Shown here one piece after another: positions 1-64,000 of a DNA stretch of 64,000 bases. Numbering within the stretch: position 1 is the first letter of the stretch; each line of letters starts with the position of its first letter. Both the position numbers and the translations under genes were made by a program. Source of the stretch: Echinarachnius parma (taxonomy: Eukaryota; Echinodermata; Echinoidea; Clypeasteroida; Echinarachniidae); contig JBAMJV010003126.1 in the NCBI GenBank assembly GCA_037951105.1, positions 106,001-170,000 of the forward strand. The letters run 5' to 3'. The notes below the pieces were generated by a model, which was not told where the DNA came from, did no database searches, and saw only the letters and a list, made by a program, of their open reading frames with translations.

Positions 1-309
1 AACAAGGTACAAGAGAAATGTGAAAACTCAAATTTATTTTGTTTGAAGATGACAACGTTAGTGGATCATGTTTAAGGTATAGAGAGTGATATGAAAATGG
101 GGTATCTAAAAATAAATATCTGCCTTAAAAATAAACTACCCTCTTCCAGAAACTAACGTAGAGGTCTGGTCTGGGGCTCTGGGCTGAACTAAAATGTTAT
201 TACACCGCCCATTTTTTTACTAGATGAGCATTTTTCAGCAGTATTCTATCTTTATTTGTTTTGATGATGTCTAATACAATTACTTTTAAACTTTTATTAA
301 TCCTTACAG
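1..309. other. Intronic lead-in, no exon recognised
   Basis: No exon of the sulfatase gene can be recognised here. The stretch ends in a pyrimidine-containing acceptor (ttaatccttacag) that opens the first visible exon at 310. The first 40 bases resemble the interior of the TTAA MITE family seen at 12508 and 61923 (shared wording around gtacaagagaaa), so this is probably an old fragment of it. Confidence 0.4.
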
Positions 310-3142
310 GATTTATGACGGGTAATGAGGATTACTGGACTCACTTCCGCGGGGGTCCGTTCCCAAACTTTCACGAGGGCAACCACTGGCTCGGCATAGA
401 CTTCTGGGACGACGACAGGGTAGCGTGGGAATACACGGGCAACTATTCGCAGTTTGTCTTCACCGATCGAGCTCAGAGAGTGATTCAGCAACATGATCCA
501 AACAAGGTAAGAGTATGTTAGTACCATCTGTACGAAGAATAGAAGAATCTTTATAGAAATAGTAAGAGTCAGGCTCCATTGTACAGTAGATTTTTATTTG
601 TTTTCTGGGACAATGGAAGAGTAGCATGGGAATACACTGGAAAGTAGTATTCACAGAGTTTTGTCTTCACCGATCGAGCTCAGAGAGTGATTCGGGGGAA
701 CATGATCCAAACAAGGTGGGATCCTTTTTTATCAACATCTTTCAATATTTGCAGCGGAATTAGGTTCTATGTTACAGTTGAATGAGGATCCTTCTATCGT
801 ATTTTAGACTTTGGAAGCATAAAAGTAACTAGATAAATATTCCTAGTTCGTCTTCACTGAGGGGGCAGAGAGTGGTTCAGGACAGAATTTAAACCTGAGA
901 AGCATACAAGTTTGTACATTTGTGTGTCCATTCTTCATTGTGTCTGATACCCTTATATTTTCATTTTGCCTTTTTATGCATTCGGCAGCCTCTGTTTTTG
1001 TATCTACCCCTCCAATCCGTCCACGTGCCGCTACAAGTGCTAGAGAAATACCAGAAGCCTTATTTAAGCATTTCAACAAATATATCCAACTTTGACATAT
1101 TTTCATTTTGCCTTTTTATGCTGTCGGCAGCCTCTGTTTTTGTATCTACCCCTCCAATCCGTCCACGAGCCGCTACAAGTTCCAGAGAAATACCAGAAGC
1201 CTTACGCGCATTTCAACAACACAGATCGAGCAACCTATGCGGGCATGGTCGCAACGATGGATGAGGCCGTTGGGAAGATCGTGGACACTTTACAGGAGAC
1301 TGGGTTGTGGGATGACACTGTGCTTATCTTTACCACTGGTAAGCAGTATACCCCCTCCCCAATTTGCGGGCACACCATATCTATTTCTTCATTTTTTCCA
1401 CATATTTTCCTCTCATGTTTTTTGTTGTTTATGTTAGATTGTTGGGGGGGGGGGGGGGGGTGGACTCCAATCTCCATATTTATATTTATATATTGATGTA
1501 AAAATAAATGTTTAAATCATTTGCTTTTTAAATTATTTCAGTTGAATATCACTATAACTGTAAAATGTGGTAATATTCGCAGTGAACAAGATTAATGCAT
1601 CAGATTTCATCCCATCCCCCAATTTCCCTGATTATTGAAATATTATTGTCATTAGGTTGTATGCATTTGATGTACCTGTATGTATATCTCCCTGATTTTT
1701 TATGAAATTGCCCTAAATCTACCTGATTGTCGAATTTCAATGTTGGCAGCTCTGTACCATACACTATCCTCTCCTTCAACCATTAACTTACAGACAACGG
1801 AGGCACTCCTGCCGGCCAGGGTATCAACTGGCCTCTGAGGGGCGGGAAGAACACCCTCTGGGAGGGCGGTCTCCATGGTATCGGCTTCGTTACGGGTCCC
1901 GTAGTCCCCACCCCGATGCGAGGTACCGTCAGCAACCACTTCATGCACATCAGCGATTGGTTCCCGACGCTCGTCGAAGGCGTTGCGAAATGTGACGCAT
2001 CTGGACTTGCCCTGGACAGCTTTAACTTGTGGGACTCCATTACGTAAGTATGCAAATTCAAATCTAACCGACAATATTGAGGAAAAAAATTGTTAGATAT
2101 GGAGTTACATGCCTGTAAATAGCTTTAACATTGCTCCTCTGTGTAAGGATTCATTTTGCAAGTTTAGATGATATTGCAAAACCCTTCATTGTGTATACAT
2201 GTTAAATGGCCTTGTTATACAGAATTTGGGGAAGAATAATTGTTTCTTTCTTTACACTTTTGCTAGTATCTAATAACCAAAACTAATTAATGTTACCCAG
2301 TACCTTTAATATTTGATAGTGGATTAAACATGGCATTTGGCAAGGAGTTAAACGGGCACAGTTATCTTATCCTTATAGTTTGGGGAATCCATCTCCACAA
2401 AAAGAGCTTTTTAATACACAACATCAACTCCTACATCCTTGCAGACATTCCCTTTAATTAATTGAGTACCAATGTCAAATTTTTGCACCACACAATGCAC
2501 ATAAATGCCATAGAGCTGTAAAATCCATGGCATTCAAAGTGTTCAAGACAACAAACAACCCAACATGGTGTATATAATTCTTTAGAATTAAACAAAATGT
2601 AACTTTGCTCTTTAAACATTATAGATTGGGAAAACCATCCCCACGAAAAGAGCTGCTTCACAACATCGATCCCTACATTCGCGCCGACATCCCCTTTACT
2701 TATGACGAAACGAGTGACATGGCGTATCCTGTCGACGGGAGCTATCCCAAGATGGCGGACGAGTTTTCCACGCAGATGAGAGCGGCCATCAGGGTGGGAG
2801 ACTGGAAGCTGGTCACGGGGGCACCATGTAAAAAGAGTAAGTTGCTATCAGTGTCGGTGCGGGATTGAGGAAGGGGGCAGCTAGCATACGGAACATTTGC
2901 CGAGACGCTGAGAATCATGTGAAAAAAAGAATAAGCATGAAACTGTCATAGCTAGAAGGGTTTTATGAAATGGGCCCTGGTATGAACATTGGCAGAGGAA
3001 AAAAAATAAACACGAGCTCTGGTCGATTTGGTGCCAATTAAAAAGAGCACCCGATAACCATGAAAGAGTCTTGGTAAAACTACTTTTAGGTTGCTATTTT
3101 ATGTAGGCTACATCATAAGGTAGCCTCAACAAAATAAATTTC

Positions 3143-3208
<66 letters not shown>

Positions 3209-3762
3209 CCCCCTCCTAAACATTGGTCTGTTTTATCAATCCCTCAGGTCGCGATGTGTGGACCCCTCCCCCAGAATGGAACATCCATGCCATCCATCCC
3301 GTGGAGGTTCCTGGCAAGGTGACTTGGCTGTTCAACATCACGGCCGACCCCTGCGAGAAGAACGACCTCTCTTATCAACGTCCAGAGGTGAGTTATGTGA
3401 AACGCGTTCTTACCACCTTCCCCCTTCCCTACAATTATATACAATCTCTGTCTGTCTGTCTGTCTGTGGCACAGCGTTTAATCATAGTATGCAATTAACG
3501 CTGTAAAAAAAATGTAGAGACACATATTTCTATATGTTTGAATGTGGAATGGATTGCTATTTTGGGATGTTGGTTCTCTATAATCAAATTAGCTTGATAA
3601 CTATTACAATTGTTTCCCTTCCGATTCCCTTTGTAGGTTGTGGAGCAGCTCGTGGCTAAATTGTCGGCATACTACGAGACCTCGGTCCCAATCCGTTTCC
3701 CAAACCAGACGATCAAGGCAAACCCGGGGCTACGCAATGGAGTATGGGGACCGTGGCAATGA
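310..3762 (+). CDS. ARSB: Arylsulfatase B-like (N-acetylgalactosamine-4-sulfatase), 5' partial
   Basis: Exons by GT-AG sites: 310-506, 1131-1338, 1794-2043, 2625-2836, 3248-3387, 3637-3762 (TGA 3760-3762). All phases agree and give 376 residues, against about 530 for a full arylsulfatase B. The N-terminal part with the formylglycine Cys motif lies left of the window. Visible family marks are [21 protein letters not shown] (with the substrate-pocket His), the TTDNGG metal-ligand Asp-Asn across the exon 2/3 join, [12 protein letters not shown] (active-site Lys), [18 protein letters not shown], and the C-terminal GVWGPW typical of ARSB. The family desulfates GalNAc-4-sulfate ends of chondroitin/dermatan sulfate in lysosomes. 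The exon 4 donor could instead be at 2828, giving three residues fewer; gtaagt at 2837 is the better match. Whether this is the ARSB orthologue or one of an expanded arylsulfatase family cannot be told from the C-terminal part. Confidence 0.9.
600..716 (+). pseudogene. Decayed copy of sulfatase exon 310-506 (3' half)
   Basis: This repeats roughly positions 400-510, including ttctggga, gtagc(a/g)tgggaatacac and an unbroken tttgtcttcaccgatcgagc stretch, and ends at aacaagg|tggg where the real exon has aacaag|gtaaga. An in-frame TAG (aaagtag) and a gggg insertion break it. A shorter third copy of the same piece (ttcgtcttcactgag...cagagagtgg) lies near 846-880. These are intragenic duplicates inside the intron. 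Confidence 0.8.
955..1096 (+). pseudogene. Decayed copy of the start of sulfatase exon 1131-1338
   Basis: The intron end and first about 85 nt of the next exon occur twice, offset by 142 bp: tttcattttgcctttttatg, then cag, then the residues [12 protein letters not shown]. The upstream copy has VHVP and VLEKY instead of VHEP and VPEKY, and runs out after KYQKPY, with no donor. The downstream copy at 1131 is the working exon. The near-identity of the acceptor could permit occasional use of the wrong site. Confidence 0.85.
2379..2458 (+). pseudogene. Decayed copy of the start of sulfatase exon 2625-2836
   Basis: Positions 2379-2458 follow the same ttatag acceptor and match the start of the real exon (ggaa(t/a)(a/c)ccatc(t/c)cca, aaaagagct, acaacatc, ctacat, gacattccctt), with stop codons and small indels. 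It reads as a third intragenic exon duplicate in this gene. Confidence 0.75.
3145..3208 (+). repeat. Poly-T tract, 64 nt
   Basis: An uninterrupted T run 39 bp upstream of the acceptor of the exon at 3248. It may serve as an exaggerated polypyrimidine tract. The length of such a run is unreliable in an assembly. Confidence 0.9.
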
Positions 3763-3772
3763 TGTGAGGATA

Positions 3773-5662
3773 ATGCAGGTGTCATTCGTATGACGCACCT
3801 CTTGACCCCCGGGAAAGGTGCGTCATGGATGCATCATGTACTCCCATATTGATGACACACAGTACCATCATGGGAGCGAAAGGTCAGTCACAACACTGAC
3901 CCATTTGTGCATCATAGTCAGTCACTTTACCATGGGTGCGTCACAAGGTTCGTCAATAAGACTTTAGTGAAGCCATATATTGGGGAAATGTGGTGTGTGA
4001 TGGATGGTATGTGTTGTTGTTATTGATGCACACACATACGGCAGTCACCAGCACCCAATACAAAGTTCACTAATAGAAATAAGACAGCACAACGACTGAA
4101 TAAAAGAATGTCCACACAAGTGATATAGAATTTGGATGACGTCATTATTGAGAAGATAAACAAATGTCCGAAAGATGTATTGCACGGTGATTAATTAAAG
4201 TCCATGGTCATATAATTGATAGTCAGTTGGCCTGAATGAAACGCGCATCCGCGGAAGAGATGCAGGTGTCATTTGTATGATGCACTTCTTGACCCCTGGG
4301 AAAGGTGCGTCATGGATGCATCATGTACTCCCATATTGATGACACACAGTACCATCATGGGAGCGAAAGGTCAGTCACAACACTGACCCATTTGTGCATC
4401 ATAGTCAGTCACTTTACCATGGGTGCGTCACAAGGTTCGTCAATAAGACTTTAGTGAAGCCATATATTGGGGAAATGTGGTGTGTGATGGATGGTATGTG
4501 TTGTTGTTATTGATGCACACACATACGGCAGTCACCAGCACCCAATACAAAGTTCACTAATAGAAATAAGACAGCACAACGACTGAATAAAAGAATGTCC
4601 ACACAAGTGATATAGAATTTGGATGACGTCATTATTGAGAAGATAAACAAATGTCCGAAAGATGTATTGCACGGTGATTAATTAAAGTCCATGGTCATAT
4701 AATTGATAGTCAGTTGGCCTGAATGAAACGCGCATCCGCGGAAGAGATGATCGATGAAATTGAAGAAACGCGAGCGTGCGTGAAGAGAAGGCGATGTCGA
4801 GAACCGCGAGAGTTCGAAGACGATGATGAAAGTGATGAACGCGATGGCGCGTGGAAAGAAGTCGATATTCAATATATTCAGTTCCATCGTTGAACAAGCA
4901 CGTACGATGTGGCTGCGATGATCTCCGGCGTGTTGCCGTGGAGAGAAGCTAGCCTAAACGCTGTGCTATAAACGTGTCCGTTAGATAAAACACAAATTAT
5001 GAAGAGCAAAGAATCAAAGGTCCGAAGGGCTCGGTAGATGAGAAGGCTGATGATGTCGAAGAAGACTAAGAAGAAATGGTGATAGTTTAACGGCCCATGT
5101 CGGTCGGCGGACTCCCCCTTGATGTGAAGAAGAAATAGGCATGAATTGTAGCCCCGTATATGCAATCCATTGCGGCCATCATGAGTTTAATGGTAACTCA
5201 TATGGGTGAAGAAGAAAGAGCTAAATAGGTGTAGCTCGGGCGAATGATGAAGACAGAGTGAGAAAGCATGGTTTGTGTGCTAGTGTGTATGCAGTAAAAC
5301 GCCACGAGGTCCAGAATAGAGACAAAGAGATTCTTATCTGAGTGGAGTTGAAACAGCTAGGACCAGCGAGACAGGAAATGACTTCAATGTTATGTAAACA
5401 AGTTGAGGTAAAGTTTCACTGGTAGAGGATGGCTAGTCTGTTGTTCAGACTGTGAAGCGAGTCCCTACAAGACCAATAGAACCGTCATTTTCATGAATGG
5501 TGCCTCACAATTTTGACTCAAATATGCGTCAATGTTTCCTAATAGTGAGTCACTTTTTCTGACGGAGGGTGCGTCATGGTTCATAAAAGGGTGACGCATA
5601 TCGGTACAATGACGCACCTTTCCCGGGGGTCAAGAGGTGCGTCATACAAATGACACCTGCAT
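3773..5662. mobile_element. 1.9 kb terminal-inverted-repeat element in the sulfatase 3' UTR
   Basis: The first 54 bp (3773-3826, starting atgcaggtgtcatt) are the reverse complement of the last 54 bp (5609-5662), with one mismatch by eye. The left 487 bp is directly repeated (3773-4259 and 4260-4746), so a third, more diverged terminal copy lies inside at 4260. No transposase reading frame is visible, so the element is non-autonomous. GTGCGTCA words recur through it. A clear target duplication could not be settled (candidate AT). It begins 10 bp after the arylsulfatase stop codon. Confidence 0.85.
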
Positions 5663-5704
5663 AACTCCCTTTTCTTTTACATCGTAATCCTGTGTCCTCC
5701 AATC

Positions 5705-6320
5705 CTAAAAAGTTGCGACAGGTGACCAGTCACAGTTATCTAGATAGTAGCTTGCCTTTAGTATTGTCCTTAGAGCCAGAGCTCGACTGTGTGATGGTCC
5801 TGGTACCAATGGCCACTGAAACACACCACAGAGTATGGGGACCGTGGGTATGATGTGAAGTTGACCTGTTGACCTGTGAGGTAGACAGTAGCTAAGTATA
5901 GTCCTTAGATAGAGCCATGGCTCGACTTTAGCGGTGGCTCTGATGCCAATGGCCACTAAAACACCACAGAGTATGGGGACCGTGGGGATGATGTGAAGTT
6001 GACCTGTCACTGTGAGGTAGACAGTAGCTAAGTATAGTCCTTAGATAGAGCCATGGCTTGACTTTAGCGGTGGCTCTGATTCCAATGGCCACTAAAACAC
6101 CACAGAGTATGGGGACCGTGGGGATGATGTGAAGTTGACCTGTCACTGTGAGGTAGACAGTAGCTAAGTATAGTCCTTAGATAGAGCCATGGCTTGACTT
6201 TAGCGGTGGCTCTGATTCCAATGGCCACTGAAACACCACAGAGTATGGGGACCGTGGGGATGATGTGAAGTTGACCTGTGAGGTAGACAGTAGCCAAGTA
6301 TAGTCCTTAGAGAGAGGTCA
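5705..6320. repeat. 136-140 bp tandem repeat, about 4.5 copies, carrying the sulfatase stop-codon region
   Basis: Copies are marked by gtatggggaccgtgg at 5831, 5971, 6107 and 6243. Each unit contains ccaatggccact, caccacagagtatgg, gatgatgtgaagttgacctg and ggtagacagtagc. The piece gagtatggggaccgtgg followed by atgatgtga is also the end of the sulfatase coding exon (GVWGPW, then the stop, near 3742-3770). The repeat therefore appears to include about 30 bp derived from that gene's end. Open frames on the minus strand here are repeat artefacts. Confidence 0.85.
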
Positions 6321-6938
6321 GTAAGTCCTGTTCTTGTGATAATTATGATGTCATGCACTAGTATTACGAATGTCAAACGTCACCATAGAAGGCACAGGCA
6401 TATTTTTTCAACTGCACGCCTTCAAATTGCTCTAGTACTAATGATTGATTTTTATCATTGTGGAAAATGATGTATTTGATTATGAATAACTTTGTGATAT
6501 GTTGAAGAATTAATTTATATTTTTATAATAAATAATAAAATTATATATAAATGGAAAAGTCATTCTGTCCAATGCTATTTGTATCCTACAACTGGTATGT
6601 ACTCACACACACACACAAACACACACACACACACACACACACATACATCCTTTCCTGAGTTTGATACATGTGTATGTAAATAAAATCCTAATGAAAATAA
6701 ACATGTACGTACAAGTCTTGTTTGGAAGTTTAATTTTAATACAAGAACAAAAAGAGAAAATCTGCTCAAAAAGCATGATCAAGTTATTTTGCAAAAGAAA
6801 AGGAAAAAATGAAAGCGGAGAGACAAAACAAGGAGAAAATAAATTAAATAGATAATGGCACAACTTTAATAAATTAGGCACAAATACATTACACTGTTCA
6901 TGGAGGTAAATGGAGTGAAGTCAAAAGAAAGAAGACTG
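6321..6938. other. Intergenic, with a (CA)n microsatellite at 6604-6645
   Basis: AT-rich spacer with no gene recognised. The CA repeat has one interruption (acaaacac). The last about 70 bp (6866-6938, ttaataaattaggcacaaat...) is repeated downstream at 9639-9700, see findings. Confidence 0.7.
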
Positions 6939-6942
6939 TTAA

Positions 6943-9269
6943 AGGGATAGTTGAGTTTTGGTAAAGAGGGCGCTGCACGAAATTTTAGGTAAATTTGTTG
7001 AGGTATATCATTATTTTAACAAAACATCACATGCACAATTTTTTATTGAAAATGGTTGAAACCAATGAGTTTTTAGAGAGTGCCCTCTTGAGTTTTAACG
7101 GCTCTTTTTTAATAACATACTTTTTACTTACTGTAGTCATTTGAATTTTTCTATACCTTTCGAGCATGGTGGAGTTATGACTATTAGTTTGTAATGGGCA
7201 ATTCCAAGCAAACATTGACATAACCACTGATTTTTCAAATTCGTTGTACCATAACAAATTTGGTATCAAATGAAAGCTAAAAGATTGAACTTTCCAAAAA
7301 TGTATTTTGTTTTTGAAAAAAAAAATTGTAAACTATCATTTTATTGTTAATATATAGCATACATTAATTTTCAGTTATTTTCACAAAACATTCAATTAAA
7401 TATTAAGCATAAAAGAACTGCGAAAAGGAGTTTTCATAAAATTTTATTTCAGTGTTGATAGGATCATTGCTTCAATTTTTCAGATAAATATCAATTTCGT
7501 CATTTTCGCTCTTCGTTCCGCTTCAGTGACTGTCTCATTAACAATCATTAATATGTCACGGCGTTACACTAAAAACATATATTTTTAATATTTCTGGAAA
7601 AATATGAATGGGAATGAAATAATTTTTTGTTTTCTCTGTATTAGCCCATAGGGCTATAATATGCATGCTGAATAGCAGCATTATCTTTTACCACTTATTA
7701 ATATAATCAATATCAATTTGGTCACTGCGTTACGTTTTGTGTAACGCCGTGACGCTACCTACTGGATTCCCATTGACATAACACAGTAGACATAATCAAA
7801 TAGTGTAAGATATTTTTTGTAGGTATGCTTGGGCATTGCTCATGCTATAATTATATGAATAGGGTCAGTTGATAATGTTTCCATCTCAAAGTTACCCGAG
7901 TCATGTATGTGTATGGGTTGTATGTCCGTCTGTCTGTATGTGCATCTGTACATCAGTGTTCTTTTTTTTGCAATATCTCAAGAATCGTTGGATGGATTTC
8001 GTTCAAACTTTGTACAATCCATGTATTTAGAGGTACGGATTATTGGATATGATTTTGGTCCATGAGGTCAAAGGTCAAAGGTCACATAGCTAACAAATAT
8101 GCAAAAATTATATTATTATCAAGATAGTTTGAGAATCCTTGAATGATAACATGATAATAATACTGGTACGCGTCCAGTGAAGTATATGACCTGATTAGGG
8201 AATGGGGTTATGGGAGGTCATAGGTCAACAGGTCAAAATATTGTTGTTGTTTTTTGTTCTCACAATTAAGTTCCAGAATCAATGTTAGAAAGAGTACTGT
8301 AGGTAAAAGACAATTTTCTGAAACTGTTTGGGGCACAGGTCAAAGGTCACTCGGATAATTACCAATTCAAAAACAAACATTTACTAACTCTGAAATCATG
8401 TTACATGAAACAAATCACTTGCAAATATGCACTGTGCAGACCAAAAATTAAACATTTGTATGTTATTTTGAGAAACAAGGTCAAAGGTCAGATGTCAAAG
8501 GTCTCATATTTCATTGTTACATTTAAGTATGTATTTTGGTTTTAATATTTCATGGTTCCATTAACTAACTTCTGAAATAGATAAGAATTTCAATTATGTC
8601 CTAAAAGATTTTTTGATCAATAGAGGGCGCTGTGCTGCAAATTTGTGTCATGCGGATGATCATTTAATAGCATCTTGGTTATATCACCCATTCATCTAGT
8701 TCTTTATTGATTCTGGATCACTACATTAAAATTATATCATATTATTCATCTCTTTAATATCTCCCATATATATAACATGTACAATTCAGAGGTCACGGCG
8801 TTACAGTCACGGCGTTACAGTGCATAGATACATTTATGATATATATACTATGAGCATTGGATTTTTTCTACATTTTTATTTGGATGTTCTAGCTTGATGT
8901 CTAGTACAAAGAATCAATGTGACAAAAGTGCAAAATGTTCCTGTAGTTCACAGAGTTTACTTAGTTTCTTAGCATGAAAGAAACCCATGTCTTTTTGCCG
9001 TCACGGCGTTACGGCAGATATTGATATTCATAATCAATAATTTATTGGGAATTTTGGTTTTCTTGCCTATTGTAAATTATTGGTAGGATAGTGGTTACAG
9101 ATGCATATCAAAAGTTGGTTCTAGATATTTAGATTTTATGAGTTATTTGGACTTTCATTGTGAGAAACACCCTCTGACCGTCACGGCGTTTGCTTGGAAT
9201 TGCCCTAATGTAAATGCAAATTCAGTTTGATGAAAACTGTACTCTCTTTACCAAATTTCAATTATCCCT
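6943..9269. mobile_element. TTAA-flanked MITE, family T2, split by element A
   Basis: It starts agggatagttgagttttgg and ends ccaaatttcaattatccct, flanked by TTAA at 6939-6942 and 9270-9273. Other family members lie at 23686, 24107, 26826 and 39126. Shared internal words are gagggcgctgcac and cgagcatggtggagttat. TTAA targets and short AGGG termini fit piggyBac- or Kolobok-type non-autonomous elements. Element A (7196-9205) sits inside it. Confidence 0.85.
7196..9205. mobile_element. Element A: 2.0 kb transposon with 18 bp TIRs and an iterated GTCACGGCGTTAC motif
   Basis: The termini GGGCAATTCCAAGCAAAC (7196-7213) and its exact reverse complement (9188-9205) are flanked by TAAT (7192-7195 and 9206-9209). 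The related, uninterrupted MITE near 24568 reads attagtttgtaatgtaatt across the same spot, so the insertion boundary and the 4 bp duplication are confirmed by an empty site in this same window. The motif GTCACGGCGTTAC occurs at 7555, 7721 (1 mismatch), 7741 (reverse), 8792, 8806, 9000 and 9180 (truncated at the right terminus). No transposase is seen. Four-bp duplications occur in several superfamilies (for example Sola, Chapaev); I cannot assign one. Confidence 0.85.
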
Positions 9270-9273
9270 TTAA

Positions 9274-9638
9274 AGGGATCTAGTAACTTTGTTGACATAC
9301 ATGTGCAAAAACCGACCAAGGGTTGATAAAATATGTCCCACTGAGTGATGTGTGAAAATTCCATGGTAAATGAATGTCATAATGACATATAAAATGCAAA
9401 GTGATATTTGCTAAACTCATTGCACTGACTTTGTGCAGTTATAATTATCCACTAGATAATTATAAATCTGCTGAACACTTCAATGATACATATCTTTTTT
9501 AAATGGAAAAGACATTTGGAAAACCAAAACATTTTCCATGCTTCTTTTGATAACTACGAATACAACAAGGTATGAGAGAACCACTAGAGTTCTATTTAAA
9601 GTAAGTTTTGTGGATTTGGACAATGTTACTAGATCCCT
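9274..9638. mobile_element. TTAA-flanked MITE, family T1
   Basis: It begins agggatctagtaactttgttgacat and ends tggacaatgttactagatccct, flanked by TTAA (9270-9273, shared with the T2 element, and 9639-9642). Other members lie at 14699, 29660 and 31460, with an interrupted one at 26644-27476 and a fragment near 39770. Confidence 0.85.
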
Positions 9639-9642
9639 TTAA

Positions 9643-10323
9643 TAAATTAGGCACAAATACACTGTACATGGAGGTAAATGGAATGAAGTCAAAGGTACTT
9701 GGTTACATTGTCGGAGAACAACATTTTAAAATTAGTTGAGTGAGAATGTGAGTGAAGTTTGAAAGAAACTGACCAAAAATATATCAAAAATATGAAAATG
9801 CGCAAAGAAAAGTACATGTAGGTTTTGCACTTTCCTTTATACAAAAGTTGATTTACAACGTTTGTGCAATCCGTTGATATGTGACCGGGCTATGATAAGT
9901 GCATGATGTCTGTCACTTCTAGTCGTATATTTCCTCTTGGGTATCACTGATAATGGAAATAATGTTTTTGAAAACCACTTTTATCTGTTTTGACTGAACA
10001 CTGGAGGCTGCCATGTCCCCCAACTGTACTATGAAACGTCATCTGACCTTGCACTAATGACGCAAGTTACGTTACCACCGACATAGCAGCAGATTCAACA
10101 ACAGCGGCTACATAACCCCCTATTGTTAGTGCATGCTCAGATGCGCTCAAATGACATTTCACGCAGTACTGTTGAAAATCATGGCAGCCTGCCATTAGTC
10201 AGTCAAAACAGTAGATAGTGGTTTCAAAAACATTGATTATTTTCATTAATAGTGATACCCAACAGAAAATACACGACTAGAAGTGACAGGAATTCTGCAT
10301 TTATCAGTACGTCCAACTAGTTC
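9643..10323. other. Intergenic, palindromic repeat material
   Basis: No gene recognised. Between about 9830 and 10320 the left part (tgatatgtgaccgggc...cacttctagtcgt...gaaccactttt) is mirrored by the right part (cagtagatagtggtttc...cgactagaagtgacagg). This suggests another imperfect inverted-repeat element about 450 bp long. Its ends were not resolved. Confidence 0.4.
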
Positions 10324-11017
10324 CAAGTTTCATAAATATTTGTCTTCCTGCATAATCTGGGCCAGGTCCGAATAACAATTATACGTCTGTAGAAGTCATC
10401 TAGTAGTCTCCTGGTCTCTGGTAACATAAGCCCAACTCTGGTCTTCTGTAGAGTCAGGTTTAGTCTTCTACCATCACTGGCCCATCTCGTTCAAACTATC
10501 ACAAGTTCCATAAATATTTGACATCTCCCATAATCTGGGCCAAGTTCTCATTACAAGGTCTGTAGAAGTCGTCTAGTAGTCTCCTGGTCTCTGGTAACAT
10601 GAGCCTAACCCTGGTCTTCTGTAGAGTCAGGTTTAGTCTTCTACCATCGCTGGCCCATCTCGTTCAAACTATCACGTGTTCCATAAATATATGTCATCTC
10701 CCATAATCTGGGCCAAGTTCTCATTACAAGGTCTGTAGAAGTCGTCTAGTAGTCTCCTGGTCTCTGGTAACATGAGTCCAACCCTGGTCTTCTGTAGAGT
10801 CAGGTTTAGTCTTCTACCATCGCTGGCCCATCTCGTTCAAACTATCACGTGTTCCATAAATATATGTCATCTCCCATAATCTGGGCCAAGTTCTCATTAC
10901 AAGGTCTGTAGAAGTCGTCTAGTAGTCTCCTGGTCTCTGGTAACATGAGTCCAACCCTGGTCTTCTGTAGAGTCAGGTTTAGTCTTCTACCATCGCTGGC
11001 CCATCTCGTTCAAACTA
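10324..11017 (-). repeat. Four extra tandem copies (173 bp) of the sulfotransferase last exon
   Basis: The unit boundary word c(g/a)(t/a)gttccataaatat recurs at about 10324, 10502, 10675, 10848 and 11021 (the genic copy). Read on the minus strand, the copies between 10502 and 11017 stay open through RRLLDDFYRPCNE, LAQIMGDDIY and the terminal WNT-TGA. They lack the real acceptor; a TGA lies in frame just before each coding part, so splicing into them would terminate. The outermost copy (10324) is the most diverged. High identity implies recent or homogenised amplification. Confidence 0.85.
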
Positions 11018-21852
<10,835 letters not shown>

Positions 21853-21899
21853 GGTTGGTGATGGATGTGATTCATGGATTCAGATCAGATTCTGTGTTA

Positions 21900-23685
21900 A
21901 AAAATAAAATAATAATGATATAATATCATAAAGGTCTGTTAACTTGGACAACCAATCACAAGTATAAAAAATAAAAAATAAACATGTTTTCAAAAGCTGC
22001 CATTTAGTATTACGGATTGAGTATATATACAGCAGGCATAGATGCACGAAATGGAAATATAATAGGGAGCTGAGGTCTCCACAGATTTGAATACCCTAAT
22101 ATTCGGGCAAAACCATAACATTTCCAGACAAAATCACTTACAGTAATTACAAGCTTTCAATAACCATATTTTCGTGCAAATCCAGCTCATTTTCAAGACG
22201 GGCAGGCGGTCTTACTCTTATCATGGACGTAGGAGACAAACTCCTACTTCCATGCTCTTATTGAAACAAAAATCGTCGTACGCCAAGTCATGACTATATA
22301 ATGTATATAGAAGATGACTATCTCCATCGGGTTTTATTAATATGATGATCCACAGCACTTGTATGGCGCCATTTATCTGTTGAAAACATTCAAAGGCGCC
22401 TGCTCCTCCGAAAACTCAATTTACTACACAATCATATTGCTTAAAAAGAAATGTTTTTAGGCCTGCTTTGAAACCTTCAAGTTTGTCAATTTTGCGAAGC
22501 ACAAGAGGGAGGGAGTTCCAGAGGCGTGGAGCAACTGCATAGAAGGCACGTTCACCATATTATGTACCCGCAGAAGAAAAAAAAACGATGTATTTGTGAG
22601 AATTGCATATATATACACAATTCGCCTATATATCTAAATAAAGCTAATGTAGGCAGCTTCTTCGGCTTCAAGTTTTATTAATATAATTATGATTGTACTC
22701 TCAGAAAAACCTACATGTATTTGTGAGAAATGAACATCGTACAAATTCTGCCATCGACTATATCAAGGACGCATTGAAGTGATCATGATCAAATTTTCAT
22801 TTCGATCGGTGAATCATGCCGAGAAGTGGCCCCTCAATAATGTAATAAAAAAACAATAACAAACATAAGGGGAAATCCTTTACAAACTGAAAATGTAATA
22901 ATGCGCCTCTCATAATTCCCCCCCCCCCCCCCCCCTCGAAAAAGAAAATCAGTACGATCTCGATGCGCTAATGATGATGAGCACTATATTATATGCTTTT
23001 CTCCGTTTTGTCGGTGCGTCGTAAACCTTAATTTATTTTACGTTCTCTAACTTCACTTCATATATTGCATCTTCCTTCTATTCCCCCACCCCCACTGCTT
23101 GATACCGAATAAATTAATTTGAACGGATAGACGTACTACGTATTATATATGCAATCTAACGCTCTAGTACGGCGTGACATTTTCAACAAAACATCTATAA
23201 TTACAATTGGGCTTCTATAATTTATATTTACCATCAACTAATTCAAAGTTGAAGTGGGTCTATAAAGGAGCCTCGCCCATTTCTAATAACATCGTTCAAT
23301 GCATGTGTATACACGTAAGCACTAAAAACATTTAAGTTGAAGAAGAAAAAAATAGGATTATAATAATTCACAACTGCCACAAATGAGTCCCCATAATATA
23401 TTTTGATCAGCTGCATTTCAATATCTGTATCAATATCCACATATTTATAATCAAGTAGGCTATATCATGTATAGACACAACCTCCTCTGCGTTGCGTTTT
23501 TCTATTTTTACCAATGTATAATTATGAATTTGAATAATATTCGTATCATCATACCCCACTTTCCTGAATACATAATAAATGGAAAGTCGTATCCTTGTGA
23601 GTGTCTATATATTGTATTGATTCCCCCTCCCATGTCCATTCATGCCCTGCGCATTCCATTGAAGGAATAGTAACGCAGACATTAA
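21900..23685. other. No gene recognised; dispersed-repeat fragment and C tract
   Basis: Near 22470-22550 the text gggagggagttccagaggcgtggagcaactgc resembles a dispersed repeat that I associate with marine invertebrate genomes (weak). C18 lies at about 22918-22935. The upstream promoter and UTR exon of the sulfotransferase gene could be here but no landmark identifies them. Confidence 0.4.
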
Positions 23686-24640
23686 AGGGGTAGTACAGTT
23701 TTGGTAAGGCTGAGCTTTAGTAACCACAACCTGCACAATAACATTACAAACTAATAGTTATATGCTCGAAAGGTATAGAAAAATACAAACGACTAAGTAA
23801 AACGCCTATTATCATTCAAAAAGAGCCATTCAAACACAAGAGGGCGCTCTCTAAAAAAGCATTGGTTTCAACCATTTTTCATGCAAAATTATGCATATGA
23901 TGTTTTGTTGAAATAATGATTAAATAGAGAGATCATCAACAACTATTTAAAAACCTCTATTAAACATTTTTGAAAAGTGTAAGCATTTTTTTTTTTTAAT
24001 CATCGAATAGATCTGGGCCCCAGATTTATTCCGATCGGATATAATTATTGATATTTCAGCCGTTTCTTAACCGATTTTGATCAAATAAAGTTTATTCTGC
24101 CATTAAAGGGATAGTTGAGTTTTGGTATAGACGGCGCTACACAAAATAATTTTTTGTGAGATAATGAAAATGAGTGTCGAATTTGAAAGGGCATACAATT
24201 TTAATGACAGAATAAACTTTATTTGATAAAAATCGGTTCAGAAATGGCTAAAATATCCATAAACATAACCATTTGTATAGTGGCGCCCCTCAATTTTTCG
24301 ATAATTTTGAACCAACCGTTATTTTTATTTTTTTTAATGCTTCCTCTTTTCAAAAAATTACGAAAGTGGTTTGTAAATAGTTGTTGATTATCTCTCTATC
24401 TAATCACTAATTCAACGAAACATCACATGCACAATATTTGATTTTAAATGGTTTAAACCAATTAGTTTTTAGAGAGCGCCCTCTTGAGTGTTAACGGCTC
24501 CTTTTTTTAATGATAACAGGCTTTTAAAATTTTCATTCCTTTCGAGCATGGTGGAGTTATAACTATTAGTTTGTAATGTAATTGTGCAGGTTTTGGTTAC
24601 TAACATTCCGTACTCTCTTTACCCAAACTTAACTATCCCT
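23686..24640. mobile_element. Two T2-family TTAA MITEs, one abutting or inserted in the other
   Basis: The first begins aggggtagtacagttttggtaagg (TTAA 23682-23685). At 24103-24106 (TTAA) a second, oppositely oriented member begins agggatagttgagttttgg and ends aaacttaactatccct at 24640, followed by tcaa (mutated TTAA). The first is not resumed afterwards, so the pair is truncated. This copy supplies the empty site that proves the element A insertion point. Confidence 0.8.
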
Positions 24641-25169
24641 TCAAGCTATACTTAGTACAAATAAACATAATTCAGGAAATGAAAGTGCAATGATAAGGAA
24701 ATAAGGAGAAAGCGGATTTAAGGATTAAGTTCATTCTAGGGCAATGTGCAGTATACTGTATAGTGTTGAATCAATGGAAGGATTAATCAAAAGTCATAGC
24801 AACCGCCGGTATAAAAGAATTATCAGATTATAAGCTGGAATTTGGCCCGCCTGGTTATCACCAGAGCCGTATACTGGTTATTACATTTTAATCGTTCACT
24901 ATATAATGCTTTTTCATAAAGCTTTAATTATTACTCGATAAAAGAATTATTAGTGAATGCGCAACTGCACTTTTTCGATTTTTATTTTTTATTTTAGAAA
25001 TATACATTTTGTTTAACATGCACATGTTATATGATGAATGCTACATCTCAATAAACCTATAGACGTAGTATTGAGAATGACAACTTTAGAGTAATGAGTA
25101 TAGAGGTCAAAGTTCGCAGTAAAATCACAGAGGTGTGAGGACTACTAAATTTGAGCCTGTCAAGCCTAA

Positions 25170-25381
25170 AGCCCGGAGCAGACAGAGCCGACTCGACTGT
25201 TTTCAATCAGGATAGAGTTGGGCCCGGTCGGTCGGATCCGATTCATCGTGTTGAATCGGCCCCAACTGGCATCCGACTGTCTCTCGACTGGCAAAATGTG
25301 TGTCGCGAGGCACGGAAAACTGAGCCGATCCGAATGAAAACCAGTCGAATCGGGTCGAGTCGGCTCTGTCTGCAGAGGGCT
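25170..25381. mobile_element. Harbinger-like MITE, TAA target duplication
   Basis: AGCCC..(g/t)GCAGACAGAGCC at the left and GGCTCTGTCTGCAGAGGGCT at the right, with TAA on both sides. A sister copy is at 57842-58041. Three-bp TWA duplications are a mark of PIF/Harbinger elements. The predicted short reading frames within both copies are by-products of the palindrome. Confidence 0.85.
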
Positions 25382-26201
25382 TAACATTCAAGAAAAATAC
25401 CGAGTTATACACTGTCGAACATTACATGAGAATGTTAAAAATCGAATCATAATTTTCTTTCGTAATTGTTTATGTTTGTTTTTTACCCGAAATTAAACCC
25501 CCATAATCGTTCCGATTACTGCTGTCTTTTTGTTTTAGCCTGAATACAATCATAATCATATTGTCAAAAATGGAAGGAAATCAATGTTTCTACATTAATT
25601 TGAAAATAGGAATATCATTATACAAAAGTAAACGAGACGGGTTGATGTGGGAATGGTTTTACCTGATCACTACTAGATTTTCCAATCCCCATATAATTTA
25701 GAATAGATGAGAGACCCACCAAATTCCTGTTGGTAATATTATTTCGAAAGAGATGTCCATTCCTCCAAGAATTTCAAACGTAAATAATTCATAGCATTTT
25801 TATTCGAAAGAATAACTAACTGACATGTTAAACTTTTTATCACAATACAATTATTCTTTGTCCGACTCTGACTCAGTTGCTCAAAATGTTCACTGTTGAG
25901 TGTTGATTCATCTCATAATGTGATAGAAAGTAACCCTTTTTTAGAGCTGGTTTCCCCTTTAACCATACAGGATATCCCTTAGGAACTGATATGACCTAAA
26001 CATATTTTGCTCAACACAGCAAAAAACAACAACAAAAACACGGATTGACAAAGCAATTTATCGGGCATTCGCAAGTATAACATTTAATAGAACTATTGTT
26101 GAGATCTTAATCTTTGTCTATAATTGGGTTTTAAGCAATTATTATAACTATAACCATGATGATCATATTAGGTTAAGCATAGAGTATATAGGCAAGATTA
26201 A

Positions 26202-27476
26202 AGGGTACCACCACCCAAAAATAATATTCTTATTAAAGAAAGGTAACATCTTTAGTATTCCATTCCATCAACAAGTTCACGAAAATATGTTTCCAGAAAC
26301 AAAATATATAATTGGAAACGCATCACCATTCTAAAGCATGCGTTCATGCGGTCTGAATTGCGTAGACTGCGATGCGTGCGGTGAATTGCAATGTGTGCAG
26401 AGCGAACGAATCGCCCGGGAATCTATTGTTTACAAACGTACGCGTGAATAGCATTGGCGCACTTGCAAATGGTTGGCCCGTATGGAACCAGGAAATAGCA
26501 GTGGTTCCGTAAGTGGTGGAAATTAATTGCTTTGTTTATGAATTACACAACCTTTTGCAAAATGTTGGGTATCTATTTGATATCACAAAACGGTACCAAA
26601 ACATATAATAATGTGTTGTTCTTTGCCTGGTGGTCCCCTTTAACTTTGTTGACCACAGTGCAAAAAGTGACGAGTGATTAATAAAATGTGTATTGGTGTG
26701 AGTGTGAAAATTTCACGTTCATTGGATGTTTTTTGGCTGAGAAATGAACAAAAAAGCAAAGTGATATTCACCAACTCATTGCGCTTACTTTGTACACGGC
26801 TTAAATTATCGGGTAGACAGTTTAAAGGGGTAGTACAGTTTTGGTAAGGCTGAACTTTAGTAACCAAAACCTGCACAGTAACATAACAAACTAATATTTA
26901 TAACCCCACCATGCTCGAAAGGTATACAAAAATACAAACGACTATATAAAAAGCCTGTTATCATTCAAATTGGTTTCATCCATTTTTCATACAAAATTAT
27001 GCATGTGATGTTTTTTTGAAATAATGATTAAATAGAGAGATCATCAACAATTATTTAAAAACCGCTTTTGAAAATTTTTGAAAAAGTGTAAGCATTTTTT
27101 TGTTTTTCTTCAAAAAATCATCGTATTTATTTGGGGCCCAAATAAATACGATCGGATATATTGATTGATATTTCAGCCATTTCTGAACCGATTTTGACCA
27201 TAAAGTTTATTCTGCCATTAAAATTGCATGTTCAAATTCGACACTCAGTTTTTCATTACCTCATGAAAAATTGTGTTGTGCAGCGCCCTCTCTACCAAAA
27301 CTGAACTACCCCTTTAACATCTGAACACTTCAATCGTAAATATTTTTTGAAACAAATGGAAATTTGAAAATCCGAAACCGGTCCAGTGCTTTTTTTGTTA
27401 ATATTATATACAAGGTATTAGGGAACCACGGAACCACGAGAGTTTCAAGTAAGTTTTGAGGATTTGGACAATCCCT
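26202..27476. mobile_element. Composite of three TTAA MITEs (T3, T1, T2)
   Basis: T3 occupies 26202-26639 (agggtaccaccaccc ... gtggtcccct). It is followed after TTAA by a T1 body that has lost its first dozen bases (ctttgttgaccacagtgcaaaaagtg). T2 occupies 26826-27313 with its own TTAA on both sides. The T1 body then resumes (catctgaacacttcaatcg) and ends ggacaatccct at 27476 before TTAA. So T2 is inserted within T1, and T3 has replaced T1's left end. Confidence 0.8.
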
Positions 27477-27480
27477 TTAA

Positions 27481-28987
27481 ATAGGGTTTCGTTGTATAGT
27501 CTCGGTAGAACAACCGTCGGAGCAGAGACTCATTTTCAATTATCGGTCTATAGGAGTATTCTTACTACAAATCGACTTGCATTTTGCTGAACGGAAGAGG
27601 AAACAACCAAGCAGCTTCTTTGTAAGAGAATATTTAGATTTGTTAAAGTGCCTTATAATCATGTGGCAGATGATGGTTTTCAACGTCCTGTAAATTCATA
27701 TGTTCCATCAATTGGATTTTGAAATACGATATAGGAGTGGGAGATATTACAGTTTATAGTCAGAAATAACCCCCCCCCCCCCCCCCCCACCCCCATTACT
27801 CAGAGTTCTAACCAGACCCAGTCTCAGTGGACAACCGGTCGGAACAGAGACCGAATCTTCTCTATAGTAGTCTACAGTTCATATGTCTGTTATAGTCGTT
27901 AAATTACCAATACCTTATATTTTGCAATATTTCGTTTTCACTAACACTGCAATATTTAAAGTCAACCTTTTAAATTGTGTTTACAACTACAAGATGACAA
28001 CGCGTCGAAGCGACGTGGAAGGGGAATGATCAGATGGGAAATTAATAATAAGTCAATCAGACTGACTAGAACTTTGTCTAGGGCCCGGGGATTCCATAAT
28101 ACTAAATTTGAAGAAATAAATAATGCATCATTATACTTAGGTCATTTTCGTTACTTGTGGACTGTACATTATAGTGGACCTACGATCCATGCATAGTAGA
28201 ACAGGCACATTTTTGAAGCCAGCTCGAGCGACATAAGTCTGTTGCCCCCCCCCCCCCCCCCCCCCCCCCCCATAAAAAAAACAAAAACAAACAAAAACAA
28301 AACAATCCTCCATGTTCGTTATTCATCTGAATATCCACACACAAAAAGTTCCGTAACCTTATCGCATTTGTCTAAAATAAAATGGAATGAGAAAATAGGA
28401 TGAATATGTGAGATAGTTTGGTTTTGGCCGTTCTTAGATCATGACCAAAAATGTGATTATTTTCCCTCATATACATAATGTATATACAAGTGCAATAATT
28501 ATTTCCCTCGACTTTCTAGTGATTTGTGTTATTTTGCGTTGTCAAACAGTGTATTTGCTACCTCGCTCTTATTTCGGCATTAGCTCGTAAATTTGATAGG
28601 AAAGCGAACCCATGAACCCATGAACTATATGACCGTGGTATTCAGTGAAGGAGTGAATTTGCTGTCCAGCAAGAATTACTCTTTGACTATAACTAAGTAG
28701 TGGCGTAGCTCCGGAGGGGGGGGGGGGGGGCGTGGGGCACGGAGGGGCATGTGCCCCCCCCCCCCCCTCCCCGGCCCCCGATAATATGCCCAAACAATGA
28801 AAAGCATAACGGTAATATACTTTTTAAAATAATTATAAAGAAATATACAGAAAAATAAAGTCAGGTGTGCCCATAGTCATTTGTGTGCCTCCCCCCCCCC
28901 CCCCCCCCCCCAATCCCCTATCCAAATAATTCGCGTGCCCTACTCAATCAGTCCAACCAAGGGGGGTTTTTTTGTTTTTTTTACTCC
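27481..28987. other. No gene recognised; C-rich homopolymers
   Basis: C tracts lie at about 27771-27789, 28245-28271 (C27), 28753-28767 and 28890-28911. A GTGGCGTAGCTCCGG element end with a G run is at 28704-28730. A short repeat (cagactcagtc/ggtcggaacagagac) is shared between 27500 and 27850. Confidence 0.6.
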
Positions 28988-29242
28988 AGGGGTGTGTTTC
29001 ACAAAGATCCCAAGTCGAACTTACGCTAAGTTGGACCTAACTAGTATGGAAAGCCGTTAGTTTCTTGGTTACATTGTTGTAAAAGCTATTTTAAAACTAA
29101 AAGGCATACATTTCGGTCGAGTAATCAGTAATATGTGTTATTTTTTAAGGAGTCTTGAAGTTATTGATATATCTTTTGTGTTGGCTTTCCATAATATTGT
29201 TAGGTCCAACTTAGATGTTGGATCTTTTGTGAAACACTCCCT
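28988..29242. mobile_element. MITE with GTGTTTCACAAAG termini, second copy
   Basis: aggggtgtgtttcacaaagat at the left and atcttttgtgaaacactccct at the right, with inner arms ccaagtcgaactta / gtccaacttagatgttgg. Same family as 13086-13370. Confidence 0.8.
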
Positions 29243-29659
29243 GGAACATAATATGGTCAGAAATCCATGCCAGGATGTAGGTCGGGATTGCTGACAGCTG
29301 ATACCCTTCTATAGATAGACCAGAACGGACCGGGTCACAGACTGTTTTTGTGCTTTACAAACTACAGTATATACAATTCATGTATAGCCTATAGGTCAGC
29401 AATATTATGTCGGGCCAACCTTATTTTCAATAATAAGTACATTTACAAAACTTAATTGGAAAATCCACTGGTTTCAATGATCGTGGCATATCGGGAGACT
29501 ATAACACATAACAAGCATGTATCTTTAGACTAAGTACGTAGACATATAATCATTGGCGAAAACATTGTCAAAATCCTCAAACTTTACTTAGAACTCTAGA
29601 AGTAATTCTCACATTCTTCTTTTATGAAAATCGTACAAATTTAATGGATCACAGCTTAA

Positions 29660-30322
29660 AGGGACTGGGTAACATTGTCCAAATCCTCAAAATCCAATTG
29701 GAAATCTAGCGGTTCCCTCATACCTTGTTGTATTGTACTAACAAAAAAATCATGGGACAGGTTTCGGTTTTTCAAATTTCTCTTTCGTTAAAAAGTTTCG
29801 ATTGAAGTGTTCAGATGTTAAAGTGAGTTAAACTATCCACTGGACCGCAAAAACCGTGTACAAAGTGAGTGCAATTAGTTAGTGAATAGCACTTTGCATT
29901 TTTGCTCTTTACTCGGCCATATAACGTCCATTTAACTTGAAATGTTCACACCACACCCAGTGGACATATCAGATAACAACAATATAAGACAATTAATCCA
30001 CAATTGCTGCTCTCTACCCAGGTGTATAAATGGGTACCATGGTCGGGTGTTAATTAGCCGGTAGCGCCATCATCAGTGGCAGCTCCGCTAGTATGCTCCC
30101 CGGGGAGTTGAGAAAGTACGCAATATCATTGTGTTGGTTTGAAATGTACCTGATGACCATGGGTAATAATAATTTAGACAGTTATTTAAGCGCAGTAGAG
30201 TATATATTTATAGTAGCTGCGCTATATAAATGTTCATATTATTATTATTATTAATATACATAACATTGTATCAACTACTCATCACTTTTTGCACATGTCA
30301 ACAAAGTTAATACTAGATCCCT
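29660..30322. mobile_element. TTAA-flanked MITE, family T1, hosting a SINE
   Basis: agggactgggtaacattgtcc ... aagttaatactagatccct, flanked by TTAA (29656-29659, 30323-30326), in the opposite orientation to the 9274 copy. A SINE-like insertion interrupts it at about 30005-30256. Confidence 0.8.
30005..30256 (+). mobile_element. SINE-like element with (TTA)n tail
   Basis: It contains ctctacccaggtgtataaatgg, then ggtttgaaatgtacctgatgaccatgggtaataat, then gcgctatataaatgttcatatt and a (att)n tail. The middle and 3' parts also occur in the SINE at 51491-51680. The tRNA-like head is missing here (5' truncation). Confidence 0.7.
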
Positions 30323-30326
30323 TTAA

Positions 30327-31455
30327 AATACAAGCCAGTGTTAACCCTGAAGGGATCAAGAGGGGATGTGGTGAGGACTTCCCACAAGACAAGTCAAGGA
30401 AAAGGGGCAATTTGAAACCCCAAACAAGATAAATAATCCGCTTCAATATATCTCCTAGTTCTTGTCCATATTGAGGTTGCATCAGAGGGTGGGGGAACTC
30501 CCCGCAGCATGGGCGTCAACAGGCGGTGGACATGCCCCCCGCCCCCACATTTGAAAGTGGAGGGGATTGTCCTCCTTACTCTTTCATATATTACGTATAA
30601 GACATATAAATTACGATTCCATAGCTCACACTACATAATGTGAAATATCTATCTCAGGTATGCACCAAATCGCACAATTTCACCACCAACAAAAATGCAA
30701 AAGCTTCCTACTGTGGGAGGGGGACACACCCCCTCCCACATCCTCCCCCGCTCGGACGCTTCCCTCCCTCGCAATGCCCCCACACTTTTGAGAAGCTGTT
30801 GACACCCTTGCCCCGCAGATACGAGGAACCCCCCCCCCCCCCCCTCCCATTTGCCTCATTTTGCCTCCCTCGCTCCATCGATTGTCCAAAGACGAAGACC
30901 AATAACTGACAAGAAATCAATTAAGATCAAACCCTTCGTCATTGAGCAGTGATATGTGGAGCTTATTATACATTATGTAGGCTAAATCCACGATACATTT
31001 TCCAAGTATTATCATAATTGTCAATTCAATTTGTAATTGGATTGAGACTCGGTTGAGCGAGTTCCAGTTGTCACAGAATATGTAATATTATACATGCCAC
31101 GCTAACGACTTCCAATTCCATCATTACAATTTATGTACGTCATTCTAAGCCGTTAACCATTAATTGGTAGTGTGATAACAATTGCAATTAATTATATGTA
31201 CAAGCTGTCTCGATAAGGTCCATTCTTAAAGACGTTGATGAGTTCAGTTCACTTTACCCGACTCCAAGTAATCTTCATGCCACGTATAATTGGATTCAAT
31301 ATACCGTATGATTTAGCAACAAAGTACCCAGTATAAGTATACCCAGATCGTTTCAACCCCAAGTCAACGTATTGGATTATATCTGTACTCCATTCTCCAA
31401 ATTAATGACAAAATTAATTACATGAAATCAACAATCATATATATACAGTCTATCA
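30327..31455. other. No gene recognised
   Basis: AT-rich spacer. At 30700-30850 there are C-rich, low-complexity stretches (including C16 near 30829) that give proline- or glycine-rich frames of no significance. Confidence 0.6.
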
Positions 31456-31459
31456 TTAA

Positions 31460-31834
31460 AGGGACTTAGTTACATTGTCCAAATCCTCAAAACTTACTTG
31501 GAACTCTAGTAGTTCTCTCATACCTTATCATATTCATATTAACAATAAAATCATGGGACAGGTTTCGGTTTTTCACATTTCCATTTCGTTCAAAAGATAT
31601 TGACGATTGAAGTGTTCAGATATGAAATTATCGACAGGATAATTTCATGCCGTGTACAAAGTAAGTACAATGAGTTAGTGAATATCACTTTGCATTTTTG
31701 CTCATATATCTCAGCCAAAAGACATTCAATTAACGTGAAATGTTCACACATTACTTTGTGGACATCCGATCCATTACAAATGTTATTAATCACTCATAAC
31801 TGTTTGCACTTGCCAACAAAGTTACTAGATCCCT
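31460..31834. mobile_element. TTAA-flanked MITE, family T1
   Basis: agggacttagttacattgtcc ... acaaagttactagatccct, with TTAA at 31456-31459 and 31835-31838. It appears full length and uninterrupted, a good reference copy for the family. Confidence 0.85.
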
Positions 31835-31838
31835 TTAA

Positions 31839-33763
31839 TGATACATGTACTGAATACAATATATATCTCAGGTCTTCCTGGTTGGTTGCAGTATACAGTA
31901 TAATACTATTGTTATTATGGGAGCGAAAACAGATGTTGCGACGGTTCCAGGCATTCCATATACTACACTTATTTTCAAGCTTCCAAATATTATCGTGGTC
32001 ATAGGATTCCATAATATAGATCACACAGATAACAAACTTCTTTCCGAACTCCGTGGCTACAAAAGGGGTCGGAAATATCAACTGTACACAGTGTAATGCG
32101 ATGTTATACATAATTATGATGTTTTTTTTCTTTTTTAAAATAAATTAACTAACTTCTTTGTCGAACAATATCGCACTCAGCTGAAATAACTGAAGGGTGT
32201 GCTGTTCTTGGAAGACGCAGCTCTATCAGTTTAGGAGCTAATACTTGGACGGTTGGAAACATAATAGAGAACAATGATTGCATATACTACAGGGCGTGAA
32301 CGTACAATATAATGCATCTCTCTTCTTTTCCGCATCTCAGGCTATTCTCAGGCAAAGTGTAAACAAACGTCCTCCCTTGTGTGTGGCTTACCATTAGACA
32401 TTACATTGAAGACCTGGTATGAACAGCTAGCTCCCACATGTATCCGTGATGGTGATTAGCAAATATAGTATACGTCGAGTCCGAAATATAGCCATATATA
32501 ATTATCGGAGTGTCGGTCTTTTAATGTCATCATCACATTCACCACCATGCATGCGCACAGCTATACTGACATTATCCTCCAAATCATATCATTGAGGTAT
32601 ACCAGTCTAATCAAAACCTCGAAGAACTTACTTCCAACGCCACCAATAACAATCCGACAGGGTCCAGAACATTATATGGTTATCATGATACTCCCAATCA
32701 ATAATTATTTCCTTGAGGACGTGATGATAATGATATAGCCATCAGCCAACCAGCTCTGCATCTAACCAGGAAGCTATTACTTTCTCAGCTCACAGATATA
32801 TTCTATTTCATCAGAAATAATATTATACTGACCACTATGAGTATAACAGAGCGTGAAAATACTACAAAGCCAAAGGTCTTGAATTGAACTGTCAACCTCT
32901 GACTTCATCCCGCTAAGCAAACCGTACGCGGTCCTTATTTAGATAAAAACATCCAACTCAAGTATAACGATTATATCCATCAGGACGTGATAATTATTGT
33001 CTCGACTAGCCAAATATGACGCTTCATCTGAATCATCTCAGTAAATAAATGAACACTTCAAACTAAACATGGATGGTAATAAACAATAATAACTTCTCGA
33101 TCGATGCCGCGGTCGGTCTATGGTCTAACACTTTCACTTAGCTAAGCCAGCAACGTGCCCCCCGTGTGCGGTACGCGGCTCGTCCTCATATTGATCGTGT
33201 CGCGTTATGATGACATGTGAATATAATAGTTCACGGGGTCGGGACAGCGGCGCGGCGTAGTATTTAGTTCCCGTTATACCAATGGCGTAAACAAAGGGGG
33301 TCGTTCGGTCGTTCATGGGGGGCTGGGGGGGGGGTCATAGTCTCCCCCTCCCTAGTCTAGATTAGACTCTCGCGAGCTGATCTCCGTCACCCCGAAAAGC
33401 GCCGCCAACGATAGATCTGTACTACAGCAGTGATCGGCGGCGCTTTTCGGGGTGACTACCCCCTCCCCTGCCCCTCCAGCTTGGTTTACCTGGTGGGCAA
33501 AGTATATAGTAGTCAATTCAAATATTTCCGAGGCCGAGTACAAATCCGCCATTAATTTTCCACTATTTGTAGGCTAATGTTGAACTTCGGCCTCGGATTC
33601 GAGTCCGAGTTTGCTCAAGTCTGTTTTGGAGGCCGGACTAGACTATATCACGGCATCACCGTCATCATCATCTTTCTCATCATCACCATCATCATCAGCA
33701 TCGTCGTCATCATCAAAATCATCATCATCGTCATCATCATCGTCATATTCACCATTATCAATT

Positions 33764-33810
<47 letters not shown>

Positions 33811-33825
33811 ATTTATCATTATCAC

Positions 33826-33873
<48 letters not shown>

Positions 33874-34274
33874 TATCATTATCATCATCATCATCATCAT
33901 CATCAACATCATCATCATCATCACCAACATCATCATCATTATTATTATTTTCATCTTCATCTGCTTCTGATTCTTCTTCTTATTCTCCTTCTAAATGGTA
34001 ATTGTAATAAGAAGGAACATACTAATTTAGGTGTTTTTATTCAATTTAGTTTAACAACATAAATTATATCAATCGAATTCTCCATTTTGCTCCAGGCGCT
34101 ATTAAATGATTTCGTTGCCCCGGCCCCCACTGATGAAATCCCTTACACGCTACTTCCATTCCTGCAACATCCATGATGAGCGGATGAGCTGAAACGACTA
34201 TGGCATCTGTTTAAATGATATTGTCACCATGTTTGTGGACTGAAGTCGCGTGCTGTGCTTTTAATAATCTTAAT
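31839..34274. other. No gene recognised; CpG-rich patch with a perfect hairpin and a TCA-rich stretch
   Basis: 33100-33560 is richer in CG than its surroundings and contains a perfect 21 bp hairpin (33386-33406 / 33436-33456). 33661-33948 is an interrupted TCA/TCG/TTA triplet repeat. The histidine-, isoleucine- or methionine-rich frames across it are not genes. Confidence 0.6.
33386..33456. repeat. Perfect 21 bp inverted repeat
   Basis: GTCACCCCGAAAAGCGCCGC(C) at 33386-33406 is exactly complementary to 33436-33456, with a 29 nt loop. It is GC-rich inside an AT-rich landscape. Confidence 0.9.
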
Positions 34275-34278
34275 CTAT

Positions 34279-35954
34279 GGGCAACTCCAGCGTCACGGAC
34301 ATTACAAATCAGAGAATTTTCATGACTTTCCAATGCCACTACTAATTCATACCTCTAATTAATGTCTAACTTTTATTTTGATTACAAAACAATAGCCTAG
34401 TTAAGAATGCAAAAAAAGTTTCAGAACATTTATCCAATTCGTTACTGAGTAATTCTGCAAAATGTGCGCCGTCACGGACATTACATTTTTTGGACATGAC
34501 TTTTTGCATCCATATACATCTTTGCAAAAGTCTGTGAGTTCTGAGAGCTCACAAAGGGGATTTAGATATTTAATTATAGACAAGGCAATGATGAATTGAA
34601 TCCAAGTTGTATTTTGAGACACGGGCCAGGCATATGTGATCTAGACAACAAAACGTTGCGTCACGGACATTACATTTTCAGCGTCACGGACATTACACTT
34701 TTGTCCACTTTCTCTGTACTCAGAAATAACCCGCAAAAAATGCTCCATTGTGCATGAAACCTTTTTAATTGTACATTTGAAATGTAATCAAACGGTTTTG
34801 AGAAAAAAAATTCATATTTCAATTTTTTTTCAATGAGAAAACAAATTATTTTAAAAATAGCAACAATTTTTTCCAAAATTATTGTAAAATTTGAAATTTT
34901 TCAACAGAATGTGCAGTAAGCCAAATGTTCAACTATTTAAAACAATATCATACATTTTTGATGAGGTACAATGCTGTTTTGTGCTAAAAAATGGTTAAAT
35001 ATAAAAAAGTTGTGTACATCATGGGCATAACACATGGAAAATCAAGGACTAAGAGTATAATTTTTGCAATTTGATTATACTATATGAGATTTATCCATCT
35101 CTTTCTCCTCTCAGTAAGTTATAGTCAAGTCTTTATTGATTATTGAGACATGCATGTTCAAATTGAGCAAGGAATTTAGTTTTATAAATCGTTCAGAGTA
35201 CTGACTTAAAGTTCACTATCTGATTAATTATACAATTTATTAAAATTTGTACCAGGAAGGTAGTAGTCCCCCTGTTACTTGGGATTATCTTATTTATTGG
35301 CTAGAATAAGACATTTACATAAGAAAATAATGCTTGAACATTTTTAGCTCTGCTTTTTTATACTTTTCACTATGTATGTAATGTCCGTGACGCAGCCGTG
35401 ACGTAATGTCTGTGACGCCATTCTGGACAAACCATCCAATATTTTATTAAATGCTCTTGATATACTTCATGATACCACATTCTAGCTTTGCAAATGAATT
35501 TTGAATTAAATTGAATTAGAACTTCTGCTTCTACAAAAAACTTTTATATCTAAAACGTCACGGACATTACACATCAATGTTGTAAGAATCAAGATTTTAT
35601 CCAATAACAGTTTTCACAAAGTAAAGATTTTTACACAATTTCCTTTTCTATGATGTTAAAACAAAGCATACACAAGACATTAGATGTAGAATTATTGTTC
35701 TGAAGTGATCCATATTTTAACATTTTGTTTCACAAACAACAGGTGCAAATTTCATCATTTTGGGGGATAATACATATAATTTTTGTCCCAACTTCAATGG
35801 CCAAAAAAAAATAATTCTGCATTGAATTTCAAACTTATTTCCTTTAGTCATCAAAATATGGATGGTCCTTCCTCATTACTATCCAGTAGTTAACAAGGCT
35901 GTCCCATGAGTTTCATTTTTCCATCCTTGGGTAACATTTTTCGTGGAGTTGCCC
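34279..35954. mobile_element. Element B: 1.7 kb transposon with GGGCAACTCCA termini and an iterated GTCACGGACATTAC motif
   Basis: GGGCAACTCCA (34279-34289) and TGGAGTTGCCC (35944-35954) are inverted repeats. CTAT flanks both sides (34275-34278, 35955-35958), a 4 bp target duplication as in element A. The motif GTCACGGACATTAC lies at 34292, 34471, 34660, 34683, 35378 (reverse), 35403 (reverse, 1 mismatch) and 35557. The spacing and frame of the copies vary, which argues against a coding repeat. No transposase frame is visible. Confidence 0.85.
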
Positions 35955-36371
35955 CTATACTACAAGACCCTTACCTTGACTGGCTGATGCCATACTGTAA
36001 AGCAGCAATGTCAATATAATTTTGCGCCTATGGTATTTAATTTTAATATGGAAGTAAATCATTGACAAATAGTATGTTATTGAAATATATGACTCTAACC
36101 AAGAAAATCGTTGGTTTTAATTATAGAAGATCAATTAAAGGGATCATCATTTATATATAACTCAGAAACTTTCAACAACAAACAATTACGGTATGACCGT
36201 TTGAAATTAATAGGTAAATTGGCATTCCATTTTTGTAGCTGACCACAAGTTTCGGTCAAACTGAATTTTAGTAAAGGCCCAGTCCCATATCACTGACGAT
36301 TTTCACGGCGACTCGCAACGACTCGCAACGATTTACTAGAACAAATCGACTCGATTTAGTCACGGTTTTGG

Positions 36372-36499
36372 GCATGGGCGTAGCGACTTACGTAATACCG
36401 TTTCATCAGGGGGGGGGGGGGGGGGGGGGGGGTGGGGGGGGGTGAATGAATAGATCATCCCCCCAGTTGAATGGTTATCAATGACAGATCTACGCCCAT
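36372..36499. mobile_element. Small hAT-like MITE with an internal G run
   Basis: (G)CATGGGCGTAG and CTACGCCCAT are the ends, flanked by GGTTTTGG on both sides (36364-36371, 36500-36507), an 8 bp duplication. It contains G24 at 36409-36432. It sits inside a larger palindromic sequence (about 36280-36600: gattttcacggcgactcgcaacg / cgttgcgattcgccatgaaaatc). Confidence 0.8.
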
Positions 36500-36600
36500 G
36501 GTTTTGGGGAAGAACCGATACGATGTAATACGATCCAACACGACCTAAGCGATTTTCTCGACGAACGTCAAATCGTTGCGATTCGCCATGAAAATCGTCG

Positions 36601-39121
36601 AATGCTCGAAATGTATACACAATTACACACGACTAAGTAAAAAACCCTGTTATCATTAAAAAAGAGCCGTTACAACTCTAGATGGCGCTCTCTAAAAACT
36701 CATTGGTTTCATCCATTTTTCATACCAAATTGTGCATTAAAATAATGATCAAATATATAAATACAATATTTTGAAATCAAATGTTACAACTATGAGAGCA
36801 TTTGAAAGGGAATGATTCTCATTTCACATGTTTTATTCAATGAACTTTCAAATGGAATTAAAACCAACCAAATTAGTGTCATGAGGCATTTCGGGAAGTA
36901 CCAATTCTCAAGTGTACCTTTAATGTTGGGGGGTTTTTTGCGCGGTGATCCCCTTTAAATATTATATAAAGACAAGAATTGTTACTGGGTTCCATTGATG
37001 AAATACCTTTTTTAAAGAATATATTTTGCAATTGGGATAATATCATAATATAATAATTTTATTAATGTTTGTGTTTATCAGATTGCATTTCAGCCGGGTT
37101 TTGTCGATGAGAAAATCCCAGATGTTGCCATGTGTGCGGTAATGGCGTAAACATACTACTTCATAAAAAGTCATATGATATACTATCAATTGATAATAAT
37201 TATCACCAACAAAAATGATTGTTAACTTATTATATTATCCCAATCGAAAATACAATCGTAACAAAAGAATGTGTCTATAAAATGCATTGATGAAACACAG
37301 TATTTAAATTCATTGAAGTCTTCATTTCTGTTTAAGTTTCATTATTACTGTTACTTACTAGATTTCACAGCAGGTGTTTTGGTTCCGATATAGAGATCCA
37401 ATAATCCATGATACGTCTGACAAATAAAATGACAAAATAACACGTCATATTATTTTGTTTTAATCATAATCCATGGATCTGCGTTGCAACAGGGCAGAAG
37501 AAGCTCTTTTGGAAGAGCTGTATCAATCTGATAAGTGTGGTTGAGAAACAGCTCCCAACGTTAAATATACTCACTTTCTAGTACTATTAACTGCATCACT
37601 GCATTGACTGAGGTTCGATTATAGAGTTACAAGATGAAAATCATGTCCAACAAAATTATAATTATATCCATGCACGGATCCGCATCACGACAAGGCATAA
37701 ACTCTGCGAAGTGTTGAGAACGGATGCAGTGTTCCGCATTAGTTGCGCTCTGTTCCTCGCGTTCGAACAAACATCGTCATCATCCCGAGTTGCATCTCAT
37801 TAGTTCATCTCATACAAAACAACTTGAGCGCTGAACAAAATAATACTCTTACACTTTATAATTATAGGGAAGCTTGTATGCAGGAATCAAACAAACACAT
37901 TTACGTTCCCTTTTTCTTATTGCTTGGCTTAATACGTTGGTCAGCTTCGGTGTAATCGTAATACATCGCAGAACTGAGACACAAGTTGAATAAATTTAAC
38001 CCTCATTTTGAAAACATGATTATTTCCAATCCACGATTTCGCCCATATAGCAAAGGGATTCATCGAGGATTGTATTAACGAATGTTATATAGCAACACAA
38101 ATCTTTATTAATTTGCTGTACGGTGTAACGCAAAAAACGCACATTCTCCCTCCATTAATGGCTTCTTATTGGAGGTCACGACGGCGTCTCAAGCGTTTTG
38201 ATTTCTACTGTTCTGTCAACATCCTGCTGTGAACATAGTGAATATGCGAAATAAAGCAACAACCTATTTGCGTCACATAATTAATGTGGAAAGTCTATTT
38301 GCTTACTTAATTGAGTTTAAAGGGCTTCTTACATGGTGCAACCGCAAGCCGACTGTATAAGAGTTTAAAGGGAGTCAGTGATTGCCACTATTACTAAGTA
38401 GTCCCCGAAGCAGTTCCTACCCCCCCCCCCCCCCCCTCTGCCATAAGTAGCCTAATTATAAGAAAGATAATGTAGCTTTGCCTTTACGTGAAAGAAATAA
38501 TCATAATATCGTAGAGAGGAGGAGGGGTAACTTAATTGATTTCCCTCATTTTACTCAAGACCCCACCCCCAGACATGCTAATTATTAATTGTTTATTTTA
38601 GCAGTAAAGTGTGTGCGAAGGTTTGTGGAAGTATATAACTGTGAATACTAACAACAATGGGGCTCATAGACCGGGCCCCGGCCAGCCCGATCATTGATGG
38701 CATATGATGGTTATTTTGTTGGCATCTGTCTCTGGTGTCATCTGTTGACATTTGATGGCATCAAAGTAAAATATATATAAAATATATATATAAAATATAT
38801 ATCAAATGGATGTAAACGCATTTACCATAAACGTTATGCATAAGGTGTGCCCCCAATTATTTCCGTGCCCCCCCCCCCCCCCCCCCCAACAAGTAATTCC
38901 AACCTTGCTCCGCAACCGTGGTTTGTGATACACACAGAACAAATGCCAATGGGTAACAATGCGTTCATCATGTTCATGAAATTTGAATAAGCCCACGGAG
39001 ATACACATTATGTAATTATGTAAAGCCATGCAGTGGACAATAATGAAACCTTACTTAGCACAGGGAGGGGGCTTATAGTGGCGTGAACAAAGAATTGTGG
39101 ATGGGGCATTTTTAAAGGGTT
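36601..39121. other. No gene recognised
   Basis: AT-rich spacer. A T2-like fragment follows 36601 (cgactaagtaaaaaacc...gatggcgctctctaaaaa). C tracts lie at about 38412-38427 and 38868-38887. Short AT dinucleotide runs are near 38770. Confidence 0.6.
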
Positions 39122-39125
39122 TTAA

Positions 39126-39640
39126 AGGGGTAGTTCAGTTTTGGTATAGAGGGCGCTGCACAAAATAATATTTTTTAAATGTTCAAACTAAAATAGTTGT
39201 TGATGAAGTTCTCTATTCAACAAAACATCACATGCATAATTTTGTATGAAAAATAGTTGAATCCAATGCATTTTTAGAGAGCGCCCTATTGAGTTTGGAT
39301 GGCTCTTTTTAATGATAACATGCTTGTTTGTTTAGGGGGGAATGATTTGTCCCCTTTTATTGTTCCCCTTTTTCTGTTTTGAATATACATCATGCTTTCT
39401 TCATTCATCTTTATTTGATGTAAAAGTTAATTTGTATTGCTGTATATTGGTGATTATTTTATGTATTGATTACTATGTTATTGTTTGAATGAAGAAAATG
39501 AATATCATTGAAAACAAAAACAAAATGCTTTTTACTTAGTCATTTGTATTTGTGTATACCTTTCGAGTATGGTTGAGTTATAACTATTAGTTTATAGTGT
39601 TATTGTGCAGGTGTTGGTTACATTTCTATATTGTATTTCT
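39126..39640. mobile_element. TTAA-flanked MITE, family T2, with internal insertion
   Basis: It begins aggggtagttcagttttggtatag after TTAA (39122-39125). The family text breaks near 39330 for about 200 bp (gtttaggggggaatgatttg...) and resumes with catttgt.ttt...cctttcgagtatggttgagttat. The right terminus is degraded. Confidence 0.65.
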
Positions 39641-40010
39641 GTACAGCCTTGGTTAGAGAGCGCCCTCTTGTGTTTTAGATGCCCTTACTAAGTTTATTTT
39701 CATATGGATTCAAAACCAAGCGAAACTCTCACTGCAACTTAATTTTTAGAAAGAGCCAATACTCAAGTAAAAGGGATCTAGTAACGTTTGTCTAAATCCT
39801 ACAAATTAAATTGGAATCCTAAAATAAATTTACCTTGGCTTTAGCAAAGACACGAATCTTTTAAATAAAGCTGCTTCTATAGTCATACACACATTGTATA
39901 AATAAATGTTTCTTATTTGACCTACATTCGGGCCTTGTTTTTTTTTTCCCCCACGAGAAGTGAATAATCAATACATCAGTCAAATAAAGTTGCATGCTAC
40001 TGTGTGGTAG

Positions 40011-40086
40011 GGTTTTCTATAGCTCAGTCGGAAGAGCACCAGTCTAGCAATCTGGAGGTCTCGGGTTCGAATCCCGTCGGAATCCC
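40011..40086 (+). tRNA. tRNA-like gene, anticodon loop CTAGCAA (AGC)
   Basis: Both Pol III boxes are present: TAGCTCAGTCGG (A box) and GGTTCGAATCC (perfect B box). The anticodon arm is CCAGT-CTAGCAA-TCTGG with a T-T mismatch closing the loop, and the T arm is CGGG/CCCG. The acceptor pairs GGTTTTC with GGAATCC imperfectly, and four rather than two nucleotides separate it from the D arm. The anticodon would be AGC (Ala), though the body looks more like a threonine tRNA. It may be a pseudogene or a tRNA-derived repeat. Confidence 0.5.
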
Positions 40087-40280
40087 ATTTTCTTTGCCTT
40101 CTTTTAAATCACAATATATTTCTGGTCAGTTTCTTTATATGTTTGAATTAATTATTACAAAAAGCTGTATCGCTTCGGTGATCCCTCGCATATATCCCCA
40201 AGTTGATTTGTATCCTTCAGGTTCATAATAGCTTCTGACCATTCAGGCAATGAGATTTCAGGGACGAGCACCGTCTAGCG

Positions 40281-40361
40281 TTTTCTATAGCTCAGTCGGA
40301 ATGTCGGAAGAGCACCAGTCTAGCAATCTGGAGGTCTCGGGTTCGAATCCCGTTGGAATCC
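40281..40361 (+). pseudogene. Second tRNA-like copy with an 8 nt D-loop insertion
   Basis: Same sequence as 40011-40086 and same 3' flank (attttctttgccttcttttaa), but the D loop carries a duplicated tcggaatg, which would disrupt the fold. The shared flank shows the two arose by local duplication. Confidence 0.7.
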
Positions 40362-40518
40362 CATTTTCTTTGCCTTCTTTTAAATCATAATATTATATAG
40401 ACACTGTTCTATGACTGCATGACTGTATTATATGATCACATGAACAAACGAAACCTTACAAATAACTTGACTACCCATGCAGAAACCAGTATTATAGGCC
40501 TACATGTATATTGTTTTA

Positions 40519-40905
40519 GCTCCCAGTAAGAATCCAGTAAGGCTGACCAGTAAGAAGACCAGTTAAAGTAGTTGGTATCAACTGGTATTTTGAATTGGTT
40601 TGAACTGGTATTTCTATTGGTTTTAACTGGTCTTCTGTGCATCTGTCCATTTATCTTTACCCAGGTTGAAAAAACAGTTGAAACCAGTTGAAACCAGTTG
40701 GAAATTCAACTGGTTTTTACTGGTTTTAACTGGCATCAAGCGGTAGCAGTTTACATTCCCGGTTCCCAGTAAAGATAAATGGATAGATGCAGCAGTCCAG
40801 TTAAAACCAATAGAAATACCAGTTGAAACCAATTCAAAATACCAGTTGGAACCAACTACTTTAACTGGTCTTCTTACTGGTAAGCCTTACTGGATTCTTA
40901 CTCGA
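40519..40905. repeat. Large inverted repeat built from CCAGT/ACTGG words
   Basis: The left arm (agaatccagtaaggctgaccagtaag...) and right arm (...cttactggtaagccttactggattct) are complementary over about 110 bp, including the inner words ttaaagtagttggt and ggtttgaactggtatttct. Further CCAGTTG repeats extend to about 41000. A foldback element with an internal minisatellite. Confidence 0.8.
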
Positions 40906-41049
40906 TTCCAATTGATTCCAGTTGATTCCAGTGTACCAATTTCCATATTGAAACCAGTTGGCCAACTGGTGGTATCAACTGGTACCAGTTGGCAACTAAT
41001 TTTCAACTGTTTTTTCTACCTGGGCAGGGACCACTCTTAACCATTACCA

Positions 41050-42950
41050 TCCGAGAGTCGGCGCAGCTTATGGTTCAAACCAAAGACTTTGGTTCAAACT
41101 TTGTGTGTGAGAGCAGAACTCTGACCACTAGACCAGACCACATCTTCTAGGGTCTAGTCAAATTGTTCGGTTTGATGAGACGATTGGATGGGATCATGGG
41201 ACACATATTTGAATTTGTATATTCGGTGGAATAATCAGATTTGCACAGAGCAGAGTAAACAAATAAATTTCTTAGTTGTGGAAGCATTCATGGAATGTGG
41301 AAGCACTAAATTGTTTATCGCCGTTCCCTTGGCAGTGGCAGGAAAAAGAGGCAAGGAAATCTATATTATAGCTGTTTGATACTCTATTCACACTGAATTA
41401 TTGATATACTGATGATGAATGATGTATTGATGTTGAATTAGTAAGGGGATGATGTACAAAACGCGAACAAATATGCCTTTCTTGCAGCGTTATTTTGAAA
41501 ATATTTTCCCTTCACTGCTTCAGTCCCGTACGCTGAAAACGGCGTCTTTGCTCTTAGTTATACTAGTTAAAGTACGATGATGATTCATGAATCGTAGTAG
41601 ATAGTGTGAATTGATTGAATGAGACGATCATTTTATAGTTCATAAACGTCTAATATACTACGTCGAAATTATGGTTGACGAATTTTAATGTGTGAATGTA
41701 TCAGTATTGTATAAATGTCAATGGTATTACTATTCATCTTTCTTGTGGGGTGGGGGTGGACAATGCATTATTTCCATACCTGTTCTGTCATGTGTAACTG
41801 TAAAATACTTTGTATGTTACACATGACACCGTATGTGGGACTATTCCTTAATTTAATACCGGTAGCGTCAGGTCGTAGCCAATAACGATAGGGTCAAAGT
41901 AAATTTGCTAACACCCCTCGCACAATCAATTTACAATTAATTAGTCTATATGCGCAACGCGCAAAAAAGATAATGCACTGTCGCAATACGAAGATATAAT
42001 ATTAACAAACACTGATGGGGAGGACAGCGTGTGATTATTTCATAGTCATTGAGCCATTGATGATTGTCATTAAACTTAAAAGTTAAAGATAAGGCCTATG
42101 ATGTGATCTATCCTATATCAAATTCGATCATAATCTCTTGAGTTGGAGCTTCTCTTGTATAGCAAGGGGTTGCAATACCGAACGGGTTGTATTACCGTAC
42201 ATGCAAATTCCAATAGGAAAAACGTTCGAATTTTGAAAGTTGAATTTGAAAGTCGGCATTAACGGAGGATAATAAATGGATGTTTAGCAAACATTTTCCA
42301 CAATTTCCCGAAGAAAATAAGCGCCTTGAGGCGTTATACGCGCGTTTTGCCGCGCACCAGTGGCAGCGCGCATGTCAATGACATTCCCATGCAAAACATT
42401 CACGTTTGGTGCGTCCGGTTAATACAACCCGGTTTGTGCGCTACAAAAAATTCTGCTTTCTTGAAAGGTTGCCGTAAAAGTGCAATTTGCGTAAGTTTGC
42501 TGCTTTTTTCTACGAAATAAGTTATCAATTCTTTATCTTGAGAATATATAGATCACTTATTTGTGTTTTATTCATATCTCTGTTCTTCATATGTTGATTG
42601 TTTTCATGGCGTAAAGAAATGGTATCCGGTAATAGGACCCGATGTTATACCTTGTAGTTTTGCTCATAATGGTAACAGAAGAATTAAATGGATTTTGATT
42701 TTCAAATGTTTCCATAATTATGGGGATATTTAAGATTGAATTTATTCGCCGTCCAGGAACGCTTTGTGATTGTTATTCAAAAGTATCTGAACTTGAATAC
42801 TTTGTAACATGGAAGAACCGCCGACTTTTGAGCATCCATCTTCAACCGGCAGAGTATAAGTCTAGAAGAGACCTAGGAGCCCACTAGTGTCTAGCATCTG
42901 TAATCCATGTTCCATAAATAAGCAACTTTGGTCCTCTTGATAGACTGTTC
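41050..42950. other. No gene recognised upstream of the LEKR1-like gene
   Basis: The promoter and any 5' UTR exon of the downstream gene probably lie here, but no TATA box or initiator can be claimed. 42330-42420 is locally CG-rich (gcgttatacgcgcgttttgccgcg). Confidence 0.5.
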
Positions 42951-42959
42951 AATACTGAG

Positions 42960-43146
42960 ACTGAAAGAGGTAACACAGAACGGAGGCCAAGATGTCGGAA
43001 TCGCCTACAATTGCGCGACCATCTTCCGCTAGAAAAGATCTCTTTACATAAACTGGAACTTGAAAAGAGAGAGGATAAACACAATCGTCAAGATGTCTGA
43101 GTCGCCGTCGGTGATAAAGCGTCTCCCCCGTAGCACCCACTCCTAG
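42960..43146 (+). pseudogene. Two decayed copies of the LEKR1-like first coding exon
   Basis: ATG 42992 opens MSESPTIARPSSARKDLFT then stop (to 43051). ATG 43093 opens MSESPSVIKRLPRSTHS then stop (to 43146). Both match the true start at 43270 (MSESPSVIERLPLEHPLPEE), and the second also shares its leader (ctggaacttgaaa.gagag, aacacaatcgtcaag). If the transcript starts upstream of them, both are upstream ORFs with the same start context as the main one. Confidence 0.8.
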
Positions 43147-43269
43147 AATGGATCAAGAACCGGCAGTTAAGCATGTAGCATTTATACCACATTGAAGCAT
43201 TATCATTCATCAAATAACTTTTAAATAAACTGGAACTTGAAAGGAGAGAGGATAAACACAATCGTCAAG

Positions 43270-46200
43270 ATGTCTGAATCGCCGTCGGTGATAGAGCGTC
43301 TCCCCCTGGAGCACCCGCTCCCGGAGGAGATCCAGACGATGGAGCGGGATGACACGGTCTGCAAGTTCTGCGGAGTCAGCTATCTCATCCACCGTGAGGT
43401 CAAGAAGCTGGAGAAAGAGGTAAGTACACTAAGTTGTCTGAGAATTCTTCTTTTTATTCTTCTCCTTCGTTAGATACATGTATACATGTTTATTATGTCA
43501 AACGTTTTACCTTTTCAAAACAGCTAGATTCATTCATATCGAATAGAAATGGAAATTCTTTTGTTGGCAAATTTTGTTATGTTTTTTGCAACTAATTGAA
43601 TTTGAATCCCTTTGTCAATTTTTGATTTATATTTCTTTCTTGCTTTTGTTTGTGGCTAGAACAGAGGAAAGCTGAGGTTTTAAAAAAAGCAAGGGATGTG
43701 AAAGAGGAATCTAAGAAGATATAGAAATCCTTGCATTTTGTAACAACATTTCATGATTAATTATTGTTCTGATTTTTGCCTTTTTTTTGTAGCTTGAAAA
43801 GGTGCAAGCTGAACTTGTCAAGTATAAAGGATGTGAAGAGCGGGAGAAGACGCTAAAAGTGGAAGCTGAGAAGCTGAGAGGACTTCTATCGGATAAAGAG
43901 AAGGTTTTGCAGGATAAACAGGCAAGGTAAGATTGACGCATCATTCATCAAGCACAACTTTCAGTGGCAAATAGAATATAATTGGGTTGTGATAAATTCT
44001 ATGATTGATTGATTGATTTGTCCCAATCAATTCATATTCATTTCAGTATTGAACACCTAAAAGCCAACATCAAGGTGAAGGAGGATGAGATCTGGAAGGC
44101 AGTGCAGCAAGCTGAGGCTGCGCAGAGGCAGCTGGAAGCAGAGAAAGAGGACAGTCAAAAATTGAGGTAGGACTTGTGAAAATATTTATATTTCCGGTCA
44201 GTTTCCCTATGTTTGAAATAAATTATATTAATAATGCATTTCAGTTTTGATTACTTCTTGATAAACAAAATTGTAATAATTGCCTCGTCAATTTGTTCAC
44301 CTTATTATGTTCTGTGTAATAAAAATACAATCAATAAAATCAAAGTCAAAATACTTGCTAATGTTGCCTCTAAAGAAGATTCTGATCTAGGATCAAAAGC
44401 TCTGGACTTCTATTGATTGTCAAAGTCAAAAAGGCTATTATTTTCTGAAAACAGGGACTGGAAGAGGAACATTGCTCAGAGACTCCCCCTCCTAAGAGCG
44501 GCCATCTTGGATCAAAAGACTACACTGGGGTCTGTCCGCAGCGAGCTGAAAGACCACGAGGATTCCATGAAGACTACGTCTGCCAAACTTGTAGGAGTTG
44601 TCAAGAGGGTTTGCAAAAAGGAGAAAGAAGGTACTTGTAATTGCATTGATCTACAAAACAGAAAAGACAAATAATGATTCTCCAATCTCTATGATTTAAC
44701 ATTTAGCTGTGTTTTAATTCATACAAATACAGCTAAATATTGTCCATATTTAGAAAAGTTGAAGCCCAATTCCAAACAAATACAAACTTTAGAATTTATG
44801 TGATACTTTTATTTTTCAGCAAACATACACAGCAATGTCCCGAAGCAACATAAGCCAAGAGGCTTGCCACCTTACTTTGACTTTAACTCATCTGTTTCCT
44901 CTCTTGCAATGCAATGTGGTATTGAAATGTAAAAACCTGCTTCCAAATCAATGTTATCTATCTTGATAACTCCATTGCATTATATTTTGGTAGTTGTGGG
45001 CGGCATTGTTACAAGAGCGACGGAAGCTGAGAAGCAACTTCCACTCAAAGAGTCACAGGAGACAGCAGCTTTGGATGATGTCAAAAGTTACAGGATGTTA
45101 CTAATACATAATACATTATGGTACTGGAATGTGAAGGCCCACTTATAACGATCCTGTCCTTTCAAATGATTTTATATTATAATTTCTCTTTTACTTTTCT
45201 GTAGATTAAAGGAGAAAATCAAAGAAAACCCCTAAATATGACGATATTCATATCTACAGAAAGCTTATAAGCCATAGAATGAGCTCGACTGACATTCAAA
45301 CAATATAACGCTTCCATAAAAGCGAAATTAGGGTGAAAACATCACCCTATTCCCAGGGACAAATTCGCTCAATCGCTACACGAAACGGCCTTTAACTGTG
45401 ACGTAAGAACCGGGCTTGAAGCCCAGGCGGCTGCCGCGGTTGTATGTAGATAAGTGTATAATATACCAGGCTGGAAAGACAAGCTTCAACTTATGTGCTA
45501 TTTTTCCCTTACCAAGAATAAATTATAATACTACATTGTTTGTAATTTGCTTCTCATTTATATTTTCATCATGATATTCCAACAAATGTATTGTTTGTGA
45601 CAAAAAAAGTTGAAAAAGGTGAAAAAAGAAGGGGAAACTATACGACTGTGTCGTGCAGTAGGCCTGCACAGATTTGGGAGCAGGCGATTTTTTACCAACA
45701 TGTTGTTTCACTTTGACATATCAGACGGAGAATTTACCACTTCCATATGGAAACAAACAGTTAATAATCATTATGAATCAAATGAAATGTTAAAAAACGA
45801 AGAATAGTTATTACTTTAGTCGATCTATCATGGCTAGTTTCATGGTTTAGCTTGAAAAGTCGAGTGAATTAGATTCGCGATCTCCCATGTTGTTACGATT
45901 CATCCGCGATTTCTCTGAACATTGGCAGCCGCATTACCTATACGACTGATGGCGCTGGCGGATTTACATTTCCTGCGCGCGCATCAAAACAAACGAGTGC
46001 ACGTGTTAGCTAGCTAGCTTGCTCCTCCACGGATACTTCGAAGTCCATTAACAGGCTGTTTTGTTGAAATTCTTCATCCATGTTGAACTGTCAGATGTAA
46101 TTCTAGAGCGAGATCGTGATCGTGTGGACTGTAGAAAGCTTCGAATATAGCGCATACGTTGGAACTACTTTTAGTTCAATAACATACACAATATGCATAG

Positions 46201-49200
46201 TATACGGCCGGGTATACGATCGTGCGCTTGCATGTATTTCTCGATGGACGAAACTTTTACGAAACGAAACAAAACCAAAACAAAACGGTGAGAAATACAC
46301 TATTCTATGTAATTATACCAGTTATTGACATATTGAAATGGATAAGAAATATTATACAGTATATTATTATAACAAAGGCAATTCTAGAGCTCTCGGAACA
46401 TGATTCTACTAGGAAATTTTGTTTTGAAACACAGCTATAATAGATTTGTTTTTCATACTATCTCCGTGTACATATGAACAACAATTCGGCAAAATGGCGA
46501 GTTGTAAACAGTTATTTTACGGAGATTGACACTTTTTCAATGCCAATAATGACATGAATATTGACATTAGGATATGTTTCAGGACATGGGAGGACAACTG
46601 TGTGTCAGATATTGATTATTCAGGCAATATTCAATCGTTTTGAGAGAGTAGAACTGCATCCACTCTATGAACATTTGCGTGTAGATCGCCGTTCGAGCTA
46701 GAGCTGTCGGGAGTGCAAAGCCCGGCTCTTACGTCACGCACAGAGCCACTTTGCTGTGCCGATTTCATGGTAAAGGGGAGGGTCAATTCACTAAAATGTT
46801 ATTTTCATAAAAAATGAAGCTGAACACTTTCATGACTTGTTAACTGCACAAATTGCTTTAATAACTCATTCTATCATAAAATAAACCATAATAACTTGAT
46901 TCTATTCCCTTTGAATTTCTCCTTTAAGACAACATTGTTTTGAAACAAAATAGTACAGAAAAATATAAAGGCCCACTTATATGATCCTATCCCAGCAGGA
47001 CTTTAAAATTGTTTTACATTAAAATTTCCCTATTACTTTTCTGTAGTTGTGGACGGCATTGTTACGAGAGCGACAGAAGCCGAGAAACTTGTCTCATCCC
47101 TTCAACTGCAACTCAAAGAGGCGCAGGAGATGGCAGCCTCGAGCGATGTCAAAGGTCAAAGGTTACAGGAAGTTGAAAGTCGTCTACAGAGGGTGGAGAA
47201 GCAGTATTCGGAGCTGCAGGGCACAGAGCAAAGTAAGATACCGATTATAGATTTTTAAAAGGTTACTGATTAAATAAGATAAGATATTAGATAGGGTAAG
47301 ATAAGATAGTGATGTCAAAGGTCAAAGGTTACAGGAAGTTGAGAGCCGTCTACAGCGAGTTGAAAGCAGTATGCGGAGCTGCAGGGCACAGAGCAAAGTA
47401 ATTAGATACTGATAAACTAAACAAGAATAGTCAACCCTGTATATATTTACCACAGTCTTTGACTGTATTATAGCGAACATGAGTATTCAAAAATCTCATT
47501 TGATGATGTTTTTAGTGATGGTTTTAATATGTAGTGATAGTTGTCGTGCACATACAAACTAACCCTTAGGCCAATTATCCAGAACTTGTGGCCAAGGAGA
47601 GCATAAAGTAATAACAATACAGCAATAACAGCAACAACAGAGATATAACTCCTTTCCCTACCTGATTTTGTGGCTCCATCATGATATACAATAAAAAAAT
47701 AATAAGCCCCCTCACTCCTAAGTTTCAAGAAACAATTATCCAACTTGGGTTTTTTAAATGGGCTCAAAAGAGCCCCCTAAACCCTGCCACGCCAAACTGT
47801 CTACTCTCGCGATGAAGATGTTGAGGTGTGTCCTTCAAGGTTTGTTCAATGTCTGTTTTTGTTCTTGACAATCGTGATTTACATAATGCAACTTACAATG
47901 TTGAAACATTAATTATTTCTCTCTCCCACCTCCCCTCCAGGACTTCAAGACGAACTTCAGAAAGCTGTGATAGATGCCAGGTCTGCCAGGTCTGAAGCCC
48001 AACAGTTCAAGGAGCTGCTCAGGTTTGTGTATAGTTATTTGAATTGATCATTTATTTAAAATTTCATAAAATACAATGACAAAGAAAATTGGTAATAACA
48101 CAACATAACACAAGATACAAATTATGAGAATTGGGAGACACCTAGAAAGAGCAAAAAAGCCTTATTAAATGCTGCCATCAAGTATTTACCAAATTTTAAA
48201 CAAAGTTTACTTTAACTTTTCCTACATGAATTTTACATGCGCTGAAATTCCTGTTGTTGATAAATATAATCATATTTCTAAAGATTTTCTACTTGATTTG
48301 TTGTGACCAAATTTGTTTTAAATCTGTATTTAGGACTAAAAGTCTTGAGGTTGAGGACATCCATCGGCAGCGGGCGAAACATGAGCAGTTCCTTAGCAAT
48401 ACCATCAACCGTCTCCAGGAGGAGCTAAGAAGCCGGGCGGAGGAGGCCCAGAGCAACCAGCAGGAGCTGGCAGACCTCAGGGAGAAGGAGGCAGAGCGGA
48501 AGAGGAGGGCAGATGCTTCCCTCAATAACAAGATTGAGGCAACCGCCAAAGAGATGAGACAGTTACAGGAAGCCTTAGAGAGTGCGAGGAGGGACTCTAC
48601 TGAACTCAGGGAAGAAAGGTATGGATTCATGTTTTTGAAACTATTTAAATATGCTTGGTTTTGTAATCAACCTGTAACAATTGGGAGCTTGTCCGGGAAA
48701 ATACATTGTATGACATTTAATTACAAGATTGAGGCAACGGCCTAAGAGATCGAGGCAGTTGCAGGAAGCTTTGGAGAATGCGAGGAGGGATTGTACTGAA
48801 CTTATGGAAGAAAGGTATGGATTCATGTTTTTTAAATTATTTAAATATGCTTGGTTTTTTGTCCGGGAAAATATGTCACGTGACATTCAATAGCGAGATG
48901 GACATAATTACTAGAGGCAATGATCTCCAGGAAGCTCTGGAGAATGTAAGGGAGGACTGCGCTGCACTCAGGGAAGAAAGGTATGGATCAATATTTCAGC
49001 CGGTATTCAAGCAAGATTGGTGAAACAATTGACTTGTTAGAAATATTGTGGCGCTGAAGGGAGGGCAGAGGCATTCCTCAATAACAAGTTTGAGGCAACC
49101 ATTGAGAAGATGAGGCAGTTGCAGGAAGCCTTAGAGAGTGCGAGGAGGGATTGTACTGAACTCAGGGAAGAAAGGTATAGATTTATGTTTTCTGTTATAC

Positions 49201-52200
49201 TGAAATATATGGTTGGTTTGATAATCAACTTGTAACAAGCGGGGGCTTGTCCAGTAAAATATGTCACGTGACGTTCAATAGCTAAATGGAGATAACTACT
49301 AGAGGCGATGATCTCCAGGAAGCTCTGGAGAGTGTGAGGGAGGACTGCCCTGCACTCGGGGAAGAAAGGTATGGATCATACTTCAGCTGGTATTCAAGCA
49401 AGATTTGTGGAACAATCGACTTGTAAAAAATATGACAGAGCAGAAGAGGAGGGCGGAGGCTTCCCTCAATAACAAGATTGAGGCAACCGCCAAGGAGATG
49501 AGGCAGTTACAGGAAGCCTTAGAGAGAGTGCGAGGAGGGATTGTACTGAACTTAGGGAAGAAAGGTATGGATTCATGTTTTTGAAATTATGCTTGGTTAT
49601 GCTTGGTTTTATAATCAACCCGTTACAATTGGGGGCTTGTCCGGAAAAATATGTCATGTGACATTCAATAACTAGATGGAGATAACTACTAAAGGCAATT
49701 ATCTCTAGGAAGCTTTGGAGAGTGTGATGGAGTACTGTACCACATTTAGGGAAGAAGGTTATGAATTCTTGTTTTCTGTATATAGTACTTAAATATGTTT
49801 GGTTTGCTAACCAACCTGTAACAATTTGGGGCTACATGTCAGGGAAGAATTTGTTGCATGATATTCAACAACAAAATGTTGGCTGCCCCTGGAAGCTTAA
49901 GATTAGAAGCTTAGAGAGTGAGAGGAGGGACTGCACTGCACTCAGTGAAGAAAGGTATGGATTAATGTTTTCTGTAATACTGAAATATGATTGGGTAAAT
50001 AATCAACCTGTAACATTTGGGGGCTTGTCCGGGAAAAAATGTTGCATGACATTGCGTCAGGTGCTTGAGACGAATACCAAGGATATGAAACAGTTGTAAA
50101 TTTATGTAAAAATATGAATGTACATTTTTGTAAAAATATGATTGTCACAAAGATAGGCATGTGCAAGATTTGACAAAATGTATAAACATAGATTTATTTA
50201 TTACTTGTTTTTCAGAGAAGCGATGGTGAAGTCACACCAGCGGCGCATCGAACAACTCAAGGAGAGCTTTGCACAGTGAATAAAATGTGTAGAGGGATGG
50301 TTGGACATTGATTTACAGTATACAAATGATGCGCAGGTATGAGTGGGTCGGTAGGAATTGTTTGCACAAGGTAACTATGGAACTGTTAAACCCACGAGGC
50401 GAAGCCGAGTGGGTTTAGACTAGTTTCCATAGTTACCGCGTGCAAACAATTCCACCGACCCACAAAATAAACTTGCGCATCATCTGTTTTATAGAATGGG
50501 CATTGTTACGCCCCCCAAAAAGTCAAAAAATTAAAAATTAGAAAAATTACCGGATGCATGAAATAATTTTACCGGACGCATGACATTTTTTACCGGACGC
50601 ATGATTTTTTTACCGGACGCATGACATTTTTTACCAGACGCATGAAATTTTTACCGGACGCATGAAATTTTTACCGGACGCATGATTTTTTTACCGGACG
50701 CATGACTTTTCATGCATCCAGTACAATTAATTGTCTGGACAAATTTTGCTCTCAACCAATCAGATTGCAGGGATTTATCAACCCATTCTATAATAACAGA
50801 TTAATAGAGTACATGTTGTTCTATTTTACATGCTCAAAAATTTAATTTTATGTTTCTTTTTCGTGTTCACCAGGGAGTCGATGGTGACGTCACACCAGCG
50901 CCGCATTGAACAACTCAAGGAGAGCTTTGCACAGCGGATACAAGATGCTGAGGGATGGCCAGAGAAGGTATGCATTTACATATCTGGGGCGTGTTTCACA
51001 ACGTGAGACTTACAATAATGTCATTTTTTGCCTCCAACAAAGATTCTGCTAAGATCAAATTGATTGACTCTCAGCCTTTTTATTTCTGTGCCATCCTTGG
51101 CCAGCTAGTTAGGTCACTGCAATGCGAGAGTACAGTTTCATTTTTTTCTTTGCCACAATCAGAGACAAGGGCAAAGTATTTCAAAAGAACAAGAACCTTA
51201 TAAACCCTTCGCCTACATCAAACTGGTGTACCATGTATCAATTGAAATAGACATTAACTAGTCAAACAAGCGTTTTACATTTCATGATTTCTTGTCAATA
51301 TTTTCATTGATTTCAATGTTTGATATAACTAGCATTTGCTTTTCTCTCCAGCTAAATGAGACCATTGCTAAAGAGAGAGACAGACATGCCGCAGAGTTAG
51401 CCAGTCTAGAGGAGAAACTGCAGAAAGCATTTCAAGTGGTGAGATCTTCCTCTTTATTCACTTGAAAAGTGATTGTTGACTACTAGAAAGTGTTGTGGCA
51501 CGATCGGATAAGCGCTTGACTTCTAATCTCGAGAGTTTAAATGTGTACTTTGTCAAGTTGAGATGGTGCGCAAGATAATTGTGTGGGTTTAAACTGTACC
51601 TGATGACCAAGGGTAATAATGCACCTCTGAATAGACCACCTAGATACATGGCGCTCTATAAATGCTATGTCCATATTATAATTAATTTTAGGGTAGACGG
51701 GTGAAACATTTATTGTTGAAATGTGTGTCTAGATTTCTCATTGATCGTAGAAGGTTTATTGAGGATTAATTGGGACTGAGAGAGAAGTATAGAGTAAAAG
51801 CTGTGAAAAGGTTATATGGTTTAAACAAAAAGATATGTTATTTCTTATCATTGTCTTCTTCATCAAAACTGTCCAATATTGTATCATTATGATATAATCA
51901 AATTGAAATAATTACTGTCACAATTTATCAATGTTATGATTGTGATCTGAGAGAGGCAAAAGACAGAGGAGGATGGAGGAAGCTGGGGGCAGGGGCCCGA
52001 TTATGGACCAGCGACATTTACCATGGTTATTAGCATCATTGGCTCTAACTCATTGATGTCAATATGCTAGAGTAACATGCAAATCAATAGAATGTAGCAG
52101 AGCACACATACACATACTAGCACACCTTACTCATTCAACCGTAAAGGATTTCACAAGCATAATTAGAGATCAGTGGAACTAGGGCTGGTCCTGGGTCATG

Positions 52201-54543
52201 ATCGTGCTCTCAGCCACTGGTTGCCAAGCCACTTGTGTCATCCCTACGGCCGGTTAGAAGGAGGGTATAGAGTACCGAAGTAGTGACGTCACATGCTTTT
52301 GTTATGGCATAGTAATGGTTCTAAACAACTTTTCCTTTCATACTGGCATTAAGTAGTGGGTCGGAGCCGGACGATCGCCTTCTTAGCAACCGCTAGATCA
52401 CCAATTCAATGCTTGCCTGACATTGTTTAGAACCATTACCCATGGCAATGAATAGCTCTGATGTCACACTTCGGTACTCTATTATGATTATACCAAAAAG
52501 ATATAAAAGCTAACATTATCATCAATATATTCTTTATCATTCTTAACCAGTTTCATCCTTTGGTTTCTTTTACGTACAGGATCTGGAAATCCAGAAGCAG
52601 AGGAATGATGAGCTGATTCAGAAGTATAAGCAGGAACTAGATGCTGCTGAGTCTAAGGTGGGTATGATTGTTAAGTATATACTACCATCATTATCAAAAG
52701 TTTAAGACCACCCTTCCAAAATGCAATAAATAAAAAACAAAGTTAAACATATTTATTTTTCAGACATACTTTTATTTTTAACGCATAACCTTTGTATCAC
52801 ACTTGAACTGCTGGGCTAATACCATTACCAGCAAAAAAATACATGGGGGCGGCGGGTCGAATTCGCCCCCGAAATTCCCAAATTCGCCCCCGGAACAAAA
52901 AATTCGCCCCCGGAACAAAAAATTCGCCCCCGAATTTTATTTTTTATTTTTTGGGATTTTCGAGATTTTTTTGTGGGATTTTTCTGTTTGGATTGTTATC
53001 AAATGTCTATAAATGATCACTTACAGCATTATAGCTTATTATTAGCCCCTGAAATTCGAAAAAGAGCCTGGAAATTTGTAGCCCCCGAAAATGGAGCCCC
53101 CGAAAATGGAGCCCCTGAAATAAAAATATTAATTTTATCGCTGACCATTACTCTTTTGCTACTGACCACTGTAGTAAACATGTTATGTAATCATTCAATA
53201 AGACAAAAGAATGCAGTCCAAATCATTGTAATACCCACAAATTCCCAGGTGGTCTTAAACTTTTGCTAATGATGGTAGTTGAAAAAGAACAGAAAATGTT
53301 ATAGTCCTGATATTTCATCTTGGCCTGGGTCTCTTCCTTTTCAGGACTGGTCGCAACGGCTCAAGTTTTTTTGTGACCAGTAGGTTAACTTTGATAACCG
53401 TGACTACAGCAAAAGTGGGTGAATGCAAAATGTTAAGAAGTCTGTTATAACTATAAGCAGTGCTAAAAATTAGCACACGCCTGCTGGCCAAGGGCCATTA
53501 AAATTACATTTGGCAACCAAATGTAATACTGTACACATTGTTATTCTCGCGCGATTAATTTTTCACGCTGAGCGACACAAAAACACATTCGCAGCTTTTT
53601 AATTTCGCAGTCGAGCAAGTCTTAACACGCATTGCAAATCGCGCATTTATATTTGCGGGTTTTAATATTTGCGGACGCTGACTTCAGCACGAAATCTGCG
53701 AAAATGAATGCATCGCGAACATTACCACGTTTACAGTAGCATTTGAATGTTTTTCATAGTAAAGGTCCATTAGATTTATGTTTTGGGCCATTAGAATGGG
53801 GGAAAATATTGTTTTTACTTGTCCAACTGGGCCACAAGGCGATAAAGTTAATCTATAGTATTATTGAATTGTAATATTGTTTGTTTTCTCTGCAGCTCAA
53901 AGGCAGTTTGAAGCAAGACAGGGAATCTAGCCGGGCAAAGATGCAGAGCCTTGAAAGGGAACTTGCAGAGAGCAGGAGACTAGCCGCTGATCAGGAGAAG
54001 GCACTCCGAGAGGAGGTGGACAGTCTGAAGAGGGTCATCGCCGAACTACGCAAGCAGCTAGGTATGTCCTACAGAATCTGATGTAGCATAAAACATATGC
54101 CACATGGACAGCAATATTGAATAACCCTTTGTCTTTGCTTACTGGGATAACATTTAAAAGAGCACTCCTGATAATGGGGTTGAATTTGACCAAACATTTC
54201 TTATGTTTCTTGATGAAATTTACACCACTTAATCAGGTCCACCTGTTAAAGTGGTAAACAAAAAAAATGCAATTTAGCCTACCCAAGTAAGCAGAGACAA
54301 AAGTTATATAGTTCGATGTTGGATCTAATTTTTTTTTTTTTTTTGACAGCCCAGGGAGATTCCCAGAACAACCAGGAGGTCCAGACCCTGAAGGCCGAGT
54401 TGAGAGAAGCAGAACAGGACCTGGCCCTGATACAGCAGGACAAGAAAGACCTGCAGAAAAGGCTGGATCAGGGGAAGGAGGAGGTAAGATGTTCATTGAA
54501 GATGAGGATGATGATGATGATGAAGAGGATGATGAGGATGGTG

Positions 54544-54583
<40 letters not shown>

Positions 54584-54591
54584 GGATGATG

Positions 54592-54640
<49 letters not shown>

Positions 54641-55391
54641 GGATGATGATTATGATGGAGATTATGACGATGATGATGATGATGATGATGAGGATGATGG
54701 CGATGTAATGATGATGGTGGTTATGATGATGAGGATGAGGATGATGAGGAGGATGATGATGATGATGATGAAAATGATGATGATGATGATGATAGCAATG
54801 TCAATGATGATGATAATTGGGTCTTGTGAATAATAAACTTAAGTGATATAAGCAGTGAAAGCCAATGTGGAGTCATTGTTATATGTGATTAGAAAAAAAT
54901 TGGTATTTCAATAAAAGATTATCTCATTTCACCTCCAGATATTATTCCTGCAAGAAACGGTGCAGAAGGAATGCGAGGAGCGCTTCGAACTCACCGAAGC
55001 CCTAGGCAAGGCCAAGGAGCAGCTCTTGGTCCACCAGCGTGGCTCCGCCATCGCCAACGGAGGAGGAGGTGGTAGTAACAGCAGCATTGGGCTCTCGGGC
55101 CGCTCTAACTCTCAGCTCAGCCTCGGCAGCCGGGATTCGAGCCAGAGGCAGAGTCCTCTCAAGCCCACCAGCCCCAAAACAGTCCCCCCGGTCGGCATGG
55201 CATCGAGCACAAGTTTGAGAAGAGGGAACAGTTCGACAGCAAACCAGAATGTCACCAAGTCATCCTCCAGCTGGAAGGGAGGAGGTGGAGGAGGAGGAGG
55301 AGGGGGAGGGGGTGGAGGAGTAACTGGACAAGGAGGGAAAGGAGGAGCAGCTATTGGAAATAAAGAACTCAAGATCCAGTTTAAAACCTGA
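43270..55391 (+). CDS. LEKR1: LEKR1-like coiled-coil protein
   Basis: Thirteen exons: 43270-43419, 43793-43926, 44047-44166, 44455-44630, 47047-47232, 47941-48022, 48334-48618, 50874-50967, 51352-51438, 52580-52657, 53896-54061, 54350-54483, 54939-55391. Phases agree throughout and give 714 residues; human LEKR1 is about 690. The N-terminus has LPEEIQ and VCKFCGVSYLIHRE, a C-x2-C segment that I recognise as the LEKR1 start. The rest is Glu/Lys/Leu-rich coiled coil (for example IEQLKESFAQRIQDAE), then a Ser-rich, low-complexity tail with Gly14 and the end KELKIQFKT. The family's role is not well established. The start at 43270 is the first ATG of the conserved protein. Introns carry exon duplicates, a 1.7 kb TTAA element and MITEs. 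Confidence 0.85.
44994..45095 (+). pseudogene. Partial copy of LEKR1-like exon 5
   Basis: After a tag acceptor it reads VGGIVTRATEAEKQLPLKES, close to the real exon 47047-47232 (VDGIVTRATEAEKLV...), in the right frame, but it has lost seven residues and has no donor. A second intron-end copy (cccacttata...ttacttttctgtag) lies at 45137-45204, cut off by the element at 45210. It could be used as an alternative 3' exon, but I rate it decayed. Confidence 0.75.
45210..46923. mobile_element. 1.7 kb TTAA-flanked foldback element in intron 4
   Basis: Ends aggagaaaatcaaag and ctttgaatttctcct, with TTAA at 45206-45209 and 46924-46927. Complementary pieces continue inward (gacgtaagaaccgggctt near 45402, aagcccggctcttacgtc near 46720; agaatgagct / aactcattct). 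No transposase seen. It accounts for most of the length of intron 4. Confidence 0.75.
47309..47400 (+). pseudogene. Partial copy of the 3' half of LEKR1-like exon 5
   Basis: gatgtcaaaggtcaaagg, ttacaggaagttgagag, cgtctacag and gagctgcagggcacagag repeat 47142-47232 and its gtaa donor, 77 bp downstream of the real exon. A small deletion breaks the frame. Confidence 0.8.
48520..50098 (+). repeat. Tandem array of LEKR1-like exon 7 ends plus intron, A-B higher order
   Basis: After exon 7 (48334-48618) the exon's last about 90 nt and the following intron recur about eight times. Type A (LNNKIEATAKEM...ALESARRDCTELREER) occurs at about 48722, 49065 and 49450. Type B (atggagataactactagaggc...gatctccaggaagctctggag) occurs at about 48895, 49279 and 49675. 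Further degraded copies are at 49880 and 50048. A and B alternate with a dimer period near 390 bp. Each ends gaagaaag|gtatgga. Most frames are broken. Confidence 0.85.
50216..50284 (+). pseudogene. Copy of LEKR1-like exon 8; possible alternative terminal exon
   Basis: After a cag acceptor it reads, in the correct phase, EAMVKSHQRRIEQLKESFAQ then TGA (50277-50279). The real exon 8 (50874-50967) continues past that point. AATAAA (50279-50284) overlaps the stop codon. Either a decayed duplicate or a working short-isoform 3' exon. Confidence 0.65.
50333..50715. repeat. Hairpin followed by a 20-22 bp ACCGGACGCATGA minisatellite
   Basis: 50333-50490 folds back on itself (gatgcgcag / ttgcgcatc; gggtcggtaggaattgtttgca / tgcaaacaattccaccgaccc; aacccac...gtgggtt). 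50545-50715 then repeats tttttaccggacgcatga about eight times. Both lie in intron 7, probably inside one element ending near 50800 (cccattctataa). Confidence 0.75.
51491..51680 (+). mobile_element. tRNA-derived SINE
   Basis: The head ttgtggcacgatcggataag and cgcttgacttctaatctcgag resembles a tRNA A-box and anticodon arm. The body tgtacctgatgacca(t/a)gggtaataat and the 3' end gcgct(c/a)tataaatg(c/t)t(a)tgt(c)catatt match the element at 30005. It lies in intron 9. Confidence 0.7.
52267..52483. mobile_element. MITE with ATAGAGTACCGAAGT termini
   Basis: atagagtaccgaagtagtgacgtca (left) and tgatgtcacacttcggtactctat (right) are inverted, with inner arms atggttctaaacaa / ttgtttagaaccat. 217 bp, intron 9 of the LEKR1-like gene. 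Confidence 0.8.
52682..53278. mobile_element. Tc1-like MITE with GCCCCCGAAAT minisatellite
   Basis: ctaccatcattatcaaaagtttaagaccacc and its mirror (ggtggtcttaaacttttgctaatgatggtag) mark the ends; the inner caaaagttta resembles Tc1-family terminal repeats. The interior holds several copies of aattcgcccccggaacaaaa and gcccccgaaaatgga, also facing each other. It lies in intron 10. Confidence 0.8.
54500..54800. repeat. (GAT)n microsatellite 16 bp from a splice donor
   Basis: Interrupted (GAT/GAG/ATG) repeat in intron 12. Read in the frame of exon 12 it is mostly ATG, so retention would add a Met-rich tail, as in the sulfotransferase gene; the other frame gives an Asp/Glu tract. Confidence 0.9.
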
Positions 55392-55803
55392 TTTTTCCTA
55401 TACAAAATTGAAACAAGTTCAGAGAATGGTTTTATGTATGTAATGTATACTAGACGCAGGAGCAAGGAAGGAAACAGGACTGCTGTTCTTGGAGTCAAAA
55501 TAGCAAGTGCTGTATTCAGATCTCATCTAATTACAGAACGTGTGTACACTATACAGCATGGCAATTACATAATACAACCTGTTGTGGTGATGAAAGGTGA
55601 TACTCATGGAAGGGGGTGAATGGTTGGGGGTAATAGTCTGATAATGGGAATGGCAGATGTTGGGGATTATAGAGGAATGCGAGGGGTGAGAGTGGTCCGT
55701 GGGAAAAGTGATGACTAGAAATGGAGATGGAAGAAATGATGCAATGAACATAATACTATACAATCAGATTTATACAACATTCATATTTACAAACACAATA
55801 CAT

Positions 55804-56495
55804 GGGTTACCAAGTCTTTATTCAACTGGAAATAGGATGGCTTAGGTGGTGGAGGAGGAGTGTTTTTGACAAGGAGGGAAAGGAGGAGCAGTTATTGGAA
55901 AGAAAGGACTGAAGATCCAATTAAACACTTGAAATGAGTAAGGAAAATGGATTACCAAGACCACATTCAACTGGAAATTGGGCAGAGGAGGAGGGCGGAG
56001 AGAAGAGAAGGGGATGGATGAAGAGTGATCTAAGGAGGGACAGGAGGAGCAGCTTTGGGAAAGAATCAGCTGAGGATCCAGTTAAAAACTTGATCTTTCA
56101 GGAAAATGTGAAATAAAGAAAGATATTTGGGGTACCAAGTCAACATTCAACTGGAAATGGAATGGTGTAGGATGAGCAATAGATGGAGTAGGAGGAGGTG
56201 GTGGTGGAGGAGGATGAGGAGAAGAGGAGGGGATTGGAGTAGGAGTGATAGGAGAAGAAGGGACGGGAGGAGCAGCTTTTGGAAAGAATCAACTGATGAT
56301 CCAGATTAACACTTGATCTTCCAGGAAAAATGTCGCTCCCATGGCCCCAGTAACCCACTGCTCCTTATTTGAAAAGGGGGGCAGTTGAGGCGGGAGAGGG
56401 TAGGGAAGGAGGCATGATAGGATAAGGCTCACTGGGAAGGAGTAGTATACTGGAAAGAAAGAATTGAACATCCAGTGTGAAATTTGATCATTCAA
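55804..56495 (+). repeat. Degraded tandem copies of the LEKR1-like terminal coding segment
   Basis: Three to four units follow the stop codon (55804-55945, 55948-56120, 56126-56330, partial to 56495). Each repeats (t/c)accaagtc...ttcaactggaaat (from coding NVTKSSSSWKG), a GGA-rich run, gggaggagcagctattggaaa and aagatccagttaaa.acttga (coding AIGNKELKIQFKT-stop). The Gly codon tract in the gene has counterparts in each unit. None is open. Confidence 0.8.
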
Positions 56496-56989
56496 GGAAC
56501 AAAAGACAAATTAAATTTCTATTTTATTAATTTATTATCAACATTATCTCATGATACAAATAAATTAAATCATTTGTATCTGGTGCAGTCGAATTGCTGT
56601 ATTTTTTGGTATAATTTTACTATTTGTTCATATGACCGCTATCTTGATATGATTTTTAACTTCCTAATCTTCCTATTACAGTGTTGCATTAATGGTTCTC
56701 TGCATTTATGGTGTATTTAATGTGTAAAGTAAAAAAGCATATTTTGGTGCCAATTGACGTATTTATATTTCCTGAAAATGGTTCTTATACATCTTGAGCA
56801 AAAAGCACATTCACAAAGAATTGAAACAAACAAAAACACTTAAATGAACAATTTGTCTGAAAGAACAAGTTATCAAGCATCTCTTTAAGCTCATATTAAG
56901 ATGAGTTTTAAAAGATATGTTAGAGCGTTGAACTATTATAATACAATTATATTCAAACTAAATTAATATATTTGGGGCCTTTGATTCAT

Positions 56990-57660
56990 GTTGTATGCCG
57001 TACACATATTGTATATTGTGTGATATCTACTGCACCATTATTACCACCAATAAACCAACCACCTGTTTTCTGCTATTAACTTAGTTTATCATTTTTGTAA
57101 TTATAAAGAATCATATATATATGCTAAACAATGATTTTATGTTATCTATTACACCATACATGTATGTTGACCACCCATAACCAACCACCAGATTTGTGCT
57201 ATTATAACTGAGTTTATCATTTTGTTATTATAAAGAATAAGCTAAACAATGATTATACGTTATCTATTACACCATATGTTGACCACCAATAATCAGCCGC
57301 CAGATTTGTGCTATTATAACTTAGTTATTTTGTTTTAATTATAAAGAATCATATGCTAGACAATAAATATATATATGTTATCTATTACACAATTATGTTG
57401 CCCACCAATAACCAATCACCAAATTTGTGCTGTTGATTGCATTAATTATTTTATTATTATAAATAATCAAATGCTATTTATTACATCATGTTTTTTTACC
57501 ACCAATAACTGATCACCAGATCTATATGCTATTTTAATAGCAAGTTTATTATTTGTTATTTATTATTAAGAGTCATATTTTAAAAAATACTGGTAATTAA
57601 TGTATGTGATCTATCTTGCTACTGGACTACAAATAACAGACCACCAGATTTGTGCTTTTA
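56990..57660. repeat. Diverged 100-130 bp tandem repeat, about six copies
   Basis: accaccaataacca, accaccagatttgtgctatta, tagtttatcattttgttattataaagaatcatat and ttatctattacacca(t) recur at about 57035, 57168, 57278, 57393, 57493 and 57620. No coding potential. Confidence 0.8.
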
Positions 57661-57841
57661 ACTTACCACCAGTAATTTACTCTTTTTTGTTTCTTACGTC
57701 TTCCTATGATTCCATCCAAACATCTCCTAAAATCTCATAATTCCAGTTATTGACATTCTGTTTCCTCAACGGTTGTACTTGTTTTATGGTAGAACCGGTA
57801 GGAGTGTTACATCATGGATCTCCTAGTACTATCCATGGTAA

Positions 57842-58041
57842 AGCCCTCTGCAGACAGAGCCAACTCGACCCGATCCGACTGGTTTTAATCAGGCTAGAGT
57901 TGGGCCCGGTCGGTCGGAGCCCCGACTGGCATCCGACTGTCTCTCGACTGGCAAAATGTGTGTCGCAAGGCACTGAAAACTGAGCCGATCCGAATGAAAA
58001 CCAGTCAGATCGGGTCGAGTCGGCTCTGTTTGCAGAGGGCT
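57842..58041. mobile_element. Harbinger-like MITE, second copy
   Basis: AGCCCTCTGCAGACAGAGCC ... CTGTTTGCAGAGGGCT with TAA on both sides (57839-57841, 58042-58044). About 90% like the copy at 25170-25381 by eye. Confidence 0.85.
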
Positions 58042-58898
58042 TAACATGTATACAACTGGATACCATCGAGTGCGCCTTACGGGCTGCCAGAATGCCTTGC
58101 TCCTAAGGGAGTCAAAAGTGCACATCATGTGCAGATTGATTGTAAGTGTGTTCGATGATCAGGGTAACCATATCATTATAAAAACGCATTTCAATTTGAT
58201 TAGAATCTGCTTGCCTAAAATGGTCTGTGCTTGAATGAAGTTGTGTAGCACTAGCTCCAATCAGATAGGTTGTGCAGTGGGGAATAACTTTAATAGTATC
58301 GTGTGGAGCAATTAAAGTTTGGCCATTTTTTCAGGACCACCACTCCTCCGAGGTGGAATATTCAATGTTGTGCTCTGTAAAGTCTCCTTCTTCCATTTTA
58401 TTTCATCATTTAAACTTCCAATGCCCTACATCTAATTGTTTTACTGATATATGTGTGAAATTCTCCAAGAAAATCCCTCCATCAATGCATACGCAATGCA
58501 TTTTATGTTGATGTGTGCGTGTTTACTACATGGACCATGAATTTTGTTTGTACAATAATATTTCTATGTGTATACATGTATATACATTTTTGCAATGGTG
58601 TTCATTTTATATAAAATGCTATAGCATACATAGCATGAAATTATAAAGAAATATTGTAAAGTAATGTCATAATTTTTCATCATGTACATATTCTGTAGGT
58701 GTTGATGATTTGATTTATGAGCAATCATAATAATTATTTATTGAAATATAAACTATATTGGTAAGCTAATTGCCTGCTACTGAGTTATACATTTAATAAA
58801 AACGACTTGATTTTATTAACTGCTTTAAATCTAAGATAATGCTTTTGTCCATTTTTTGTCTGTTATGAAACTGTCCATGTATTTGGTAAATTTTGTTC
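58042..58898. other. No gene recognised
   Basis: AT-rich intergenic DNA with no exon, RNA gene or clear repeat boundary that I can support. Confidence 0.5.
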
Positions 58899-58900
58899 TA

Positions 58901-59079
58901 CAGTGAAACCTCTTTATAATGAACTCTGTAAACAGGGTAACTGATATAGCGAGGCTATTTCACAGGTGCAGGTTCTTATGTATTTTATTATTTTTAAGCC
59001 CTGATACAATAAGATATCTGATATAACAAGGTCATGCAGTTCAGTGGCCCGAGGTGCTCGTTATAATGAGGTTTCATTG
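58901..59079. mobile_element. Pogo/Tigger-like MITE
   Basis: CAGTGAAACCTCTTTATAAT and ATTATAATGAGGTTTCATTG-type ends flanked by TA. The CAGTGAAACCTC...TATAA form is typical of pogo/Tigger non-autonomous elements. 179 bp. Confidence 0.8.
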
Positions 59080-59220
59080 TATTTATCTAATTTGGGTAAA
59101 TATGAAATCTCCCTTTTCAGTAAGTCAATTATATGATGGACATCAATGTGAGTAGTAGTAACGTTGGCAAACAAACCGACCTGCATCCATCTATGCATGA
59201 GCCACTTCGCGTGGGGTCCA

Positions 59221-59347
59221 GGGGGGGGGGGGGGGGGGGGGGGGGGCGCCCAGGGCAGCTATGCCCCTGATGATGATTGGTAGAATATCCTATACAAGTT
59301 ATGTTCCTTAATGCACTTTCCAGCCCCCCCCCCCCCCCCCCCCCCCT
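59221..59347. repeat. G26 and C25 homopolymer pair
   Basis: G26 at 59221-59246 and a C run at about 59323-59346, separated by about 76 bp. They could pair as a long G:C stem, and they suggest an element with homopolymer ends. Confidence 0.75.
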
Positions 59348-59486
59348 CCCCCATTACAGCAAGAATGATAAATGAGACAAATACAAATAAATCAACATAA
59401 ATCAAATATTGGATAGTATCAGAATACCACACGATTGTTTAAGTTAGTAAAATTTCATGCTGTAAAACAAAATCTTAGAAGAAAAT

Positions 59487-59558
59487 GGGCTTGTCCGGGA
59501 ATTGAACCCGGGACCTCTCGTACCCTAAGCGAGAATCATACCACTAGGCCAACAAGCC
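59487..59558 (-). tRNA. tRNA-Pro (AGG)
   Basis: 72 nt cloverleaf on the minus strand: acceptor GGCTTGT/ACAAGCC, A box TGGCCTAGTGG, anticodon arm TCTCGC-TTAGGGT-ACGAGA-type with anticodon AGG, T arm CCGGG-TTCAATT-CCCGG, discriminator C. All stems pair. It would decode CCU (and, with inosine, CCC and CCA). Confidence 0.92.
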
Positions 59559-59621
59559 GCTGTTTTAAACTCGTTGTCATGTCACAAAGCATCAGTCTGT
59601 TAATTTGTTTAATGGAAGTGC

Positions 59622-59752
59622 CAGTGGCGTAATAATTTTATAAAAACTTTTAGAGAAACAGAATCATTTGCGTGGCCACCCCACACCCCTAACCCCCCCC
59701 CCCCCCCCCCCACCCGCCTCCCTCAATCACTAGTCCGACCACGCTACGCCAT
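59622..59752. mobile_element. GGCGTA-ended MITE with C run
   Basis: CAGTGGCGTA at the left and TACGCCA-type text (cgctacgccat) at the right, with a C19 run between. It resembles the 36372 element and the half-element at 28704; a CAGTGGCGTA terminus suggests a hAT-like family. Confidence 0.6.
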
Positions 59753-59972
59753 ATTGCTCATTAATTATTTTGTGATAGAACGGGGAAGTTGGAGCAGATT
59801 TTCCCCAAATTAGTAGATTGCATTTTACAATATACTAGTCAACTAGAAAGGTTTTTTTTTTAGCTTCTTGCAAGCAGAATTACTCAATATTAGAAACAAA
59901 CATATCCTCAAACTTCTGAAAATTTGTTAAAAGAATAATTATTAAATGATGAAAAAAATGATTAAAACACTT

Positions 59973-60043
59973 GGGCTGGTCCGGGAATTGAACCCGGACC
60001 TCTCGCACCCTAAGCGAGAATCATACCACTAGACCAACCAGCC
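59973..60043 (-). tRNA. tRNA-Pro (AGG), second gene
   Basis: Same structure as the tRNA at 59487, 71 nt (variable loop one base shorter), anticodon AGG. The acceptor is GGCTGGT/ACCAGCC: relative to the first gene, both sides of one pair have changed, keeping the stem. That compensation argues both are under selection. Confidence 0.92.
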
Positions 60044-60100
60044 TTCAAATGCTTATTGTCCAATTCATTTCACAACGTCTGTTAAGAACATGATCGTATC

Positions 60101-60710
60101 ACAGTCCGTTATTCGAAGGTTCGTTATTCCGAAGGTTCAGTTATTCCGAAGGTTCGTTATTCCGAAGGTTCGTTGATCCGAAATAAAATCGGGTTCGTTA
60201 TTCCGAAGGTTCGTTATTCCGAAGGTTCGTTATTCCGAAGGTTCGTTGATCCGAAAATAAAATCGGGTTCGTTATTCCGAAAATTAAATCGGGCTTGTTA
60301 TAATACTATAGTTTTGTGTTTTGTTTATTTAATTTACAGCCTGCATTAAGCATACCCTCCCCCTTTCCCTCCCTTGGCCAGACCAATCAAACATTTAAGT
60401 TTATTTTATCTCTTTATATGAAATTAGAGCATTATAACAAACCCAAATTCATTTTCGGATTAACGAACCCGATTTCATTTTAGGAATAGCGAACCTTCGG
60501 AATAACGAACCCGATTTCATTTTAGGAATAGCGAACCTTCGGAATAAACGAACCTTCGGAATAACGAACCTTCGGAATAATGCAACAAATGTTCGGATTA
60601 ACGAACCCTATTTCATTTTCGGATTAACGAACACTCAGGTATAGGAAATTTGCGTGTTCGGAATAACGAACCTTCGGAATAACGAACCTTCGGAATAACG
60701 AACCGCACCC
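60101..60710. mobile_element. Foldback element of TTCGTTATTCCGAAGG repeats
   Basis: The left part repeats (gg)ttcgttattccgaag and the right part its complement (cttcggaataacgaacc), with ccgaaaataaaatcgggttc variants. ATCGTATC flanks both ends (60093-60100, 60711-60718), an 8 bp target duplication. A hAT-like non-autonomous foldback. 610 bp. Confidence 0.85.
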
Positions 60711-60840
60711 ATCGTATCGGAGTAGTGTATACATGGGAATCGAGTCTGTCGTGACAGCAGGCCCCTAGCTTCCTTTATTTGACTTTATCATCAGGACAGC
60801 CCAGACAGCAGTATTATTTGGTTTGTTCTTGGGGTGCTAC

Positions 60841-60848
60841 AACACCCC

Positions 60849-60879
<31 letters not shown>

Positions 60880-61088
60880 ACATCGCATTCCCTTCGCATA
60901 CTAGTATGTATGTACTTATAATTGGCGAATATTATTTTTCATTAAACCATTACGTTTGTCTGGGGGGGTGTCCCCCCTCCCACGGTAGGGAGCTTTTGCA
61001 ACTTTTCACTCGAAATAATGCAATCTGGTGCATAAAATTTGATACTAATACTAAAATTAAAGAAATCATGACTTAAATCATCTCCCTC
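60841..61088. other. C tract and CA repeat, no gene
   Basis: C20 or longer at 60844-60864, followed by (CA)n, then AT-rich text. tgggggggtgtcccccctcccac near 60961 is a short palindrome. Confidence 0.6.
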
Positions 61089-61108
61089 ATGATTAGACCG
61101 CTATACAT

Positions 61109-61391
61109 CCCAGGTCGAAATTCCCATAGAACCAAGACCCATATGAATCCCATAGACACCCATAGGCCTAATGGTTTCTATGGGATCCTATGGGTTTCAA
61201 TAGGGAAAGTGGAACATGGGTTTCTATGGGTCTTAGGGATTCCTATGGGTCTTTCTATGGGTTTTGATTTTTGGGGACTTTCGACCTGGTAAATTTATAT
61301 GGGTCCCATAGAACATCATAGAAAACCCATAGAAAACCCATAGGGGACCCATAGGATTGTCCCATGGTTTCTATGGGAATTTCGACTTGGG
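61109..61391. mobile_element. Foldback element of CCCATAG/CTATGGG repeats
   Basis: The ends cccaggtcgaaattcccatag and ctatgggaatttcgacttggg are inverted repeats. The interior alternates acccatag and ctatgggt in both directions. Its right end abuts the Tc1-like text at 61392, which it appears to interrupt. Confidence 0.75.
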
Positions 61392-61774
61392 AACAAGCAA
61401 TGTCCACTATTTCGTTGGAACATCGCAGTTTACGGTCTGTAAAATCCTCAGACGTCATCGAGAGGAGGGTCAATTAAAGCTACGGGGATTTCTAGGACGT
61501 CCACGATTGACCACCAGGATAAATGATCGCAAATTGCTTAACTTGTGCCGTAGAAACCGGAAATGCCAAAAAGGAGCCTTCGCCGTCTATGAAGAAGACA
61601 CTATGGAATCAACGCCTTTCGCCAAACTGTACATCATAGATCGCTCTAACATGGTCACTGAGCAAGACAAACTTCCAAGTGTCCACTCCTAACCATGCAA
61701 CTGAGATTTACCGGACATCCCTGGACTAGGGAGCCCAGAAGATTGCCGCCTGGACACTAGTGATATGTCATCTT
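61392..61774 (+). pseudogene. Tc1-like transposase fragment
   Basis: SNVHYFVGTSQFTVCKILRR and LGRPRLTTRINDRKLLNLCR resemble the N-terminal paired-type helix-turn-helix and linker of Tc1-family transposases. The catalytic DDE part is absent or frameshifted. It ends at gatatgtcatcttaa, the same point at which the inverted partner (62465) begins. Confidence 0.75.
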
Positions 61775-61920
61775 AATGGGTACAAGCCATAACATCCTTG
61801 ACCGAACATAATGGAAGACGAAGGGTTCGTTGATTACGTGGCGAGAAGCTCCAAGATTTCTGCATTCACAAAACGACTTGACGTTGTGGCGGCCAAACGG
61901 TGGTATGGCTCGTACCCATT
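61775..61920. mobile_element. 146 bp insertion with AATGGGTAC.AGCCAT ends
   Basis: aatgggtacaagccat and atggctcgtacccatt are inverted with one mismatch. The interior (cgttgattacgtggcgag...) is unidentified and may be part of the Tc1-like reading frame captured between the arms. Confidence 0.55.
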
Positions 61921-61922
61921 AA

Positions 61923-62464
61923 AGGGATACCTGTAAAGTGTCAGATATTGCACAAAATGACATTTGAGACTTCAATCCTATATCAATATCATTGTAAAAT
62001 ACAATTGAAAGATTTGTGAAAGTTTGAAAGAAAATGAACTGTTTACCTAGTGAAAAAAACGAATATTGAGTTCATATTTTATCACCGAATACTGATGGCC
62101 TGCCGTAGATTTGTCTCAGTAATAATCATCCGTTTGACGATATCCGCACCCGTGTATGTTTACAGACGGTACGGAATTCATGGAATTTGCGCGCGCTCGG
62201 CTCAGTTCAGTGGGGTCGGGAAGGTTTCCCACGCGCGCTGGCCGGACGTGTTCAGCTACGGCAATTGTACTTTTTATCAAAAGCGTTAGCTAACGCTTTT
62301 GAAATAATGATTTTCAATGATAATTATCTTCATACTAAAGGGACATTTGAAAAAATCTAACCCTATTTTATTCTTCTTTTACCATAAGCTAAACAACACG
62401 GCAGAAGATAAACGAGGAAGCTCCAAGTATTTTTCGTGGAGTTAGACACTTTACAGGCATGCCT
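61923..62464. mobile_element. TTAA-flanked MITE, family T4
   Basis: agggatacctgtaaagtgtc ... gacactttacaggcatgcct, with TTAA at 61919-61922 and 62465-62468. It separates the two inverted Tc1-like fragments. Confidence 0.85.
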
Positions 62465-63236
62465 TTAAGATGACATATCACGAGTGTCCACGCGGCGTTC
62501 TTCTGTACTCCCTATAGTCCAGGGACGTCCGGTAAATCTTGGTTGTATGGTATTCGTTGGACACTTTGTAGTTTTTCTTGCTCGGTGACCATGTTATAGC
62601 GATTTCTGATCTACAGTTTGGCGGAAGGCGTTGATTCCATAGTGTTTTATTCATAGACGGCGAAGGCTCCATTTTGGCATTCCGGTTTCTACGGCACAGG
62701 TTAAGCAATTTGCGATAATCTATCCTGGTGGTCAATTGTGGATGTCCTAGAGATTCCCGTGGCTTTAATTGACCCTCCTCTCGATGACGTCTGATGATTT
62801 TACAGACCGTAACCTGCGATGTTCCAACGAAATCGTGGACATTGCTTGTTGACACCCCTTCCTGGTAGAGCACAAGCATCGCTTGGCGTGTAGAAAATGG
62901 CGTTGGACGGAGTATGGCCTAGAGAGCCTCTGTGCCAATTTTGGTTGAAAATTGTGCAGCCAACTCTGAGAAATGACCCATAACGATGACTTGTTGGACA
63001 TACGCTTTGGAGAGGGAAAGGGGCTAATCATCAAAGGTCCTGCCTTTCAGAGCTCAAAACAAAAAGCTAAATTAATTAATGCAAATTCATGCAACCATTT
63101 ATTGTACAGTGGTAGTTTGGAAACATTATAAAATCATTATTTTTAGTCTAAAATGGTTCATTAGGCGCAAAAATAGGGGAAAAGAATGAAGTTGGACCTA
63201 CAAATTTTGTTTCCAACTTTATGACCAACAGTGTAG
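62465..63236 (-). pseudogene. Tc1-like transposon fragment, minus strand
   Basis: The minus strand reads SELAAQFSTKI... then QAMLVLYQEGVSTSNVHDFV, GTSQVTVCKIIRRHREEGQL and TTRIDYRKLLNLCRRNR, the same protein region as at 61392. The outer end, ctacactgttggtcataaag read on the minus strand (to about 63236), is a typical Tc1-type terminus. Frameshifts and loss of the DDE half make it inactive. Confidence 0.75.
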
Positions 63237-64000
63237 TTCGGTGAAAATATTTAATCTTTACGATTATAAAATGCCAGTTATTGTAATAAAATGTTAACAG
63301 CCTTTTTATTAACGATTAAAGTATTATTAAGATTAAAATTATGACTGAAATACTGGCAGTGTTTGCATACTGGGAAATCGAAAACTCATTAAAAAAACAT
63401 TAAGTCACAAAGAGAAACAATATTTAAAAAAAAAAAAGTGTCTGCAGTATTATAATTAACAATTCAATGGCAAAACGATTATGTGATTATTTCATTAATA
63501 TTTTCTTTGCCACGATATAATACCATGCATACATTGAGTCATTAGCGTAGCTACGGGGAGGGGAGGGGGGACTTTTTGACTTACAATGATTTTGACTTAT
63601 AATCAAAAAACGTTCCGGAACTAGTTCATTCAATCATTAATATCTCCATAATCAGATACACATTTGAAAACAAAATCAAAACCCATTTCATTCTTCTGTT
63701 TCCATAAGCCAAACGACATGGTACAAGAGAAAAGTGAAAGCTCCATGTTTGAATCTGACCAGGGTAATGAAACTCCGGTACCAGCCATAATAAAGTGGAT
63801 TAAATAACATTATTATTCTATGGTCTAAAATGGATATTTTGTTATCGGCAAGCTTTCATTAATCTATATCGATAAACGTCTTTTCCTGGGACCTCTATCG
63901 CATTCAGAGAAAATCGAATTCTCAGTTATTTTCCACGTGGCCATTGCCAGAGCTGCACTGGTCTTATCAGGGGATGACAGACTGCTCCCAATATTATCAG
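63237..64000. other. No gene recognised; T4 fragment
   Basis: AT-rich. 63640-63750 (cattcttctgtttccataagccaaacgacatgg...gaaagctcc) matches the interior of family T4. A cattagcgtagctacggggaggg element end lies at 63540. Confidence 0.5.

Follow-up and report, generated by a model that had tools for sequence, protein, structure and literature searches.

VANDALs are Mutator-type elements, Ac/Ds (hAT) elements make an 8-bp duplication and have a single hexamer motif, and piggyBac/Kolobok elements duplicate TTAA. In the soybean CACTA elements (En/Spm; Tgmt*/Tgm1), the terminal inverted repeats (TIRs) are described as conserved and the subterminal motifs as differing between two subfamilies, and co-evolution of these motifs with TNPA-like proteins has been proposed (PMC2613891). 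For Arabidopsis VANDAL21 and VANDAL6, the VANC anti-silencing proteins and their words are reported to evolve together (PMC5735166; PMC10398659). Sola2 elements are described with 4-bp target-site duplications (TSDs) and short TIRs of 12-21 bp (PMC3627910), and Ac/Ds elements with 11-bp TIRs, subterminal repeats and heterogeneous non-autonomous derivatives (PMC3260210). A Repbase rule places non-autonomous elements in one superfamily when they have equal TSD length and at most one mismatch over terminal positions 1-11 (PMC4455052).

Here we analysed a 64,000-nucleotide stretch of Echinarachnius parma DNA (the window) together with the 1.2-Gb genome assembly of 14790 contigs. Our reading is that element B of this window is a non-autonomous DNA transposon belonging to a large group of many subfamilies, whose iterated words would be bound by an element-encoded protein with a specificity that switched along with the words; we assign it a probability of about 0.78. 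Element B probably moves by cut-and-paste.

Transposon anatomy of elements A and B

Element B is a non-coding TIR element containing seven copies of the word GTCACGGACATTAC, six of them exact and one with a single change (Table 1). Its terminal type, 4-bp CTAT duplication and seven motif copies were recovered as the initial annotation had given them, and the first copy does start 2 bp inward of the left TIR, at 34292. The pattern GTCACGG-N1..4-TTAC produced 11 matches against 0.02 expected from shuffles, and the most frequent 14-mer of element B occurred in six exact copies, against a maximum of three in 500 first-order Markov resamplings. Inverted pairs of 11 bp with equal 4-bp flanks numbered 11 in the window and 0 to 2 in 40 random windows; since such pairs are not rare in this window, the doubt that they leave was removed by copies elsewhere in the genome instead.

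Element A represents a sister subfamily. Its TIR was found to span 18 bp rather than the 11 bp first reported, and its word, GTAACGCCGTGAC, is present seven times (five exact copies, one with one change and one with two). The changed word at site 1 was identical in 20/20 A copies, which had been chosen on that site, and an A word lay 358-359 bp from the far end in 6/6 A far ends. No B word was detected in element A and no A word in element B, even allowing three changes. Over terminal positions 1-11, A (GGGCAATTCCA) and B (GGGCAACTCCA) differ by one mismatch and both have a 4-bp TSD, which places them in one superfamily under the Repbase rule. The longest stop-free stretches in the two elements did not exceed those of random sequence.

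Table 1. Positions of the features of elements A and B in the window, and words and outer site offsets (bp from the element end) of the seven subfamilies
Feature	Position	Strand	Remark
Element B	34279..35954		1676 bp
TSD CTAT, left, element B	34275..34278	.	
Left TIR GGGCAACTCCA, element B	34279..34289	+	
B word site 1, exact	34292..34305	+	offset 13
B word site 2, exact	34471..34484	+	offset 192
B word site 3, exact	34660..34673	+	offset 381
B word site 4, exact	34683..34696	+	offset 404
B word, exact, inverted	35378..35391	-	
Half copy GTCACGG	35396..35402	-	flanked by two inverted B words; absent from the initial annotation
B word, one change (GTCACAGACATTAC)	35403..35416	-	
B word, exact	35557..35570	+	
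Right TIR, element B (GGGCAACTCCA end)	35944..35954	-	
TSD CTAT, right, element B	35955..35958	.	
Element A, sister subfamily	7196..9205	-	2010 bp; TSD TAAT, 18-bp TIR
A word site 1, changed (GTCACGGCGTTTG)	9180..9192	+	13 bp from A right end
A word site 2	9000..9012	+	193 bp from A right end
A word site 3	8806..8818	+	387 bp from A right end
A word site 4	8792..8804	+	401 bp from A right end
A word, other arm's inner site	7741..7753	-	
A word, one change (GTCACTGCGTTAC)	7721..7733	+	
A word	7555..7567	+	359 bp from A left end
Subfamily A, word GTAACGCCGTGAC			20 copies
Subfamily B, word GTCACGGACATTAC			20 copies
Subfamily C, word GTAACACCGGGAC			grid 13/193/390/404; 1 copy (L274)
Subfamily D, word GTAACGGAATTAC			grid 13/194/390/411, then 742; 1 copy (L278)
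Subfamily E, word GTAACGGAAGGAC			grid 13/191-192/385-389/399-403; 2 copies
Subfamily F, word GTAACAGCGTGAC			grid 13/193/390-391/404-405; 2 copies
Subfamily G, word GTAACACCGTGAC (listed also as ATAACACCGTGAC)			grid 13/193/390/404; 1 copy

Genome searches allowing up to three mismatches returned at least 1304 matches (672 + 632) to the left end of B, including site 1, and at least 668 (341 + 327) to the right end of A; the reversed-pattern control gave 0 in both cases. Of the 20 fetched B copies, 15 had two ends flanked by the same 4-bp sequence; no right end was found in the other five, one of which lies at a contig end. The two-ended copies measured 1605-1687 bp (seven), 785-792 bp (five), and 423, 705 and 2319 bp (one each, the longest being checked for reading frames only). 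For A, the far end was fetched for 6 of 20 loci, with identical 4-bp flanks in all six and element lengths of 2002-2032 bp. The fetched copies were perfect matches and the first among those listed, and they therefore lean young; median divergence from the consensus was 0.6% in A and, in two groups of B, 1.9% and 1.2%.

In the five B copies of 785-792 bp the words are confined to the left arm, which indicates that two word-bearing arms are unnecessary. Past movement seems to have needed no more than two sites at each end, as in L247 (423 bp), or four at a single end, as in the 785-792-bp copies. An alignment of the window copy with 17 of the 20 fetched B copies (L247, L255 and L257 omitted) contained site 1 exactly in 18/18 copies, which were chosen on it, and sites 2, 3 and 4 exactly in 15/18, 16/18 and 13/18, the remaining 3, 2 and 5 copies having the site changed or absent. 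Within the B family, word sites diverged by 2.5% and the rest by 4.1%, a small advantage that is expected if copies drift after insertion.

Several other features were recorded in the window. An inverted-repeat element at 15069-15613 has G-rich ends (CCGGGGGGGTCTGTCCTCAT), about ten iterated words (CCCTAAGCAAGTA / CCCTAAACGAGTA) and flanks sharing ATATATTAC, a possible 9-bp duplication. A palindromic element of ~380 bp with ACCAGTT-like words occupies 40528-40906, eight near-tandem copies of TCATGCGTCCGGTAAA at ~20-bp spacing occupy 50546-50705, and the inverted arms of a fold-back structure at 60097-60712 are made of many copies of GAACCTTCGGAATAAC. More TIR elements lie at 21180-21697, 27317-29818 and 9273-9639, with ends TACAGGGTGGCCCC, or ends ACATCTGAACACTTCAATCG and AAGGGATCTAGTAAC adjoining T/A-rich flanks. 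A pair of inverted fragments at 61447-62795, with inverted flanks, is related to a helix-turn-helix protein that is probably a transposase. A Pfam profile search of nine window frames outside A and B matched the minus-strand frame 62481-62918 to HTH_23 (E 1.3e-6), the plus-strand frame having no Pfam match, and identified a sulfatase exon at 1068-1493 (+) (Sulfatase, E 2.9e-15). tRNA genes are predicted at 40012, 59487 and 59973. In locus L242, a 363-aa reading frame lies between ACTCGGAGTAA arrays within a very long inverted repeat at ~1500-6315.

A common grid of word sites

With A reversed, its word centres lie at 19.5, 199.5, 393.5 and 407.5 bp from one end and at 365.5, 531.5 and 551.5 bp from the other; those of B lie at 20, 199, 388 and 411 bp, and at 391, 545 and 570 bp. 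A match this close over seven sites was reached by 0/200000 random placements, whether the sites were spread uniformly or kept within 600 bp of the ends, and by 9/200000 under a null fitted to the data. Taken alone, the four-site arm was matched by 6 or 7 of 1000000 placements, and the three-site arm, more weakly, by 5433 of 1000000. The positions also hold across copies: site 2 falls at 186-195 in 19/20 B copies and at 192-197 in 19/20 A copies, and sites 3 and 4 of A fall at 387-394 and 401-408 in 20/20. An outer grid at ~13, 193, 390 and 404 bp from one end is common to all seven words described below, and in the copies examined the words at these four sites face the same way.

Both the grid and the alignment of the arms pair the right end of A with the left end of B, and alignment of the two elements in the same direction was rejected. 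The initial annotation had set A as GTCACGGCGTTAC against B GTCACGGACATTAC and described a retained core, GTCACGG..TTAC, with a middle changing from CG to ACA. That description does not stand, as A was compared in the wrong orientation; in the grid orientation its word is GTAACGCCGTGAC. The mistaken alignment looked plausible because the words are near-palindromic, with 10/13 letters in A and 8/14 in B equal to their own reverse complement.

Compared between reversed A and B, the part of the arm lying between sites 1 and 2 outscored each of 5000 Markov resamplings and each of the 598 other stretches in the window. With consensus arms, the score of this first stretch was reached by 0/2000 resamplings for A against B1 and by 1/2000 for A against B2; the second stretch was weak for A/B1 (89/2000) and not significant for A/B2 (330/2000). 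The far arms of A and B gave no alignment beyond chance after the TIR was trimmed (1115/2000), and L247 aligned with A at chance level (643/2000). Of the four controls with mismatched ends, one (reversed A left with reversed B left) also gave a low value (22/1000). Among the arms of A, B1, C and D, 10/12 stretch comparisons were reached by at most 25/500 resamplings, the exceptions being the second stretch of B1/D (173/500) and the first stretch of C/D (78/500). The grid match and the arm alignment support the proposal, made from the sequence at the outset, that A and B are sister elements.

Private words change together at all sites between subfamilies

Five further subfamilies, C to G, were studied through their outer arms only, the C and D ends having been met by chance in the flanks of fetched loci. 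The outer arms that were fetched lay on the grid in 2/2 cases for E, 2/2 for F and 1/1 for G. An end pattern followed by GTAAC..AC with six free inner letters, which leaves out B and also A (its site 1 being changed), returned 2567 matches (1271 + 1296) and 0 in the control. By a count made by eye among 100 of the matches listed, 97 carried a word exactly (E 46, D 33, F 11, C 4, G 2, H 1) and three were one-letter variants. H (GTAACACTGTGAC) was not counted as a subfamily, with one match among the 100 listed and no iteration in its single copy. The C copy (L274, 1-1263) has ten sites and repeated blocks around 240, 467 and 671, ~204-227 bp apart, as if its number of words had grown by tandem duplication.

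The expectation that each subfamily would have one private word held in the samples of copies and in two pair counts, with seven words instead of two. The B word was present in 0/20 A copies (up to 1528 bp each), the A word, allowing one change, was absent from the first 1700 bp of the 20 B copies, and exact matches to the other five words tested numbered 0 in the E and F outer arms; no copies mixing the A and B forms, the outcome that would have told against the original proposal, were seen in elements A and B or in the sampled copies. Genome-wide, E followed by E at the site spacing occurred 1799 times (888 + 911), and E followed by D 0 times. A general pattern for sites 3 and 4 gave 1200 + 1202 matches against 19 + 24 in the control, with equal words in both matches whose letters were shown (n = 2). 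The companion expectation of iterated motifs throughout the family was borne out for subfamilies A to G and failed at two ends: the first 442 bp of L292, the end with word H, contained no iterated words, and the end-like sequence of L251 carried its own word once and had no paired end that we could find.

All seven words share an outer GTMAC and a final AC, and their spacer and inner half vary, the inner halves being GTGAC, GGGAC, AGGAC or ATTAC; site 1 starts with ATAAC in C, D and G and with CAAAC in A. This near-palindromic form, an outer GTMAC joined to a variable spacer and inner half, suggests that the words may be bound by a dimer or by a two-domain protein.

Comparison of arms revealed one word throughout a subfamily and, between subfamilies, its exchange at all sites together. 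Outside the sites, A and F agree at 331/359 and 333/360 letters (92%), and their words differ alike at positions 6 and 7 at all four sites, site 1 differing at its first two letters as well. The two E arms agree at 283/353 letters outside the sites (80%) and at 51/52 word letters. The remaining pairs are more distant (A/E 61-68%, A/C 65%, C/E 67% and E/D 63%, the last with three sites aligned), and each shows a common set of word changes at every aligned site, to which further changes are added at site 1, and a single one at site 2 of L287. Expressed as divergence outside the sites, these values are 8% for A/F, 20% for E/E and 32-39% for the other compared pairs. The retention of the word at 20% arm divergence and its replacement at all sites at 8% argue for selection by a recogniser that itself changed. 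Furthermore, in the palindromic relative L247, 41/42 unselected word letters match B and the sequence outside matches at 68 to 71%; the word letters are under constraint against a diverged background.

Reading of the words and comparison with known systems

We infer that a candidate element-encoded protein binds several copies of its word in each arm, forming a multi-site complex that would move the element. Were a protein lineage to change its specificity, only elements with the matching word at the required sites would keep moving, and word and protein, switching together, would leave the subfamilies isolated from each other. The recogniser is hypothetical, because neither an autonomous copy nor a transposase was found in the 20 fetched B copies (19 followed for 9.8 kb inward of the left end, one at a contig end) or in the frames of A and B. 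The co-evolution of motif and recognising protein put forward in the initial annotation is plausible. In a bolder form, which we hold tentatively and at slightly less than even odds, the genome would contain at least seven orthologous transposon postcodes: one architecture in which the 13-14-bp word differs, every word being composed of exchangeable parts and read by no protein lineage but its own, with switches that might occur through one domain of a two-part reader and all sites rewritten together.

The words might instead be targets of an element-encoded anti-silencing protein of the VANC type that keeps copies unmethylated or open, a reading that we consider unlikely. VANC of the Arabidopsis VANDALs is described as binding short words that are iterated in non-coding parts, differ between related families and co-evolve with it, and the ten sites and repeated blocks of the C copy resemble the tandem-repeat growth of its targets (PMC5735166). 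Those targets, as described there, are dynamic tandem repeats, whereas the outer four sites are near-fixed in seven subfamilies here, so that an assembled complex fits the distances better (PMC5735166). The CpGs of the B words keep both letters in 15-18 of 16-18 copies, but several non-word CpGs of the B left arm are kept too, and CpG retention is therefore not specific to the words.

Neutral spread of the words within an element, by gene conversion or template switching and with no binding protein, would account for the agreement of sites within an element and for the pairs of sites lying 1 bp apart in A, C, E, F and G. Conversion tracts would, however, bring flanking sequence with them, and similarity between the B-word copies of element B stops within a few letters beyond the word; sites 179-200 bp apart agree even though the arms, compared between copies or subfamilies, differ by 20 to 39%, and the conserved word letters of L247 stand on a diverged background. 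We regard this explanation as improbable. Capture of host transcription-factor or chromatin-protein sites is very improbable: it would accommodate repeated words and the ~180-195-bp spacing of the first three outer-arm sites, but seven words at the same positions, swapped at all sites between arms that are 92% identical, would not be expected from fixed host factors, and mixtures of E with D are absent. A chance resemblance of A to B, or an origin of the words as simple repeats, is a negligible prospect, since the unconvincing BLAST comparison of A with B (best E 0.01) is outweighed by the grid match, by an arm alignment above all 5000 resamplings and by genome counts with zero control matches.

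How transposons split into lineages that do not cross-mobilise, and how many scattered sites come to change along with their binding protein, has usually been judged from two or three families; seven words on one grid, in one genome and at several divergence depths, open the order and mechanism of such a multi-site switch in specificity to direct testing. When the proteins have been found, the seven words would form a natural table for decoding protein-DNA recognition.

In viral contigs, the pattern GTCACGGACATTACN{0,30}GTCACGG had 0 matches. Two looser patterns matched 112 and at least 120 stretches; at least three word-like matches were present at 8 of the 232 loci, and one locus had paired ends lacking a duplication; all were taken as chance. 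When the TIR and word letters were sought in papers, 52 contained at least one of them, and the titles among the matches listed suggested primers or guides. A fixed multi-word grid was not reported among the open-licence papers that the searches listed, and Repbase may already have entries for these families.

Membership of piggyBac/Kolobok was rejected, as the TSDs vary and none of those seen in A or B copies is TTAA. The elements resemble Ac/Ds in their 11-bp TIRs, subterminal repeats and non-autonomous derivatives of varied form (PMC3260210), and were not assigned to hAT: the TSD is 4 bp, and the window scan found no inverted pair with 8-bp equal flanks. They share with Sola2 a 4-bp TSD (15/20 B copies, 6/6 A far ends) and short TIRs (PMC3627910). 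The TSDs described for Dictyostelid Sola2 are A+T-rich; those observed here are A/T-only in 12/21 cases, the others including AGGC and CCTT. Sola2 is defined by its transposase, and as none was found here membership is not claimed; iterated words do not figure in the passages on Sola2 that were consulted (PMC3627910).

Closer likenesses lie in the words themselves. As in VANDAL/VANC, short words are iterated in non-coding DNA and differ between related families; there, an element-encoded binding protein co-evolves with words that grow and shrink as tandem repeats, whereas here the recogniser is a postulated one and the sites are near-fixed (PMC5735166; PMC10398659). In A, B, E, F and G the outer arms showed no tandem multiplication of words; C has repeated blocks. 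With soybean CACTA the elements share conserved TIRs, subterminal iterated motifs that are subfamily-specific and partly similar within one species, deletion derivatives (there mobilised in trans) and a proposed co-evolution with DNA-binding proteins (PMC2613891). CACTA/En-Spm membership was nevertheless set aside: the ends are GGGCAAYTCCA instead of CACTA, and the TSD is 4 bp instead of 3 (PMC2613891). In the soybean elements as described, many motifs lie in stem-loops and two motif subfamilies are distinguished, whereas here there are seven words, with few copies placed far apart on a fixed grid (PMC2613891). The kind of system is known from CACTA/TNPA and VANDAL/VANC, and the multi-word fixed grid looks like a new variation on it.
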